Origin: Desulfobacula toluolica Tol2 | Lineage (GTDB): Bacteria > Desulfobacterota > Desulfobacteria > Desulfobacterales > Desulfobacteraceae | NCBI RefSeq assembly: GCF_000307105.1 | Contig: NC_018645.1 | Span: 159,001 to 223,000 of the forward strand | DNA length: 64,000 bases | Reading direction: 5' to 3' | Shown here: positions 1 through 64,000 of the stretch, piece by piece | Layout of the letters: the number at the start of each line of letters is the position of its first letter | Numbering within the stretch: the first letter of the stretch is position 1 | Program-made: the position numbers and the translations under genes | Notes under the pieces: generated by a model | Database searches by the model: none | Seen by the model: the letters and a program-made list of their open reading frames with translations, nothing else | Told to the model about the DNA's origin: nothing

Positions 1-72
1 AATTACCATCACCAGTGAAACAACGAATACCATTATAATGCTTAATGATAAAGTTTTCTTGTTTATTGACAT
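1..72 (-). CDS. N-terminus of a membrane protein, cut by the window edge
   Basis: Twenty-four codons are open from an ATG at 72 to the window edge, with a good ribosome site (AGGGAG) 7 bases upstream. The peptide starts MSINKKTLSLS and continues into an unbroken hydrophobic run (IIMVFVVSLVMVI), as expected for the first membrane helix of a transporter or a signal anchor. The family cannot be named from so little. It is divergent from the aminotransferase gene, has its own consensus sigma-54 promoter at 326-341 and shares the palindromic upstream sites. I infer that it may be the permease for the amine or amino acid that the neighbouring aminotransferase uses. Confidence 0.55.
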   Translation of the reverse strand, partial: MSINKKTLSLSIIMVFVVSLVMVI

Positions 73-325
73 TGCTTTCTCCCTGTTAAAGTTGTGTCGT
101 TTAAATTGTGTTGTTTAAATTTATTTTTAATCTGCAACCCCGTCATGTCAATGAAAATAATATTATGTTCTTTCCTCCCCGATCAAACAAATACTCTCCG
201 TGATGAGTGAAATACCTCATGGTTTGTTATGAATTTGATCTTTTTAATTTAAATTCATTATCGTCAATTTGCCGCCATATGATACACGCTTGTAAAATAT
301 AGGCTATTGGACTACCATAGATGAA

Positions 326-341
326 TGCAAATGGTGTGCCA
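326..341 (-). promoter_or_regulatory. sigma-54 promoter for the leftward gene
   Basis: Read on the minus strand this is TGGCAC-ACCAT-TTGCA, an exact match to the sigma-54 -24/-12 consensus (TGGCAC-N5-TTGCA). It implies a leader of roughly 240 nt before the ATG at 72. It pairs divergently with the promoter at 686-701. Confidence 0.75.
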
Positions 342-433
342 GGAATGAACTCTCCCGATTGCCCTTATATAAAAGGAAAAAGCCTGCCTGTTGACCATGA
401 GGACATCCCAATATTTAGCTGAGATTTAATGAT

Positions 434-453
434 ATTATGCATATTAGCATAAT
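434..453. promoter_or_regulatory. palindrome, candidate activator site
   Basis: ATTATGC-N6-GCATAAT is a perfect 7-bp inverted repeat. It lies between the two divergent sigma-54 promoters, at a distance typical of enhancer-binding-protein sites. It shares an ATGC half-site core with the palindromes at 542-574. Confidence 0.5.
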
Positions 454-541
454 GTTTTATGTTTTTTTGAGGCTATGATATAGCCTTTCAATGGCTTATT
501 CGCCTGTTCGCCTGTGTTTGGTTGTAAAATTTATGCGATTT

Positions 542-574
542 ATGCACAAATGCATTATTATGCACTTGTGCATA
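542..574. promoter_or_regulatory. tandem palindromes, candidate enhancer for a sigma-54 activator
   Basis: Two adjacent palindromes are visible: ATGCA-CAAA-TGCAT (542-555) and TATGCAC-TT-GTGCATA (559-574). They are centred about 17 bp apart and lie 110-145 bp upstream of the -24 element of the rightward promoter and about 200 bp upstream of the leftward one. This is the classic upstream activating position. The nearest candidate regulator is the sigma-54 activator at 4271-6061. Confidence 0.55.
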
Positions 575-685
575 GCTTTGTGTGTGTTTTGTATTTGTGT
601 CTGGTTTGGAATATGATGTTAAAATAAAGATATTTCCTTTGAATACAGGGCTTTTGTGGTGGTCTTGGCATAAAATATTAAGTTG

Positions 686-701
686 TGGCATGAGATTTGC
701 T
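686..701 (+). promoter_or_regulatory. sigma-54 promoter for the aminotransferase/AOR genes
   Basis: TGGCAT-GAGAT-TTGCT matches the sigma-54 -24/-12 consensus with the required GG-N10-GC spacing. It lies about 130 bp upstream of the ATG at 830. The stretch from 73 to 829 contains no convincing gene, only this divergent regulatory region. Confidence 0.75.
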
Positions 702-829
702 AAATTGATTTTAATTGGAACGAACCCCGGATTTGTTCATGAAGAAGCCGGCAATTTTACTGGATCTTCCTTCTAACCGATCTGTCGCCAATACACAGAC
801 CATTAATATAAATAAGCGGAGAAAACAAG

Positions 830-2137
830 ATGACTTCCACTAAATCAGAATACTTTCGAAAAATGCGTCAGGAACATGTAGCCCAGGGACCGGCCCACAT
901 CACCCAAGCGGTTATCCAAAAAGCCTCGGGTGCGGTCATGACCGATGTGGACGGAAAAGAGTTTATTGATTTTGCCGGCGGTATCGGTGTCAATAATGTG
1001 GGGCATTCCCATCCAAAAGTTGTAAAAGCCATCAAGGATCAGGCAGATCAATTTATTCACACCTGTTTTCATGTGGGCATGTATGACTCCTATATTGAGC
1101 TGGCAGCGAGGCTCAATGATTTGGCACCCGGGGATTTTGCCAAAAAAACCATGTTTGGCAACAGTGGTGCGGAAGCTGTTGAAAATGCCGTCAAAGTGGC
1201 GCGATATGCAACCAAGCGACCGGCTGTCATTGCCTTTGAAAACGGGTTCCATGGCAGAACTTTGCTGACAATGTCATTGACCAGCAAGATTATGCCCTAC
1301 AAATACGGTTTCGGACCTTTTGCCCCTGAAATTTACCGCATCCCATATCCTTATTGTTACCGTTGCCCGTTAGGATGCAAGTATCCTGATTGCAATATCG
1401 CGTGTGCTGAGTATCTTGAATCTTATTTTATCACCTATGTTGATCCTGATTCAGTTGCCGCCATCATAGCCGAGCCGATTCAGGGAGAAGGCGGATTTGT
1501 CACACCTCCGCCGGAATATTTTCCTAAACTGGCTGAAATTTGTAAAAAACATGGAATTCTTCTGATTATTGATGAGGTACAGTCAGGAGCCGGCAGGACT
1601 GGCAAATTTCTTGCCATTGAACATTGGGGAATTGAGCCGGATATCATCACCCAGGCCAAGAGTCTTGCAGGAGGTATGCCCCTGAGTGCCATTACCGGCA
1701 GACAAGAATTGATGGACGCCCCCCATCCAGGCGGACTTGGCGGAACATACAGCGGGAACCCATTGTCCTGTAAAGCTGCACTGGCTGTCCTGGACATTCT
1801 TTTTGAGGACAAACTGCTTGAAAGATCCAAAGAACTTGGCGAAATTTTGTTTCAACGTTTTTCAGAACTCCAGAATTCCTTTGAAATCATCGGCGATGTC
1901 AGGGGAAAAGGTCCCATGCTGGCTCTTGAGCTTGTCAAAGACAGACAAACCAGGGAACCTGCGGCAGCAGAAGCTAAAAAACTGACCCAGCTTTGTTATG
2001 AAAAAGGACTTGTTCTCTTGTCATGCGGTAATTTCGGCAATGTCATCCGAACACTTATGCCTTTTGTCATCACAGATGAACAATTGGATAAAGGCCTGTC
2101 CATCATGGAAGAGAGCCTCAGAGAACTGACCAAATAA
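830..2137 (+). CDS. class III PLP aminotransferase (GabT-like)
   Basis: This 435-aa protein belongs to the class III (omega) aminotransferase family, whose members include 4-aminobutyrate, ornithine and related transaminases. They move an omega-amino group to 2-oxoglutarate or pyruvate using pyridoxal phosphate in the cytoplasm. Visible marks are the PLP phosphate site GNSGAEAVENAVK, FHGRT, the EPIQGEGG segment, the DEVQSGAGRTGK cofactor aspartate motif and the Schiff-base lysine in TQAKSLAGGMPL. An unusual Cys-rich insert (CYRCPLGCKYPDCNIAC, about residues 180-196) resembles a metal-binding loop. The ATG follows GGAG. An aldehyde ferredoxin oxidoreductase lies downstream, so a plausible route is amine to semialdehyde to acid, for example GABA to succinate. 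The exact substrate is not readable. Confidence 0.85.
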   Translation: MTSTKSEYFRKMRQEHVAQGPAHITQAVIQKASGAVMTDVDGKEFIDFAGGIGVNNVGHSHPKVVKAIKDQADQFIHTCFHVGMYDSYIELAARLNDLAPGDFAKKTMFGNSGAEAVENAVKVARYATKRPAVIAFENGFHGRTLLTMSLTSKIMPYKYGFGPFAPEIYRIPYPYCYRCPLGCKYPDCNIACAEYLESYFITYVDPDSVAAIIAEPIQGEGGFVTPPPEYFPKLAEICKKHGILLIIDEVQSGAGRTGKFLAIEHWGIEPDIITQAKSLAGGMPLSAITGRQELMDAPHPGGLGGTYSGNPLSCKAALAVLDILFEDKLLERSKELGEILFQRFSELQNSFEIIGDVRGKGPMLALELVKDRQTREPAAAEAKKLTQLCYEKGLVLLSCGNFGNVIRTLMPFVITDEQLDKGLSIMEESLRELTK

Positions 2138-2154
2138 TTTTTTAATCTTGCTTG

Positions 2155-2188
2155 CCGGCCTTTGCCTCAAATAAACGACAAAGGCCGG
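2155..2188. other. intergenic hairpin
   Basis: CCGGCCTTTG (2155-2164) and CAAAGGCCGG (2179-2188) form a perfect 10-bp stem with a 14-nt loop, 18 bases after the aminotransferase stop. No T-run follows, so it may be a processing or attenuation structure rather than an intrinsic terminator. Confidence 0.5.
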
Positions 2189-2244
2189 ACCGGGATATGA
2201 CCCAATTGTGAAACACCGGTTTTTAGCCGGGTTAGGAATTCCAT

Positions 2245-4008
2245 ATGAAAGGATTTTTCAACCGTCTCATCATCATTAATGTTACAGACCAGACGACAGA
2301 GGTTCAAAAAATTGATGATCAGATGTTAAAACTGTATATGGGCGGCAAGGGACTTGCCACGCACCTGCTGTTAAACCACAATCCCCCCGGGGTTGACCCC
2401 TTTTCGCCGGACAATCATTTTATTATCGGGTTGGGGCCTGTAACCGACAGCCTGTTATACGGAAGCTGCAGATACGGCATTTTTTCAAAATCCCCGTTAA
2501 CCGGTTTTTATGGAGAATCCTATTCCGGCGGCAAAGTGGCCGAATCCATCAGTCAGACCGGATATGATTTTATCCTTCTCAAAGGTGCTTCTTCTAAGCC
2601 CTTGTGGATTGAAATTTGTGACAAGGCTGTTTTATTCCATGATGCCGAAGATCTCTGGGGAAAAGACACATATGAAACAGAAGACCTGTTAAAAGAACGC
2701 TGCGGGCAAAAAGGCGCAGGTGCCATGGTGATCGGCCCTGCAGGAGAGAATCTTGTCCGGTTTGCCGTTGTGGAAAACGATTATTGGCGGTCTGCAGGAA
2801 GAACAGGTATGGGAGCCGTTCTGGGGTCTAAAAAGATAAAAGGCCTTGTTTTTCATGGAACCCAAAAGCGAGAATTTCATGATCCTGATCAAATCCGGCA
2901 ATATTCCAAAAACATGCTCAAGGAATTGAAAAACCATCCAGCCACAGAGACTTACCGGAATCTGGGCACGCCGGTAATGGTGGCAGGGCTGAACAATGCA
3001 GGTGCGTTCCCCACAAAATACTGGTCCAAAGGCACCTGTGAACATTGGGAAAAAATCAATGCCCAGAGCATGAAGGAAAAATTAAATGCCAAACCCCGGT
3101 CCTGCAGAAAGTGTTTCATGGGCTGTGGAAAGTATGTGACCGTAAATGAGGGCAAACACAAGGGATTGCATCTGGAAGGCCCCGAGTATGAGACCATTTA
3201 CACCTTTGGCGGACTGTGCATGGTAGACAGTATTGAAGATATTGTGTGGCTAAACGATATTTGTGACCGGTTGGGCATGGACACCATGAGTGCCGGCAAC
3301 CTTGCCGCATTGACCATAGAAGCCTCCCAAAGGGGCAAGATCAACGAAGATTATGCCTATGGCGATGCCGATGCCGTGGCCGACATCCTTTTTAAGACAG
3401 CCAAGCGCGAAGGCCTGGGTGGTCTGCTTGCCGAAGGAATCAAATCTGCCGGTGCGGAAATGGATATGGCCGATGAAATAGTTCATGTCAAGGGCCTTGA
3501 ACCGGCCGGGTATGACCCAAGGGTTTTAAAGGGTATGGCTCTTGCCTATTCCGTCAGCCCAAGAGGTGCCTGCCATTTAAGAAGCACCTTTTACAAAGCT
3601 GAATTGTCCGGCATGATTGATCCTGACCAGATTGAAGACAAGGCTGAACTGTTTTTGGATTTTGAAGACAGGTGTACTTTGTTTGATACCTTTATCCTGT
3701 GCCGGTTTTACAGGGATTTTTATCCTTGGGAAGAGTTGTCCAAACTTTTTTTCATGACCACGGGCGTTGAGTTTTCAAAAGATGAGCTGCGCGCTCTTGC
3801 TTCCAGGGTCACGGATGAAACCCGTAAATTCAATATCAGGGAAGGGCTGACCATTGAGGATGACTTTCTTCCCAAACGGCTTTTCAAAGAAAAACTGAAC
3901 GGCAAACAAGGTATTTCAGAAGACGAATTGAGCAGTATGATACAAGATTATTATAGATTAAGAGGATGGGACAAGAATGGTGTTCCCCAAGAAAAATCCA
4001 GTCTATAA
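2245..4008 (+). CDS. aldehyde ferredoxin oxidoreductase family protein
   Basis: This 587-aa protein has the layout of tungsten-pterin aldehyde:ferredoxin oxidoreductases, which oxidise aldehydes to acids and reduce ferredoxin. The N-terminal domain starts MKGFFNRLIIINVT and includes the GGKGLATHLL and GSCRYGIFSKSPLTGFYGE segments typical of the pterin-binding half. The [4Fe-4S] cysteines are CRKCFMGC (about residues 288-295), with a distal Cys near FDTFILCRFYRDF. Length agrees with the family (about 580-630 aa). It lies 107 bp behind the aminotransferase and probably shares its sigma-54 promoter. I infer oxidation of the semialdehyde produced by transamination. Aromatic aldehyde oxidation is an alternative. 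Confidence 0.85.
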   Translation: MKGFFNRLIIINVTDQTTEVQKIDDQMLKLYMGGKGLATHLLLNHNPPGVDPFSPDNHFIIGLGPVTDSLLYGSCRYGIFSKSPLTGFYGESYSGGKVAESISQTGYDFILLKGASSKPLWIEICDKAVLFHDAEDLWGKDTYETEDLLKERCGQKGAGAMVIGPAGENLVRFAVVENDYWRSAGRTGMGAVLGSKKIKGLVFHGTQKREFHDPDQIRQYSKNMLKELKNHPATETYRNLGTPVMVAGLNNAGAFPTKYWSKGTCEHWEKINAQSMKEKLNAKPRSCRKCFMGCGKYVTVNEGKHKGLHLEGPEYETIYTFGGLCMVDSIEDIVWLNDICDRLGMDTMSAGNLAALTIEASQRGKINEDYAYGDADAVADILFKTAKREGLGGLLAEGIKSAGAEMDMADEIVHVKGLEPAGYDPRVLKGMALAYSVSPRGACHLRSTFYKAELSGMIDPDQIEDKAELFLDFEDRCTLFDTFILCRFYRDFYPWEELSKLFFMTTGVEFSKDELRALASRVTDETRKFNIREGLTIEDDFLPKRLFKEKLNGKQGISEDELSSMIQDYYRLRGWDKNGVPQEKSSL

Positions 4009-4270
4009 GCGGGTTTTCAATTCTTCTGATACGTTTGATGTTTTGATGTGGTGGACTGCTGATCAGTGAGCTTTTGTTGCTGATTGATTTGTGTTTCACC
4101 ATATCAAGGCTTAACAGCCTGGCCCAGTTGTTTGAATGCAGGTTGTTAAACCATCTCCTGGGTTGCCGGTCTCATTGAGGCCGGCAACTGAACTGCAGGC
4201 AAAGGAACTGCCTGCAACTGAACTGCCGGGCAGCGGTGAAGAAAAGTTTGTATCCGTCATAAACAAAAAA
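4009..4270. repeat. convergent intergenic region with a short repeated motif
   Basis: There is no gene in the 262 bp between two convergent genes. Around 4180-4235 the motif GCAACTGAACTGC occurs twice, with related CTGCAGGCAAAGGAACTGC units between. This gives a local GC-richer repeat with overlapping inverted halves (GCAGGC/GCCTGC). It may act as a bidirectional transcription barrier, but there is no clear poly-T tract. Confidence 0.35.
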
Positions 4271-6061
4271 TTATGCCAGGTTGTGTTTTTTAAGCTTCCT
4301 GGCAATGGTTGACTGATTAAGTCCCAGTATTTTTGCCGCATTGGCCTGGGTACGGCAGTTTTTCAACACGGTTTCAAGAACGGTTTTTTCCAGTTCATCA
4401 ACCATTTGCTGAAGAGTCTGGCCCTGGTTCCAGCCTTCGATTACAGGGGTGCCGGCTTCTGTTTTTCTTTGAACGCTTCCGGGAAGATCTTTATACTCGA
4501 TGTTGCTGTTCTGGGACATGACCACCAGTCGTTCACAGATATTGATCATTTCCCTGACATTTCCGGGATATGGATATGCCACAAGCGCATCCACAGCTTC
4601 ACTGGAAAGAGCCATCTTTTTTTTCTTATATTTTTTGCAAAATAGATTTAAATAATGATCAATCAACGGAACCAGGCATTCCTTGCGTTTTCTTAACGGC
4701 GGTATTTTTAACGGAACCACGTTGAGCCTGTAGTAAAGGTCGCTGCGAAACTGTTTTTTTTCAATCATCTTTTTCAAGTCCCGGTTGGTTGCGGCAATAA
4801 TCCGCACATCCACTTTCTTGCTGTCGGTTCCCCCGACACGGCTGATCACGCCGTCTTCTATGAATTTGAGCAGTTTTACCTGTGAGCCAAGGGGAAGTTC
4901 GGCGATTTCATCCAGAAAAATAATGCCCTTGTCTGCCAGCTCAAATTTGCCAGGCTTTCCTTTTTGACGTGCCCCGGTAAAAGCCCCTTTTGCATAGCCA
5001 AACAATTCGCTTTCAACCAGAGAGTCTGGAATGGAGCCGCAATTGATTTTGATCATGGGGTGGCCGGCCCTGGTGGAATATTTATGGATCAGATCAGTAA
5101 TCACCCCTTTGCCGGTTCCCGACTCTCCAAGAACCAGTACGGTAGAGTCAACTTCCGCCAGTTTTATGGCCTTTTGAATGATTTTCACATAATTTGAGCT
5201 TTTTGCGATAATATGCCTGGATTCAGTCTCTTCAATCTGTTTTTCCAGAAGATCTCTTTTGTACTGGGCAGTCAATTGAGCTTTTTCTTCCAGCTCCTGC
5301 TTGAGTTTTATGATATCTGTGATATCCCTTTCATTGACCACCACCCTGAACAGATTGCCATTTGGATCAAACACGGGATTGCCGGTTAGAAACAGCTGCT
5401 TTCCGTCCTTTGTTTCCTGGATGAGATTGACTTTTTTCCGGGTCTTGAGAACCTCAAGCGTGACTGACTTGTCAATGATTTTTCTTTTAACCAGTTCCCG
5501 GATGTTTTTGCCCACAAATTTTTTTGATGTGATCCGGGTCATGCGTTCGCTTGCCGGGTTGATACGAAGTATAACACCGTTTCCGTCACATATAAACAAG
5601 CCGTCGTTACTGCTGTCAATAATGGTGTCCAGCTCAATTGAAAGTTGTTGAAAAGAGACCATCTCACTGGATATTTTTTCAATGGTGGTCATGTCTTCAA
5701 ATACAGCCAGTATGCCGATCAATTCATTGTTATGAAAAATGGGATTGAGCATGGCCGAAAAACTGTTGCCCTTTTTTTTAATGACAATGTTTAACAGCGC
5801 TTGTTTTGTTTCCAGAACTTTACGGATAGCGGCTTGAAGGGGAGGAATGGTTGTGTCCAGCAAGGCCCCGGGATAGATATCAAGACTGTTCCTGGCAATT
5901 TTGTTTGAAATAATGGTTTGAAATGATTTGCTGAAAACGGCAATACCGTTGGGTGTTGCGTTTAACAGGGAATTTCCAAACTCTTTCCAGTCCAGATTTA
6001 TTTTTCCGTCACCAGAATGGTTCCAGATTGGATATTTTGTAGATATCATTGGATCATCCAT
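4271..6061 (-). CDS. PAS-containing sigma-54-dependent transcriptional activator
   Basis: This 596-aa enhancer-binding protein has two N-terminal PAS-type sensor domains (about 20-125 and 150-265), then a sigma-54 AAA+ domain from about residue 290. The ATPase shows Walker A GESGTGKG, the sigma-54 contact loop GAFTGA (in YAKGAFTGARQKGKPG), Walker B IIFLDEIAEL and the DVRIIAATN segment. A C-terminal Fis-type helix-turn-helix follows (NAAKILGLNQSTIARKLKKH). It has no receiver domain, so it likely responds to a ligand or redox signal through its PAS domains. Two consensus sigma-54 promoters and palindromes lie 3.7-5.7 kb away (326-701). I infer that it controls that divergent pair. Confidence 0.9.
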   Translation of the reverse strand: MDDPMISTKYPIWNHSGDGKINLDWKEFGNSLLNATPNGIAVFSKSFQTIISNKIARNSLDIYPGALLDTTIPPLQAAIRKVLETKQALLNIVIKKKGNSFSAMLNPIFHNNELIGILAVFEDMTTIEKISSEMVSFQQLSIELDTIIDSSNDGLFICDGNGVILRINPASERMTRITSKKFVGKNIRELVKRKIIDKSVTLEVLKTRKKVNLIQETKDGKQLFLTGNPVFDPNGNLFRVVVNERDITDIIKLKQELEEKAQLTAQYKRDLLEKQIEETESRHIIAKSSNYVKIIQKAIKLAEVDSTVLVLGESGTGKGVITDLIHKYSTRAGHPMIKINCGSIPDSLVESELFGYAKGAFTGARQKGKPGKFELADKGIIFLDEIAELPLGSQVKLLKFIEDGVISRVGGTDSKKVDVRIIAATNRDLKKMIEKKQFRSDLYYRLNVVPLKIPPLRKRKECLVPLIDHYLNLFCKKYKKKKMALSSEAVDALVAYPYPGNVREMINICERLVVMSQNSNIEYKDLPGSVQRKTEAGTPVIEGWNQGQTLQQMVDELEKTVLETVLKNCRTQANAAKILGLNQSTIARKLKKHNLA

Positions 6062-6088
6062 ATTTTTTTTCCAATACCGTGGTTTTCG

Positions 6089-6719
6089 TCAGGCCTTTAT
6101 ATTTGTTTCATTATATTTATCGATCAGTCTTTTAAGAATTTCATAGGGCTTTGCGCCCACAAGCCGGTCAAGCCCGATAAAAAAGCTTGGAACTGCGGCA
6201 ACACCCTTTGCTTTTGATAATTTCCAATCCGAATCCACGGCATCTGAGAACTTGCGGGTTTCAATCACTTTTTTGCCTTCGTTGTAATCCAGGCCTGCGC
6301 GTTCTGCCAGGCGTAATAACACATCTTTTTGGCCGATGTTTTCTCCGTTTGCAAAATACGCTTTAAAAGTTTCCATGTGGAAACTGTGACCACAGCCTTT
6401 TGTCTGGGCCCACAGCCCCATCTCATGGGCAAGACGGCTGTTATACGTCATTGTTGTGTTCTCAAAAGCCAGCCCAAATGTTTTGGCGGTTGTTTTCAGT
6501 TGATCCATCACTTTGTTCACATTAACCTTTCTTCCTTTTTTTTTAAACAGCTCTTCCAGAGACATGCCCTGTTCGGGTATGTCAGGATGAAGGGGAAATG
6601 CCCGCCATTTGATTTGAATATCATACTCTTTTTTTAATCTTTCAATACTCCCGGTAATGAAATAGCACCAGGGTCAAACATAATCTGAAAATATTTCAAG
6701 CTCCATAGATGAAACCATT
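6089..6719 (-). CDS. DsbA/FrnE-like thioredoxin-fold protein with in-frame TGA and a frame break
   Basis: The downstream 158 codons (from ATG 6565) are clearly the DsbA-family FrnE type, ending in the cis-Pro region KGVAAVPSFFIG. The expected N-terminus lies upstream. An ATG at 6719, 7 bases after GGAG, reads MVSSMELEIFSDYV, then TGA (6675-6677), then PWCYF. In the family this position is CPWC, so the TGA replaces the first active-site cysteine. After CYF the homologous reading (ITGSIERLKKEYD) continues in the neighbouring frame, which runs open into the main ORF. One extra T in the run near 6659-6664 would explain this. So it is either a selenoprotein (UPWC) with a one-base sequencing error, or a decaying gene. 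The downstream frame alone could start at an ATG at 6682 but has no ribosome site and lacks the active site. Confidence 0.6.
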
Positions 6720-6768
6720 GTTTTTCTCCTTTAATTTTTTGTTGTGGCAGCTTGATCTGCCATGATGA

Positions 6769-7434
6769 TTATTCGTTTTTTAAATATTCACCCATAAGCA
6801 GCCGGTTTTTAGGGGTGATGGTGTCCGGGATTTTCTGGGTTATAATATTATATCCCTTTGATTTGAGGCGCATTGCCCTTGCCGTGTCAATGGCAAGTGG
6901 ACCATTCATCCAGCCGTCAAGATTTGCTGTATAAGAATTTTTTACATCATGACAGCAGGGCAGAACCGCCACCCTGGCACTCTGTTCAATGGCCTTGTCC
7001 ATCACCAGGTCGGTTAATGCTCCGCAGGCATGGGCGGATACCACCATATCCTCCGGGAGAACCTTAATATCCTGGATTAGCGCTTGTTTGTAAATGATCC
7101 TGTTTTTCAGCCTGGGCCAGGTGTCTATCAATGCCTGGGATAGTTTTGTTGCATTTAAAGGAATGTTTTTATCCACTGCAACAGCCGTTTTTGAACTGTT
7201 GTCAAGGATGAGCATGATATGTGCCAAAAGGCCGTGGCCGCAGGCAAGATCAAGCACCCTTCCGCCCCGGTATCTGCGCCGCACCCGTTTGGCCATTTCC
7301 CATGCTTCATGCAGCTCTTTTCTGGGCAGGGTTCCGGCGCGGCATACAGCCCTTGCAATTTTATCAAAAAGGGTGGTGCCTGGAAAAAGGGCCTGCTGTT
7401 TCGGGGTCAGGCGGTTTTTTGAGGATTTTTTCAT
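6769..7434 (-). CDS. SAM-dependent methyltransferase-like protein
   Basis: This 221-aa protein has a Rossmann methyltransferase core. VLDLACGHGLLAHIML (about residues 58-73) is motif I for S-adenosylmethionine, followed by an acidic VAVDKN end of beta-2. A later conserved VVSAHACGALTDLVMDKAI stretch and LPCCHD resemble the Methyltransf_32 / SAM-methyltransferase group of unknown target. It starts 7 bp after the copA stop and is probably cotranscribed with it. Neither the substrate nor a role in metal handling can be read from the sequence. Confidence 0.6.
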   Translation of the reverse strand: MKKSSKNRLTPKQQALFPGTTLFDKIARAVCRAGTLPRKELHEAWEMAKRVRRRYRGGRVLDLACGHGLLAHIMLILDNSSKTAVAVDKNIPLNATKLSQALIDTWPRLKNRIIYKQALIQDIKVLPEDMVVSAHACGALTDLVMDKAIEQSARVAVLPCCHDVKNSYTANLDGWMNGPLAIDTARAMRLKSKGYNIITQKIPDTITPKNRLLMGEYLKNE

Positions 7435-7441
7435 GATCTGC

Positions 7442-9889
7442 CTATCCGATATCGGCAGTATACAGCCGCAGACTGTTTGTCACAACGGAGATGCTGCTGG
7501 CGGCCATGGCCAGGGCTGCCAGAATCGGGTGAAGCTGCCGCAAAAAATCGGGAAACATTTCAAATGGGGCCAGGATTCCGGCTGCAACGGGAATAAGAAC
7601 GATGTTATATACAAAAGCCAGAAACAGGTTCTGTTTTATGGTTGCCATGGTTTTCCGGCTGATTTTTATGGCCGTTGGAATACCGGTCAGTTTCCCGCCG
7701 GAAAGGATCACATCCCCGGTTTCAATTGCCACGTCGGTTCCCGTGCCAATGGCAAAGCCAATGTCTGCAATGGCAAGGGCAGGGGCGTCATTGATCCCGT
7801 CCCCAACCATCCCGACCCTGCCGTTGTTTTGCTGAAGCTCTTTTATTTTTTTTGATTTTTCTTCGGGCCTGACTTCGGCATAGACTTCATCCACACCTAC
7901 TTGCCGGGCAATGGCCCGGGCGGTTTGCACATTATCTCCGGTGAGCATGACCACATTGAGGTGTTCGGCGTGAAGCTGTTTGACGGCCTGTTCGGACTCG
8001 GGTTTTAAAACATCTGAAACAGACACAATTCCCAAAGCTTTTTTCCCTTTTGCCAGCATCATAACTGTTCTGCCTTTGTTCTGCAACACATTGATATCTT
8101 TTGTGATCTCTTTGGGCAGGCCCTGTTCATGTTCAAACCATCCGGGTTTGCCCAGTCTGAAAACCTGGTCATTTAGCCTGGCCTCTACGCCAAAACCGCT
8201 GTGAGCTTTAAACTGTACCGGATCAGTCAGGACAAGGCCTTTTTTTTGTGCAAACGCTACAATGGCTTTGCCTATGGGATGTTCAGACCCTTTTTCCAGG
8301 GAGGCAGCCAGGCTCAACAGGTCGTTGCCGGATAAACCTGATGTTTTTGCGGGAATCCAGTCCACCACAGTTGGCTTGCCCATGGTGACGGTGCCGGTTT
8401 TATCCAGCACAATGGTGTCCAGTTTTGCCGCATTTTCAAGTGCCTCACTTTTTTTGAACAAAATACCGTTTTCAGCTCCTTTTCCCGTACCCGCCATAAT
8501 TGCGGTGGGAGTGGCAAGGCCCAGGGCACACGGGCAGGCAATCACAAGCACGGCCACCATTCTTATCATGGAAGGGACAAATTCTCCGGTTACCCCCCAC
8601 CAGATGCCAAAGGTGATCAGGGCAATAGATATGACGGCCGGAACAAACACGGCCGCCACCTTGTCGGCCAGGGCCTGAATCGGGGCTTTGCTGCCCTGGG
8701 CTTCCCGTACCATTTGGATGATCCGGGACAAAGCCGTGTCTTTGCCCACCCGGGTGGCCTTGAATTTTAACAAGCCCTGAACGTTAACCGTGCCGCCGGT
8801 CACATCGTCGCCTGTTGTCTTGTCCACCGGGATGGGTTCACCGCTGAGCATGGATTCATCCACTGCGGATATGCCTTCAATGATCACTCCGTCAACGCAA
8901 ATTTTTTCTCCCGGTCTGATTACAATGATATCATTGACTTGAACCATGGATATGGGAATTTGTTGTTCTCTGCCATTTGCAATAATTGTGGCGGTTTTGG
9001 GCTGAAGTTTGATCAGTTTTTTTATGGCCCCGCCTGTTTTGCCTTTGGTTCGAGCTTCCAATAGCTTGCCGAATTTAATCAGGGTGATGATCACGGCAGA
9101 TGTTTCAAAATAAACATGCCCGCCAAGCCATGGCAGCACGAGTATGCAAAGCGAGTAAAAATAAGCAACCGAAGACCCCAGGGCAATCAATACATCCATG
9201 TTGGCGCTTTTGTTTTTTAAAGCCTTATAAGCTCCAACATAATAGTCCATGCCAGTATAAAACTGGACAGGTGTGGCCAGAAACAAAAAGAACCAGTTCA
9301 TCCATGAGGCATGGCTCCAGGAACCGATCAGGCCAAAGTCCCTTGACATGCTCATGATGAACAAGGGCAGGGCAAAAGCAGCCCCCACGATAAATTTCCG
9401 GGTCTGGTCGAGGATTTGTGCATGCCGGGCAATCTCTTCCACATCTTCTTCATTCTGATCCTCATCAGCCACAATCAAATCAAACCCGATTTTTTTGATC
9501 TCTGAAACAATCGTGTCAAGGGAAACAATGGACGGGATGTAATCGACAAGCAATTGTTCAGATGCAAAATTCACTGATGCAGATACCACGCCTCTTACCT
9601 TTTTGTTCAAGGTTCGTTCAATATTTGCGGCACAGTTGACGCAGCTCATACCGGTTATCGGCAGTTCTTTTGTGCTGACAGGAACCTTAAACCCCAGGTC
9701 ATGGATTTTATGAACAATGTCGGTTGTACGAATTTTATCCGAATCAAATGATATCATTGCCTGCTCGGCTGCGAAATTAACAGTGGCTTCTGTCACGCCA
9801 TCCAGTTTGCCCACGGTTCGTTCAATATTTGCAGAACAATTGGTGCAGCTCATACCGGTAATGGGAATGGTCAGGTTCTGTTTGTTCAT
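7442..9889 (-). CDS. copA: copper-exporting P1B-type ATPase
   Basis: This 815-aa inner-membrane P-type ATPase pumps Cu(I) out of the cytoplasm. Two N-terminal heavy-metal-associated domains carry GMSCTNC (about residue 13) and GMSCVNC (about 82). The membrane CPC metal site is in [15 protein letters not shown], the phosphorylated aspartate in [11 protein letters not shown], the dephosphorylation loop in LSGEPIPV, and the hinge motif is [16 protein letters not shown]. The HP dipeptide of P1B pumps is in [11 protein letters not shown]. The ATG is preceded by GGAG. A methyltransferase-like gene follows closely. No CueR or CopZ gene is visible nearby. Confidence 0.93.
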
Positions 9890-10090
9890 AAAAGGTCTCC
9901 CAAAATTATTGTTTTCAGGGCTTGATCACAATGAACCAATGGTGACCCCTGCCAATGGCCAATGTTATAATAACGCCCTGTTTTCATTTGTACAAAATTG
10001 CAGCATGATGTGCTGTCATGTGCATCAGAATCTAATTATAACCATAAATTATTCATTTGCAAAACTTGCAGGATTTCAATATTTTGGAGC

Positions 10091-11005
10091 ATGATCGTTT
10101 TGAATGCAATATTCCCGATATTTATACTGCTGTTGCTTGGCAGTCTTCTCAAACATTTTGGCATCACCAATAAAATTTTTTTAAAAACCGCTGACAAATT
10201 GGTGTATTTTATTTTTTTTCCTGCCATGCTGTTTTGGAAAATCGGCAGTTCAGCCCCGGACAAGGGCGTCAGTGTGGATTTATGCGCGGCTTCCATTCTG
10301 GCGGTGGTCATTGTCTATTTGTTAAGCCTTTTGTTCATTCGATGGTTTCATATCCCGGGTTTTCAGGCAGGATCTTTTTCCCAGGCATGCTACCGGTTTA
10401 ACACCTATATCGGCATGGCCATTGTCATGACAACCCTTGGCGAATCAGGCATCAGATATTTTGGCATCCTCATCGGATTTGCAATCCCCATTATTAACGT
10501 ACTGGCCGTTGGCACTTTGATCTGGCATTCCAATAAGAAGAAAAGCCTTGGGCAAAACATCATGTATCTTCTCAAGGCATTGATTTTTAATCCGTTAATC
10601 CTCGGGTGTGTTGCGGGAATTGTTTTTTCCCGGTTCCAGCTGTCATTTGCTGTTTTCATTGACAACACGTTCCGACTTATGACATCGGTCACCATGCCCC
10701 TGGCCCTGATTTCCATTGGCGGTTCATTGACTCTTGCAGGGCTCAAGCAGAACATAAAACTGTCTTTTCTTGCAGCGGGTTTAAAATTGCTGATACTGCC
10801 GGTGATCGGATGTTTGCTTTTAAAATCATTTTTCATTACCGGCGTTCCTTTTAAGGCCGGGATGATTTTTTTTGCCCTGCCCACTTCAACAGCCATCTAT
10901 GTTCTTTCAGCCCAGCTGGACAGCGATACTCAAATGGCTTCTGCAGCAATCATGCTGTCGACATTGCTTTCTTTTGTTTCACTGTCTGCCGTACTTTTAA
11001 TATAA
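10091..11005 (+). CDS. AEC-family membrane carrier
   Basis: The protein of about 304 aa has roughly ten hydrophobic helices and fits the auxin-efflux-carrier (AEC) family of bacterial permeases, often for malate, malonate or other organic acids. The start is set at the ATG at 10091 (MIVLNAIFPIFILLLLGSLLK), where GGAG immediately precedes and the first helix begins. An upstream in-frame start would add a Cys/His-rich, non-family tail. Family hallmarks are PIFILLLLG near the N-terminus, SIGGSLTLAGLKQ in the middle, and FFALPTSTAIYVLSAQLDSD. It lies upstream of mobile-element debris and appears to belong to the ordinary chromosome rather than the catabolic island. Confidence 0.75.
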   Translation: MIVLNAIFPIFILLLLGSLLKHFGITNKIFLKTADKLVYFIFFPAMLFWKIGSSAPDKGVSVDLCAASILAVVIVYLLSLLFIRWFHIPGFQAGSFSQACYRFNTYIGMAIVMTTLGESGIRYFGILIGFAIPIINVLAVGTLIWHSNKKKSLGQNIMYLLKALIFNPLILGCVAGIVFSRFQLSFAVFIDNTFRLMTSVTMPLALISIGGSLTLAGLKQNIKLSFLAAGLKLLILPVIGCLLLKSFFITGVPFKAGMIFFALPTSTAIYVLSAQLDSDTQMASAAIMLSTLLSFVSLSAVLLI

Positions 11006-11087
11006 CTGCCACGGGCAGACCTGGTCATTTAACTTGTTTGTCATTTAATTTTTTCATCATAAAAGAGATTACTATAAAAGATATTTT

Positions 11088-11216
11088 GTGCCTGGTCAAA
11101 CATCTTAAACATCTTGAAAAAGCCTTGTGGAAAAACATCAGAGTCTGGTAGATATAGCTAAGCATTTTGAACCTTTTTTTATAGAGTTCACAGCTTAGAA
11201 TATTATAAATAAAGCA
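11088..11216. repeat. dispersed repeat R1, left copy
   Basis: About 129 bp match 49437-49566 in the same orientation with only scattered substitutions. Read on the minus strand, both copies encode nearly the same peptide (CFIYNILSC...KKRFKMLSYIYQ...KAFSRC), suggesting a fragment of a former gene, perhaps from a mobile element. No family was recognised. Confidence 0.75.
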
Positions 11217-11521
11217 ATTTATTTTAGGAATTTTAACAACCATCAAATCCTCCAAGATTTAATGTGTTCCTATTAAATAAAAAATATGAACTAAATTGAA
11301 AAATTGCAAGCCTTTATAATTCCAGCATTCTTCAAAAAATGCTTTACAATTTCTGAAGCGATACCGCTATTTTCAAGAACTTCACCAAAAAAAAGTCTTA
11401 ACTACTTTTTGGTACAGATGAAGGATGCCATAATTTCTTTTAAAATTTTTAGATAAAAAGCCATGAGTTACAATTTTAGAAAAACTACCCGCACTTATTG
11501 AGAAGTTACACCGTACGGCTC

Positions 11522-11688
11522 AAACAGGAAGATTTAGACGCCCCAGTATTAACCCTGATTGAGGAGGGGAGGTCTTATCGATTTATTGCAAGAGAACTCA
11601 ATATAAGCAAAAATACTGTTTTGGGCATCGTTCAGCGACACCGTGAATAAATTTGACACTTGGTAGTGCGAATGTTGGGATTACCCCT
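11522..11688 (+). pseudogene. dispersed repeat R2, left copy: helix-turn-helix ORF remnant
   Basis: These 167 bp reappear inverted at 49031-49197 with about four differences. The plus strand encodes QEDLDAPVLTLIEEG then SYRFIARELNISKNTVLGIV, a helix-turn-helix of the type found in transposases and resolvases. The reading frame stops at 11650, and an upstream in-frame stop lies near 11478, so it is a fragment. Together with R1 it marks the left boundary of the catabolic island. The 11006-11930 gap holds R1, R2 and the IS1595-like fragment but no intact gene. Confidence 0.6.
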
Positions 11689-11875
11689 AATTAAACTATG
11701 GCTGATGGGAACACATCAAGGAGAAGTCTCTCCAAAGAATCTGGCTGGTTATTTGGATGAGTATGCTTCTATGTTTAAGCGACGATTGTCTACACATAGA
11801 GGTAAGCTTTTTTACAGGCTTATGCAAAAGGCGGTATTGACCTGTCCCATATCAAGGCAGGAGATTATCGCCTAA
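11689..11875 (+). pseudogene. IS1595-family (ISXO2-like) transposase C-terminal fragment
   Basis: About 60 codons after R2 read KLWLMGTHQGEVSPKNLAGY then LDEYASMFKRRLSTHRGKLFYRLMQKAV. This matches the remembered C-terminal pattern of ISXO2-like transposases (GTH.GVSPKHLQ.YLDEF.FRFNRR...R..LFYRLL..AV). The catalytic N-terminal part is missing, so this is a dead remnant. Confidence 0.6.
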
Positions 11876-11930
11876 AAATTTTAGCTCATACTATGTGTGT
11901 TATGAGCTTAACTTAAGCGGATACCCAGTT

Positions 11931-13178
11931 TCAATCTATTCGATCCTCGAAATCATTTAAGACCGAAATATTCACCACAACGGACCGGCAAAGCAAATCC
12001 AGGACATCCTCTATTTCCTGCATCATGTCAATGGGTTTTTCTTTGCTCAAGATCAACCATCTTGTGGCAAGATGGTTGAACGCTCCGACAAATAAATGTC
12101 TAAACAACCGGGGGTTGATGGATTTTCTAAAAACGCATTGTTCCTTCCCTTCCTCTAATATGTCTTCTAAAATGGAGATATAATTAATATAATCTTTATA
12201 AACGGGTGAAGCATAAAATTGTTTGTTTAATTTGATATCCAGTAAAAAAACCCTTAAGAAATCCCTATCGCCCATAAATGTTGTGAACAATAACCGGATG
12301 AATCGACGCAGCTTTCTGACGGGCATTTTTATATTAAACATTTCCCCCATGCTGTTCTTCAGAGCACAAAATCGTTTTTTAGGAATTGAAAAGAGCATGT
12401 CTTTTTTATTGTCGAAATATGTATAAATGGTTCCCTCTGCCACATTGGCGGCACCTGCGATGTCACTAATGGTCGCCGTATTATACCCTTTATTCGAAAA
12501 CACCTGGATCGCGGCCTTTAGTATTCTGTTTTCTTTATCGTCATTGTTGCCGGGGGGTGGGGTTTCGTTTTTCGAAATAATGGCAAATATCAAATCCATA
12601 ATTCCGGAAAAATCCGACAAGGTAGATTCAATTTCTTTGGAAGCTAAACAGCTCAAGGATTCTTCATCCAGCAACCCGAAAATTAGGTTTCGAACGAGAA
12701 TTACATTGATATCCGGTCGAAAGACATTCTCATCAACCCCCTGTTGCAGGATTTGAGACATGAATCTGGTATATCCCCTTAGGGTGTTGTATCCTTCATG
12801 GGTATAAAAATTTTTATTGGATCGGCATTCAAACAAGAGGGCTTTTAAAATCTGCGTCCCCCCCGGCACCCGATCGTTAATATAAAGATGATACCATATC
12901 ATTTTGCCGAGTTTCGATGCCGGGTCCAATATTCCCTCCAGATGAAGCTTTAGATCTTTTTCTATATCCTTTAATTTGTCCGACAGGGCATAAAACAGCA
13001 AGTCTTCCTTGTTTTTGAAATAGTTATAAATAATGGAATCGGCAATCCCGGCTTTTTTGGCTATTTCAGAAATGTTCGAATCCATAAGGGATTTCTGGGA
13101 AAAAATTTCCTGTGCTGCTTTTAGGATCAGTTTTCTGCGATTATTGTTTACCTCTTTTTTCTTTTCTCCCACGCCCAC
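11931..13178 (-). CDS. fused double TetR-family regulator
   Basis: This 415-aa protein contains two complete TetR-like repressors in series. The first has a helix-turn-helix at about residues 34-62 (SEIAKKAGIADSIIYNYFKNKEDLL) and its own all-helical ligand domain. After a Pro/Asn-rich linker (TPPPGNNDDKEN, about 205-216) a second begins (ILKAAIQVFSNKGYNTATISD, helix-turn-helix to about 255), followed by another ligand domain. Usual TetR proteins are near 200 aa. The start is uncertain: a GTG at 13178 without a strong Shine-Dalgarno. It lies downstream of, and codirectional with, the bss genes. Palindromes upstream (13297-13309 and 13365-13379) may be its operators. I infer a role in sensing the aromatic substrate or a CoA intermediate. 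Confidence 0.85.
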   Translation of the reverse strand: MGVGEKKKEVNNNRRKLILKAAQEIFSQKSLMDSNISEIAKKAGIADSIIYNYFKNKEDLLFYALSDKLKDIEKDLKLHLEGILDPASKLGKMIWYHLYINDRVPGGTQILKALLFECRSNKNFYTHEGYNTLRGYTRFMSQILQQGVDENVFRPDINVILVRNLIFGLLDEESLSCLASKEIESTLSDFSGIMDLIFAIISKNETPPPGNNDDKENRILKAAIQVFSNKGYNTATISDIAGAANVAEGTIYTYFDNKKDMLFSIPKKRFCALKNSMGEMFNIKMPVRKLRRFIRLLFTTFMGDRDFLRVFLLDIKLNKQFYASPVYKDYINYISILEDILEEGKEQCVFRKSINPRLFRHLFVGAFNHLATRWLILSKEKPIDMMQEIEDVLDLLCRSVVVNISVLNDFEDRID

Positions 13179-13296
13179 CTCAATTTTTTTTCAAGCTCAC
13201 AGCGACAAACATCTCATATGGTGACACTGTAAACTCATTTTTATTTATGAACACTATTCTTTTCAAATTTAGCTAAAATATGCAACAACTAAAAAA

Positions 13297-13379
13297 CGTA
13301 ACGGCTACGAATTGTGATTCAAAATATTTATTTTTTATTATGATTTCAGATGTCTTTATAAATTTTACGGAAGCCGTAA
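13297..13379. promoter_or_regulatory. two palindromes upstream of the double TetR gene
   Basis: TTACGG-AAG-CCGTAA (13365-13379) is a perfect 6-bp inverted repeat, and CGTA-ACGGC-TACG (13297-13309) is a related palindrome with the same CGG/CCG core. Both lie in the 286-bp gap between bssF and the regulator, the usual place for TetR-type operators. Confidence 0.45.
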
Positions 13380-13464
13380 TGGGTGTTGTTCCTTTAGAAA
13401 TCCTTGATATTTAACTTCATATCCATTGAATATCATTCATAATGATGCCATCTTTCCGGCAATA

Positions 13465-15165
13465 TTACAGGGTATGCCTTAAAAGAGATTTAACAAGATC
13501 CGGCAGGTCATTTATGTTGTCAAGAAACTGTACCAGTTTGCCATATTCTTTCCTGAGAGACTGTTTGCTTGACGGTCCGCAGTCAATTCCCAATGTCAAC
13601 AGATGAATGTTCTTTTTTTTGCAAAACGTTATTGCATCGGTGACCCCGCATCCCCAGTTGGATGCCCCATCCGTGATATGGATAATAAAGGATCTTTTGG
13701 GGCTGATCTTCATGTTCAGGGCTGTTGCAATGATGGCCTCGCCCGAGGCTGTTTGCCCATGAGACATGACCGTGAAAAACTCCCCTTTCAGATAAAGTTC
13801 GGTTAACCGGCAGATGTTTTTGACTTCATTATAAGCAAAAATTTTTGCGTTGTTGCAATAAAGGGTAATAACGGAAAATAATGTTTGAAATATTGTTTCT
13901 GTTTTGGCCCACCTGTTTGGTTCCGACATTGAACCGGTTGCATCTACCAGAAGAACAAAATTATTTTGAACCTGAAATTTTCTTTTTTTCAATTGGAAAG
14001 CAGTGCCGTTTGTGACTGCCCTGTACAATCTTCGGCGATCTATCTTCCCGGAGGTCAAGCCTCGGTTGTAATGGGTTATCCGATGGGCAATCATCTTGAA
14101 TTCATTTTGCAACAGATGGAATAGGGCCTTATCTATCTTGTTTTTCGCCGGCATAACAATGTCGCTGCCTTCTATTTGAACGACGTCATCCACATTTTTT
14201 ACATTGGATTTTACTTTATCCGTAAAATCAGTATTTTGTTTTTTGATGGCCCTTTCTATCGGTTCAACAAGGCTTATAAGTGTAGCCTTTATTGCCTTTT
14301 TTTCTTTGTCTTCTTTTTCAAGGTCTTCTCTTGTTTTATCGGAAAGAAGAAATGGATCCGAGCTGTCACCGGGCCAAAATTTAATATACTCCAGGAGTTT
14401 TGGCCAAATGGATAAATAAAGTTCAAGTCTAAAACTTATACGTTCCGTAACCCCTGTGATATCAGGGCATTTATTTCTTAATGGATCAACAATGGAATTT
14501 AATAATGCCGCAGGTTTCTTATAAAATTTTTCCAGGCTTCCCCTTTCTAAAAGCCCCCCGACCGACCTGTCAATATAGTCTTCTTTATATTTTTCCCCGT
14601 TTCTATCCGCCGCCATACTCCACCAGATATGAAAAAGCTCGGTTACCGTGGGGGGCTGAATAAGTTGTTTGGCATTTTTACGGATGGCCCATTCCCTGGC
14701 TTTTTCAGTATAATTTCCAAGGATACTCCGGTTGGAAAGACAATCCAGATAAATTTTTTCGCACATGTCCAAATATAAATGGAGTTTATATGCATAATGA
14801 GGCGGTAATTCAAGCCGGGCCAGGGCCGTTTTTTTGACTCGTTCGCTCCATTCGGTTTTTTCCAGGGCACTTTGTACCGTCAATCCGACCATAATATCCG
14901 TTTTGGAAGGTGGAATGGGGTATTTTCCCATGATGGGTGTCGGATCAAGGGCAATGCCGTGTTTGAGTGTCATGCCGGACCAGACAATGTCCCCCACATT
15001 TCTGCCGATATGGGAACCGATTTTTCTCAATGCCTGCAATAATCTGGCCAGTTCAACGATTTCAACGGGTGATTTATTTCTCCTCCAGAATTCAGAATAG
15101 CCGTCTTCTCCAGTAATATGGAACCTCTTGATTGCCTCGGTTTGGTTGCTGATTTCGTGGTGCAT
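13465..15165 (-). CDS. bssF: VWA-domain protein, BssF-like partner of a MoxR ATPase
   Basis: This 566-aa cytosolic protein has a long N-terminal helical region and a C-terminal von Willebrand factor A domain from about residue 395. The metal-ion site is a DxTxS variant (VLLVDATGSMSEPN), with SHGQTASGEAI and FIIHITDGASNWGCG further on. VWA proteins paired with MoxR-type AAA ATPases act as cofactor-insertion or remodelling chaperones. Genes of this pair follow bss genes in known toluene degraders. The GGAGG ribosome site 6 bases before ATG 15165 supports the start. I infer a role in assembly or repair of the glycyl radical enzyme. The bssF name is positional. Confidence 0.7.
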   Translation of the reverse strand: MHHEISNQTEAIKRFHITGEDGYSEFWRRNKSPVEIVELARLLQALRKIGSHIGRNVGDIVWSGMTLKHGIALDPTPIMGKYPIPPSKTDIMVGLTVQSALEKTEWSERVKKTALARLELPPHYAYKLHLYLDMCEKIYLDCLSNRSILGNYTEKAREWAIRKNAKQLIQPPTVTELFHIWWSMAADRNGEKYKEDYIDRSVGGLLERGSLEKFYKKPAALLNSIVDPLRNKCPDITGVTERISFRLELYLSIWPKLLEYIKFWPGDSSDPFLLSDKTREDLEKEDKEKKAIKATLISLVEPIERAIKKQNTDFTDKVKSNVKNVDDVVQIEGSDIVMPAKNKIDKALFHLLQNEFKMIAHRITHYNRGLTSGKIDRRRLYRAVTNGTAFQLKKRKFQVQNNFVLLVDATGSMSEPNRWAKTETIFQTLFSVITLYCNNAKIFAYNEVKNICRLTELYLKGEFFTVMSHGQTASGEAIIATALNMKISPKRSFIIHITDGASNWGCGVTDAITFCKKKNIHLLTLGIDCGPSSKQSLRKEYGKLVQFLDNINDLPDLVKSLLRHTL

Positions 15166-15245
15166 TGAGAACCTCCGGGAATTTTAAAATAAATACCTGA
15201 GAATTAATTCTATCAGTTTTTCCAAGCAATTCTATAACATGGTTT

Positions 15246-16139
15246 TTATCTGAATGCTTGTGCATATTCCTGCACCACATTTTTGGTGAACAGCAGAAAA
15301 TCGGCGTTACCCTTTTCCAGAAGGCCTTTTTCCATATGAAGAGAAATCAGGATGGACTCCAAGGTTTCCTTGTTGGTCTGGAGGCTGATGGAAATGGCTT
15401 CTCTTAAAGTTGCTTCCGCCGCTATCATTTCTCCAATCATAAGTGTTGTTCGGGTCGATATTTCAACCGGTAATTCGGAATTGCTTCTCAATGTATTGAC
15501 AACATCCAATATTTCGCCGGCCTGTTTCTGGCTCACCCCGGTCTTTTTTATTAAAATTTCCTTTTCAACCTCGTTGGGCAGGTAGTCCATGAGGTGAATG
15601 TAAAAGCGGTCACGAAGTGCGGGATCCAACAGTTCGGTACCGATAAATTCATCTCCTTCATTGAGTGTGGCAAAAAAAACAACGCCCTCTGCCACGTCCA
15701 GAAGACCCAGTTCATCCATCCACACCTGACGGTCGTCAGACAGGAGGGAAAAAAGCATGTTCAGCGCTTTCGGGTTTTCAGGACGGTTGATTTCCTCCAG
15801 ATGAATCACACAGCCGGGAGTCTGGATCGCCTGGGGGAACAGAAACTGTTTATACCTGGTTTCGCCGTTTTCCAGGGCATATTCACCAAAAAGTTGCCCG
15901 GGTTCCGAAAGAATACCCACCTGAAAGGTTGCCAGCGGACGCTCATACACTGCGGCGTATTGCCTGACAAGCGAAGATTTTCCACAGCCCTGTCTGCCGG
16001 CAACGAGTATATTGATCGGGTGTTTTGCGGATATCTTATGGACCTTGTCCAGAATTCCCAGCGTTTCATTGTTAATATAATAGTAAGGGTCTTCCTTGGG
16101 TATCCTTGGCTTTACATGATTATTCATTAAAGTTTGCAC
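15246..16139 (-). CDS. bssE: MoxR-type AAA+ ATPase, BssE-like chaperone
   Basis: This 297-aa AAA+ protein shows Walker A GRQGCGKSSLV (about residues 48-58), Walker B VIHLEEINRPEN, sensor VVFFATLNEGDEF and the arginine-finger region LDPALRDRFYIHLMDYLP. This is the MoxR/CoxD layout. It uses a GTG start at 16139, 8 bases after GGAG. The later ATG at 16127 is badly spaced. In Thauera and Aromatoleum a similar ATPase gene (bssE/tutH) is in the bss operon and is thought to act as a chaperone for benzylsuccinate synthase. A VWA partner follows at 13465-15165. A 328-bp gap with a MITE separates it from bssB. Confidence 0.8.
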   Translation of the reverse strand: MQTLMNNHVKPRIPKEDPYYYINNETLGILDKVHKISAKHPINILVAGRQGCGKSSLVRQYAAVYERPLATFQVGILSEPGQLFGEYALENGETRYKQFLFPQAIQTPGCVIHLEEINRPENPKALNMLFSLLSDDRQVWMDELGLLDVAEGVVFFATLNEGDEFIGTELLDPALRDRFYIHLMDYLPNEVEKEILIKKTGVSQKQAGEILDVVNTLRSNSELPVEISTRTTLMIGEMIAAEATLREAISISLQTNKETLESILISLHMEKGLLEKGNADFLLFTKNVVQEYAQAFR

Positions 16140-16158
16140 GTCATTTTCTCCTTCAACA

Positions 16159-16190
16159 GATTTATGAATATTCAGATTTATGAATATTCT
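16159..16190. repeat. short tandem duplication
   Basis: The 16-mer AGATTTATGAATATTC occurs twice head to tail just upstream of the bssE ribosome site. It may be a slippage product or a paired binding site. Confidence 0.4.
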
Positions 16191-16247
16191 TACCGCTTAC
16201 TTTGGTTTATATGCCAATGGTGTCTGCCGTTTTCCTAATTGGTAAAA

Positions 16248-16276
16248 CCGGTCGTAAAGTCTTGTGCTACGACCGG
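16248..16276. other. intergenic hairpin upstream of bssE
   Basis: CCGGTCGTA (16248-16256) pairs perfectly with TACGACCGG (16268-16276) across an 11-nt loop. There is no poly-T tract. It sits between the MITE and bssE and could act in mRNA processing or stability, leading to differential expression of the enzyme and its chaperones. Confidence 0.45.
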
Positions 16277-16295
16277 CAGTGTTATTAATAAATAG

Positions 16296-16468
16296 AGTTA
16301 AACCTGGGGTGTCTAAAAATCCGCTTTCCGAGTCATTTTTTTTGTTCGGTTTTTGGACCTGGCCATATTGACTTAGAAAGTTGTTTTGAAAGGCTTTTCA
16401 GCACATAGCAAGAGGCCCAAAAACTGAGCAAGCGCAAATGGAAGATTTAGACACCCCAAGTTAAACCT
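16296..16468. mobile_element. MITE-like element with terminal inverted repeats and target duplication
   Basis: TGGGGTGTCTAAA (16305-16317) and its exact inverse (16446-16458) bound a 154-bp non-coding unit with further imperfect inner pairing (GGTTTTTGGACC / GGCCCAAAAACTG). Directly outside both ends is the same 10-mer, AGTTAAACCT (16296-16305 and 16459-16468), as expected of a target-site duplication. The right copy touches the bssB stop codon, so the insertion fell immediately behind bssB. The terminal sequence resembles that inside R2 (TTTAGACGCCCCA). Confidence 0.65.
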
Positions 16469-16689
16469 TATACATGTTCCCTGAAGCTCAATTTTCCTTC
16501 TTCATGGCGAGAGCATGTCATATTATGAACATCCCTGACCCATCGTTTCCAAACCGCTCCGGCACTGGTTCTGTTAACCGTGCATTGACCCTGATCGGGA
16601 TTTGTGGGGTCTGCAATCTCCCACTTGCAACTCCTGCAAGGTTTTTTTGTGTCTTTTTCCATGTAAAGTTGAGTTTTAACTACGCTCAT
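16468..16689 (-). CDS. bssB: benzylsuccinate synthase-type beta subunit
   Basis: This 73-aa protein has four cysteines (CRSC near residue 18, QC near 36, TC near 59) that can hold one HiPIP-like [4Fe-4S] cluster. The conserved tail WKRWVRDVHNMTCSRHEEGK with SFREHV is, from memory, typical of BssB-type subunits of fumarate-adding enzymes. The cluster is structural and limits access to the alpha-subunit active site. AGGAGA precedes the ATG. It lies 75 bp downstream of bssA, keeping the D-C-A-B gene order of denitrifying toluene degraders. The MITE abuts its stop codon. Confidence 0.8.
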   Translation of the reverse strand: MSVVKTQLYMEKDTKKPCRSCKWEIADPTNPDQGQCTVNRTSAGAVWKRWVRDVHNMTCSRHEEGKLSFREHV

Positions 16690-16764
16690 GGGGATTCTCC
16701 TTAAATTTTAAGTTTAGGAGAGCAACCGCAGTCTTGGATGCTCCCCGAATCAACATAATTAATA

Positions 16765-19353
16765 TTAAATATCCAGGTTCAGGTATTCAAAATCTTCCGC
16801 ACCGAATTGTTGTTCATTTCTTGCAATAATTGTGTTTTGCCCGTAGGTTGGGATATCGACGAATCTTGAGCTGAATCCTGATACACGGACAATGAGATCC
16901 TGGTGCTTCTCAGGCTCTTTTTGGGCAGCCTTCATTTCTGCAGTACTCACAACGTTAAATTGTATGTGGTCAATTTTGAGATCATGCCAGGTTTTCATAT
17001 AAGCGTTCCAGATATCAAAACCATGCTTACTCCTCATGATGGGCACTGAAAGTCGCTGGTTGAGGAGATTGGCCTTCTGGTTTTTTTGTACTTTTGACAC
17101 CGATTTTAACACCGCAGTAGGGCCTTTATGGTCCGTTCCCATATAAGGCGAGATCCCTCCGTCATCTGCCGCTTCTCCTCCCAATCGGCCGTCAGGGGTC
17201 GGACCGGTGCGAGATCCAATTTCCATATATAAACCGACTGCCTGTCCTACCGGAAGCACTGGACCTCCCGAATAGTTGGTAATTCTGCCCATTTCTCCGC
17301 CAATGATATCCTCATAAAAATCTTTGATTGTTGCGTCGGCATATTCATTGTCGTTGCCCCACTTAGGAGCCGCCTTGAAGTCTTTGTGCATTTCTTCGTA
17401 CCCTTCCCAGTTCGCCTTCAGGGCATCCAGAAGCTGTTTCATGGTGTATTTTTTATCATCATAAATCAGTTTTTTGATCGCCACCATGGAATTAGCCGCT
17501 ACAATGGTTGTGATGGGGTTATGCCAGCCATTGGGCTGCTCGGAAAGCTCACAGCCGTCTCGACCCAGTTCCATGCAGCCGTCATCAAGGCTGGAGGCAA
17601 AGGGCATTTGAAGGAATTTTCCTTCAAAGTAACGCATGGTGTCTTTGCATTTGATGACCAAGCTGACGGCGTACTGGTATTGTACCTTGAAGGCTTCGTA
17701 TAGTTCTTCATATGTTTTGAAATCTTCTGCCTTGCCGGTTTGGGGTCCTAATTGCATATCGGCGTAGGACCAGTCATACCCGTCATTCAGTGTGACCTCC
17801 AGAATTTTTGCTGGAAAGATAGATCCACCTCCTTCGGAACGGGTCTTCTGGGTTTTTCTTCTACCGCAGAGACCGGGTGACATGCAAAGGACATTTGCCC
17901 AGTTATGCGCTTCATCATCTGTCGCGCCGTTACCTTCTTTGCTGAACTGGCTGTAGTATTTCAACTGTTCCACGGCAATTTCATTATGTTTTATCGAAGG
18001 ATATCCAAGGCCGTCTCGGATACACTCAAAAACAAGGCGTTTTGTTTTGTCGTTGCTTTTGTCCGAATACTTGAAAACGATTGACGGTTCTGTTGTTCGG
18101 ATATTCCTTGTTGCCTCCAGGATGGCGTTGGTCATTTCGTTGGATGCATCTGATCCATCCGGTTTTGTACCGCCGATTGAAAGGATAAAAAGATCATTGG
18201 ACCCTGGAAAAATTTCTCTGTAAGCCCTTGATTTGCCTGCACCGTGTTCTGAAATTTTGAGTCTTTCCATCTCCACCATTTCTACCGCTTCCGAGTGGGT
18301 CATTGGCTGGAAGGTTTTGTCAATAACACTTGCCTTATAATAAGGATAGAGCATTGTATCTTCTGTCTGGGCAAAACCGCTTGCATAGCGATCTATAGCG
18401 TGGCAGATTAGAAAAGTATACCATTTCGCCTGAAACGCATCCTTCAAGCCCTTGCAGGGTTCGGCCGGAATCCGTTGGTTGATATCTGCTATTTCAAGTA
18501 ACTCCTCTTTTCGTTTTGGGTCTGTTTCGATATTTTCCGCCACAAACTTGGCCAGCCGGGCATGACGTCTGGCCCACGCGATAACGGCCTTGTCCGCGAT
18601 AATCATGGCCTCCCAGTTGTCGATCATGGGTATCCATTTAAGACCTTTGGTTGCATCCCATGGTGTTTTCTTTAGATCTTCTTTGGCTGCCTTAATATTG
18701 GCCTCAGCCATCTCAATTCTTTTCAGGAGGCCATCCTCAAGTATGGTTTCATATGGAGGGACAATACTATTGTAACCTGTGGCAAACCCGGGTGCCTCCA
18801 TGGTGCTGACCTGGTACATTCGCATGAGATCCTCAGGATCAAAGTATCCCTCGCATTTACCCTGCATGCTATAGGGTTTCCAGTATTCCATTATCTCTTT
18901 TGCCTCTTCGGCAGGTTGGGGGGCATAATCGCTGACCAGATAATCTGCGACCGCCATATAGGCCAGTTCCGGATAAAGGGGAAACATGTTTGGGTCTTCA
19001 GCATGGTAGCCGATAATGAATTCATCCTCTTGCAGTACAAGTGTATATTTGTTTAAGATATTTGCAAGTCCAAGCGCCCTGCGAATGACTTCCGGTTTGC
19101 CTCGGCTTTTTTTATGGGCTTCCGTAATGTACCTCATCCGCTGAATACCGGAAGTGACGCCTTTTTCAACAAATTCACCCGCAGACGCATGTTTCCATCG
19201 ACACCGGGCTTTTAATCTTTTCGTTCGTTGTGTTGATGGTCTGGCAAGATGTTCATGCAGCCTTTCATCGGGGATATCATTTTCTTCCTGATGTTCCAAC
19301 GGGAATTCTATAATTTTTCCGCGATATTCTACAGCTTCAGCAATAGTTGCCAT
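16765..19353 (-). CDS. bssA: fumarate-adding glycyl radical enzyme, benzylsuccinate synthase alpha subunit
   Basis: This catalytic subunit adds a methyl-bearing aromatic (toluene, possibly p-cresol or a xylene) to fumarate by radical chemistry. It has 862 aa from the ATG at 19353, which is preceded at 6 bases by a perfect AGGAGG. An in-frame extension to 19455 overlaps bssC and is rejected. The PFL-like domain carries the catalytic cysteine in SPGLCGRRKTQKTRSEGG (about residue 490) and the glycyl radical glycine in LIVRVSGFSSRF (residue 826). Length and motif spacing agree with Thauera BssA (about 864 aa; Cys493, Gly829). The SEGGGSIFPAK and NDGYDWSYADMQLG blocks favour the BssA/HbsA type over alkylsuccinate synthases. 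Toluene versus hydroxytoluene use cannot be decided by eye. Confidence 0.9.
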   Translation of the reverse strand: MATIAEAVEYRGKIIEFPLEHQEENDIPDERLHEHLARPSTQRTKRLKARCRWKHASAGEFVEKGVTSGIQRMRYITEAHKKSRGKPEVIRRALGLANILNKYTLVLQEDEFIIGYHAEDPNMFPLYPELAYMAVADYLVSDYAPQPAEEAKEIMEYWKPYSMQGKCEGYFDPEDLMRMYQVSTMEAPGFATGYNSIVPPYETILEDGLLKRIEMAEANIKAAKEDLKKTPWDATKGLKWIPMIDNWEAMIIADKAVIAWARRHARLAKFVAENIETDPKRKEELLEIADINQRIPAEPCKGLKDAFQAKWYTFLICHAIDRYASGFAQTEDTMLYPYYKASVIDKTFQPMTHSEAVEMVEMERLKISEHGAGKSRAYREIFPGSNDLFILSIGGTKPDGSDASNEMTNAILEATRNIRTTEPSIVFKYSDKSNDKTKRLVFECIRDGLGYPSIKHNEIAVEQLKYYSQFSKEGNGATDDEAHNWANVLCMSPGLCGRRKTQKTRSEGGGSIFPAKILEVTLNDGYDWSYADMQLGPQTGKAEDFKTYEELYEAFKVQYQYAVSLVIKCKDTMRYFEGKFLQMPFASSLDDGCMELGRDGCELSEQPNGWHNPITTIVAANSMVAIKKLIYDDKKYTMKQLLDALKANWEGYEEMHKDFKAAPKWGNDNEYADATIKDFYEDIIGGEMGRITNYSGGPVLPVGQAVGLYMEIGSRTGPTPDGRLGGEAADDGGISPYMGTDHKGPTAVLKSVSKVQKNQKANLLNQRLSVPIMRSKHGFDIWNAYMKTWHDLKIDHIQFNVVSTAEMKAAQKEPEKHQDLIVRVSGFSSRFVDIPTYGQNTIIARNEQQFGAEDFEYLNLDI

Positions 19354-19375
19354 GGTAATCCTCCTTGTTGAATGA

Positions 19376-19552
19376 TTAAATTGCTTTGTTGAAATTCGGG
19401 CAGGCATCTGTGTCCTGAAATACGGGCGTTGATAACCAGTATTTGCCTTTTTCATCCTTTACCTCGGTAATGCAATCTCCCTTGCCAGGCTCGAAATCAT
19501 CGGCATCATTTGGAACTCGAATGAAAAATTTACAACTTTCACATTTAGACAT
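19376..19552 (-). CDS. bssC: benzylsuccinate synthase-type gamma subunit
   Basis: This 58-aa protein is easily missed because of its size. It starts MSKCESCKFFIRVPND and ends DACPNFNKAI, with CxxC near residue 4, DC near 27 and AC near 51. These four cysteines suit a HiPIP-like [4Fe-4S] cluster. Small Fe-S subunits of this kind sit directly before bssA in all bss operons I know, where BssC is about 60 aa. The gap to bssA is 22 bp. A purine-rich GGGGGAAAA precedes the ATG rather than a classic site. Confidence 0.78.
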   Translation of the reverse strand: MSKCESCKFFIRVPNDADDFEPGKGDCITEVKDEKGKYWLSTPVFQDTDACPNFNKAI

Positions 19553-19642
19553 TTTTCCCCCTTCTCAATTCGTTGTTTGTTCGGCTGTCGCCATTTATTA
19601 TCGCTCCAAAACCAAAGTCTTTAATTTGATATGGCCCTTGGT

Positions 19643-20641
19643 TCACAAGCCTTTTTTAGATTTTTCCCCTGAATAGCCTCCCATACCCACTAAGCCACCG
19701 ACGCTCAAATCCTTTATATGTAATCGCTTCAAGGCTTTGACCAGAGGTTCTATCTTTTCGGACGGTGATTGTTTTACATCCTTGCAAGCATAGGCGTCAT
19801 GACGGCCAAGGAAATTGTATTTTCCTTCCCCGTAAACATGGTAGGGAAGAATATCTACGCCCATGAGCCGATCGGCAATCCGGCTTAAAAAAATTTCACA
19901 GGTTTTAAAATCATCCATGGAATCATTAAAATTTGGAATAATCGGCAGATGGATTCTCAGATTTGCATTTTTTTCTATGAGGTTCTTGATATTTTCAAGG
20001 ATAGGTTCCAACGGCCATCCTACGACGATTTTATGTTTTTTTGAAATGAGAGACTTAATGTCCACAAGAAACAGATCCACATAGCTTAACAAGGGGCGAA
20101 TTTTGTCCCATTTTTGAAAACAACTGGTTTCAATGGCAACATGAAGACCCTCTTTCTTTAGGCGTTTTACCAATTCAAGGGTAAAATCCGGAAACAATAA
20201 AGGATCTCCTCCACTGATGGTGACGCCCCCCCCGCTATTTTTAAAAAAAGGTTGGTCAGCCAACGCCTCCTCCATAATTGTATCAATTGTGAGATTTTGC
20301 CCGACGACAGCTCTTGCACTTGATAAACAGGCATCAACACATTGCATGCACGCTATGCATTTACTGCGATCAAGATCAAGAACAGGGGTATTATCAGTCC
20401 CGATTTTCATTGTGGAGGCACCGGTGGGACAACTCTTCGCGCACCGGCCGCAGTTTGAACATTTTTCAGGATAATAGTAGAATTCTTTTTTCGGACTCTG
20501 GGTTTCTGGATTATGGCACCAAGGGCAGTGCAAAGGACACCCTTTTAAAAATATGGTTGTCCTGAAACCGGGGCCATCCTGCAAGCAAAACCTTTGGATT
20601 TCGGTAATAAGAGGAATTTTTGGGTGATTTTTTATACACAT
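19643..20641 (-). CDS. bssD: benzylsuccinate synthase activating enzyme (radical SAM)
   Basis: This 332-aa glycyl-radical-enzyme activase uses S-adenosylmethionine to put the radical on BssA glycine. The radical SAM cluster motif is CX3CX2C in KGCPLHCPWCHNPE (about residues 35-44). Two ferredoxin-type motifs follow: CSNCGRCAKSCPTG and CIACMQCVDACLSS (about 61-110). GGGVTISGGDPLLF is the SAM-binding GGE-like segment. The ATG is 6-7 bases after AAGGAG. It is the first gene of the bssDCAB set and faces the divergent bbs promoter region. Confidence 0.9.
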   Translation of the reverse strand: MCIKNHPKIPLITEIQRFCLQDGPGFRTTIFLKGCPLHCPWCHNPETQSPKKEFYYYPEKCSNCGRCAKSCPTGASTMKIGTDNTPVLDLDRSKCIACMQCVDACLSSARAVVGQNLTIDTIMEEALADQPFFKNSGGGVTISGGDPLLFPDFTLELVKRLKKEGLHVAIETSCFQKWDKIRPLLSYVDLFLVDIKSLISKKHKIVVGWPLEPILENIKNLIEKNANLRIHLPIIPNFNDSMDDFKTCEIFLSRIADRLMGVDILPYHVYGEGKYNFLGRHDAYACKDVKQSPSEKIEPLVKALKRLHIKDLSVGGLVGMGGYSGEKSKKGL

Positions 20642-21503
20642 GTAACGAACTCCTTATTGATAAACGGCATTCCATTTCAGTTTTTTAAATGGTGGCTCAG
20701 TTAATCCAGAGTTGCAAACTTTTTATGAATATTATTTATTATATATTCTTTATGAGTGTTATTCAACCACGATAGCCTTGGGAATGTCAAGAGCTTTTTT
20801 TTGTTTTTTTTTATTTATTGGGTTTTGTGTTGAGTCGGCAGGAATTTGTTCTGTAGTTGTTATACTGTGGAGAAGTGCTAATTGTGTGCAAGGAGGTCAA
20901 ATGACGATTTATTTGAATGACGGTTTCCTGTATTGTTATGATGGTGGTGGTGTCATTATTGAATTAAAACCTTATTTTTTTTCTATGGTAAAATAGATTT
21001 TCCCTCAGTCTAAAATTAAATTTGGCGTATTCTGTCCGGTTTAAGAAGCCCCGTAGTAATAAAAGACGTCTCAGAGAATCTTCACTGTCAAGGAAAGTGC
21101 TTATCATTGGCATGTCTCTACGGTTGTCGTAAAAAATATACTTTAGAATAGTTAAACATTGGATTTAAATTCATATATTTTAAATCTATGATTAATATTC
21201 TTATAATTTTATATAAATATATATAGAGTTAATTTTTTGATCTGATTGGATTCATTTTTTTTGCTTTATGTTATTTTACATAAAAATCAGGTAATTGAAT
21301 TTTTAAAGTGAGTTGTATTAAAAAATATAGCGAAAATATATCTGATAAAATCTAAAAATATAGTTGACTGAATAAAACATTTATGATGGAATATTGTTCA
21401 TGATTATAAAATTTTGAGTTTTTTTCCCAACGCTGAAATCAATCAACCGCATTATAAAATTGAGAAATTGATTTCTGAACAAAACATTTAAGAAGGAGGC
21501 CAT
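20642..21503. promoter_or_regulatory. AT-rich divergent control region between bssD and bbsA copy 1
   Basis: These 862 bp are very AT-rich and must hold the promoters for both bss and the first bbsAB. I see no sigma-54 element with correct spacing. From about 20989 to 21417 the sequence is a diverged version of 27080-27506, upstream of bbsAB copy 2. From 21418 on the two are identical. A short ORF with a strong ribosome site lies at 20901-20996. Confidence 0.5.
20901..20996 (+). CDS. possible 31-aa leader peptide
   Basis: An ATG stands 4 bases after AGGAGG (20891-20896), one of the strongest ribosome sites in the window. It opens a 31-codon frame (MTIYLNDGFLYCYDGGG..., ending FFSMVK). There is no recognisable family. 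The perfect Shine-Dalgarno suggests real translation. Alternatively it is an accidental site in an AT-rich leader. The frame ends where the homology with the second bbs upstream region begins. Confidence 0.3.
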   Translation: MTIYLNDGFLYCYDGGGVIIELKPYFFSMVK

Positions 21504-23106
21504 ATGGCTGAAAAAAAGAAAACCCAAAAAGAGAAAGAGCCGGATATCACATTTTATCATCCGGATTTGCTTGAGATTCCCGAAAACGGATTGCCGTACC
21601 TTAAGGGGTATAAATGCAGAAAATGTGGTCAGCTTGATTTTCCCAAATTAACCCCTTGCCCCACCTGCTGGGGAGAGGACTTCGATGTGGTTCCCTTGTC
21701 CAGAAAGGGAATTTTGTACAGTTTTTCCGACCTTTATATCGGCCAGCCCGGTATGGCAACCCCCTATATTTGCGGCTATATTGATCTGCCGGAAGATATC
21801 AGAATTTTTGCCATGCTGAAAGGAGATGTCAATACCTTTAAATGTGACGAAGAAGTCGAATTGACAACGGGTCCGATAAGGAAGAATGCAGATGGTCTTC
21901 CAATTATCAGTTACATGTTCCAGAAAGTATAGGAGACGCATATGAGATTACAGCGAGATGTATATATAGCCGGAGTAGGTGAGACTGTTTTTGGCAGACA
22001 TAAAATGGATTACGATGAACTGGGACGTATGGCAGCTTTTCAGGCAATCAAATCTTCCAATATTGAAGGACCGGGGATGATTGAGAGTGCCTATGTGGGT
22101 AATGCCACTAACGGTATCGTTACCGGGCAGACTATTTTTAAAGACATCGGTATCTGCGGAACCGCTCCCATCATCAATGTGGAAAGTGCCTGTTCGGCCG
22201 GTGCTATGGCAGTCCATCTGGCCATAAAAGATGTGGCCTGCGGGCTGACGGAATTATCCATGGGCGTGGGGGCTGAAAATCATACTCTTCACAGAGAAGC
22301 GGGTACGGCATTCCAGCCGGCAATGAACGATATTGAAGCCGTCCACGGTGGGGTTATGACCGGTAAATATGCCATGCGCGCGACCCGGTATATGCACGAG
22401 ACCGGTGCCACTATTGAAGATCTGGCTTTGATCACCCAGAAAAGCAAGCGGCACGCCAAAAATAATCCTTATGCCCCTTTTGGGGGGGATTACAGTATTG
22501 AGGAAATTATTAATTCAAGAATGGTGGCCTATCCTCTGACGCTTCATCAGTGTTGTGGAATCGTTGATGGTGCAGGTGCTGTCGTGGTCTGTTCCGAGGA
22601 AATGATCAAAAAACTGGGGATTAAAAAACCGGTTAAAGTAAGAGGGTCCGTTGTGACATCCGGTCCGTATCATAACCGGCCAAGGGACATTACCGGTGAT
22701 GATATCACTGAAATGACATCTGAAATGCTCTATGAGGAATCCGGAATCGGCCCCAAAGACGTTGATATCCTGGAATTGCATGATGCCTTTACCATTGCTG
22801 AGTTGCTTTATTATGAATGCATGCAGCTGTGTGACAAAGGGGATGGCCTGAAATTTTTGAGAGACGGTCAGTCAACCTATGGCGGGCAGTGCGTTGTCAG
22901 TCCCAGGGGCGGAATGCTGTCCTATGGTCATCCCATCGGTGCTTCAGGTGCGGCCCAGGTAGCAGCCCAGGTAAAACAACTCAGGGGAGAGTGTCAGGGC
23001 TACCAGGTAGAGCCGATTCCAAAGGTTGCCATGACCCATGTAACCGGCGGCGGTCTTTCTGGTACTGAACATGCGGCCTGTACAATGCATATGCTCACAA
23101 GTGATT
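21418..23106 (+). repeat. bbsAB duplication, copy 1
   Basis: These 1,689 bp match 27507-29195 with no difference that I can see, over 86 bp of leader, bbsA, the spacer and bbsB up to its next-to-last codon. The flanks differ: upstream homology drops to a diverged alignment, and downstream the two copies part after GTGATT. Confidence 0.9.
21504..21932 (+). CDS. bbsA: benzoylsuccinyl-CoA thiolase small subunit (zinc ribbon/DUF35), copy 1
   Basis: This 142-aa protein has a zinc ribbon (CRKCGQLDFPKLTPCPTC, about residues 34-51) followed by an OB-fold of the DUF35 / acyl-CoA-associated type. BbsA of toluene degraders is the obligate partner of the thiolase BbsB. Together they cleave benzoylsuccinyl-CoA to benzoyl-CoA and succinyl-CoA. 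AAGGAGG precedes the ATG. bbsB starts 9 bp after its stop. The sequence is identical to the copy at 27593-28021. This copy has only bbsB behind it and is cut off from the rest of the bbs operon. Confidence 0.85.
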   Translation: MAEKKKTQKEKEPDITFYHPDLLEIPENGLPYLKGYKCRKCGQLDFPKLTPCPTCWGEDFDVVPLSRKGILYSFSDLYIGQPGMATPYICGYIDLPEDIRIFAMLKGDVNTFKCDEEVELTTGPIRKNADGLPIISYMFQKV

Positions 23107-23111
23107 TTTAA
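21942..23111 (+). CDS. bbsB: benzoylsuccinyl-CoA thiolase large subunit, copy 1
   Basis: This 389-aa SCP-2-type thiolase has its nucleophilic cysteine in [12 protein letters not shown] (about residue 83), the active-site histidine in [13 protein letters not shown] and the C-terminal THVTGGG motif. With BbsA it performs the last, CoA-dependent C-C cleavage of the benzylsuccinate pathway. It is identical to copy 2 except for the final residue: this copy ends SDF, the other SDW. The last codon and stop therefore come from the recombination junction, not from the ancestral gene. The protein should be functional. It ends in front of the structured RNA-like segment rather than bbsC. Confidence 0.85.
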
Positions 23112-23159
23112 GAATTCAATAAAATCAAATACTTAGCTTGGATCGGTATAATGACTAAT

Positions 23160-23640
23160 GAATGCAGCGAACAAGATGGGTTAAGCGTAGGCAGAGAATC
23201 TTGTAGGCCGTAGGGGTGATCGCGCGCACCCTGAAGTGCTGGTACAGCTTCGAAATGGTAATTGCGGATGCCGAGGGTTTCAACGTACGCCGAAGTTAAC
23301 ACAGAAGCATTCGTTAATGGCGAGAATGTGGAGGTCTGCCGGAGTCAACAGGCCGTGGCATGCAATAAGAGATCCGCTGTAGAACTCGGGAAGCCCCATT
23401 GCGCTCCTGACGTGGATAGTCCACGAACCAGGTGGGTCGTCGAAAGACGGCTATATGCCTTTGGGGTGTCTTAGAAGGCATAGTACTCAGAGTTTGGGAA
23501 ATCCAGCCACACGATTTTAACCGCTACAGCGGTGAAGGCAAGGGAAAGGACCTGACGGAAGCATGTAGCCCACAAAGGAAACTCATTCCGGCTTTTACAG
23601 TCGGGTAGTAATAAACTATCGGCACTTCCCCAAGGACGTG
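23160..23640 (+). ncRNA. highly structured RNA-like segment of unknown class
   Basis: About 480 bp have higher GC than their neighbours, no credible reading frame and many exact hairpins: CAAGAT/ATCTTG (23172-23203), GAAG/CTTC (23233-23251), CGTGGA-TAG-TCCACG (23411-23425), CGTC-GAAA-GACG with a GNRA tetraloop (23438-23449), ATGCCTT/AAGGCAT (23455-23481) and CCGC-TACA-GCGG (23521-23532). This looks like a ribozyme or guide-RNA scaffold. The 5' part of a group II intron and a HEARO (IscB omega) RNA are the two classes I would test. No reverse transcriptase, IscB or domain V-like hairpin is present, so it would be an orphan or remnant. It begins shortly after the bbsB copy 1 junction. Confidence 0.4.
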
Positions 23641-23668
23641 TCAAAAATTTTATGAAAAGGAAAAAAAA

Positions 23669-24571
23669 ATGAAGCTTTTTTTAAAATTGATGCTGGCTGT
23701 AGGATTTATTTTACTTTTGTCCACTTCAAGTCTCTATGCAACGGCAAACAATCATTATGTCAATGGCGGTGAGGGTGTAAAGGCCGCGACAGTTCCCCCT
23801 CCTGGTTTCTATTATCGCATGTACAATCTTTATTATACTGCCGATGAATTCATGGATGATAACGGGAATGAAACTCCCATTGATTTTGATGTGAATGTTT
23901 TTGCCGTCGTCAATAGGTTTATCTGGGTGACCGATAAAAAATTTCTTGGAGCCGATTTTTTTATGGATGCAGTACTCCCGATTGTATACACGGATATTGA
24001 AATCGGTGCTATGGGGCTGGATAAGGATGAGTTCGGTTTTGCAGATTTGCTTATTGAGCCAGTTGGCCTAGCCTGGCATGGTCCCAGATATGATGCTGTC
24101 GTGGCTCTCGGTGTCTGGTTGCCTTTTGGAGATTATGATATCAATAACGCGGCTTCCCCAGGCAAAGGCTTTACTACCTTTATGGCAACCTTTGGGGGAA
24201 CCCTTTATCTGGATGCCGCGAAAACCTGGTCCGCATCAGCCCTTGGCAGATATGAGATTCATACGGAACAAGATGATCACGACCTGACACCCGGTGATGA
24301 TTTCCATTTTGAATGGGGTATCGGCAAATCCTTTGCCAAAGTATGGGAAGCTGGATTGGCAGGCTATTGCCAGTGGCAGGTAAACGATGATTCAGGAGCA
24401 GATGCCGTGAACTCAGGCACCCATGATAAGGTTTTCGGCATAGGTCCTGAAATAGGCGTCTTTGTCCCCTCTCTCAAATCGTTTTTCAACCTGAGAAGCG
24501 TGTGGGAATTTGATGCAGAAGATCGGACTGAAGGAAACGTTGTTGCCCTGACCTTTACAAAAATATTTTAA
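23669..24571 (+). CDS. outer-membrane beta-barrel of the phenol/meta-pathway (FadL-like) type
   Basis: This 300-aa protein has a clear signal peptide (KLFLKLMLAVGFILLLSTSSLYA, cleavage after about residue 25). The mature part is rich in alternating aromatic/polar strands, ends in a beta-strand with terminal phenylalanine (VVALTFTKIF) and has an early PPPGFYYRMYNLYY segment typical of the Phenol_MetA_deg family. These barrels are encoded beside aromatic-degradation genes and are thought to let hydrophobic aromatics cross the outer membrane. AAAAGG precedes the ATG. It sits between the two bbsAB copies with a chemoreceptor gene, which fits uptake of the pathway substrate. Confidence 0.8.
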   Translation: MKLFLKLMLAVGFILLLSTSSLYATANNHYVNGGEGVKAATVPPPGFYYRMYNLYYTADEFMDDNGNETPIDFDVNVFAVVNRFIWVTDKKFLGADFFMDAVLPIVYTDIEIGAMGLDKDEFGFADLLIEPVGLAWHGPRYDAVVALGVWLPFGDYDINNAASPGKGFTTFMATFGGTLYLDAAKTWSASALGRYEIHTEQDDHDLTPGDDFHFEWGIGKSFAKVWEAGLAGYCQWQVNDDSGADAVNSGTHDKVFGIGPEIGVFVPSLKSFFNLRSVWEFDAEDRTEGNVVALTFTKIF

Positions 24572-24609
24572 TTGCTGTTTCGCACATTTTTTTAGTTTAT
24601 TTTATAAAT

Positions 24610-24629
24610 CCTGGCCCTTTTGGGCCAGG
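24610..24629. terminator. hairpin after the outer-membrane protein gene
   Basis: CCTGGCCC-TTTT-GGGCCAGG is a perfect 8-bp, GC-rich stem 39 bp after the stop. The run behind it (TTGGACTTTTC) is only weakly T-rich, so it may be a partial or factor-assisted terminator. Confidence 0.55.
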
Positions 24630-24651
24630 TTGGACTTTTCAAAATGATGAT

Positions 24652-24819
24652 ATGGAAAAAAATGATATCATTGAAAATAGTTGCATCTATATTATCAATG
24701 AATTCAAAACCCAGGGAATGAGTGATTCCAAAAACAATTTTTTACTGGACTACGGGGTGGCGGTTCAAAAAGGTATACAGAATATAAAAATACCTTCGCA
24801 AAACTACCATATGTGCTAA
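24652..24819 (+). CDS. possible 55-aa protein
   Basis: A 55-codon frame (MEKNDIIENSCIYIINEF..., ending KIPSQNYHMC) lies between the hairpin and the chemoreceptor. It has no strong ribosome site and no known family. The amino-acid composition looks protein-like, so it may be a small gene or the start of a lost one. Confidence 0.2.
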   Translation: MEKNDIIENSCIYIINEFKTQGMSDSKNNFLLDYGVAVQKGIQNIKIPSQNYHMC

Positions 24820-24949
24820 TATTTATTTTAACAGACCACTGCATATAGTGATAGAATTTGTAAATTGTGCATTCCGTAAAAGCCTTTCGATATTGACAGG
24901 GTACTTTCTGCTGAAGAAATTATCGTTTTAGACAAAGGAGGAAGTAACA

Positions 24950-26797
24950 ATGTTTAAGAATATGAAAATAGGCGCAAAGATAGCGTCAGGATTTACTCTC
25001 ATCACTATTTTGTGTGTTATGATGGGCATTATCGGTTGTGTGACTGTTAATAAAATTATTCATCAGATAGAAATTATAAAAATGGTCGAGGGACTTAAAG
25101 AAATTGGCGTCATAGCGGAACTGCAAAAGGTTAATTATTTTAATCATAAAGACGAAAAAAGTTTCAAGAATTTTGAAAAGGCTTTTCAGGATATTAAAAC
25201 CAATACGATGGACGTGCTGAAAATTGTGGATGACAGTAATACTCAAGACGCATTGAGAAATGTGCTTGAGCGCCAGAAGGCTTATGCTGGTGCAGGATAT
25301 AAAATGAATGATCTGGTACTCAAGATGAACAGTTCAAGTGATAAAATGCGTAATGCCGGTCGGGCTGTCGAGAGCTGTCTTAAAACAATGGAAGAAGCCA
25401 ATGAGCCCATGACGGCCTTTTTAAACGCCAGGCGCCAGGAAAAGAATGTAATTATTTACGGGGACAAATTCTTGCATAAAGGTGAAAAGACATACTTCCA
25501 GAAATATCAGGATGAAATGGTAAAAATAAATAACTGGCCAGGTACTGATGACCGGCTGAAAAGCCTGACATCAGAATATGAAGTTGCCGTTTTGCAACAA
25601 TTTAGCGAACAAAAACAGCTGGATAAAATCATTAATGAGATATCCCTTATTGGTCTGGGTGGGCTGAAGTCTATCGAGATTTCTCAGGATAAGTTTAAAG
25701 AGGTCGTTCTTGCAGGCCAGAATGCGGGCATAATGCTGATTGTTGTTGTTCTGGGGATATGCGTTTTAATGACAATTGTATTCGCTTTTTTCATTACACG
25801 CGGCATTACCAAACCGCTTAATAGTGTTATCGAAGGTTTGAGCGAGAGCTCCGAACAGGTTAATGCCGCCTCCGGTCAGGTTTCATCCGGCAGTCAATCC
25901 CTGGCTAATGGTGCTTCCGAGCAGGCAGCAAGTATTGAAGAGATATCATCATCCATTGAAGAAATGGCCTCCATGACCAAACAGAATGCGGATAATACGG
26001 GCCATGCGGACAGGATCATGAAAGAAACAGAACTGGAGCTTAACAAGGCCAATGATTTCATGTCTGAGTTGATCACATTCATGAAAGATATTTCCAATGC
26101 AAGCGATGAAACCCAGAAAGTCGTTAAAACAATAGATGAAATCGCATTCCAGACCAATTTATTAGCATTAAATGCGGCAGTAGAAGCAGCCCGCGCAGGC
26201 GAGGCAGGGGCAGGTTTTGCAGTAGTCGCGGAAGAGGTCAGGAATTTGGCACTCCGCTCTGCCGACGCAGCCAAGGATACGGCTATATTAATAGATGGGA
26301 CTGTAAAAAAGATTAAAGGTGGATCAGACCTGGTAGAGCGAACCAATAATGCATTTAGTAATGTTATGGAAAGTGCTTCCAGGATCGGTGAACTTGTTGG
26401 TGGGATTGCCGCGGTCTCCCAGGAACAGAGCCAGGGTATTGGTCAGATCAACACGGCTGTAGCAGAGATGAGCAAGGTAACCCAGAGCAACGCCGCAACC
26501 GCAGAAGAGTCTGCATCGGCTTCCGAGGAGATGAGTGCCCAGGCAGAGCAGCAGTTGGTATTTGTAGAAGAACTGGCAGGCCTGGTTGGCGAAAGCGGTA
26601 AAGATTTGGTGGCCACCAGGAGAGTGCAGAGATCAGGCTGGGAGTGGACAGGTAAAAAGACAGGAGTCGGAGTTCAAAAAATTCTTGCAGGCTCTGTGAA
26701 CAGGGCTGCCGGTAAAAATATAGCTGCTCATGGTATAAGAGAAGTCAGGCCTGAAGAGGTCATCCCCATGGAAGAAGTTGCTTTTAAGGACTTTTGA
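24950..26797 (+). CDS. methyl-accepting chemotaxis protein
   Basis: This 615-aa inner-membrane chemoreceptor has TM1 at about 13-35 ([19 protein letters not shown]), a helical periplasmic sensor of about 220 residues resembling a four-helix bundle, and TM2 at about 262-284 ([20 protein letters not shown]). A short HAMP-like linker ([12 protein letters not shown]) follows. The cytoplasmic signalling hairpin contains the conserved tip [19 protein letters not shown]. Methylation-helix Glu/Gln pairs flank it. AAAGGAGG precedes the ATG. Its place between hydrocarbon-catabolic genes suggests taxis toward the aromatic substrate or an electron acceptor, but the ligand is unknown. Confidence 0.88.
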
Positions 26798-26824
26798 TGT
26801 ATATATTCGACTTAGGAACGCGGA

Positions 26825-27010
26825 TTAAATAACTTCCGAAATTTGAATTGCCTCGGGAATAGCAACATAGTCCCATTGCGGTAAATATTTATCACTCGAT
26901 GACCCGGTTTTTAGAACTTGACTTTTAAGTACACCCAAATGACGGGCATCTTGGTAGGCTTTATGATCTATCGGATCAAGTTCTATATATGCCAAGAGTG
27001 CTGATAAAAG
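26825..27010 (-). pseudogene. gene 3' fragment on the minus strand
   Basis: A minus-strand frame open for about 60 codons ends at TAA 26825-26827. It reads LLSALLAYIELDPIDHKAYQ, then DARHLGVLKSQVLK, then LPQWDYVAIPEAIQISEVI. It looks like true coding sequence but begins after an in-frame stop and has no start signal. The family was not recognised. The rest of the 26798-27592 gap is the AT-rich leader of bbsAB copy 2. Confidence 0.35.
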
Positions 27011-27079
27011 GCGATTTTAAAAAAGCAAGATAAAAAAACTGGATCATCGAGTTTGTACACATGCAAAGAACTTCTTCAG

Positions 27080-27592
27080 TAAAATAGATTTACCCCTCAG
27101 TCTAAAATTAAAGTTGGCGTATTCTGTCCGATTTAAGACACCCCATAATAAAAGGCATCTCAGAGAATATTCACTGTTCAGGGAAATACTTCTCGTTGAT
27201 GGGTTGATTGGAATTTGGTGTGTTCCTTTAAATATTCGATTAAAATTCATATTTTTTAAATTTATGATTAATATTCTTATTAAAAATATATAGGGGTTGA
27301 CTTTTTTGATCCGATCGAGTTCGTTTTTTCTTAATGGTTTTTTACATAAAAATCAAGTGGTTGTATTTTTAAAACGGGTTGTATTAAAAAAAATATAGAG
27401 AAAATTTTTGATAAAAATATAAAATATGGTTGACTGAATAAAACATTTATGGTGGAATATTATTCATCATAGTAAAATTTTGAGTATTTTTAATATTAAT
27501 TTTAAGGTTTTTTTCCCAACGCTGAAATCAATCAACCGCATTATAAAATTGAGAAATTGATTTCTGAACAAAACATTTAAGAAGGAGGCCAT
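27080..27592. promoter_or_regulatory. leader region of the main bbs operon
   Basis: This AT-rich, gene-free leader aligns with 20989-21503: diverged with indels (including an extra stretch around 27485-27506) up to 27506, then identical for the last 86 bp before ATG. Shared blocks include TAAAATAGATTT and GTTGACTGAATAAAACATTTATG, which may hold a common promoter or operator. Confidence 0.45.
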
Positions 27593-29195
27593 ATGGCTGA
27601 AAAAAAGAAAACCCAAAAAGAGAAAGAGCCGGATATCACATTTTATCATCCGGATTTGCTTGAGATTCCCGAAAACGGATTGCCGTACCTTAAGGGGTAT
27701 AAATGCAGAAAATGTGGTCAGCTTGATTTTCCCAAATTAACCCCTTGCCCCACCTGCTGGGGAGAGGACTTCGATGTGGTTCCCTTGTCCAGAAAGGGAA
27801 TTTTGTACAGTTTTTCCGACCTTTATATCGGCCAGCCCGGTATGGCAACCCCCTATATTTGCGGCTATATTGATCTGCCGGAAGATATCAGAATTTTTGC
27901 CATGCTGAAAGGAGATGTCAATACCTTTAAATGTGACGAAGAAGTCGAATTGACAACGGGTCCGATAAGGAAGAATGCAGATGGTCTTCCAATTATCAGT
28001 TACATGTTCCAGAAAGTATAGGAGACGCATATGAGATTACAGCGAGATGTATATATAGCCGGAGTAGGTGAGACTGTTTTTGGCAGACATAAAATGGATT
28101 ACGATGAACTGGGACGTATGGCAGCTTTTCAGGCAATCAAATCTTCCAATATTGAAGGACCGGGGATGATTGAGAGTGCCTATGTGGGTAATGCCACTAA
28201 CGGTATCGTTACCGGGCAGACTATTTTTAAAGACATCGGTATCTGCGGAACCGCTCCCATCATCAATGTGGAAAGTGCCTGTTCGGCCGGTGCTATGGCA
28301 GTCCATCTGGCCATAAAAGATGTGGCCTGCGGGCTGACGGAATTATCCATGGGCGTGGGGGCTGAAAATCATACTCTTCACAGAGAAGCGGGTACGGCAT
28401 TCCAGCCGGCAATGAACGATATTGAAGCCGTCCACGGTGGGGTTATGACCGGTAAATATGCCATGCGCGCGACCCGGTATATGCACGAGACCGGTGCCAC
28501 TATTGAAGATCTGGCTTTGATCACCCAGAAAAGCAAGCGGCACGCCAAAAATAATCCTTATGCCCCTTTTGGGGGGGATTACAGTATTGAGGAAATTATT
28601 AATTCAAGAATGGTGGCCTATCCTCTGACGCTTCATCAGTGTTGTGGAATCGTTGATGGTGCAGGTGCTGTCGTGGTCTGTTCCGAGGAAATGATCAAAA
28701 AACTGGGGATTAAAAAACCGGTTAAAGTAAGAGGGTCCGTTGTGACATCCGGTCCGTATCATAACCGGCCAAGGGACATTACCGGTGATGATATCACTGA
28801 AATGACATCTGAAATGCTCTATGAGGAATCCGGAATCGGCCCCAAAGACGTTGATATCCTGGAATTGCATGATGCCTTTACCATTGCTGAGTTGCTTTAT
28901 TATGAATGCATGCAGCTGTGTGACAAAGGGGATGGCCTGAAATTTTTGAGAGACGGTCAGTCAACCTATGGCGGGCAGTGCGTTGTCAGTCCCAGGGGCG
29001 GAATGCTGTCCTATGGTCATCCCATCGGTGCTTCAGGTGCGGCCCAGGTAGCAGCCCAGGTAAAACAACTCAGGGGAGAGTGTCAGGGCTACCAGGTAGA
29101 GCCGATTCCAAAGGTTGCCATGACCCATGTAACCGGCGGCGGTCTTTCTGGTACTGAACATGCGGCCTGTACAATGCATATGCTCACAAGTGATT
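27507..29195 (+). repeat. bbsAB duplication, copy 2
   Basis: These 1,689 bp match 21418-23106 without visible difference, at an offset of 6,089 bp. This copy continues into bbsC and the remaining pathway genes, so it is the operon-linked, probably original, locus. Confidence 0.9.
27593..28021 (+). CDS. bbsA: benzoylsuccinyl-CoA thiolase small subunit, copy 2
   Basis: Its protein is identical to the product of 21504-21932: 142 aa, a zinc ribbon with two CxxC pairs and an OB-fold. This copy heads the full operon bbsA-B-C-D-E-F-G-H. The ribosome site (AAGGAGG) and leader are part of the identical block, so translation rates should be equal. Any difference in expression must come from the diverged DNA upstream of 27507. 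Confidence 0.87.
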   Translation: MAEKKKTQKEKEPDITFYHPDLLEIPENGLPYLKGYKCRKCGQLDFPKLTPCPTCWGEDFDVVPLSRKGILYSFSDLYIGQPGMATPYICGYIDLPEDIRIFAMLKGDVNTFKCDEEVELTTGPIRKNADGLPIISYMFQKV

Positions 29196-29200
29196 GGTAG
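28031..29200 (+). CDS. bbsB: benzoylsuccinyl-CoA thiolase large subunit, copy 2
   Basis: This 389-aa thiolase has nucleophile [14 protein letters not shown] and HVTGGG motifs, with the same sequence as copy 1 apart from a terminal Trp in place of Phe. It lies 9 bp behind bbsA. A 124-bp spacer with a long-range inverted repeat separates it from bbsC. It cleaves benzoylsuccinyl-CoA (or the hydroxylated analogue) into aroyl-CoA and succinyl-CoA, which then feeds the BbsEF CoA transfer. Confidence 0.88.
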
Positions 29201-29233
29201 GATATGGCTCTGGAAATTTTATATAAAAAAGAA

Positions 29234-29305
29234 GGCATCCTTCATTTTCACGGGATCATTTTAAAAAAAAGTGTAAACGATTGTCGGGTATGGATGAAGG
29301 ATGCC
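29234..29305. other. long-range stem between bbsB and bbsC
   Basis: GGCATCCTTCAT (29234-29245) and ATGAAGGATGCC (29294-29305) are an exact 12-bp inverted repeat with a 48-nt loop. The 3' arm ends about 5 bases before the AGGAG of bbsC, so the stem could expose or hide that ribosome site or mark an RNA cleavage point. A weakly initiated 44-codon frame (29204-29338, MALEILYKKEG...) spans it and may couple translation of bbsB and bbsC. Confidence 0.5.
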
Positions 29306-29324
29306 GAAAAAGGAGATTTTAAAA

Positions 29325-30074
29325 ATGGGAACTTTTAAAGACAGAGTTGTTCTGATTGAATCGGTTGGGGATGAAATCGGATATGCAATCGCAGCAATGA
29401 TGGCATCAAAGGGAGCTAAGCTGGTTGTCCTGGACATCAACGGTAAAAATACTTCCGATATGGTATCAAGGCTTAAAGAGATCGGTGTAGAAGTCCATGG
29501 CATAACAGCAGATTCTGCCGACTGTGCCGGTGCAAAAGATGCCATTACCAGTGTCATGGAAAAATATGGAAGGATTGATATCCTGGTCAATAATTCAGAC
29601 CTGATCGTTAAAAACGAGATTGTGAATACCAAGGCCCAAAACTGGTATAACGGCTCAAAAGCCAACATAGATCCGGCGTACTTTATGTGCAGGGAAGTGA
29701 TCCCGGTCATGCGGAAACAAGGGTATGGCCGAATCATAAATATCGGAAGCGTTGAGTATCTGGGCTTGCCCAATACCTCTTTATACAGTGCGGCAAAATC
29801 ATCCATGTTTGGGTTTACCCGGTCGCTGGCACTTGAAACGGCCAAGGATAATATTACGGTTAACTGGGTGGTCAAGGGAACCATACAGTCCTCGGACATG
29901 TCTGAAGAGCAGGTTGAAAAACTTGCAGCCAAAATACCGGTAAAAAGATTAGGGACACCCGATGATGTAGCAGGCGCTGTGTCCTTTTTTGCTGCTGATA
30001 CATCAAAATTTATAACAGGTCAGACATTCTTTGTCTGTGGCGGAAAAAGTCTGTCTTTTTCAATGTCGATTTAA
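29325..30074 (+). CDS. bbsC: SDR-family subunit of hydroxybenzylsuccinyl-CoA dehydrogenase
   Basis: This 249-aa short-chain dehydrogenase-like protein starts at ATG 29325, 9 bases after AGGAG. A start at 29301 is possible but poorly placed. The usual TGxxxGxG cofactor motif is degenerate (LIESVGDEIGYAIA). NNSDLIV replaces the normal NNAG, while YSAAK with Ser in NIGSVEYLG remains. In Thauera, BbsC and BbsD form a heteromeric dehydrogenase in which BbsC is the non-catalytic partner. The decayed dinucleotide site here fits that role. bbsD follows 38 bp downstream. Confidence 0.82.
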   Translation: MGTFKDRVVLIESVGDEIGYAIAAMMASKGAKLVVLDINGKNTSDMVSRLKEIGVEVHGITADSADCAGAKDAITSVMEKYGRIDILVNNSDLIVKNEIVNTKAQNWYNGSKANIDPAYFMCREVIPVMRKQGYGRIINIGSVEYLGLPNTSLYSAAKSSMFGFTRSLALETAKDNITVNWVVKGTIQSSDMSEEQVEKLAAKIPVKRLGTPDDVAGAVSFFAADTSKFITGQTFFVCGGKSLSFSMSI

Positions 30075-30112
30075 CGGTCTGTTATGATTAATTACGATAT
30101 GTGGAGGTAAGA

Positions 30113-30859
30113 ATGGGAATTAAAAATAGAGTTGCAATTATTACAGGTTCCGCCAGTGGTATGGGCAAAGATACAGCATTCATGCTGGCAAAAAACGGTG
30201 CCAGGATAGTCATTAACGATGTTTCCGAAGAAAAAGTGGATCAAACCACCAAGGAAATGCGGGATGCCGGATACGATGCCATTGGAATCGTTGCCGATAT
30301 TTCAAACAAGGCAGCTGTTGAGTCAATGGTGGATGAAACCGTTAAATCATTCGGGTCCATAGATATTCTTGTGAATAATGCAGGCATAGAAAGGGCCGGT
30401 GCCTTGAGAAAACTTTCCGAAGCAGACTGGGATATGACAGTGAATGTATGCCTTAAAGGGCCTTTTCTCTGCAGCCAGGCAGTTCATGGTCATATGGTCG
30501 AACAAAAGCGGGGCCGTATTATCAACATTGCGTCTCGTGCATGGCTTGGCGGTATGGGACAGGCACCTTATTCTTCTGCAAAAGCCGGGGTGGTTGGATT
30601 AACAAGGACACTTGCTCTGGAACTGGGCTCAAAAGGCATTACGTCAAATTGTATTGCACCGGGACTTATTAAAACTCCATTATGGTATGAGCTTCCGGAA
30701 AAGACGCGTAATTTTTTAAAGGGCAAGCAGCCTTCCGGTAATATTGGAGAAGGAAATGATATTGCCAATACCATCCTTTATCTTGCTGATGATGATACCG
30801 GTTATGTGACAGGTCAGGTGTTGTATGTATGTGGTGGAAGAAGCTTGTTTTCCGGGTGA
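30113..30859 (+). CDS. bbsD: 2-(hydroxyaryl-methyl)succinyl-CoA dehydrogenase, catalytic SDR subunit
   Basis: This 248-aa classical short-chain dehydrogenase has an intact NAD site TGSASGMGK (about residues 12-20), NNAG at about 88 and the catalytic Ser (NIASRAWLGG) with YSSAK. The ATG at 30113 lies 6 bases after GGAGG. A GTG at 30101 inside that site is rejected. With BbsC it oxidises the side-chain alcohol of the hydroxybenzylsuccinyl-CoA intermediate to benzoylsuccinyl-CoA with NAD+. Confidence 0.85.
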   Translation: MGIKNRVAIITGSASGMGKDTAFMLAKNGARIVINDVSEEKVDQTTKEMRDAGYDAIGIVADISNKAAVESMVDETVKSFGSIDILVNNAGIERAGALRKLSEADWDMTVNVCLKGPFLCSQAVHGHMVEQKRGRIINIASRAWLGGMGQAPYSSAKAGVVGLTRTLALELGSKGITSNCIAPGLIKTPLWYELPEKTRNFLKGKQPSGNIGEGNDIANTILYLADDDTGYVTGQVLYVCGGRSLFSG

Positions 30860-30956
30860 TCAGTAATGACTTAAGCCTTGAAAAGTTGAGAATACCGGTC
30901 CCAGTATTCAGTTTTTTAAAATGTCATAATCAAATAAAAGAGTAGGAGGTAAAGCA

Positions 30957-32201
30957 ATGGAAAGTGAATTGAAAAATAGATCCCTGTCTGATGTGAAAGT
31001 GCTGGATTTCACAGGAGAGCTGGGGCCCTATGCTTCAAAATTATATGCCGGACTGGGGGCTGAGGTGATTCACCTTGAACCAATAACCGGTGATCCTTTG
31101 CGGAAAAAAGGGCCTTTTTACAAAGGTGAAGAAGACAACATGGAAGCCAGCCTTCAATTCCTCTATTATAATGGCAATAAAAAAAGCCTGGTAGTGGATC
31201 TTCATAGGCCGGAGGGACAGGAAATTTTTTTAAAACTGATCGAGAATATTGATATTTTTATGGAGAGTTGTGTGCCGGGCTATTTGGATAGTCTGGGGCT
31301 TTCTTATGAAAAGCTCAAAAAAATCAATCCAAAACTTGTTCAAACATCCATCACACCTTATGGCTGTGTCGGACCCTATAAGGATTATCCCGGATCAGAT
31401 CTTACCTGCTCTGCAATGGGAGGTTTTTTATATCTTGCCGGTATTGATAATGACAAACCTGTGAGAGCTTGTGACAACCAGGCCTACAGAATGGCTGAAT
31501 CCTATGCGGCAGTCGGCAGTTCAATCGCTTTATTATATGCTAAGAGAACCGGAAAAGGTCAGTTTGTTGATGTGTCTGCCATGGAATCCGTGGGCATGGC
31601 TCTTGAAAATGCAGCACAATACTGGGATCTGGAAGGTTCTATCCGGCGTGGCAGGGGAAAAGAAGCTGGTTCTGCTACTGTTCATCCCTGTAAAGACGGT
31701 CATTTGGCCATTGTTGCCATAATGGGAAAAAACAAGAATATGTGGGATTCGTTTGTCCAGTGGATGAAAGATGAAAATGTGGAAGAACGAGAAGTGTTTG
31801 ATGACCCAAGATGGATTGAACCTGCTTATAGACGATCTGATGAAGGGTATGAAACTTTTTGCAGGATTTTTCATCGGTTTACAATGCAACACGATAAAAT
31901 GACTCTGTATGAAAAAGGACAGGCCAGCCGAGTAGCCATTTCCCCGGTTAGTAATGGAAAGGATCTGCTTGAGAATCCACAGCTGAAGCATAGAAATTTC
32001 TGGCAGACTATTGAACATGAAAATCTTGACGGAGGAGAAGTCACCTTTCCCGGAGCGCCTTATGAATTTGGTGAACTGGACTGGCGTTTTGGTTTTCCAG
32101 CACCACGGTTTGGAGAGCATACCGCTCAAATTTTAGAAAGTCTTAATTATACTGGCGAAGAAATTACTGTTTTTTCAAAGGAGGGAATTATAAATGTCTA
32201 A
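30957..32201 (+). CDS. bbsE: succinyl-CoA:benzylsuccinate CoA-transferase subunit E
   Basis: This 414-aa class III (CaiB/BaiF) CoA-transferase has the N-terminal [28 protein letters not shown] fold element and [16 protein letters not shown]. Paired with bbsF, it activates benzylsuccinate by transfer of CoA from succinyl-CoA, freeing succinate. AGGAGG lies 7 bases before the ATG. It overlaps bbsF by 8 bp, which indicates translational coupling of a stoichiometric heteromer. Confidence 0.88.
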
Positions 32202-33420
32202 TTTTGAAAAAGCATTAGAAGGACTTGTTGTATGCGATTTTTCATGGGTTGGTGCAGGTCCGATTACCACAAACGTATTAGGGCAGTGTGGTGCCGAGAT
32301 TATCAAGATTGAAAGCCTGAAACGACCTGATATTTTGAGAAAAGGCGGACCCTTTAAGGACGGGATTGCAGAAGGCTTTGAGCGAAGCGGTTATTTTGCA
32401 AACAGAAATCCCAACAAAAAGTGCATCTCCCTGAACATGAGACAGGCCAAAGCGCGTGACGTAGCGATTCGCTTGATAGAAAAAAGTGATATCATTATTA
32501 ACAATTTTCGCGTAGGGCAGATGGAAAAATGGAACCTCGGGTGGGAAGATGTTAAAAAAATAAATCCCCGTATTATTTATGTGACAATGAGTTTACAGGG
32601 AATAGACGGACCCCATAAATCCTATATGGGATTCGGGGTTAACCTGAATGCACTTTGCGGATTAACAGCACAGGCTTGTATGCCGGGCAAAAATCCTTTT
32701 GGCACCGGTACCAATTACACGGACCATGTCATGGTTCCGAGCCACACTCTTTTTGGAATAATGGCGGCCTTGCTTCAGCGTGAAAAAACAGGCAAGGGAC
32801 AGACCGTTGAAGTGTCTCAGCTTGAGTCGGCCATTGCCATGAAACCCATTGACAGCATGCTGTATGCGGCAAACAAAGAGATTCTGGGTGGGATGGGATG
32901 CAGTGATCCCGATGCTGCTCCGCATGGTGTGTATGAAACACTCGGGTACAGGAAATGGCTTGCCATTGCCGTATTTACGGATGATGAATGGACAGGATTT
33001 AAAACAGTAATGGGAAATCCTGCCTGGGCCGAAGATGAAAAATTTGCCACTCTGGCAAGCAGAAAAGAAAACGAAGATGAACTGAACAGATATGTTGAAG
33101 AGTGGACAAAAGATAAATATGCGGCAACACTGATGCGGCAATTGCTGGCTCACGGTGTGAGGGCCGGTGTTGTAAATGATGCCAGGGCTGCCATAGAGGA
33201 TGAACATCTTATCGAACGTAATTTCTGGTCATATCTGAATCATTCCGAGGTCGGACGAACGCTTTATAACAGAGCGCCCATAATGTTTTCCGAAACACCA
33301 ATTGAAATGAAAACAGCAGCTCCGCTTCTGGGTGAGCATACTGACGAGGTGTTAACCGGCTTTTTAGGGTATACAAATGAAGAACTTGAACAGCTTAAAG
33401 CCGAGGATGTGCTGACCTGA
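32194..33420 (+). CDS. bbsF: succinyl-CoA:benzylsuccinate CoA-transferase subunit F
   Basis: This 408-aa class III CoA-transferase starts with [27 protein letters not shown], followed by [17 protein letters not shown] and [27 protein letters not shown], the standard family blocks. Its ribosome site (GGAGG) lies inside the end of bbsE. It forms the enzyme together with BbsE. The succinate released here is the likely feed for the fumarate reductase/succinate dehydrogenase genes 10 kb downstream. Confidence 0.88.
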
Positions 33421-33481
33421 TAAAAATGAAATAACATTTTTATGATATTTATTTAAACCGTATAAAAAAAAGAGAGTGATG

Positions 33482-34714
33482 ATGGATTTTAGTATATCTG
33501 AAGAATATATGATGTTGAAAGAAGCCATGAGGGAGTTTGTAAAACGTGAACTTCTTCCTTTGGAAAAAACATTGCTTGAACGGGATATGAGTTTGTGGAC
33601 GAAACCTGGGCCCCTTATTCCCAAAGAAGATTCCGAACGTCTGTATGCCGTTAGCAAAGAGTTGGGATTCTGGGGCATTGAAGTCGAAGAAAAATTTGGG
33701 GGCCAGGGTCTTGGCATGCTGGCAAAAACTTTGGTTTCAGAAGAACTGTGCAAAAGTTTTGTGGGATTTTCGCCCCATGGTTTTACGCTTCCCCCGGATG
33801 CACCAAATCTTTATTATCTTGATGCCTGTTGTAAAGGTGATCAGCGGGAAAAGTATTTTATTCCATATTGTAATCGGGAACTTGATTCTGCCATGGCGTG
33901 TACGGAACCGGATGCAGGATCAGATGTGAGCGGGTTAAAAACAACCGCAGTTCGAAAAGGTGACAAATGGATCATAAACGGGACAAAAACTTTTATCAGT
34001 AAATGTGATAAGGACAATGTGTTTTTTATTCTGATTGCAGTGACTGATAAGGAAGCTTCAAGCAAAGGCAAATTTACGGCGTTTTTAATTGACAAAGACA
34101 TGCCAGGCGTACGAATTGGAAAAGAAATTCCTGTTATTGGCGCAATGCCGACATGGGAGCTGATTATTGATGACGTTGAAGTGGGAGATAATGCGATTTT
34201 AGGAGAATTGGGGCAAGCATTTATTCCCCTTCAGAATCGTTTTGGTGTTAGGCGTATTGAAATTTCTTCATGGTGTACGGGAATGGCAGAACGAATTATT
34301 CAAATGATGATTGACCATGCAAATACAAGGGTTACATTTGGCGAGCCCCTTGCTGAACGTCAGACAGTTCAGAATTGGATAGCGGATTCGACCATAGAGC
34401 TTGAGCATGTTCGTCTTAAATTATATTATACTGCCTGGAAGTCTGATCAGGGACATACTGATTTGAGGATAGAAGGATCAAGTATAAAAATAGCGGCAAC
34501 AGAGATGCTTACCAACGTAGTTGACAGAGCAATACAGCTTCATGGTGGTGTAGGCCTTTCAAAGGAATTGGGTCTTGAATATGTGGCACGGATGGTCAGA
34601 CTGTTTAGAATCGTTGAAGGTCCCAGTGAAATTCATAGATGGACAATTGCGAGACAGCTTTTACGGGAGAAGAAACCCTATAATCCATTTATTGTAAGTA
34701 CTGAAGAAAATTAA
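33482..34714 (+). CDS. bbsG: benzylsuccinyl-CoA dehydrogenase
   Basis: This acyl-CoA dehydrogenase of about 410 aa (MDFSISEEYMMLKEAMREFV) uses FAD. Marks include MACTEPDAGSDVSGLKT, WIINGTKTFIS and, at the C-terminus, AIQLHGGVGLSKELGLEYVARMVR then RLFRIVEGPSEIHRW. It oxidises benzylsuccinyl-CoA to phenylitaconyl-CoA and passes electrons to ETF, encoded 1 kb further down. Adjacent starts (GTG 33476, ATG 33479, ATG 33482) share a weak AGAGAG site; I prefer 33482. Confidence 0.88.
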   Translation: MDFSISEEYMMLKEAMREFVKRELLPLEKTLLERDMSLWTKPGPLIPKEDSERLYAVSKELGFWGIEVEEKFGGQGLGMLAKTLVSEELCKSFVGFSPHGFTLPPDAPNLYYLDACCKGDQREKYFIPYCNRELDSAMACTEPDAGSDVSGLKTTAVRKGDKWIINGTKTFISKCDKDNVFFILIAVTDKEASSKGKFTAFLIDKDMPGVRIGKEIPVIGAMPTWELIIDDVEVGDNAILGELGQAFIPLQNRFGVRRIEISSWCTGMAERIIQMMIDHANTRVTFGEPLAERQTVQNWIADSTIELEHVRLKLYYTAWKSDQGHTDLRIEGSSIKIAATEMLTNVVDRAIQLHGGVGLSKELGLEYVARMVRLFRIVEGPSEIHRWTIARQLLREKKPYNPFIVSTEEN

Positions 34715-34756
34715 TAAAAATTACCGGTACTACCGGAGCTGAAAGGAGTTGTCATA

Positions 34757-35527
34757 GTGGGTGTAGACTTTAATAAAGAAGATCATGTTGCGTATATAAC
34801 ATTGAACCGACCCGATACCATGAATTCCCTTGATCCTGAATCTGTTGCAAGGCTGGCTGAGATCTGGGCGGAAGTGGTAAATGATGATGATATTCGTGTT
34901 TCAGTGCTGACAGGAGCAGGAGAAAAATCCTTTTGTACAGGTACGGACATGAAAAAAACCCCTCCACCGGAAGAATGCATGGCCTCCATATGGTTAAGAG
35001 AAGGGCAGCCAATCGTTCCCCATATGAAGATGTGGAAACCTTTAATCTGTGCCGTCAACGGTTATGCCGTGGGCGGCGGTATGGAAATGGCCTTGGCATG
35101 TGACCTGAGGATTGCCAGCAGTAATGCAAAATTTGGATTAACGGAAGTAAAAGTGGCAAGTCTTGCCGGTTTAAACGGTACTCAATGCATGCCCAGGGCA
35201 ATTCCTCAAGCCGTTGCAATGAAAATGTTGCTGACAGGCGAGATGATTGATGCAAAAGAAGCCCACAGGGTCGGACTGATCAGTGATGTTGTGGAGCCCG
35301 GCGAACTGATGGATTTTGCTAAAAAACTGGCCTTGAAAATTGCAGGCAATGCACCCTTAAGTGTAAAGGCTGCAAAACAGGCAGCAGTTATGGGCCTTGA
35401 AATGCCGCTGGAACACGGTATTGCCTTCTCACATCTGCTTTGGGGCGTGTTACGTGACACAGAAGACAGAAAAGAAGGATTTACAGCATTTGCAGAAAAA
35501 AGAGCGCCCCAATGGAAGGGCCGATAG
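34757..35527 (+). CDS. bbsH: phenylitaconyl-CoA hydratase
   Basis: This 256-aa crotonase-family enzyme uses a GTG start 9 bases after AAAGGAG. The oxyanion-hole segments are CTGTDM (about 56-61) and AVNGYAVGGGMEMALACDLRIAS (about 97-119), followed by FGLTEVKV with a likely catalytic glutamate. It adds water to the double bond of phenylitaconyl-CoA. It closes the bbsA-H set. The next 175 bp before etfB contain no gene. Confidence 0.85.
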   Translation: MGVDFNKEDHVAYITLNRPDTMNSLDPESVARLAEIWAEVVNDDDIRVSVLTGAGEKSFCTGTDMKKTPPPEECMASIWLREGQPIVPHMKMWKPLICAVNGYAVGGGMEMALACDLRIASSNAKFGLTEVKVASLAGLNGTQCMPRAIPQAVAMKMLLTGEMIDAKEAHRVGLISDVVEPGELMDFAKKLALKIAGNAPLSVKAAKQAAVMGLEMPLEHGIAFSHLLWGVLRDTEDRKEGFTAFAEKRAPQWKGR

Positions 35528-35702
35528 ATATCGATAGATAATAGAGCGGGGGGTATTTTTTACAATATTTGAGTTGATCCTTAATATAACTTTGGTAAAA
35601 AAATATCCCCGTTTTTAAATTTAGATGTAAACGGCTTGCCTGACCATAAAAAATCAAATCCAAATTGATTGGGTTGGACAAAAAGCCAGGGAGGAATAAA
35701 AA

Positions 35703-36458
35703 ATGCATATTGCGGTATTAGCAAAGGTTGTTTCGGATTATGAAGTACCGGCCATGGATTTTGAATTATCAAACAACCGGGCCCATGAAAGGTTTTCTCG
35801 AATGCTGGGGCTTTATGATGAAAATGCCATTGAAACCGGAATACAGCTCAAGGCTAAGACATCTTCATCCTTGACCATTATTTCTTATGGAACTGACGGT
35901 GATGTTCAGTTTTTAAGAAAAGGTGTGGCAATGGGTGCTGACAAATTGATACTGGTAAAAGGAACGTCAGATGACCCGTCCATTATTGCCCAGAATCTTA
36001 AGCTGGCAGTGGAAGAATTGGGCGACGTTGATCTTATTCTGGCCGGCCAGCAGTCTGCTGATATGGATCGGGGAATTGTACCTGGAATTTTGGCCCAGAT
36101 GCTGGGTGCCACTTTTATTCCCCAGGTGGGTTATATTGAAAGCAAAGATGATCTGTGGAATGTCAATCAGATTACTTCAACCGGAAAACGAGAGCTTGAG
36201 TTCAAGGGGCTTGGTGTGTTGTCTATCACAAGTATTCCGGAAAATGTGCCCAGAATACCGGCAGTTCGTGCCATATTTGCTGCAAAGAAAAAACCGGTCG
36301 TCAAACTTGACGGCGTGGATCAGGGCAAAATGGCTTTACAGGAAATCAGTGTTGAGATTCCCAAGAGTGAATCCGTTTGTGAATTTATTAATGCGGATGA
36401 TCCTAATGAAGCCGTAAAGACATTACTGACCAGATTGACCGAGGAGAGATTTATATGA
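35703..36458 (+). CDS. etfB: electron transfer flavoprotein beta subunit
   Basis: This 251-aa ETF beta subunit shows the signature DLILAGQQSADMDRGIVPGILAQMLG, which binds AMP/FAD in the family, and an N-terminal MHIAVLAKVVSDYEVP. It accepts electrons from BbsG (and perhaps other acyl-CoA dehydrogenases). A GGGAGG site precedes the ATG. Its last 4 bp overlap etfA. Confidence 0.9.
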   Translation: MHIAVLAKVVSDYEVPAMDFELSNNRAHERFSRMLGLYDENAIETGIQLKAKTSSSLTIISYGTDGDVQFLRKGVAMGADKLILVKGTSDDPSIIAQNLKLAVEELGDVDLILAGQQSADMDRGIVPGILAQMLGATFIPQVGYIESKDDLWNVNQITSTGKRELEFKGLGVLSITSIPENVPRIPAVRAIFAAKKKPVVKLDGVDQGKMALQEISVEIPKSESVCEFINADDPNEAVKTLLTRLTEERFI

Positions 36459-37342
36459 AAACGCTTATTATAGAAAATATTGATCTGAAAAAAATCGGTG
36501 AATTAGTGACCGTGAGCAAGCAGTTTTGTGATGCCCCTGACATTATTGCACTGGGTGAAGGAGATATCCCCGGATCATTCGGCAAAGCATGGCAGTCTGA
36601 TTCGGCTATTCCTGCAAATCTTGTATCAACGGTGTCAAACCTCATCAAACAGGAAAATTATGAAGTTATTCTGATGAGTGTTTCAACCCTTGGAAGCGGT
36701 CTGGCAGGGCCTTTGAGTGCTGCGCTTGCAGCTCCTGCCGTAACAGAAGTAACTGCGATTCATCCGGATATGGTTGTGGATCGGCCTTTGTATGGCGGTA
36801 AGGCCATTATAAAGCATAAGATAGAATCAACCCCGACCATATTGACTATTCGCCGCAAATATTTTGAACCGGCCCAGCTTGACGGAACAACTGCGTCTAC
36901 AGCTCTTGAAGCTGTTAAGGACAAAGTGACCCTTGTTGCTGAAAAGCATGAGCAGACAGATGGAATACCTCTGGAAGATGCAAATGTTATTGTATCCGGG
37001 GGTCGAGGGATCGGTGATCCGGAAAATTTTAACATGCTTCAAGAAATGGCAAATCAGCTCAATGGTGCTGTAGGTGCTTCCAGGGGTGCGGTTGATGAAG
37101 GGTGGGCCTCCCCAACCAGGCAGATCGGCCAGACCGGAAAAATTGTCGCGCCCAGCGTTTATTTTGCCGTGGGAATATCAGGTGCCAGCCAGCATCTTGC
37201 CGGAATAGCCAATTCCAAGTGTGTTGTTGCCATTAACAAAGATGAAGACGCCAATATATTCAACCGTGCCAGATTCGGTGTTGTGTGTGATTATAAGAAA
37301 ATCGTTCCGATATTAACCCAGGCGATTATGGAGGGTAAGTAA
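36455..37342 (+). CDS. etfA: electron transfer flavoprotein alpha subunit
   Basis: This 295-aa ETF alpha subunit has a compact N-terminal domain and the FAD-binding C-terminal half (VSGGRGIGDPENF; GASRGAVDEGW; RQIGQTGKIVAPSVYFAVGISGASQH; VVAINKDEDANIFNRARFGVVCD). This last block is diagnostic for EtfA. ATGA overlap with etfB and direct abutment with the following Fe-S oxidoreductase gene suggest one transcript for a dedicated electron path. Confidence 0.92.
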   Translation: MKTLIIENIDLKKIGELVTVSKQFCDAPDIIALGEGDIPGSFGKAWQSDSAIPANLVSTVSNLIKQENYEVILMSVSTLGSGLAGPLSAALAAPAVTEVTAIHPDMVVDRPLYGGKAIIKHKIESTPTILTIRRKYFEPAQLDGTTASTALEAVKDKVTLVAEKHEQTDGIPLEDANVIVSGGRGIGDPENFNMLQEMANQLNGAVGASRGAVDEGWASPTRQIGQTGKIVAPSVYFAVGISGASQHLAGIANSKCVVAINKDEDANIFNRARFGVVCDYKKIVPILTQAIMEGK

Positions 37343-39322
37343 ATGGCCCGCGTTCCTTACTGGAATATCAGTTACGGCGTAATCATCGATCTGCTGGCAA
37401 TTCCGGTATTTCTTATTTTTTTTTACGGCCTGTATCTGCAATGGAAACTCATCCAACAGGGCAAGTTAAGGGTTCTGCCTTCCATCAGCAAGGTGTTTCA
37501 GGGGATTGGAACCTTTCATCCCAAAGCCTTTGTTGTAAGGGGCATATTGAATCCTAAAATATACCGGAAGCCTTCTTCCGGTATTGCCCATGGGTGTGTT
37601 TTCTGGGGCATGTTTATGCTGTTTGTGGGTACCAATCTTGTTATACTCAATATTTTGTTTGGACTGCCGGTTTTCAACGGTATGTTTAACAGCATTTTTA
37701 TGGCATTCTTACTTGATCTGGCTGGACTTCTGGCTTTTTGCGGACTTGTCTTTTTTCTTGTAAGAAGACAGTTCATGCCGGATCGTCTTAAGGTTCCCGA
37801 GGAAAGAAAGGGTTTTGTTCTTATCGGTAGTCTGCTGGGATTTCTCATATTAACCGGGTTTGTCATCGAAGGTGCCAGGTTGGCATCCAGTTCGTCGGAA
37901 AGCGGTGCGTTTGTAGGAAATTTTTTTGCGTCCGCCATTATCAGTTCCTCCAGTGCCCTTCAGATACACACCATGACCTGGTGGGTCCACGGTCTTTTGG
38001 CGCTTTTTTTTGTGGCCTATATCCCGTTTTCTCCCCTTGTTCATATTATCCTTGCACCGGTGAATACCGGATTCGCAGACCCGGCTCCCGGGGTAAAAAT
38101 GGGGGTTATGGACTTTTCCGCGTTTGATGATGAAGATGCGGAAGAACTGCCTGCGCTGGGTGCTGATAAACTGGCTGATTTTACAAGGAAACGGTTCCTG
38201 GATTTTTCAAGTTGTTTGTGGTGTGGACGATGCCAGGAAGCCTGCCCGGCATACAACACGGAAAAACCTTTGTCCCCTAAAGGGGTTATCGTGACCATGG
38301 CTCAAAAACTTAAAAATACCCAAATGGATGATGCCGTTATTGATACCATATCCATGGATGCCATTTTTAATTGCACGACCTGTGCGGCCTGCATGGAAGC
38401 CTGCCCTGTCAGTATCAACCAGCCCAAGACCATCATGAGGTTCAGGCAGAACCTGGTAATGGAACAGGGACAGATTCCGGAACTCATGGGAAAAGCTATT
38501 TCCAGCCTTGAGCAAAGATCCCATCCTTTTTTCGGGACGGGTTCGGGTGCGGCGGAATGGCGTAAAGATCTTGAGGTCCCGGCCTTTGAGGCCGGCAAGA
38601 CGGAATATCTGCTTTGGATAGGCTGTTCCATCACTTATGAGCAGCGTGCGTGGCAGATCGGAAGAGCCATGGTAAATATTTTAAAGCAAGCCAATGTGTC
38701 CTTTGGAATCATTGAAGATTCCCGCTGTACCGGTGATCCTGCCAAACAGATGGGCAATGAGTTTTTGTTTGCTGAAATAGCCCAGCAGAACATAGATGAT
38801 TTTTCTTCCCTTGGCATTAAAAAAATTATCACCATGTGTCCGCATTGTTATAATAGTTTTACCCGGCATTATCCTAAACTGGGTGGTCAGTACGAGGTCA
38901 TCCCCCATGCTTCGTTTATCAAAACGCTTATTAATGAAGGCAAATTATACATTGCTAAAAACCCCAGGAGTATCACCTATCATGATCCGTGTTACCTGGG
39001 CCGGCGAAACGGTTTTTATGAAGACCCGAGGGAAGTTATTTCTTCTGTAGGGGGGGATCTTGTTGAGATGCCACGCAATAAAAATGAAAGTTTTTGCTGC
39101 GGCGGTGGTGGCGGCAATTACTGGGCAGAGGAGGAAGGAACAAGAATCAACCAGGAACGTGCCGGTGAAGCTCTTGCTACGGATGCGGATGCTATTGCGG
39201 TTGCCTGTCCTTTTTGTCTGCTGATGCTGACGGATGGAGTAAAAAAATATACGGAAGAGATCAAGGCGTTTGATATTGCAGAACTTGTTGAAAAATGTCT
39301 GCCTGAAAAATCAGAAGTGTAA
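37343..39322 (+). CDS. membrane Fe-S oxidoreductase (ETF:quinone oxidoreductase type)
   Basis: This 659-aa fusion starts with about six membrane helices resembling the NarI/cytochrome b type (about 10-245). A ferredoxin-like domain follows with CLWCGRCQEACP and CTTCAACMEACP (about 292-355). Two CCG-type domains then carry CX..GDPAKQMG and the terminal SFCCGGGGGNYW. Such HdrD/GlpC-like proteins next to etfBA carry electrons from ETF to menaquinone in strict anaerobes. It begins on the base after the etfA stop. The pairing implies that oxidation of benzylsuccinyl-CoA is linked to the membrane quinone pool. Confidence 0.85.
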   Translation: MARVPYWNISYGVIIDLLAIPVFLIFFYGLYLQWKLIQQGKLRVLPSISKVFQGIGTFHPKAFVVRGILNPKIYRKPSSGIAHGCVFWGMFMLFVGTNLVILNILFGLPVFNGMFNSIFMAFLLDLAGLLAFCGLVFFLVRRQFMPDRLKVPEERKGFVLIGSLLGFLILTGFVIEGARLASSSSESGAFVGNFFASAIISSSSALQIHTMTWWVHGLLALFFVAYIPFSPLVHIILAPVNTGFADPAPGVKMGVMDFSAFDDEDAEELPALGADKLADFTRKRFLDFSSCLWCGRCQEACPAYNTEKPLSPKGVIVTMAQKLKNTQMDDAVIDTISMDAIFNCTTCAACMEACPVSINQPKTIMRFRQNLVMEQGQIPELMGKAISSLEQRSHPFFGTGSGAAEWRKDLEVPAFEAGKTEYLLWIGCSITYEQRAWQIGRAMVNILKQANVSFGIIEDSRCTGDPAKQMGNEFLFAEIAQQNIDDFSSLGIKKIITMCPHCYNSFTRHYPKLGGQYEVIPHASFIKTLINEGKLYIAKNPRSITYHDPCYLGRRNGFYEDPREVISSVGGDLVEMPRNKNESFCCGGGGGNYWAEEEGTRINQERAGEALATDADAIAVACPFCLLMLTDGVKKYTEEIKAFDIAELVEKCLPEKSEV

Positions 39323-39356
39323 AGAATAATTAAGATTATACTATTTGGGAGGGAAG

Positions 39357-40019
39357 ATGGATAAAAAGAAAATAGGCGTGTTATTGTCAGGGTGCGGCGT
39401 GTTTGATGGGACTGAAATACATGAATCCGTATTAACATTGCTGTTTATTGACCAGGCGGGTGCCGAAGCCGTCTGCTTTGCCCCGGATATTCCCCAGGCC
39501 CATGTGATCAATCATTTGACCCAGCAGGAAGAAAAAGAAACAAGAAATGTTCTTGTAGAATCCGCCAGGATCGCAAGGGGGGAGATTCAAAACATCAATG
39601 ATGTTGACGTTGCCCAATTGGATGCTGTCATCTTACCTGGAGGATTTGGCGCAGCCAAGAACCTGAGTGAATTTGCGTTTAAAGGTCCCCAGGGAGAAGT
39701 CAATAAGGATGTTGTTGCATTGCTTGAAAAAGTAATCGAGGCAAAAAAACCACTGGGTGCGCTGTGTATTGCCCCTGCCACCGTGGGCATGGCATTAAAG
39801 GATAGATCACCGGAATTGACCATTGGTAGTGAAGAGGGGATTATCGGTGCATTAGAGTCCATCGGGGTTAAACATGCCCTGTGCAAGGTGGATGAAATTG
39901 CTGTGGATGAAAAAAATTTGATTGTCACCTCTCCTGCTTATATGATTGGACCCGGCATTGCGGATGTGGCAAAGGGAATCAAAAAGCTTGTTGAAAAAGT
40001 CATGGAAATGACACAATAG
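39357..40019 (+). CDS. elbB: ElbB-like glyoxalase/DJ-1-family protein
   Basis: This 220-aa class I glutamine-amidotransferase-fold protein has the ElbB signature: VLLSGCGVFDGTEIHES at the N-terminus, VILPGGFGAAKNLSEFAF, and the nucleophile-elbow cysteine in PLGALCIAP. E. coli ElbB is a DJ-1-family glyoxalase. Its presence here is unexplained; detoxifying reactive aldehydes is a guess. The start is ATG 39357, after GGGAGG. A TTG 12 bases earlier overlaps the ribosome site. Confidence 0.8.
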   Translation: MDKKKIGVLLSGCGVFDGTEIHESVLTLLFIDQAGAEAVCFAPDIPQAHVINHLTQQEEKETRNVLVESARIARGEIQNINDVDVAQLDAVILPGGFGAAKNLSEFAFKGPQGEVNKDVVALLEKVIEAKKPLGALCIAPATVGMALKDRSPELTIGSEEGIIGALESIGVKHALCKVDEIAVDEKNLIVTSPAYMIGPGIADVAKGIKKLVEKVMEMTQ

Positions 40020-40207
40020 GTTGAAAAAGACAGGGGGCTGACAAGGTCCATCCGATGGGAATTTTGAATTTCAATGGGAGGGTTGCTGTGTTTGATTAAA
40101 GGGGTGATTCCGAGCCGGGGTTCTCCGCCTGAATAAACAACACAATTTTATATTTTTTATAGGCAACAGCAATTTTATAAACTAATGACAAAGAAGGAAA
40201 ATAAGTA

Positions 40208-41260
40208 ATGATAAAAAGTATATTTCACCGGGCATTTTATGGTTTTATTCTCATTTCCATTGGTGTTCTATTTCTTTTTAACGGGTCTGCTCAATCTGCA
40301 GCAGCTCAAAAAGTAAAATTGAGCCTCTCAAGTAATTTGTCACCCGGTAGCTGTTTAGAACTGGCAGCCGATAAATTCAAGGAAATTGTTGAGAAAAAGA
40401 GCAACGGTAATATCACTGTTATCCGTTACCCTTCAGGTGAGTTATATGATTCTAAAAGCGAAGTCGAGGCTATCGTAAACGGCAGTGTTGACATGGCGCT
40501 TATGCATGTGGCGTATGTCGGGGCAAGGTCGCCGGCGCTTGAATTTATCAGTTCATTCGGAGTGCAGGGGTGTTGGCTTGATAATGATCATTTTTACAGA
40601 TTCCTGGATATGCCTGAAGTGCAGGAAATTGCGAATAAAGAGTTTGCAGGCAAATTAAACGCCAAACTTCTGTCTCCTATTTCCTATGGCACCGGAGTTG
40701 TTGGCACCAATAAAAAAGCGGTTCATACCATAGCCGATTTTAAAAATTTAAAAATGAGAGCAAGTGGAACGGCACAGGCCATCATGTACAAGGCACTTGG
40801 CGCAATCCCCGTCGAGTTAAGCGTAAAAGAAGTTTTTATGGCACTTCAGAGAGGGACTATTGATGGTGCCTGTTCCGGTCCCGGGCGGTTTTATTTTTCA
40901 AAGTGGTATGAGACCACCCCCTATATAGTCCATGACTACAGCATTCCCTATCTTCAATTCTGGCACACGATGAACATGAATAAATGGAAAAAGCTGACAC
41001 CTGAAAATCATAAGATTGTGGCAGATGCCGCCAGGGAAATTGCATTATGGGCTCGGGACTATGTTGTCAAGGAAACAGAACTGATATATCAGAAATTTAA
41101 AGATGGGCTTATAAAAGAGATGATTTTTTTATCCAATGAGGAAAGAACCAAGTTAAACAATGTTGTCTCTCCGGTGATGCATGATTTTACCATCAAACGA
41201 TGCGGTAAAGATATGGGTGAAAAATTATGGGGATATATGATTCAGGCCCAAAATAAATAA
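40208..41260 (+). CDS. dctP: TRAP transporter solute-binding protein (DctP family)
   Basis: This 350-aa periplasmic receptor has a signal peptide (AFYGFILISIGVLFLFNGSAQSAAA, cleavage near residue 33) and DctP-family features: KFKEIVEKKSNGNITVIRYPSGELYD, ADFKNLKMRASGTAQAIMYKALGAIPVEL and ALQRGTIDGACSG. The conserved Arg (MRASG) normally binds the carboxylate of the ligand. A fused DctQM gene follows 178 bp later. The ligand is likely an organic acid, such as a dicarboxylate, benzoate or an arylsuccinate, and cannot be fixed by eye. Confidence 0.88.
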   Translation: MIKSIFHRAFYGFILISIGVLFLFNGSAQSAAAQKVKLSLSSNLSPGSCLELAADKFKEIVEKKSNGNITVIRYPSGELYDSKSEVEAIVNGSVDMALMHVAYVGARSPALEFISSFGVQGCWLDNDHFYRFLDMPEVQEIANKEFAGKLNAKLLSPISYGTGVVGTNKKAVHTIADFKNLKMRASGTAQAIMYKALGAIPVELSVKEVFMALQRGTIDGACSGPGRFYFSKWYETTPYIVHDYSIPYLQFWHTMNMNKWKKLTPENHKIVADAAREIALWARDYVVKETELIYQKFKDGLIKEMIFLSNEERTKLNNVVSPVMHDFTIKRCGKDMGEKLWGYMIQAQNK

Positions 41261-41438
41261 TTTGATTTTGTCATGATGAAGATCTTCATCAATGAGTGGA
41301 GATCTTCATTTAACTTTGTGATATTTCTTTACAAGGCTGTTCAATCAAGTTCTTAGGATGAATCAAATTATTTTCGACAACTGTATGCAGATAAGCAAAA
41401 GGCATGGTTTTAATTGTGACACTTAAGGAATAAAATAG

Positions 41439-43325
41439 ATGCGAGTATCAAAATCAACCGCTTATTTTAATCATATAAACCTGATAGATTTTTTTTCCCT
41501 TAATTTTGGAATTGTTGCCGGCTTTGGGATGTTCGTCATCAGTGTTTTTACCACCTACGAAGTCATAATGAGAAGAATTTTTAACAACCCGACAACGTGG
41601 GTCTTTGAAGTTTCACTCTTTATCCTTATGTGGACCGTTCTGATGGGCGTTTCCTACTCATCAAGAGAAAGAAGACACATTATAGCTGATATTTTAATTT
41701 CCCGGATATCTGAGTCTTCCCGTCTAACTCTTGGAATCACAACCAATATTGTCGTTTTAATATTTGTCGTAGTTGTGGGGTATTATGGATTTCATACTTA
41801 TCTGGATGCGTATCAGCAGAAAATCACAAGCATCGGGCTGTTAAGATACCCAAAGTGGTTTTTATATCTGGTTTTTCCGTTATCCATGGGGATGCTTTTT
41901 TTACAGGTGTTTCGAAACACCTTGTGGGATATTAATTTACTGTCTTCGTTAAAAAAAGACACTGATGATGCTGGAATCGCTCCCATAAAGTTTCTTTGCG
42001 CTTTTATGGTTGCCATTGGAATCGGTATATATTTCATATATGCCCTGCCTTTTGCAGGCATTGCCATACTGATTCTTTTTCTTTTGTTTGGCGGCGTTCC
42101 CGTTGGAGTTGCTTTGGGCATAACTGGGATCATCGGTATGTTTGCCAATTTTGGAGAATTCCAAAGTTTAACAATGGTGCCCATTATTATTGAAAGAACT
42201 TTGTATAATTTTGTTCTGTTGGCTGTTCCATTGTTTATCATGGGGGGGGTGATTTTAGCCAAGTGCGGTATTGGAGAACGAATTTATGATATGGTCAGTA
42301 AGTGGAGCGGTTCACTCCCGGGTGGACTTCCAATAGCGACGATCCTTGCTTGTGCCCTGGTTTCAGCAATGATCGGAGTTAGTACTGCTGTGGCTGGTGC
42401 TATTGGGTTGATCGCCATTCCTCAGCTGCTGGCCACTGGGTATACAAAAAAACTTTCTTATGGAAGTGTTGCTGGTGGTGCACTTGGCGTTCTTATTCCT
42501 CCTAGTGCCGGGCTGATCGTTTATGGTTTTTTGACCAATACTTCGGTTGCCTCATTATTTGCCGCTGCATTTGTTCCCGCTGCCATACTGGTTGTTTTTT
42601 TTATTGTTTATGTTTTTATTGCAAGTCATTATACCGGAAATTGTCAGAGGGCCTCTTTTACCTGGGAGCAAAAAATAACTGCGACCAAAAATGCTTTTTT
42701 GGCCATATTGGCTCCTGTTATTGTTTTGGGGGGTATTTATACCGGTATATTTACCCCTACAGAGTCTGCTGCTGTTTTTGTAATATATTGTCTTGTTACA
42801 GCTATTATTTACAAACAGCTTGATTGGCAAAAGTTTATTGATATTTTAAAAGAGAGTGCAATGTTGGGATCTTCACTCATGCTGATTATGATGGGTGCAA
42901 TGATATTGACTAATTTAATTGCACATCTGAGAATCCCCCGTTTGCTTACAGAATGGATTGTTACATCAGGATTTGACAATTGGGCAGTGATTGTCTGTCT
43001 GCTTGCAATGTATATCATTCTGGGAATGTTTTTAGATGGCCTTGCCATAACAGTCCTCACTATTCCAGTGATTTATCCGTTAATGACTGTTCTTGGGCTC
43101 GATGTTATTGTATTTGGAGTCGTTTTAATGGTGTTTATCGAAATGGCATTGATCACTCCGCCGGTCGGGTTGAATCTTTTTATGGTTCAGGCAATTACAA
43201 AAGATGATCTTTGGACTATTGCAAAAGGTAATTTACCTTTTGCCGCCATGATGTTTATAGTGGCGGTGATTTTGCTTTTTTATCCAGAGATATGTCTATG
43301 GCTTCCTGAAATGCTTTCTATATAG
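41439..43325 (+). CDS. dctQM: fused TRAP transporter small and large permease (DctQM)
   Basis: This 628-aa membrane protein joins DctQ (four helices, about 1-170) and DctM (about 12 helices, about 190-628). The DctQ part shows FEVSLFILMWTVLMGVSYSSRERRHI. The DctM part shows LLFGGVPVGVALGITGIIG, LVSAMIGVSTAVAGAIGLIAIPQL, GGALGVLIPPSAGLIVYGF and ALITPPVGLNLFMVQAIT. With the upstream binding protein it forms a secondary, ion-driven importer. Separate DctQ and DctM genes are more common, but QM fusions are known. Confidence 0.88.
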   Translation: MRVSKSTAYFNHINLIDFFSLNFGIVAGFGMFVISVFTTYEVIMRRIFNNPTTWVFEVSLFILMWTVLMGVSYSSRERRHIIADILISRISESSRLTLGITTNIVVLIFVVVVGYYGFHTYLDAYQQKITSIGLLRYPKWFLYLVFPLSMGMLFLQVFRNTLWDINLLSSLKKDTDDAGIAPIKFLCAFMVAIGIGIYFIYALPFAGIAILILFLLFGGVPVGVALGITGIIGMFANFGEFQSLTMVPIIIERTLYNFVLLAVPLFIMGGVILAKCGIGERIYDMVSKWSGSLPGGLPIATILACALVSAMIGVSTAVAGAIGLIAIPQLLATGYTKKLSYGSVAGGALGVLIPPSAGLIVYGFLTNTSVASLFAAAFVPAAILVVFFIVYVFIASHYTGNCQRASFTWEQKITATKNAFLAILAPVIVLGGIYTGIFTPTESAAVFVIYCLVTAIIYKQLDWQKFIDILKESAMLGSSLMLIMMGAMILTNLIAHLRIPRLLTEWIVTSGFDNWAVIVCLLAMYIILGMFLDGLAITVLTIPVIYPLMTVLGLDVIVFGVVLMVFIEMALITPPVGLNLFMVQAITKDDLWTIAKGNLPFAAMMFIVAVILLFYPEICLWLPEMLSI

Positions 43326-43420
43326 TTTTTTATATAATGGTATCCATGTCTGTGAAAACCTGGGAAAAATCGGTCGGATTTGTAAAGATGTATTTTAGTG
43401 TAACCTAAAGGAGGTTGAAT

Positions 43421-44362
43421 TTGGACAGTTATATTATTGAATCAATTAAGAAAAAGAGCAGAATGCCGGCAAGGCTTGATCTTTTGCAGAGCGGTACGGG
43501 CCTGATTCTGGGCGTGTTCATTTGGATGCATTTACTTTTTGACAGCAGCATTATATTGGGAAAAGGGGCTTTTAATTTTGTGTCAAAAAATTTAGAGCTT
43601 GCCTTTCTTTCAGATACAGGTCAAGGATTTCCCATTGCAGTTTTTTTTGCCGTCCTGGCTATAGGTACTTTATTCATTATCCATGCCCTGCTCGGGGTCA
43701 GAAAGTTTCCCATTTCCTGGAAGCAGCATCGAATCATAAGAGACCAGATGCAGATGATGAACCATAGTGAGACAAATCTCTGGTATATACAGGTGGTGAC
43801 CGCATTTATCATGTTTTTTGCAGGGTCGGTTCACCTGTATGTAATGTTTGCAAACCCAGGTACCATTGATCCTTATCTGTCGGCAGACAGGATTGTTTCA
43901 GGTCATATGTGGCCTCTTTATCTTGTCCTGCTGGTTTGTGTTGTGCTTCACGCCAACATCGGTCTTTACAGACTGTGCATGAAATGGGGATGGTTTGCGG
44001 GAAAAGATGCCAGGAAATCAAGACTTAAATTGCAGAAATTGAGAAACAGATTGATTGTGTTTTACTTGACCATTGGTATTTTAGGATTATTGGTTTTTGT
44101 TGTGATTGGTATCAATCACAAGGACAATGTCGGGGAAAGGTATGCCGCCCATGCGACAGCTGTTGAACAGGTTCAGGAACTGGAAGAGACCCGGGAATCC
44201 GAAGGTATCCAGGCAGTGGAAGAGACTCAGGAGTTAGAAGAAAGCCAGGAGTTGGAAGAGAGCCAGGAGTTGGAAGAGAGCCCGGCAGTGGAAGAAAGCC
44301 CGGCGGTGGAAGAGAGTCAAGAGTTGGAAGAGACTCAACCTGTTGAAGAATATCATGAATAA
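43421..44362 (+). CDS. frdC: fumarate reductase / succinate dehydrogenase diheme cytochrome b, with acidic repeat tail
   Basis: This protein of about 313 aa starts at a rare TTG (43421), 6 bases after AAAGGAGG (43407-43414). An earlier TTG touches the ribosome site. Five membrane helices carry histidines in the Wolinella FrdC pattern: GVFIWMHLLFDSS, IIHALLGVRKFP, AGSVHLYVMF, SGHMWPLYLVL and CVVLHANIGLYRL. They suit two hemes b and menaquinone. After the last helix (about residue 235) an unusual tail of about 70 residues follows, made almost entirely of QELEES / PAVEES-type repeats, absent from normal FrdC. It is the first gene of frdCAB. Confidence 0.85.
   Translation: MDSYIIESIKKKSRMPARLDLLQSGTGLILGVFIWMHLLFDSSIILGKGAFNFVSKNLELAFLSDTGQGFPIAVFFAVLAIGTLFIIHALLGVRKFPISWKQHRIIRDQMQMMNHSETNLWYIQVVTAFIMFFAGSVHLYVMFANPGTIDPYLSADRIVSGHMWPLYLVLLVCVVLHANIGLYRLCMKWGWFAGKDARKSRLKLQKLRNRLIVFYLTIGILGLLVFVVIGINHKDNVGERYAAHATAVEQVQELEETRESEGIQAVEETQELEESQELEESQELEESPAVEESPAVEESQELEETQPVEEYHE
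44175..44352 (+). repeat. tandem 18-bp coding repeats in frdC
   Basis: About nine imperfect 18-bp units, for example CAGGAGTTGGAAGAGAGC, encode hexapeptides QELEES, QELEET, PAVEES and QAVEET. Two adjacent QELEES units and two PAVEES units are nearly identical, which suggests recent slippage expansion. Confidence 0.85.
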
Positions 44363-44374
44363 GGGGACACCTAA

Positions 44375-46345
44375 ATGAAAGTCATATATACGGATTCACT
44401 TGTAATCGGCGGTGGCCTGGCAGGACTTAGAGTTGCCATCGCATCCATGCAGAGAGGGTATGATACCATCGTCCTTTCTTTGATTCCTGCCAAGCGGTCT
44501 CACTCTGCAGCAGCCCAGGGCGGCATGCAGGCAAGCCTGGGTGCATGCATTAAAGGAGAAGGGGATGATGAAGAGATCCATTTTGCAGATACTGTAAAAG
44601 GAAGCGACTGGGGATGCGATCAGAAGGTGGCAAGGGCGTTTGTGAATACATCTCCCAAGGCTATCCGGCAGCTTGCTGCCTGGGGAGTACCCTGGTCAAG
44701 GGTCAGAGAGGGAGATCATGACGTGGTGATTAACGGTAAAAAAGTCACCATTACCGAAAAAGCAGAATCACACGGCCTGATTATGGCCCGGGATTTTGGC
44801 GGAACAAAGAAATGGCGAACCTGTTATACCTCTGATGGTGCCGGTCATACCATGCTTTATGCCATGGATAACAAAGCCATTCAGATGGGCATTCCGGTTC
44901 ATGAAAGAAAAGAAGCCCTGGCCCTGATCCATGAAGACGGTGTATGTTATGGTGCCATTGTAAGAGATCTTATCACAGGTGAGTTGATCGCTTATGTAGC
45001 CAAGGCAACAACCGTTGCTACCGGCGGTTACGGAAGGCTTTATGCCATTACAACCAATGCGGTGATTTCCGAAGGCATTGGAAATGCCATTGCTCTTGAA
45101 ACAGGCGTTGCAACTCTTGGAAATATGGAAGCTGTGCAGTTTCATCCTACGGCCATTGTACCGGTCGGGATTCTCACCACTGAAGGATGCCGGGGTGACG
45201 GCGGTCTGCTTCTGGACAAAGATGGATACAGGTTTATGCCGGATTATGAACCTGATAAAAAAGAGCTGGCCTCCAGGGACGTTGTGTCACGCAGAATGAC
45301 GGAACATATGAGAAAAGGCAAAGGAGTGCCCTCTCGTTACGGTGATCATCTCTGGCTGGATATCCGTTTGCTGGGCCGTCCTCATATTGAAAAGAATTTA
45401 AGAGAAGTCAAAGAGATCTGTGAATACTTTTTAGGAATTGATCCGGTTGAAGAATTGATTCCGGTCAGACCCACACAGCATTATTCTATGGGCGGTATAA
45501 GAACCAAGCCGACCGGTGAAAGTCCGACTCTTAAGGGCCTTTTTTCCGCAGGTGAAGCAGCTTGCTGGGATATGCACGGATTTAACCGTCTGGGCGGAAA
45601 TTCCGTTGCGGAAACCGTTGTGGCAGGAATGATTGTCGGGGAATATGTGGCTGATTACTGCGCTGCAAATTCATTGAATATCAGCACAACCACCATTGAG
45701 CATTTCATGAAACAGGAAGAAAAGAAAATTACAGATCTTCTGGTCAGGGATTTTGGCGAGAACCCCTTCCAGTTAAAAGCTGAAATGCAGAAGATTATGA
45801 TGGACAAAGTCGGAATTTTCAGAAATGGTGAAGATCTTGAACAGGCAGTTGAAGAATTGAAAGTCTTAAACCAGCGGGCAAAAAACATTGCTTTGAGAAA
45901 TCGGATCAGCTCGTCTAATCCTGAGTTGGTTGAAGCCATCCGTGTGCCGAAAATGATAAAACTTGCCCAGTGTGTGGCCTATGGAGCCATGCTCAGAACC
46001 GAGAGCCGCGGTGCCCATTCCAGGGAAGATTATCCTGAAAGAAATGACAAAGAGTGGTTAAAAAGAACCCTTACAACATGGAAAGACGAGTCAGCAGATC
46101 TTCCTGAAATCGAATATGAAGAGCTGGATATCATGAAAATGGAAATGCCTCCGGGATCAAGGGGCTATGGTGTTGACAATACTGTGCATCATCCTGATAC
46201 CGCTAAACGGGAACAGGAAATTGAAGAGATCAAGAAAGCCAATCCGGGTGCAGACAGGTTTGAACTTCAGAAGTTGTTGAATCCAATTACTATTCCAGAA
46301 AAATTCAAAGGTAAAAATGAGCGTATAGGCAGGGGGTTTAAATAA
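44375..46345 (+). CDS. frdA: fumarate reductase / succinate dehydrogenase flavoprotein
   Basis: This 656-aa flavoprotein has an N-terminal FAD site ([19 protein letters not shown]), the covalent-FAD histidine motif [37 protein letters not shown], the catalytic Arg region [11 protein letters not shown] and the FAD-binding [18 protein letters not shown]. It interconverts fumarate and succinate. Gene order C-A-B and sequence favour the Wolinella/Desulfo menaquinone type. In this cluster the reaction succinate to fumarate would regenerate the co-substrate consumed by BssA; direction is inferred. Its stop overlaps the start of frdB. Confidence 0.92.
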
Positions 46346-47076
46346 TGAGTGAACAAGAAAGAATCCTGAAATTTCAAGTATTTAGATATAATCCCCAGAA
46401 AAAGGGCGACAAGCCCCGCATGGTAACCTATGAGGTTACCGAAGCCCCTGGGATGACGGTTTTTATTGCATTGAACGAGATTCGAGAACAGCAGGATCCG
46501 TCTTTTCAGTTTGATTTTGTTTGCCGGGCGGGCATTTGCGGATCATGTGCCATGGTTATTAACGGTAAGCCGACTCTTGCGTGCAGAACACTGACCTCTA
46601 CTTTTGAAAATGGTGAGATTAAACTTCTGCCCTTGCCGGGATTTGAACTGATTGGAGATCTTTCCGTTAATACGGGAAAATTCATGCGGGCCATGTCTGA
46701 ACGATTGGAATCCTGGATACATGATGCAGATGCAGATGACGTGAATTTTGATAAACTTGAAGAGCGCATGGACCCGGATGTGGCAGATCAAATTTATGAG
46801 CTTGAACGGTGTGTTGAATGCGGTTGCTGTGTATCAGCCTGTGCCACTAAACGAATGAGACCGGATTTTTTATCTGCGGTGGGATTTATGCGTCTGGCAC
46901 GGTATGCACTTGATCCAAGGGATAAACGCTCTGATGAAGAATTTTATGAAATCATCGGTGATGATGACGGCGTGTTTGGCTGCATGACACTTTTGGGATG
47001 TGAAGATTATTGTCCCAAGGATCTGCCTCATCAGACACAGATTGCTTATCTGAGAAGGAAAATGTTAGCGAATTGA
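46345..47076 (+). CDS. frdB: fumarate reductase / succinate dehydrogenase iron-sulfur subunit
   Basis: This 243-aa subunit has a plant-type [2Fe-2S] site (CRAGICGSCAMVINGKPTLAC, about 60-80) and a C-terminal ferredoxin domain with CVECGCCVSAC (about 153-163) and GCMTLLGCEDYCPKDLP for the [4Fe-4S] and [3Fe-4S] clusters. It moves electrons between FrdA and FrdC. It begins within the stop codon region of frdA (ATAATG), so it is translationally coupled. Confidence 0.92.
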   Translation: MSEQERILKFQVFRYNPQKKGDKPRMVTYEVTEAPGMTVFIALNEIREQQDPSFQFDFVCRAGICGSCAMVINGKPTLACRTLTSTFENGEIKLLPLPGFELIGDLSVNTGKFMRAMSERLESWIHDADADDVNFDKLEERMDPDVADQIYELERCVECGCCVSACATKRMRPDFLSAVGFMRLARYALDPRDKRSDEEFYEIIGDDDGVFGCMTLLGCEDYCPKDLPHQTQIAYLRRKMLAN

Positions 47077-47177
47077 CAGAAGGGTTAAGAATGAAAGAAA
47101 AAGGGAAAAATTATTCGGTTGAAATTCTCTGACAGTCGTTAAGGATTGAAAAAATAAATACAAGGAGGTCTTAAGAG

Positions 47178-48761
47178 ATGAAATGGAATACAGGAAAAAT
47201 TCTCAGCAAAAGAGAGTCATTTTCTCCGGATAAACCAGCCGTTATTTTTGAAGATACCCCGATTACTTACAGAGAGCTCAACCGGGAAACCAATAGAGTT
47301 GCTCATTTTTTCAAGGAAAAAGGACTGAAAAAAGGAGATCGTATCGCAGTGGATCTTTTAAATAGTCCTGAGTTTCTGGCATGTTATTTTGCTGCAGCCA
47401 AGCTAGGTTTGATATTTGTCCCTTTAAATTACCGGTTGGTATCCCAGGAGTTGAAATATCAAATAAACCGTTGCAACTGCCGATTACTTGTTTTTAATGA
47501 TCTGTTCACAAAATATATTGAGCCGATACGAGATTTTCTGGATGTGGAAAAGGAAAATTTTATTTGTGTGACTGGCTATACCGCTGAAAATTACTGTCCT
47601 GAATGGGCTTTGGACTATTACTCCATCATTGAAAAATATCCCTTTCATGAACCGGTTCCCGATGAATTCATTGATCTGGATGATCCGTTTATTATTCTGT
47701 TCACCTCAGGGACTACCGGCAACCCGAAAGGGGCTGTCCTCACCCATGGACAGACCTATTTCAAATGTTTTCAGGTCATTAATTATACCGATATGCGACA
47801 GGATGATATCTTTCAGTCACAGGCCCCTTTGTGCCATTCAGCAGGACTTGCGGCTGTATCAACACCCGCATTGTGTCGTGGGGCAACCCTGCTGATGAGA
47901 TCAAAATTTGATGCTGAAAAATTTGCATTGGATATAGAAAAATACAAGGCCACCATTGTGTTCAGCTTAACCACCATGATGCGGTTTGTCCTTGACACCG
48001 GCATACTTGACCAAGTGGATTTAAGCAGTGTGCGATTTGCTTGGGGCGGAGGAGAGAAAACTCCTCCGGAATTTTTTGATGAACTGGATGAAAAAGGGCT
48101 GCACATACTTCCGGGATTCGGGCAAACTGAAAATTCAGCCATGGTTTTAATGCCTGGTGATGCCCCAAAAAGCAAAAACAGATCAGCAGGTCTGCCCAAT
48201 TTTTTTACGGATTTGTGGATACAGAACGAAACAGGAGAAAAACTGGGTCCAGGTGAAATCGGTCAGATCGTAGCCATGGGTCCGAATGTGATGAAAGGTT
48301 ACTGGGACATGCCGGTAGAAACCAGCTCCACAATAGTTGATGACGTACTTTATACCGGGGATCTTGGTTATCTTGATGAGGATGGATATCTCTACGTTGT
48401 TGACAGAGTAAAGGATATGTATCGAAGCGGTGCAGAAAATGTTTATCCGGCTGAAGTAGAAGCGGTATTGATAAATCATCCGAAAATTAATAAAATAGCT
48501 ATCATTGGTGTTCCAGATGAAAAATGGGGTGAAACCGGAAAAGCCTTTATTGTATGTAATCAAGGAAAGACGATCAGCTATGAAGAAGTGTTGTCGTTTT
48601 TAAACAGCAAACTTGCCAGGTTTAAATTTCCTAGATCAATTCAACTGATTGACTCATTACCGTTAACCGTGACAGGAAAGTTAAAAAAGTCAGTATTAAA
48701 AAAACAATTTACTGATTCTTTGACAGGTGGTGTTAAAAAAAAATGGGATTGGTCTATGTAG
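47178..48761 (+). CDS. AMP-forming acyl-CoA synthetase
   Basis: This 527-aa class I adenylate-forming enzyme has the P-loop TSGTTGNPKGAVLTH (about 175-189), GFGQTEN, the hinge TGDLGYLDEDGYLYVVDRVKDMYRSGAENVYP and a C-terminal catalytic lysine in LTVTGKLKKSVL. It makes an acyl- or aryl-CoA from acid, ATP and CoA. AAGGAGG lies upstream of the ATG. Placed after the frd genes on the same strand, it could activate benzoate or another aromatic acid, or a fatty acid. Substrate residues cannot be judged here. Confidence 0.85.
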   Translation: MKWNTGKILSKRESFSPDKPAVIFEDTPITYRELNRETNRVAHFFKEKGLKKGDRIAVDLLNSPEFLACYFAAAKLGLIFVPLNYRLVSQELKYQINRCNCRLLVFNDLFTKYIEPIRDFLDVEKENFICVTGYTAENYCPEWALDYYSIIEKYPFHEPVPDEFIDLDDPFIILFTSGTTGNPKGAVLTHGQTYFKCFQVINYTDMRQDDIFQSQAPLCHSAGLAAVSTPALCRGATLLMRSKFDAEKFALDIEKYKATIVFSLTTMMRFVLDTGILDQVDLSSVRFAWGGGEKTPPEFFDELDEKGLHILPGFGQTENSAMVLMPGDAPKSKNRSAGLPNFFTDLWIQNETGEKLGPGEIGQIVAMGPNVMKGYWDMPVETSSTIVDDVLYTGDLGYLDEDGYLYVVDRVKDMYRSGAENVYPAEVEAVLINHPKINKIAIIGVPDEKWGETGKAFIVCNQGKTISYEEVLSFLNSKLARFKFPRSIQLIDSLPLTVTGKLKKSVLKKQFTDSLTGGVKKKWDWSM

Positions 48762-49030
48762 GAATAAGATTTGCTTGTTATTAAATAAACTATTATGTTT
48801 TCAATACCTTTGCCAAACTAAGTGCCTGGACACAAGTTCCTTCCTGTACATAGTAATGAATTTCGCTGGTTGAGAGGTCGTCTTCAAAGCTCGAATTGGA
48901 AGAAACTTTAGTTCAGATGCTTAAAATTTAGTTTGGGATGAAAAATGAGCAGTTGTTGTATTATGATATGCGATCGTTACAAAACATATTATAAGGAAGA
49001 GCTGCTCATTAATGAAATTACCACGCTTTC

Positions 49031-49197
49031 AGGGGTAATCCCAACATTCGCACTACCAAGTGTCAAATTTGTTCACGGTGTTGCTGAACGATACCCAAAA
49101 CAGTATTTTTGCTTATATTGAGTTCTCTTGCAATAAATCGATAAGACCTCCCCTCCTCAATCAGGGTTAATACTGGGACGTCTAAATCTTCCTGTTT
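49031..49197 (-). pseudogene. dispersed repeat R2, right copy (inverted)
   Basis: This is the reverse complement of 11522-11688 with about four base changes, again encoding a helix-turn-helix fragment (SYRFIARELNISKNTVLGIV) but ending QQHREQI. The boundary GGGATTACCCCT is shared exactly with the left copy, beyond which the sequences differ. Confidence 0.6.
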
Positions 49198-49436
49198 AGT
49201 TTGCTCATAATTTGGCCCCCCATTGAGCCTGCTTGGGTTGCAGGTAATCTATCCATCTGTAACTCATGCATTTCAACACGCTTATCGCACATACGTTTTG
49301 ATCAATAATGATCAAGCGGGTCAACCCCTTTTTTATGGAGATTTTTTTCTCGTATATTTTATTTGATTTATGCTTGCCATAACCGCTCATTTTTTGTCTG
49401 ATCTCCTTCCCCCTTACCCTATTTTTTTTATAAATA

Positions 49437-49566
49437 GTGCCTGGTCAAGCAGCTTGAACATCTTGAAAAAGCCTTGCGGAAAAACATCAGAGTCTGGTAA
49501 ATATAGCTAAGCATTTTGAATCTTTTTTTGTTGAGTTTACAGCTCAGAATATTATAAATAAAGCAT
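49437..49566. repeat. dispersed repeat R1, right copy
   Basis: The match to 11088-11216 is direct, from GTGCCTGGTCAA to AATAAAGCA. Substitutions on the minus strand are mostly conservative for the encoded peptide, so the source was once coding. Confidence 0.75.
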
Positions 49567-49638
49567 TCAAGATGCATTTTTTTGTCAAATTTAATAAGTT
49601 ATGATTTACAAGTAATAATAATTTGGGAGAATCAGCAG

Positions 49639-51435
49639 ATGAATAAGCGGGTATTTTCATTAAAAGCAAAACTAATCATGATGACTCTTGTCATTGTGTT
49701 AACTGTCATTGCTATCCAGACGGCAATAAACCTCCAGCGCATCTCCAAACAAAAAGAAGCGCTGATTCATTTACAAGGTAAGGGTTATGAACAATTCATG
49801 CGTGAGATCAATCAAAGCAGTGAGGAAAACATGCGTTTGGCTTTGATGATAGCCAATATGGATTTTGTCCATCAAACCATGAAAACAAAAGACAAGTCAG
49901 GATTACTCAATGAGATAAAACCATTGAACGACATATTAAACAACAGCAACAAGTTTAACTATCGGATTCATTTTCACGAACCCGGAAGCGTATCATTCTT
50001 GCGTGTTTGGAAACCGGCTAAAAATGGTGATCCACTGGCTGGTTTTCGTATGACCGTTAATAAAGTTCAGGAATCAAAAAAGCCGGTAAAAGGTATTGAA
50101 GCAGGTAGAGGCGGATTGGTCGTCCGGGGACTTGCTCCCATATTGGATGGTGGGGAAATGATCGGCAGTGTGGAAGTGTTTTGCGATATCAGTGATATTG
50201 CCGAAAGCATAGATGAAACCAATGCAATTTACGGTCTGGACAAAATTGAAGCCACGGCTGTGCAATCGGTTCAAAAATTAGGTAATTTTAATGTCTTAAA
50301 ATCACCTCCAAAAGATATGGGTGATGTTGATGCATCATTTGTTGACCAGGCAGTTAAAAGTGTAATGACAAAGGAGGCAGGCAACACACTGCTGACAGCT
50401 TCACCTGTAACAGATTATCAGGATCAAGTGGTAGGGGTTTATGTCCGGTTCCTGGACATCCGACAAATCAACGCTGATATTAGATCCAACATAATTATCA
50501 TGATACTCGTGGCGGCTGTCCTTATAACGGTCAGTTTCTTTTTTGCAATGTTATTATCCAACTCGGTTGCAAACCCTATTAAGCTAATTATCGACGGTCT
50601 TTTCATGTCATCGGTTCAAGTCGACAGTGCCTCAAAACAAATCGCTGCCATTAGTACTGCTTTGGCTGAAGGCTCTTCCGATCAAGCGGCCTCCATAGAA
50701 GAGACCTCATCCTCTCTTGAAGAAATGGCATCCATGACTAAAAATAACGCGAAGAATGCCATGCATGCTGATAATTTAATGCAAACAGCCAATCAGATTG
50801 TAACCAAAGCCTACAAATCCATGACTGATTTGACCATATCAATGCAAGATATTACGGTAGCCAGTAAAGAAACATCAAAAATAGTTAAAACGATTGATGA
50901 AATATCCTTTCGGACCAACCTGCTCGCCTTAAATGCCGCCGTTGAAGCTGCCCGCGCAGGAGAAGCCGGGGTAGGCTTTGCCGTCGTAGCCGATGAAGTC
51001 AGGAATTTGTCAATGCGTGCCGCTGAAGCAGCCAGGAATACAGCCATATTGATCGAAAGCACAGTTAAAAAAGTAAGTGATGGTGCAGAACTTGTTCAAT
51101 CCACGAATCATGATTTTAATGAGGTTGCTGAAAACACAAAAAGGGTCGGAGGGTTGTTGAAAGAGATAGCTGCAGCTTCGAATGAACAAGCTCAAGGAAT
51201 TTCTCAAGTCAATAGTGCCGTTGCCGACATGGACAAGGTTGTGCAGCAAAATGCGGCCAGTGCGGAGCAAAATTCAGGTGCTTCATCTGAGATGAACGTT
51301 CAATCCTTAAAAATGAAAGAGTTTGTTGCGGATTTGTCTTTGCTGATCCAAGGGGATGGAAGGAGTGCTGTGACTTCAAGACATGAAGATACAAAACAGT
51401 TGCGGCTTTATCAAGATACACTTCCAGGCAAGTAA
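49639..51435 (+). CDS. methyl-accepting chemotaxis protein with Cache-like sensor
   Basis: This protein of about 598 aa starts at ATG 49639 (MNKRVFSLKAKLIMM), 9 bases after GGGAGA. The longer in-frame start lacks a site and precedes the first membrane helix. TM1 is at about 10-32, then a periplasmic region of about 260 residues with Cache-like features (FRMTVNKVQ, GGLVVRGLAPILDGGEMIGSVEVF), and TM2 at about 293-315. The signalling tip is [21 protein letters not shown]. The signal domain closely resembles that of the receptor at 24950, but the sensor is different. The ligand is unknown. Confidence 0.87.
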   Translation: MNKRVFSLKAKLIMMTLVIVLTVIAIQTAINLQRISKQKEALIHLQGKGYEQFMREINQSSEENMRLALMIANMDFVHQTMKTKDKSGLLNEIKPLNDILNNSNKFNYRIHFHEPGSVSFLRVWKPAKNGDPLAGFRMTVNKVQESKKPVKGIEAGRGGLVVRGLAPILDGGEMIGSVEVFCDISDIAESIDETNAIYGLDKIEATAVQSVQKLGNFNVLKSPPKDMGDVDASFVDQAVKSVMTKEAGNTLLTASPVTDYQDQVVGVYVRFLDIRQINADIRSNIIIMILVAAVLITVSFFFAMLLSNSVANPIKLIIDGLFMSSVQVDSASKQIAAISTALAEGSSDQAASIEETSSSLEEMASMTKNNAKNAMHADNLMQTANQIVTKAYKSMTDLTISMQDITVASKETSKIVKTIDEISFRTNLLALNAAVEAARAGEAGVGFAVVADEVRNLSMRAAEAARNTAILIESTVKKVSDGAELVQSTNHDFNEVAENTKRVGGLLKEIAAASNEQAQGISQVNSAVADMDKVVQQNAASAEQNSGASSEMNVQSLKMKEFVADLSLLIQGDGRSAVTSRHEDTKQLRLYQDTLPGK

Positions 51436-51459
51436 CGATCCCGGCGTATATTGCCCTTT

Positions 51460-52170
51460 TTAACTCCAGAAAAGGGATCTGACCCATCCGAAAAAAGTAT
51501 TGCCGGCAAGAAATTCTTTTTCTGCGGATTCAAGGGCAATCGTCATTTTACTTGCATCTGAGAACCTGTCTTTGCGTGTGATTATGGGCTTATCCGGGTC
51601 GAGACTCTTTACGATTGCAGCGGGATTTCCTGCTGCAATCACATTGGCAGGTATGTTGGATGTGACAACGGCACCCGCACCTATAATGCTGTTTTTCCCA
51701 ATGGTCACCCCCTTGCAGATAATGGCGCTGTCGCCCACCCATACGTTTTCTTCAAGCATTACACTGTGGGTCTCTTTTGGCGGCATGGACCGGTCATAAA
51801 TGCCGTGCCAGTCTGAATCGGTTATATAAACATGGCTTGCCAGCATGCAGGAGTCTGCAATGGATATATGGTTTGCGGCACTGATTCTTACTCCGGGAGA
51901 GATCAGGACATGGTTGCCTATGGAAATGCCTCTGATGTCTTTTTTATCCGACCAAACCGTCAGCCGGGTCTTTTTATCTGAGCATCCCAAAAGGGTTATA
52001 TGATCCCCGATGCTGACGGGGCCTCCAAATATTTCAATGTGCCAGGGTTTTACAATGAACGGATGTTTTCCAAGGCTTGTCAGCTGCGGAGAAAGCTTAT
52101 AACGGACATATAGATGCAAAAGCCGATACCAGGCTTTTTTGATATAATAGGGCCTATGATCTTTTATCAA
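51460..52170 (-). CDS. hexapeptide-repeat acyltransferase
   Basis: This 236-aa left-handed beta-helix protein has hexapeptide repeats from about residue 60 to 190 (VSIGDHITLLG, ISIGNHVLISPGVRIS, VWVGDSAIICKGVTIGKNSIIGAGAVVTSNIPANVIAAGNPA). The end of this run is typical of O-acetyltransferases of the LpxA/WbbJ type that modify sugars or lipids. It overlaps the upstream gene by 4 bp, so the two are likely coupled. The acceptor is unknown. Confidence 0.75.
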   Translation of the reverse strand: MIKDHRPYYIKKAWYRLLHLYVRYKLSPQLTSLGKHPFIVKPWHIEIFGGPVSIGDHITLLGCSDKKTRLTVWSDKKDIRGISIGNHVLISPGVRISAANHISIADSCMLASHVYITDSDWHGIYDRSMPPKETHSVMLEENVWVGDSAIICKGVTIGKNSIIGAGAVVTSNIPANVIAAGNPAAIVKSLDPDKPIITRKDRFSDASKMTIALESAEKEFLAGNTFFGWVRSLFWS

Positions 52171-53216
52171 TTTAAAAAACCCTTATACGCAAAACCATCC
52201 CATGACCGGTGGCAAAAAAGATCGGACGCAGGGGTCAATGCATATACTGCATCCGCTGCCAGCAGCACCACTGCATTGGTCCAGGAAATCTTCTCTTCCG
52301 GCCAGATCACCATGTCCGGGTAAGTATAGCCGCACCAATAGGTCTTGTCTTCATATCTCCTGTTTTGTATCCAGGAAAAGACAATTTTGGCTTTTTCCAT
52401 TTGCCCCATGCCGGATAAGGCCAGGACAAGTTCGGATGTTTCCGCCATGGTTACCCATGGCTGGTCAGATACACATCTGGCTCCCTGGCCCTCTATGACA
52501 TATTTGTTCCAGTATTTTTCAATTCTGTTTTCTGCTTTTTCTCCTGTCAAAGCACCGCTTAAGACAGGATAAAACCAGTACATGGAAAATCTGGATTTGC
52601 TGACATTATAATTGTGGATATTTTTTCGTATGGAGTTGCCTAATTTGTCAAAGGCGGTTTCCCATGACCGTCTTTTTTTTCCAAGAATTCCGGCAATGGC
52701 CAGGGCGCATTTTAAACTCATGAAAATAGAGCTTGATCCTGCCAGAAGAGACATGGGATCAACATTGCCTTCCGGGCTTTTGGCCCAGTAAATTTCTCCG
52801 GTTTTTGTCTGCAGGCTGATGGCGTAATTGATCCCTTTTTCCATTGTGGGCCAGTAATATTCAACAAATGCAGTGTTTTTATCTGTCAACCATGTATGAA
52901 AAAGCCCCACGGAAAAATAGGCGGCCATATGTGTTTCACAGGTTTTGTCTTCGGGTTTTCCGTTAACATAAGAGGAATACCATGATCCATCAGTATTTTG
53001 AATGATTTTCAGCCATTCAAATGCACGGTGTGACGCGTCAAAGCATTTGCCAATGTTCAGTCCCATGATGGTTTCTATGAGATCCCAGGGGTCTGTTTTG
53101 CCGTCCTTGTGCCATGGAATATCTCCAGATTCTTGTTGAAGAGATAAAATAAACGTAACAACCGAATTAATATCCAGGGCGTCAGAAAGTTTGATCCTGG
53201 AGCCTTTCAGGGCCAT
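52167..53216 (-). CDS. alpha/alpha-toroid (prenyltransferase/squalene-cyclase-like) protein
   Basis: This 349-aa protein has repeated QxxxG/W-rich helical motifs (SLQQESGDIPWHKDGKTDPWD, IIQNTDGSWYSSYV, SLQTKTGEIYWAKS). Such repeats build alpha/alpha barrels in terpene cyclases, prenyltransferases and some glycan-active enzymes. There is no DxDD or zinc site typical of the named enzyme groups, so no reaction can be assigned. GGAG precedes the ATG. Coupling with the hexapeptide acyltransferase suggests a shared glycan or lipid modification task. Confidence 0.55.
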   Translation of the reverse strand: MALKGSRIKLSDALDINSVVTFILSLQQESGDIPWHKDGKTDPWDLIETIMGLNIGKCFDASHRAFEWLKIIQNTDGSWYSSYVNGKPEDKTCETHMAAYFSVGLFHTWLTDKNTAFVEYYWPTMEKGINYAISLQTKTGEIYWAKSPEGNVDPMSLLAGSSSIFMSLKCALAIAGILGKKRRSWETAFDKLGNSIRKNIHNYNVSKSRFSMYWFYPVLSGALTGEKAENRIEKYWNKYVIEGQGARCVSDQPWVTMAETSELVLALSGMGQMEKAKIVFSWIQNRRYEDKTYWCGYTYPDMVIWPEEKISWTNAVVLLAADAVYALTPASDLFCHRSWDGFAYKGFLN

Positions 53217-53378
53217 TGAGTGTCTCCGATCAAAAAATATCTTTAAAAATTAAATTTGCACACTATCAAACCTGTTCTTTATTTACAAGAAACTTGACAA
53301 GCCCGGGGATTATCTGTTAATCAAAAATGAATATCCATTCATAACAATCCATAACAATTCTTGAGCCAGGAGGAAATC

Positions 53379-55787
53379 ATGATAAGAAAAATCAGAAAGG
53401 CTGCGGTTATCGGGTCCGGGATCATGGGAGGCGGGATTGCGGCCCTTCTTGCAGGTGCCGGAGTAAATGTGCAGTTGTTGGATATAGTTCCTTTTGATCT
53501 CAAAGAGGATGAAAAAACTGACCCGGCTGCCCGTAACCGGATTGTAAATGCAGGACTTGAGGCATCACTGGCGTCATCTCCTGCTTTGTTTTTCAATAAA
53601 AAAGATGCCGGGCGGATTAAAACCGGAAATCTTGAAGATGACATCCAAAACATTAGTGAATGCGACTGGATCATTGAGGTTGTTGTTGAAAACCTGGGCA
53701 TTAAAAGAGATCTTTTCGCAAAAATTGAAAAATTGAGAAAACCCGGTTCAATTGTTTCTTCAAATACTTCAGGCATCCCTTTAAAAGATATTTGCAAGGG
53801 GTTTTCCAAAGAGTTCAAGCGACATTTTATGGGAACTCATTTTTTTAACCCTGTTCGCTATATGCACCTGCTTGAACTGATACCGGGTGCGGACACCCTT
53901 CCTGAAATTCTTGACTTTATTGCCGCGTTTGGCGAAAAAAATCTGGGCAAGGGTATTGTCTGGGCAAAAGATACGCCTAATTTTGTGGGAAACAGGATCG
54001 GCATTCAGGAGATCGGGGCCATCATGAACGCCATGGAAGAGGACGGTTTGACCATTGCCGAAGTGGATGCCATATTCGGCCCTGCCCTTGGCCGCCCGAA
54101 AACTGCTATTTTCAGGCTGGCTGATCTGGTTGGCTTGGATACGATTGTGCATGTGTGTAAAAATTCTTACGATCTTTGCCCGGACGATGAGCAGAGGGAG
54201 GCCTTGCTCCTGCCAGGTTTTGTTGAAAAAATGGTAGATAAAAATCTTCTGGGCAACAAAACCGGGGCGGGATTTTATAAAACCGAACTGACACCGGAGT
54301 GGAAAAAAATCAGAAAAATATTGAATCCGTCAACCATGGAATACCAAGACCTGGTAAGACCAACATTTCCCTGTATTGATGCGGCAAAGAAAAAAGAAAC
54401 CTTAAAAGAAAAAATAGACTGCGTTCTTAACGGGGATGACAAAGGGGCCAAATTTGCCTGGAAAATGGCGACCAATAGTTTTTTGTATGCAGCAAACAGG
54501 GTTCCGGAAATTGCCGATACGATTGTTGAAATCGACAATGCCATGAAATGGGGATACAATTTTGAAATGGGTCCGTTTGAACTCTGGGATGCCTATGGAG
54601 TTCAAGCTGCGGTTGAACGGATGGAAAAACAGGATCTTAAAGTGCCGGCACATATAAAGGGGATGCTGGAAAAAGGCAATACCTGTTTTTATAAACTAGA
54701 AAGAGGCATTCAATATTATTATGATTTTGTATCTGATGCTTATAAACCAGTGCCTGCCGGCAAAAACATGGTTTCCATTGCAGCTGCCAAAGGCAACCGC
54801 AAGACAGTAATGGAAAATAATTCTGCCAGTCTTGTTGATATTGGCGATGATGTTTTTTGTATCGAATTTCATACCAAAATGAATGCCCTCAATGAAGAGA
54901 TCGTTGATTTGATGGGAGATGCCCTTGATTATGTGGATAAAAACGGGGCAGGGCTTGTCATAGGAAATGAAGCCGGGGGAGTGCCGGGTGCTTTTTCGGC
55001 TGGGGCTGATCTTGCGTTTATTTCAAGGCTCTGTCATGAAAAAAAATATGCTGAAATTGACGTTTTTCTGAAAAAAGCTCAAGCAGGCGTTCAAAGGATA
55101 AAATATGCGGCTTTCCCGGTTGTGGCGGCTCCTTACGGTATGGTGCTGGGCGGCGGTTGCGAAATCTGCCTGGGGGCAGACAGAATCGTAGCCCATGCCG
55201 AGCTTTACATGGGGCTTGTGGAGATCGGTGTAGGCCTGCTTCCGGCAGGCGGCGGCACCATGAACCTGTGGAAAAAATATATCACTGCCCTGCCGGCCAA
55301 GACTGCCAAGGACACTGACCTTGCTAAATTTTTTGTCCCTGCCTTTATGAACATCGCAATGGCATCCGTTTCAATGTCGGCAGCCCAGGCAAGGGGAAAC
55401 GGTTTTCTTGGCCAGGCCGACAGAATAGTCTTTAATCGTGACAACCTTATCGGCGAAGCAAAAAAAGAAGTCCTGAAAATGGTGGATGACGGATATATTC
55501 CTCCGGCCAGACAACCCCTTATTGTCATGGGAGATGCGGGCCAGGGCATGGTGAATGCGGAAATTTTCAACCTGCTCAACGGCAAATTCATGAGTGAACA
55601 TGATGCCTTTCTTGCCCGGCGGATAGCCTATGTGATGGGTGGAGGTGATGTGAAGACCGGCAGTACTGTTGATGAAGACACCATCTTGAAACTTGAAAGG
55701 GATGCATTTGCTGATTTTTGCAAACAGGAAAAAACCATTGCCCGCATTGATCACATGCTTAAAACCGGCAAGCCACTCAGAAACTAA
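53379..55787 (+). CDS. 3-hydroxyacyl-CoA dehydrogenase / enoyl-CoA hydratase fusion
   Basis: This protein of about 802 aa starts at ATG 53379, 6 bases after AGGAGG. It begins with the NAD site AAVIGSGIMGGGIAALLAGAG, followed by VVENLGIKRDLFAKIE, SSNTSGIPL and HFFNPVRYMHLLELI of 3-hydroxyacyl-CoA dehydrogenases (two domains to about 460). A crotonase-like domain lies at the C-terminal half (FSAGADLAFI, YGMVLGGGCEICLGADRIVAHAE). The dehydrogenase-first order is that of the FadN type, opposite to FadB/FadJ. It works with the adjoining thiolase in fatty acid beta-oxidation or in degradation of side-chain or ring-cleavage acyl-CoAs. Confidence 0.87.
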   Translation: MIRKIRKAAVIGSGIMGGGIAALLAGAGVNVQLLDIVPFDLKEDEKTDPAARNRIVNAGLEASLASSPALFFNKKDAGRIKTGNLEDDIQNISECDWIIEVVVENLGIKRDLFAKIEKLRKPGSIVSSNTSGIPLKDICKGFSKEFKRHFMGTHFFNPVRYMHLLELIPGADTLPEILDFIAAFGEKNLGKGIVWAKDTPNFVGNRIGIQEIGAIMNAMEEDGLTIAEVDAIFGPALGRPKTAIFRLADLVGLDTIVHVCKNSYDLCPDDEQREALLLPGFVEKMVDKNLLGNKTGAGFYKTELTPEWKKIRKILNPSTMEYQDLVRPTFPCIDAAKKKETLKEKIDCVLNGDDKGAKFAWKMATNSFLYAANRVPEIADTIVEIDNAMKWGYNFEMGPFELWDAYGVQAAVERMEKQDLKVPAHIKGMLEKGNTCFYKLERGIQYYYDFVSDAYKPVPAGKNMVSIAAAKGNRKTVMENNSASLVDIGDDVFCIEFHTKMNALNEEIVDLMGDALDYVDKNGAGLVIGNEAGGVPGAFSAGADLAFISRLCHEKKYAEIDVFLKKAQAGVQRIKYAAFPVVAAPYGMVLGGGCEICLGADRIVAHAELYMGLVEIGVGLLPAGGGTMNLWKKYITALPAKTAKDTDLAKFFVPAFMNIAMASVSMSAAQARGNGFLGQADRIVFNRDNLIGEAKKEVLKMVDDGYIPPARQPLIVMGDAGQGMVNAEIFNLLNGKFMSEHDAFLARRIAYVMGGGDVKTGSTVDEDTILKLERDAFADFCKQEKTIARIDHMLKTGKPLRN

Positions 55788-55802
55788 AGGAGGACATAAG
55801 TC

Positions 55803-56981
55803 ATGAGAGATGCATACATTGTACAATCGGTCAGAACCCCCGGCTGCAAACAAAAAAAAGGCCAGTTCAGCCAGACAAGACCTGAAGAACTTATCTCCTT
55901 TATCATGAGGTCTGCTGTTGAAAGAACGCAAAACCTTACCCCTGAATTTATTGATGATGTTATGCTCGGCTGTGCATTTCCTGAAGCGGAACAGGGGTTT
56001 AACCTCGGCAGGATTGCGGTTCAGATGGCGGGATTTCCCGACAAAGTATCAGGTGCAACCATTAACCGTTTATGTGCATCAGGCCTTGAAGCCATTGCAC
56101 TTGCGTCCATCAGAATTCAGATGGGATGGGCTGATGTGACAATGGGTGCGGGTGTTGAGTCCATGACCTTTGTTCCCATGGCGGGAAACCTTCCCCGTCC
56201 TCATCCTGAGTATTCTTTGATTCATCCTGAAATGTATGTATCAATGGGCATTACTGCGGAAAATGTCGCGGTTCGTTACCAGATATCCAGGGAAGACCAG
56301 GATGCGTTTGCGGCAAATTCTCAGAAAAAGGCTGCAAATGCCAGGGACAATGGCTTGTTTACGGAAATAGTTCCCACCCCGGCCTGTCGCTATGTCAAGC
56401 AGGCGGACGGAACATACCAAAAAGAACACTTTATTGTTGAACACGATGATGGTATACGCGTTTCCACGGTTGAGGACTTGAAAAAACTTCGACCGGTTTT
56501 TTGTGGCACAGGCAGTGTCACGGCAGGCAATGCCTCACAGATGACGGACGGTGCCGCTGCCACCATTATCGCATCAAAAGAAAAATGTGACGAGCTGGGG
56601 CTGACACCCATTGCAAAGCTTATTTCCTATGCGACCATTGGCTGCAAATCCGATGAAATGGGTGTGGGGCCACGCTATGCCATTCCAAAGGTACTCAAAC
56701 AGGCAGGGCTTTCCATCGGCGACATTGATATTTACGAAATCAATGAAGCCTTTGCGTCCCAGGCCGTTTACTGCATCAGGGAACTTAAGCTTGATGCCTA
56801 TATGGACAGAATCAATATTCACGGCGGTGCCATTGCATTGGGCCATCCTCTGGGATGTACCGGTGCAAAGTTGACTGCCACCTGCCTTGCCAACCTCAAA
56901 CAGGTCAATGGGAAATACGGTATTGTTTCCATGTGTATTGGGGGCGGTATGGGGGCTGCGGCCATATTTGAAAGACTATGA
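55803..56981 (+). CDS. fadA: acetyl-CoA acyltransferase (thiolase)
   Basis: This 392-aa type I/II thiolase has all catalytic parts: nucleophilic Cys in INRLCASGLEAIALA (about residue 89), NEAFASQA, HGGAIALGHPLGCTGA with the active histidine, and the second Cys in SMCIGGGMGAAAIFE. It cleaves 3-ketoacyl-CoA to acetyl-CoA and a shortened acyl-CoA. It starts 15 bp after the fusion gene with AAAGGAGG, forming a two-gene operon closed by a terminator 22 bp downstream. Confidence 0.92.
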   Translation: MRDAYIVQSVRTPGCKQKKGQFSQTRPEELISFIMRSAVERTQNLTPEFIDDVMLGCAFPEAEQGFNLGRIAVQMAGFPDKVSGATINRLCASGLEAIALASIRIQMGWADVTMGAGVESMTFVPMAGNLPRPHPEYSLIHPEMYVSMGITAENVAVRYQISREDQDAFAANSQKKAANARDNGLFTEIVPTPACRYVKQADGTYQKEHFIVEHDDGIRVSTVEDLKKLRPVFCGTGSVTAGNASQMTDGAAATIIASKEKCDELGLTPIAKLISYATIGCKSDEMGVGPRYAIPKVLKQAGLSIGDIDIYEINEAFASQAVYCIRELKLDAYMDRINIHGGAIALGHPLGCTGAKLTATCLANLKQVNGKYGIVSMCIGGGMGAAAIFERL

Positions 56982-57002
56982 TTTATAGGCTACTTGTTCC
57001 AT

Positions 57003-57049
57003 AAAAAAGGGCTGTTTCCACAAAGAGAGTGGAAACAGCCCTTTTTTTT
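57003..57049 (+). terminator. strong intrinsic terminator
   Basis: GGGCTGTTTCCAC and GTGGAAACAGCCC form an exact 13-bp stem with a 7-nt loop, flanked by A and T runs (AAAAAA before, TTTTTTTT after). It ends the fadA operon and, being A/T-flanked on both sides, could work in both directions. Confidence 0.92.
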
Positions 57050-57575
57050 AACTTTTTTATTATTTGTTTGGCTTTATCATGATGTCTCATTTGCGTTTTG
57101 TCAGTTGATTGCTTTAAAAACCGTAACACCAATTCAAGTAATTTGTATGCTTCTTTACAACAATAATTTATTTTGATACTGAATTACGGATCATTCTTTA
57201 TATGTTTCAAGACGGATATCATTCAAATATAAAGGATATGCGGAACCGTATAATTACTTGTTGGAGTGTTAATTGCGAGATTTGGATAAAAAATGCATAA
57301 TTAAAGGTCTTGGTATCGGATTCCGTCCGTCACAGTTTCTGCGTGGTTTGAAACTTGTAGTTCTTTGTAATGTCCACCATAAAAAGGCGGGTTCAGTGAA
57401 TATGAAGTTATGCCATGGCTAAAGAAACAAACTACACAGTGAAGAAAAGATACTGGTTGACGGCGCACTTGATATGATCGGTTCTACCTTAATTTTAATT
57501 TCAGTACCGCATATCAGACCGTTATTAGATTATTATGTAAGTTTTTTTGCTTGATGAAAATTTGGAAAAAATGTG
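57050..57575. other. gene-free region before the defence island
   Basis: There is no convincing gene in about 525 bp. A decayed plus-strand frame around 57272-57419 (LRDLDKKCIIKGLGIGFRPS...) and an adjoining MAKETNYTVKKRYWLTAHLI (about 57415-57475) look like broken remains of something coding, perhaps a mobile element. They carry no recognisable motif. Confidence 0.3.
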
Positions 57576-58892
57576 ATGGAAAAAAATATAAAAATAGAAC
57601 TTACCGAGAATACGTTTGACTTTCTTTCAAAAACATTACCTGAAAACATCATCGGTAAACTCAAACCCATTGAGGCACAAGTTTACAATAGTTTTGATGT
57701 GTTTTCTTCAATTTTAAAAGGGTTGTTAGGTGATGACTTTGAGGAGTATAAAGATACTATACTTAATTATGCAGTACAAATTGAAAGCGATGAGGATACA
57801 CTACAACAAGATACTTATATTAACGAAAACGGTAAAACTTCAATTTACCCTTATGACCTCTCAAAAGCCGATATTGACATTCGCGAAGATCCGCAAACTG
57901 TTTATGAATTAGTGAAAAGAAAATGGGATAGAGATTTAATTCAAATGCCGGATTTCCAGAGAAAATACGTTTGGAAACCTGAACAGCAAAGTTTATTCAT
58001 TGAATCTGTTTTACTTAATTTTCCTTTACCACCACTTTATATAAATAAAGATACAAAAGGAAAATATATTGTTGTTGACGGCAGACAACGAATTACAACT
58101 TTAAGACGTTTCTTGAAAAACGAGTTTAAATTGCAAGGTTTACGAGCATTTCCGGAATTGAACGGAAAAAATTTTGAAGAGTTAATTGCTATAAATTCGG
58201 AATATCAAACAAAAATAGAAGACAAGAAACTGCTGGTTTATCTTATTCAGCCCACTGTTCCAATGGAAATGGTTTATGATATTTTTAACCGCATTAATAC
58301 TGGTGGAACCCAGTTGGAGCGACAGGAAATTCGGAATTGTATTTATTTAGGCAAAGCAACTGATTTTTTGAAAAAATTGGCTGGTAAGGAGATTTTTAAA
58401 GAAGCCATTGATAACGGTATTTCAGACAACAGAGCCAAAGACCAGGAAGCCATATTGCGCTTTTTGGCTTTCAGAATATTTGACTACACATTAGAATACA
58501 AAAACAGCATGAATGATTTTGTTGAAAATGCAATGAAACACATTAACGGCAATTACAGTAATGACAAATTGTTGCAGCTTGAAAACGAGTTTGATAAAGC
58601 CATGCAATACACGTTGGACTTTTTTGAAAAGAATAATTTCAGAGTCCCAACAGAAAACACAAGAGGACGGGTTAATATTGCTATCTTTGAAACAGTTGCA
58701 GGATTTTTTGCATCAAAAAGCGAAGAGTTTCTATTACATAATAAGGCACAGATAAAAGCCAATTATTCGATTTTGATTAAAAACGAGGCTTATATTGATG
58801 CTGTAAGGTTTTCAACTGGTGACAAAAGACGTGTTACGACCCGTTTTGATATTGCTTTTGATATGCTAAACCTTGAATGTGAGAATGTATAA
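57576..58892 (+). CDS. DUF262-domain protein
   Basis: This protein of about 438 aa has a central DUF262 (ParB/Srx-like, GmrS-type) domain: MPDFQRKYVWKPEQQSLFIESVLLNFPLPPLYI, then IVVDGRQRITTLRRFLKNEF, then IFNRINTGGTQLERQEIRN. In GmrSD restriction systems this domain binds or hydrolyses nucleotides and is joined to a DUF1524 HNH nuclease. Here the C-terminus shows no HNH-like residues. It is the first of three overlapping genes and is AT-rich, with base use unlike the fadA operon. I infer a defence role from this company; the molecular action is unknown. Confidence 0.75.
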   Translation: MEKNIKIELTENTFDFLSKTLPENIIGKLKPIEAQVYNSFDVFSSILKGLLGDDFEEYKDTILNYAVQIESDEDTLQQDTYINENGKTSIYPYDLSKADIDIREDPQTVYELVKRKWDRDLIQMPDFQRKYVWKPEQQSLFIESVLLNFPLPPLYINKDTKGKYIVVDGRQRITTLRRFLKNEFKLQGLRAFPELNGKNFEELIAINSEYQTKIEDKKLLVYLIQPTVPMEMVYDIFNRINTGGTQLERQEIRNCIYLGKATDFLKKLAGKEIFKEAIDNGISDNRAKDQEAILRFLAFRIFDYTLEYKNSMNDFVENAMKHINGNYSNDKLLQLENEFDKAMQYTLDFFEKNNFRVPTENTRGRVNIAIFETVAGFFASKSEEFLLHNKAQIKANYSILIKNEAYIDAVRFSTGDKRRVTTRFDIAFDMLNLECENV

Positions 58893-58893
58893 A

Positions 58894-59979
58894 ATGATAA
58901 ATTCCACGCGACTAAAAAATTTCAAAACCTTTAAAAATGAGACTGTTTTTAATGTTTCACAACTTAACCTGTTAACAGGAATTAACGGCAGAGGAAAATC
59001 TTCTTATTTGCAAAGCCTGTTATTAATACGCCAATCGCTTGAAGAGCACGGTAATCTTAATAAAGTAATATTTAATGGCTCATGTGTTAATTTAGGATCG
59101 TTTCGTGATGTAAAAAATAGATATACAGGTAATGACACAAAAATTGAAATTTCGCATTCGGGTCCCAAAGGAAAAATTGAACTTATAATGAACCGAAGCG
59201 AATACGATGATATGGTAGGAATTCCTGGAAATACAACCAGTGAAATACTTAACGATTTTAAAAATATTCACTATATAGCAGCAGACAGAATCGGCCCACA
59301 GGAATTTTACCTGAAATCTACCTTACCCGAATTTATCAATGTAGGTACAAAAGGCGAATTTGTAGGCAATGTTTTATTGCAAAAAAAATCGGATTTGATT
59401 CATGACAATTTAATTTGTAACCCCAACAGTTCACACGATTTAGAATTGCAAACCGGCGAGTGGCTATCAAAAATACTGGACACGGAAAATGTCAAAGTAT
59501 TTGCTACCAATGAAGAAAGTAGCCGGGTAATTACATTTTTATTTGGTTTTGGACAATTAAAATTCCGGCCTGCAAATGTTGGATTTGGCTATACGTACAT
59601 ATTGCCTATAATTGTATCTGGCTTGATTGCAAAAGAAGGTGAAATTCTGATAGTTGAGAATCCCGAATCACACCTGCATCCCAAAGCACAATCAAATTTA
59701 GTTTATTTTCTGTCGATTGTGGCATCTTGTGGCGTGCAGGTTTTTATTGAATCACATAGTGAACATATTCTAAACGGTATACGTATCTGCGCATTGAATG
59801 ATAAAATCGATATCACGCACAACGACATATCGATATTTTACTTTGAAGATGATCATGACGAACCGTATAAAAAACTGAATATAAAATCAAATGGAAAAAT
59901 TGACAATTGGGTTGAGGGCTTTTTCGATCAACAAGAAATTGATTTGGCGGAAATTTTTAAACTTTCAAGAAAAAAATAA
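58894..59979 (+). CDS. ABC/SMC-like ATPase (DUF3696/AAA_15 type)
   Basis: This protein of about 361 aa starts MINSTRLKNFKTFKN, 1 bp after the DUF262 stop. It has Walker A TGINGRGKSSYLQSLLL (about residues 27-43), Walker B GEILIVENPESHLHPKAQSNLV and the switch histidine FIESHSEHILNGI. The C-terminal IDNWVEGFFDQQEIDL is the DUF3696 hallmark as I recall it. Such OLD/RecF-like ATPases occur in several phage-defence systems. No TOPRIM nuclease domain is attached, unlike true OLD proteins. It overlaps the third gene by one base, so the three products are probably made together. Confidence 0.78.
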   Translation: MINSTRLKNFKTFKNETVFNVSQLNLLTGINGRGKSSYLQSLLLIRQSLEEHGNLNKVIFNGSCVNLGSFRDVKNRYTGNDTKIEISHSGPKGKIELIMNRSEYDDMVGIPGNTTSEILNDFKNIHYIAADRIGPQEFYLKSTLPEFINVGTKGEFVGNVLLQKKSDLIHDNLICNPNSSHDLELQTGEWLSKILDTENVKVFATNEESSRVITFLFGFGQLKFRPANVGFGYTYILPIIVSGLIAKEGEILIVENPESHLHPKAQSNLVYFLSIVASCGVQVFIESHSEHILNGIRICALNDKIDITHNDISIFYFEDDHDEPYKKLNIKSNGKIDNWVEGFFDQQEIDLAEIFKLSRKK

Positions 59980-60869
59980 TGCAATTTGAATTCTACATAG
60001 TCAATCATTCGTTTGAATATCGGGACGGAATTTCCAAAGAAAAGATTGAGAATAAAATAAAATCTTTATCAAACGATTATGATTACATCAGGCAATATAA
60101 AGAAACAGACAAGATATATGTAAACCCTGATATTTACGATGCCATTATTTTTCCTGAACTAACAATTTGTGATTTTCTCTATTCCCCCAAAGGGCGTAAA
60201 AATTTCGACAGGGATACAATTGCATTTCTAAGTAATATCATTGACAAGTCAGAAGAAACAAGTCTGACTTCTAAAGAAATAGTTGGCGATTTACTACCCA
60301 AACATAATGAAAATAAAGTCTATGGTTTGTTGTGTTTGCACCGGTTAGATGGTATTGATGCAGAATATCTTGTGTATAATAAAAATAACTGGTTAAATTT
60401 CCACCGCTATTTTCTTAGTATTTACTCACACGATGCCCTTTTTTTTATTGATGAATGTAAAAAATATTATCCTGATTTGTATTTTCATGAAAATAATTAT
60501 CAATCAATAAAAGCCCTTATAAGCAATAGTATTAAAACAGTTGTTCACTATCTGAATGGGTTGAGCAATAACTTCTTGAAATGCAAACAGGAAACAAATA
60601 ACAGAATTGACTTGCTCAAAAAATTCAATTCTATTTCAAATTTCGATTTCGATGCTTCACCCGAAGGTGATGTAAGCCGCAAAAAAGAACTGACATTTTA
60701 TTTTATAAACAACCATAAAAAAGATGTTCCGGTTTATTGCGAACTACACTTAAAATTACTGTATGACGATACCAGAAAAGTAAAACAAAACCGCATCTAT
60801 TTTCACGAGGGAAAAGAGGATATTGAAGAAGGTAAAATATTAATCGGACATATCGGGAAACATTTGTAA
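59979..60869 (+). CDS. uncharacterised third protein of the DUF262/ATPase operon
   Basis: The family of this 296-aa soluble protein was not recognised. It is rich in Lys, Asn, Tyr and Asp, with no membrane segment or signal peptide. The C-terminal third (VPVYCELHLKLLYDDTRKVK, then RIYFHEGKEDIEEGKILIGHIGKHL) looks like a compact alpha/beta domain with conserved-type acidic and His residues that could be an effector or nuclease site; this is conjecture. Translational coupling (TAATG) with the ATPase makes it the likely effector or substrate-recognition partner. Confidence 0.65.
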   Translation: MQFEFYIVNHSFEYRDGISKEKIENKIKSLSNDYDYIRQYKETDKIYVNPDIYDAIIFPELTICDFLYSPKGRKNFDRDTIAFLSNIIDKSEETSLTSKEIVGDLLPKHNENKVYGLLCLHRLDGIDAEYLVYNKNNWLNFHRYFLSIYSHDALFFIDECKKYYPDLYFHENNYQSIKALISNSIKTVVHYLNGLSNNFLKCKQETNNRIDLLKKFNSISNFDFDASPEGDVSRKKELTFYFINNHKKDVPVYCELHLKLLYDDTRKVKQNRIYFHEGKEDIEEGKILIGHIGKHL

Positions 60870-60953
60870 TCCACCGATTAAAATTATGATATAGAGTTTT
60901 ATATCCAGTAGATTCATCTGGTGAAATCGATGATTTGCAGCGTTAAAATTTTC

Positions 60954-61019
60954 TTGACAAATTTCAATTCAGCTCATAGATTGCACCCAGTAAGTCCAAT
61001 TTATTAGACATATTGGGTG
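60954..61019 (+). promoter_or_regulatory. abiE promoter with inverted-repeat operator
   Basis: TTGACA (60954-60959), a 17-bp spacer and TAGATT (60977-60982) form a good sigma-70 promoter. Immediately downstream, CACCCAGTAAGTCCAAT (60984-61000) and its near inverse (61003-61019, 14 of 17 pairs) make an operator over the transcription start. AbiEi antitoxins autoregulate through such inverted repeats. Confidence 0.7.
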
Positions 61020-61026
61020 AGATATT

Positions 61027-61644
61027 ATGAAAAATTTAATTCAACTTCCAGCAGAATTTGATTACAATTTATTGCTTCATGTTTTAAGAGATTATAAAAA
61101 GCCAAGAGATAAAATAAGAGGTCTGATCAAGAATAAGGATATCTTAAGGGTCAAAAAAGGCCTCTATGTGTTGGGCAAGGATTATAAGAAGCCTTACAAT
61201 AAGTATATCCTGGCGAATCAGATCTATGGGCCTTCCTATATCACAGGTCAAACCGCTTTGGCATTCTGGAACATGATACCGGAACGTGTTGAACTCATTA
61301 TCAGCATGACAACTAAAAGAAAAAAGCTGTTTGAAACACCGGTTGGTAGATTTTCTTATTTATATTGCCACAAAAAAGTTTTCAACATTGGGATTAATCT
61401 TGAACATGCTGGTGATCAAAAGAAAATTCTAATTGCCTCCCCTGAGAAGGCGTTGAGCGATATCATTGCAACCCAGACTCATATTTCATCGGAAAAGGAA
61501 ATGAAGGAATTTCTTGAATTAATGAGATTGGATTATGGTGGTATCAAAAAATTTGACTCATCCTTATTAGAAGAAATCAAGGCCAGATATAAAAGGCAAA
61601 GTATGAAACTGCTGCTTAATTGCTTAAAGGAATATTATGTTTGA
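61027..61644 (+). CDS. abiEi: AbiEi-type antitoxin of a type IV toxin-antitoxin system
   Basis: This 205-aa protein has an N-terminal winged helix (YNLLLHVLRDYKKPRDKIRGLIKNKDILRVKKGLYVLG), then the AbiEi core (PYNKYILANQIYGPSYITGQTALAFWNMIPE, ASPEKALSDIIATQ). It represses its own operon and counteracts the partner nucleotidyltransferase without direct binding in the known systems. It ends 8 bp inside the toxin gene. It is adjacent to other defence-like genes. Confidence 0.82.
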   Translation: MKNLIQLPAEFDYNLLLHVLRDYKKPRDKIRGLIKNKDILRVKKGLYVLGKDYKKPYNKYILANQIYGPSYITGQTALAFWNMIPERVELIISMTTKRKKLFETPVGRFSYLYCHKKVFNIGINLEHAGDQKKILIASPEKALSDIIATQTHISSEKEMKEFLELMRLDYGGIKKFDSSLLEEIKARYKRQSMKLLLNCLKEYYV

Positions 61645-62515
61645 TGAAAAAATTGAACAAATGTTAGGCAGGTATGAATTACTTACGGTTCATGATCACG
61701 AGAATGCTCTCAAAGAGATCATACAAGAAATCGTGTTGCTTGGTTTATGGCGGTCAAAATTTTATGAAAAGGCTGTTTTTTATGGTGGAAGCGCATTACG
61801 AATTCTGCATAAGCTGGACCGTTTCTCTGAGGATCTGGATTTTTCACTAATTCAACCTGAAAATACTTTTGATATTAAAAAATACTTCGGTGCAGTAAAA
61901 TCAGAATTGGAATTATGGGGTTTTGAGGTTTCCACAGAAGAAAAGACCAAGAAGAATGAAAGCACTATTGAATCAGCTTTCATTAAAGCAAATACATTGA
62001 TTCATTTATTAAAAATTGATTCAAATTTAAAGACCCACAAAAATGCTGTGATGAAGATAAAATTGGAAATTGATCAGGAACCGGCTATCGGATTTACAAG
62101 TGACCTTAAATATCATCTCCACCCCATTCCGTTTACCATTAAAACCATGACATTGCCGAGTTTGTTTGCAGGCAAAATGCATGCCTTGTTATGCCGTACT
62201 GTAAGGACCAACATTAAAGGCCGAGACTGGTATGATTTAATCTGGTTTGTGAAGAATAATATTCCATGTGAGTTATATTATCTTAAGAATAAAATGGTAC
62301 AAACAGGCCATTTCGATTTGTCAGAGGTGTTAGATAAAGAAAAAATTGTTGAATTGTTATCTGAAAAAATTAAGGAGATTGATTTTTCTTTGGCAAAAAA
62401 AGATGTTGAACCATTTTTGAAAAATTCAAGACAAAAGGATGAATTGAATCTTTGGTCTAATGCATTTTTTAACGATTATTTGATTCAGGAAATTGGTGTC
62501 CAGACAAGTCATTAA
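61637..62515 (+). CDS. abiEii: AbiEii-type nucleotidyltransferase toxin
   Basis: This 292-aa protein of the nucleotidyltransferase AbiEii family has the polymerase-beta-like motif FYGGSALRILHKLDRFSEDLDFSL (about 46-69), where GGS and DxD bind Mg-NTP, and a later conserved AGKMHALLCRTVRTNIKGRDWYDLIWF block. Members stop growth by adding nucleotides to tRNA or other targets, giving abortive infection. It overlaps the antitoxin gene by 8 bp, the usual arrangement. Confidence 0.83.
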   Translation: MFDEKIEQMLGRYELLTVHDHENALKEIIQEIVLLGLWRSKFYEKAVFYGGSALRILHKLDRFSEDLDFSLIQPENTFDIKKYFGAVKSELELWGFEVSTEEKTKKNESTIESAFIKANTLIHLLKIDSNLKTHKNAVMKIKLEIDQEPAIGFTSDLKYHLHPIPFTIKTMTLPSLFAGKMHALLCRTVRTNIKGRDWYDLIWFVKNNIPCELYYLKNKMVQTGHFDLSEVLDKEKIVELLSEKIKEIDFSLAKKDVEPFLKNSRQKDELNLWSNAFFNDYLIQEIGVQTSH

Positions 62516-62639
62516 TTAAAAATCGACTATATTTTCAACAAAAAAATACTGCGAATGAACCGCAGATTTTGGTGTTACCCGATTTAAGCCTGGACGGTGG
62601 ATGAGACAGAATCAAAAACACCCATGTTATAAGGGCTTT

Positions 62640-62985
62640 CAACGGAAACTCTCTGCAGTCATAAACGGCTTCCCGCAAAGCTGGAATCAAGCCCCAGTGT
62701 CAGGGACGCACACCGACTGCACCCCAGGCAGCACAAGGTCATGTACGACCTGCTGTTTGAAAAAGCCCCCCAAACCCTGCTGGAATTGGGAAGAATCCAA
62801 GGTACCTGGGAGCAAAGCAACCAGTGCCAGACCACCATGGAGGACTACGACAACTTATGCAAGCTCATCCAGACGTCTCCCGACCTGGACATGAACGGCT
62901 GGATGATGGTTAACGTGTTGGAAAATTTTAACCCTTGTTTTTTTCTTTCAAAAGAAAGGATGATAGATGGGTTTGTTACATAAAA
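62640..62985 (+). pseudogene. IS91-like transposase remnant with frameshift
   Basis: A plus-strand frame reads RLPAKLESSPSVRDAHRLHP then RQHKVMYDLLFEKAPQTLLELG. It resembles the IS91/ISCR Y2-transposase segment preceding the PKYLGA motif. After ELG the expected KNPRYLGAK is found only in another frame (near 62795-62820), so a frameshift is present. The remaining frame (EDYDNLCKLIQTSPDLDMNG...) has no clear relative. The 62516-63072 gap contains no other gene. Confidence 0.4.
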
Positions 62986-63072
62986 TCCTTGCACGTGTCA
63001 TAGCAAATGTTATAACGGTTTTATTAAAATTGAACCATTAATTTAGCATCAAAATAGAATCAAGGTGGCGAA

Positions 63073-63294
63073 ATGGCCCTAAAATCAGAAACATTTTCTG
63101 AACGTGTAAGAAAGGTACGCAGCCAGTTAGACCTGAGTCAGGAAGAGCTTGCTCATGCCATTGGTGTCAGTTTTGCCACGGTGAACCGGTGGGAGAATGG
63201 AAAGACTTTGCCATCCAAGCTGGCCAGAGTATCGTTTCAAAATTTTTGTGCCACCATGAAAAGACAGGGAATGCTTAAAGATGACCAGGTCTGA
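63073..63294 (+). CDS. XRE-family helix-turn-helix regulator
   Basis: This 73-aa protein has a single Cro/C1-type domain, FSERVRKVRSQLDLSQEELAHAIGVSFATVNRWENGKTLPSKLA, with the SxxTxNxWExGxxxPS pattern. Its 3' end overlaps the restriction gene by 14 bp in another frame. Small XRE proteins in front of restriction genes act as controllers that delay or limit restriction. AAGGTGG precedes the ATG. Confidence 0.8.
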   Translation: MALKSETFSERVRKVRSQLDLSQEELAHAIGVSFATVNRWENGKTLPSKLARVSFQNFCATMKRQGMLKDDQV

Positions 63295-64000
63295 GGCCCA
63301 AACCCGAACCGAATTGATTGACAGAGAACTGGCGCAGTCCGGTTGGAATGTCAACGATCCCACCCAGGTGATTGAAGAGTTCGATATTTTGACATCTGCT
63401 CCTGATGGCGTTGCAGAATCTGTCTCCAACTATGGGAACCATCAATTCAGTGATTACGTTTTATTGGGCAAAAACGGAAAACCCCTGGCTGTTGTTGAAG
63501 CCAAAAGCACCAGTAAGGATGCTGCCATAGGTCGCGAACAGGCCAAACAGTATTGTTACAACATTCAAATCCAGATCGGCGGAAAACTCCCTTTCTGTTT
63601 TTATACAAATGGCCATGAGATTTTTTTCTGGGACCTTGAAAATTATCCCCCGCGCAGAGTGATGGGGTTTCCGACCCGTGAAGACCTGGAGCGTTTTCAG
63701 TACATTCGCCACAACAAAAAACCACTCACCCATGAGTTCATCAATAAGGATATTGCCGGTCGTGACTATCAGATCCGGGCCATACGCTCCGTATTAGAGG
63801 CCATCGAAGCAAAAAAACGGGACTTTTTACTGGTCATGGCCACCGGCACAGGTAAAACTCGTACGTGCATTGCAGTGGCCGATGTACTCATGCGCACAAG
63901 CCATGTGGAGAGAGTTTTATTTCTGGTGGATCGGATTGCCCTGCGCGAACAGGCATTGTCTGCGTTTAAAGAGCACCTGCCTAACGAACCACGGTGGCCG
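63281..64000 (+). CDS. hsdR: type I restriction endonuclease R subunit, truncated by the window edge
   Basis: Two hundred and forty codons are open from ATG 63281 to the right edge. The N-terminal nuclease domain has the PD-(D/E)xK lysine motif LAVVEAKSTSKDA (about residues 68-80) after an acidic SDYVLLG. Then come YCYNIQIQIG, CFYTNGHEIFFWDLEN and a helicase domain beginning AGRDYQIRAIRSVLEAI with Walker A LLVMATGTGKTRT (about 187-199) and LFLVDRIALREQA. This is the HsdR / DEAD-helicase type I layout. The hsdM and hsdS genes are expected beyond the window. It overlaps the XRE gene by 14 bp. Confidence 0.87.
   Translation, partial: MTRSEAQTRTELIDRELAQSGWNVNDPTQVIEEFDILTSAPDGVAESVSNYGNHQFSDYVLLGKNGKPLAVVEAKSTSKDAAIGREQAKQYCYNIQIQIGGKLPFCFYTNGHEIFFWDLENYPPRRVMGFPTREDLERFQYIRHNKKPLTHEFINKDIAGRDYQIRAIRSVLEAIEAKKRDFLLVMATGTGKTRTCIAVADVLMRTSHVERVLFLVDRIALREQALSAFKEHLPNEPRWP

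Follow-up and report, generated by a model that had tools for sequence, protein, structure and literature searches.

Does the in-frame TGA near the start of a DsbA/FrnE-like gene of Desulfobacula toluolica Tol2 end translation, or does it specify selenocysteine (Sec) in place of the first cysteine of an active-site motif? The gene is encoded by the minus strand within a stretch of 64,000 nucleotides (NC_018645.1, positions 159,001 to 223,000), which we refer to here as the window and whose numbering is used for all of its features. A preliminary description had proposed a UPWC selenoprotein of the DsbA/FrnE type at this place, and its proposal is supported by the reading frame, by the sel genes of the genome and by the CPWC and UPWC homologues. 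We thus conclude that this is almost certainly a true bacterial selenoprotein gene, encoding a protein of predicted FrnE-type DsbA fold with a U-P-W-C site and Sec at codon 15.

A single reading frame with an internal TGA

The coding sequence (6089..6718, minus strand) starts with an ATG at 6718-6716, 7 nt upstream of which the sequence contains a Shine-Dalgarno-like AGGAG (6726..6730, minus strand), and it ends with a TGA at 6091-6089. With its internal TGA read as Sec, this DsbA/FrnE-like frame yields 209 amino acids, and its only in-frame stops are the TGA of codon 15 (6674..6676, minus strand), a codon shared with relatives, and the terminal TGA of codon 210. The uninterrupted translation reads MVSSMELEIFSDYV-U-PWCYFITGSIERLKKEYDIQ..., in which codons 15 to 18 (6665..6676, minus strand) give the active-site motif U-P-W-C; residues 15, 16 and 18 of this motif are invariant in an alignment of 41 sequences. 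No signal sequence was obvious by eye in the 209-residue product.

The products of the neighboring genes, a PAS-domain sigma-54 regulator, a methyltransferase-like protein and a copper-type P-ATPase, do not point to a substrate. The sigma-54 regulator gene (6061-4271) shares the frame of the selenoprotein gene and starts nine codons past its terminal TGA, and a double read-through would thus fuse both products; this shared frame is probably a coincidence. Shared neighbors were not seen when the open reading frame (ORF) lists around the gene copies L051 and L052 only were compared by eye, a weak comparison in which L051 offers only ∼1 kb of sequence ahead of the gene and L052 only ∼0.3 kb past it.

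The TGA is shared with relatives

When 395 genomes from the phylum were searched with the protein, stops being read through, 78 of them matched at E <= 1e-20, including that of D. toluolica itself. In the 77 other matching genomes, codon 15 was TGA in 63 and a Cys codon in 13, and the site was uncovered in the remaining one; G137 is counted among the 63 TGA genomes from a fragment row. Further loci were added from named records, bringing the locus set to 159 (L021 to L179), including the D. toluolica copy as L021. The 80 loci added in this way are the best 80 of 112 and were found with a peptide pattern that had Cys at the site, so that the frequency of TGA among them (2/80) is not a fair ratio. 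Across all 159 loci, codon 15 was TGA in 66, TGC or TGT in 91 and uncovered in 2, and no other residue occurred. Since 66 TGA and 91 TGC/TGT codons fall at exactly the same codon, the TGA is not there by chance. The alignment with CPWC and UPWC homologues that had been suggested as a check thus shows either TGA or a Cys codon in every locus covering the site, and the position assigned to the TGA beforehand, that of the first Cys of CPWC, indeed matches the Cys codon of the homologues.

Among the 66 TGA loci, 52 carry UPWC and 14 carry UPFC or UPYC. The Cys homologues with CPWC (Desulfocapsaceae, Desulfobulbaceae and Alphaproteobacteria) belong to the same family, at 35 to 46% identity, with Cys exactly at the Sec site. 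The Pro codon following the site was CCC in 47 of 51 UGA loci of more than 39% identity versus 29 of 91 Cys loci, a codon choice that agrees with the reading of this region as part of a putative selenocysteine insertion sequence (SECIS).

Might the gene nevertheless be a pseudogene, that is, an ordinary CPWC DsbA-like gene with a nonsense mutation? TGA is indeed only one base away from the Cys codons TGC and TGT. However, 63 of the 77 other matching genomes have the same TGA, with identities as low as 27%, and it was the sole stop within the aligned region in 66/66 TGA loci (the slightly longer match of genome G153 additionally shows a TAA). Also speaking against a pseudogene are the covarying hairpin downstream and the Sec machinery of the genome, both described below. 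Because the TGA is common to many genomes, we regard a nonsense mutation as very unlikely.

A covarying hairpin follows the TGA

Within the coding region, 20 nt after the TGA, the gene contains a candidate SECIS hairpin (6640..6662, minus strand) with arms at 6662-6654 and 6648-6640 and the loop CGGGA at 6653-6649. Eight of its nine pairs form in the D. toluolica gene, and the ninth is a U-U mismatch. The hairpin corresponds to columns 15-23 pairing with 29-37 in an alignment of the 52 UPWC UGA sequences (A1), where 80.8% of cells were paired. In these sequences, compensatory double changes were observed at 7 of the 9 pairs, amounting to 33 such cells compared with 7.2 in shuffles, and the covariation score of 0.261 (shuffles, 0.123) was reached by none of 500 shuffles. 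Further pair types numbered 13 and showed no excess, with 379 of 500 shuffles as high. Sliding the partner arm by 1 to 3 columns reduced pairing to 28 to 49%.

The same columns of the Cys homologues (52 of the 91 Cys loci, A3) showed no excess covariation, with 50.8% paired and 208 of 500 shuffles as high. Six or more of the seven inner pairs were present in 64 of 66 TGA loci versus only 4 of the 91 Cys loci; the other 87 Cys loci, with TGC or TGT instead of TGA, had fewer than 6. The hairpin was 87.3% paired in the 14 UPFC/UPYC sequences but excess covariation was absent among them, and one locus, L137, has the TGA and lacks the covarying hairpin. The nearest relatives, L051 and L052, share the U-U mismatch of the D. 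toluolica gene. The upper stem of the E. coli fdhF SECIS carries a bulged U, a part that the mismatch may play here.

The published bacterial SECIS (bSECIS) model describes a loop of 3 to 9 nt with a G within its first two positions, an upper stem of 4 to 16 bp, a distance of 16 to 37 nt from the UGA and an energy of -7.5 kcal/mol or lower (PMC13188914). The covarying hairpin agrees with this geometry, having a 5-nt loop, a G at loop position 2, a stem of 8 pairs with one U-U mismatch among them and a distance of 20 nt from the UGA. Against it stands its energy in the D. toluolica gene, -4.2 kcal/mol by the hairpin alone; 18 of the 66 TGA loci reach the limit of -7.5 kcal/mol in this manner. 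The 45 nt starting at the TGA have -9.4 kcal/mol in their minimum-energy fold, which contains a stem other than the covarying hairpin. An Rfam search of 161 nt around the TGA (E <= 10) returned three matches, all far below their gathering scores.

A different hairpin directly after the TGA, CCC-GGU pairing with ACC-GGG (6650..6673, minus strand), had been put forward earlier as the SECIS. This pairing does form in silico, being present with small shifts in the minimum-energy 45-nt fold (z, -1.57; 14 of 200 shuffles as stable). Its proposed role did not hold, however: in the 52 UPWC UGA sequences, double changes were seen at none of its pairs and covariation equaled that of shuffles. Lacking compensatory changes and having its loop nearer to the UGA than the published 16 to 37 nt, this pairing was rejected as a SECIS. 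The comparison of aligned sequences makes the hairpin at 6662-6640 the better-supported SECIS candidate of the two.

Selenocysteine machinery of the genome

As the preliminary description had noted, the window itself holds no Sec machinery; the genes are located elsewhere on the same contig, which makes their absence from the window immaterial. The D. toluolica genome, a single contig of 5,197,905 bases, contains selA (605.6 bits), selB (358.7 bits) and selD (360 bits), all scoring over their cut-offs, together with a tRNA-Sec (76.5 bits) whose anticodon is TCA according to ARAGORN. The genome check proposed for selA, selB and selC therefore found every component looked for, with selD in addition. 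Across the 77 other matching genomes, selA was over the cut-off in 72, namely, in 62 of 63 TGA genomes, 10 of 13 Cys genomes and 0 of 1 with the site uncovered; the difference between TGA and Cys genomes corresponds to a Fisher p of 0.015.

Two further observations were made on these genes. The selD gene of D. toluolica (L010, G000:C1:2134729-2135649) itself holds one internal TGA and thus probably encodes another selenoprotein. The TGA-form locus L144 lies in a genome (G198) without selA over the cut-off, a draft of ∼240 contigs.

We propose that SelB and Sec-tRNA(Sec) would read the UGA of codon 15 as selenocysteine and that the coding-region hairpin, 20 nt further on, would direct this insertion. 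The UGA could instead be decoded as another amino acid or be read through inefficiently. We consider this highly improbable, given that the aligned residue is always Cys in the 91 non-TGA loci covering the site and that selA, selB, selD and tRNA-Sec are all present in the genome.

Protein family and predicted fold

The translated protein, of which a piece of 207 residues was scanned, matches PF01323 (DSBA) with an E value of 3.6e-35 and 121.9 bits (cut-off, 25.6) from residue 4 to residue 196 of that piece, and at E <= 0.001 the selenoprotein gene is the single PF01323 match in the genome. A scan against NCBIfam gave as its sole match NF041057, the Rcas_1661 family thioredoxin-like (seleno)lipoprotein, which covers residues 118-198 only and, with 36.4 bits against a cut-off of 190, lies far under the threshold; this assignment was rejected.

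An AlphaFold2 model built from a 41-row alignment reached a mean pLDDT of 94.0. In the predicted secondary structure (strand 5-11, helices 16-20 and 22-31, strand 34-40), Sec15 would be placed immediately before helix 16-20. The alignment (A4) comprises the D. toluolica gene together with 40 sequences from the remaining 158 loci, with Sec written as Cys, and positions 12, 15, 16, 18, 19, 45, 48, 51, 177 and 188 are invariant in it. Val176-Pro177 (6188..6193, minus strand) would form the expected cis-Pro loop, with P177 invariant and V176 in at least 90% of the 41 rows; Pro177 is presumably the cis-proline opposite the active site, as we assume from the thioredoxin fold.

In Foldseek comparisons of the model, ranks 1 to 5 were taken by structures of Deinococcus radiodurans FrnE (5xwh, 5co3, 5coh, 5cp1 and 5cnw; TM, 0.88 to 0.91 on the predicted structure), the best PDB matches having 24% identity. 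By sequence, too, the nearest solved proteins were D. radiodurans FrnE (E, 2.6e-17 over query residues 5-190) and SCO1869 (E, 3.1e-10). We propose that in this 209-residue product, with its U-P-W-C active site in a predicted FrnE-type DsbA fold, Sec15 would be the nucleophile that attacks during thiol-disulfide exchange and Cys18 would then resolve the Se-S intermediate. By analogy with D. radiodurans FrnE, the protein is most likely a cytoplasmic disulfide reductase or isomerase.

The fold also bears on whether the real product might be a shorter one, the 158-amino-acid ORF (6565-6089) beginning at codon 52. This ORF is what mechanical ORF listing gives. Such a product, however, would lose the motif and helices of the active site together with the strands before and after them, and most invariant columns of the 41-row alignment, up to G51, sit in the 5' part, which moreover has its own AGGAG and ATG; it is therefore hardly credible as the true product. 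For the same reading frame, a frameshift or sequencing error in the T run after CYF, supported by the earlier reading alone, can be dismissed as next to impossible, since the frame as sequenced has a length that is a multiple of 3, stays open through the T run with stops at codons 15 and 210 only, and is followed by homology across the run without a shift. The one-base shift once suspected there is thus refuted, and removal of a T, considered as a way to restore a single frame, is superfluous, the frame being single already with no base removed.

For the selenoprotein gene proper, gene calling that treats TGA as a stop leaves a 158-amino-acid fragment without the active site. Since this is the sole PF01323 match found in the genome, missing the gene deletes the DsbA family from the annotation.

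Other features of the window

A direct repeat of ∼2.1 kb is present at 20988-23106 and 27079-29195, 94.7% identical over 2,148 columns. The first copy contains two genes, one of the zf-ChsH2/OB-fold type and one thiolase-like, and the second contains ORFs of equal lengths, including a thiolase-like one; we take this pair to recall bbsA/bbsB of anaerobic toluene degradation. Directly past the first copy lies a group-II-D1D4-6 match (23111-23355; Rfam, 49.4 bits with a cut-off of 49), and a group II intron was the only match in an Rfam scan of the whole window. The ORFs following it (23669-24571 and 24950-26797) did not match reverse transcriptase and instead matched other families. In addition, two inverted copies of a 167-bp sequence with 97.6% identity were observed at 11522-11688 and 49197-49031, both in stretches without a long ORF.

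Exchange between selenocysteine and cysteine

We compared the Sec and Cys forms in two trees, one of 156 rows, made without the 2 loci that do not cover the site and without one duplicate protein, and one of 71 rows, from which the Sec residue was excluded and which does not include L153, the 14 UPFC/UPYC rows or the majority of the Cys rows. The 156-row tree needs 10 Sec/Cys changes, 4 of them forced by starred (well-supported) branches; the 71-row tree needs 5, and with starred branches alone the minimum for the Sec label is 3. The eight Cys rows that stood among Sec rows in the 156-row tree form four groups in the 71-row tree (L081; L071; L053, L055, L058 and L059; and L050 and L133), of which starred branches alone force two; these groups were chosen after seeing the 156-row tree, and the 71-row bootstrap was not quite settled. 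A topology that gathers the 51 Sec rows on a single side was rejected for the 71-row tree (p-AU, 7.8e-05; group chosen post hoc). Two of the Cys forms, L050 and L133, still have selA in their genomes.

As both trees are unrooted, they do not distinguish gain of Sec from its loss. One locus bears on this point in another way: L081, from a Geobacteraceae metagenome-assembled genome, carries TGT at the Sec site and behind it a SECIS-like hairpin (L081:3104-3148) with the loop CGTGC and an energy of -7.3 kcal/mol. This hairpin is a probable, almost intact SECIS relic, and a change from Sec to Cys is therefore favored at this locus. A SECIS-like hairpin behind a Cys codon may, however, arise by chance, as the Cys-form locus L121 (Chloroflexota) has 7/7 hairpin pairs although its near kin in the 156-row tree include no Sec row.

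We are evenly divided on whether the Desulfobacterota-type UPWC protein would be an old selenoprotein from which Cys forms arose repeatedly, four times on the tree; because the tree is unrooted and its well-supported branches alone force only two groups, the direction and number of the changes are what we infer from it. A survey from 2006 described Sec-to-Cys replacement in four families only, mostly FdhA and SelD, and showed two examples of remnant SECIS elements (PMC1794560). If true, our reading would mean that recurrent Sec-to-Cys conversion is more frequent among thiol-redox families than the survey indicated. We regard as mildly new that, on the 71-row tree, Cys forms occur at four separate places among Sec forms, one of them with a probable SECIS relic. 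The 66 UGA loci with a covarying SECIS candidate and the 91 Cys loci mostly without it constitute a natural data set, which serves to study both the rules of the SECIS in Desulfobacterota and the direction of Sec/Cys exchange.

Comparison with known systems

FrnE of D. radiodurans (5xwh, 5co3) and SCO1869 (3gl5) share the predicted fold of the selenoprotein (TM, 0.85 to 0.91 on the model). The active-site motif of Deinococcus FrnE is CP(W/F)C (PMC8945050), whereas the equivalent site of the selenoprotein is UPWC, with Sec for the first Cys. The selenoprotein is also shorter and, in contrast to FrnE, lacks the C-terminal CXXXXC, having no Cys beyond residue 109; this second motif is described as present in many FrnE homologues and missing in some (PMC8945050). 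The same source proposes that D. radiodurans FrnE acts in the cytoplasm as a disulfide reductase and reports that its mutant is sensitive to cadmium and diamide.

In the literature that we searched, titles and beginnings of abstracts do not name the gene, although we do not claim its absence from print. Likewise, those on selenoprotein and FrnE mention no FrnE selenoprotein. Our searches found no literature joining selenocysteine, DsbA and Desulfobacterota, and UPWC appeared as a word in unrelated papers only. A marine relative of Desulfobacula has been reported to possess 34 putative selenoproteins (PMC8318568); the word DsbA is absent from the main text of that report and from that of the deep-Sep paper (PMC12013277).

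DsbA-like selenoproteins as such are well documented. Nine DsbA-like UxxC sequences of COG2761 were reported in 2005 from the Sargasso Sea set (PMC1088965), and further examples in 2006 from Anaeromyxobacter dehalogenans, Desulfovibrio desulfuricans and Desulfotomaculum reducens (PMC1794560). The GOS data include a row 'DsbA 1' with pfam01323 and UxxC (PMC2398784), and DsbA-like selenoproteins appear again in lists from 2022 and 2026 (PMC9312934, PMC13188914). As far as these proteins are described in PMC1088965, PMC2398784 and PMC13188914, they resemble the D. toluolica protein in belonging to PF01323, in having Sec within UxxC and in having a stem-loop after the UGA. Judged by domain, COG and motif, the gene would belong to 'DsbA-like protein form 1'. 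Its reading as a further DsbA-like UxxC selenoprotein, of a type already described since 2005, is thus well supported.
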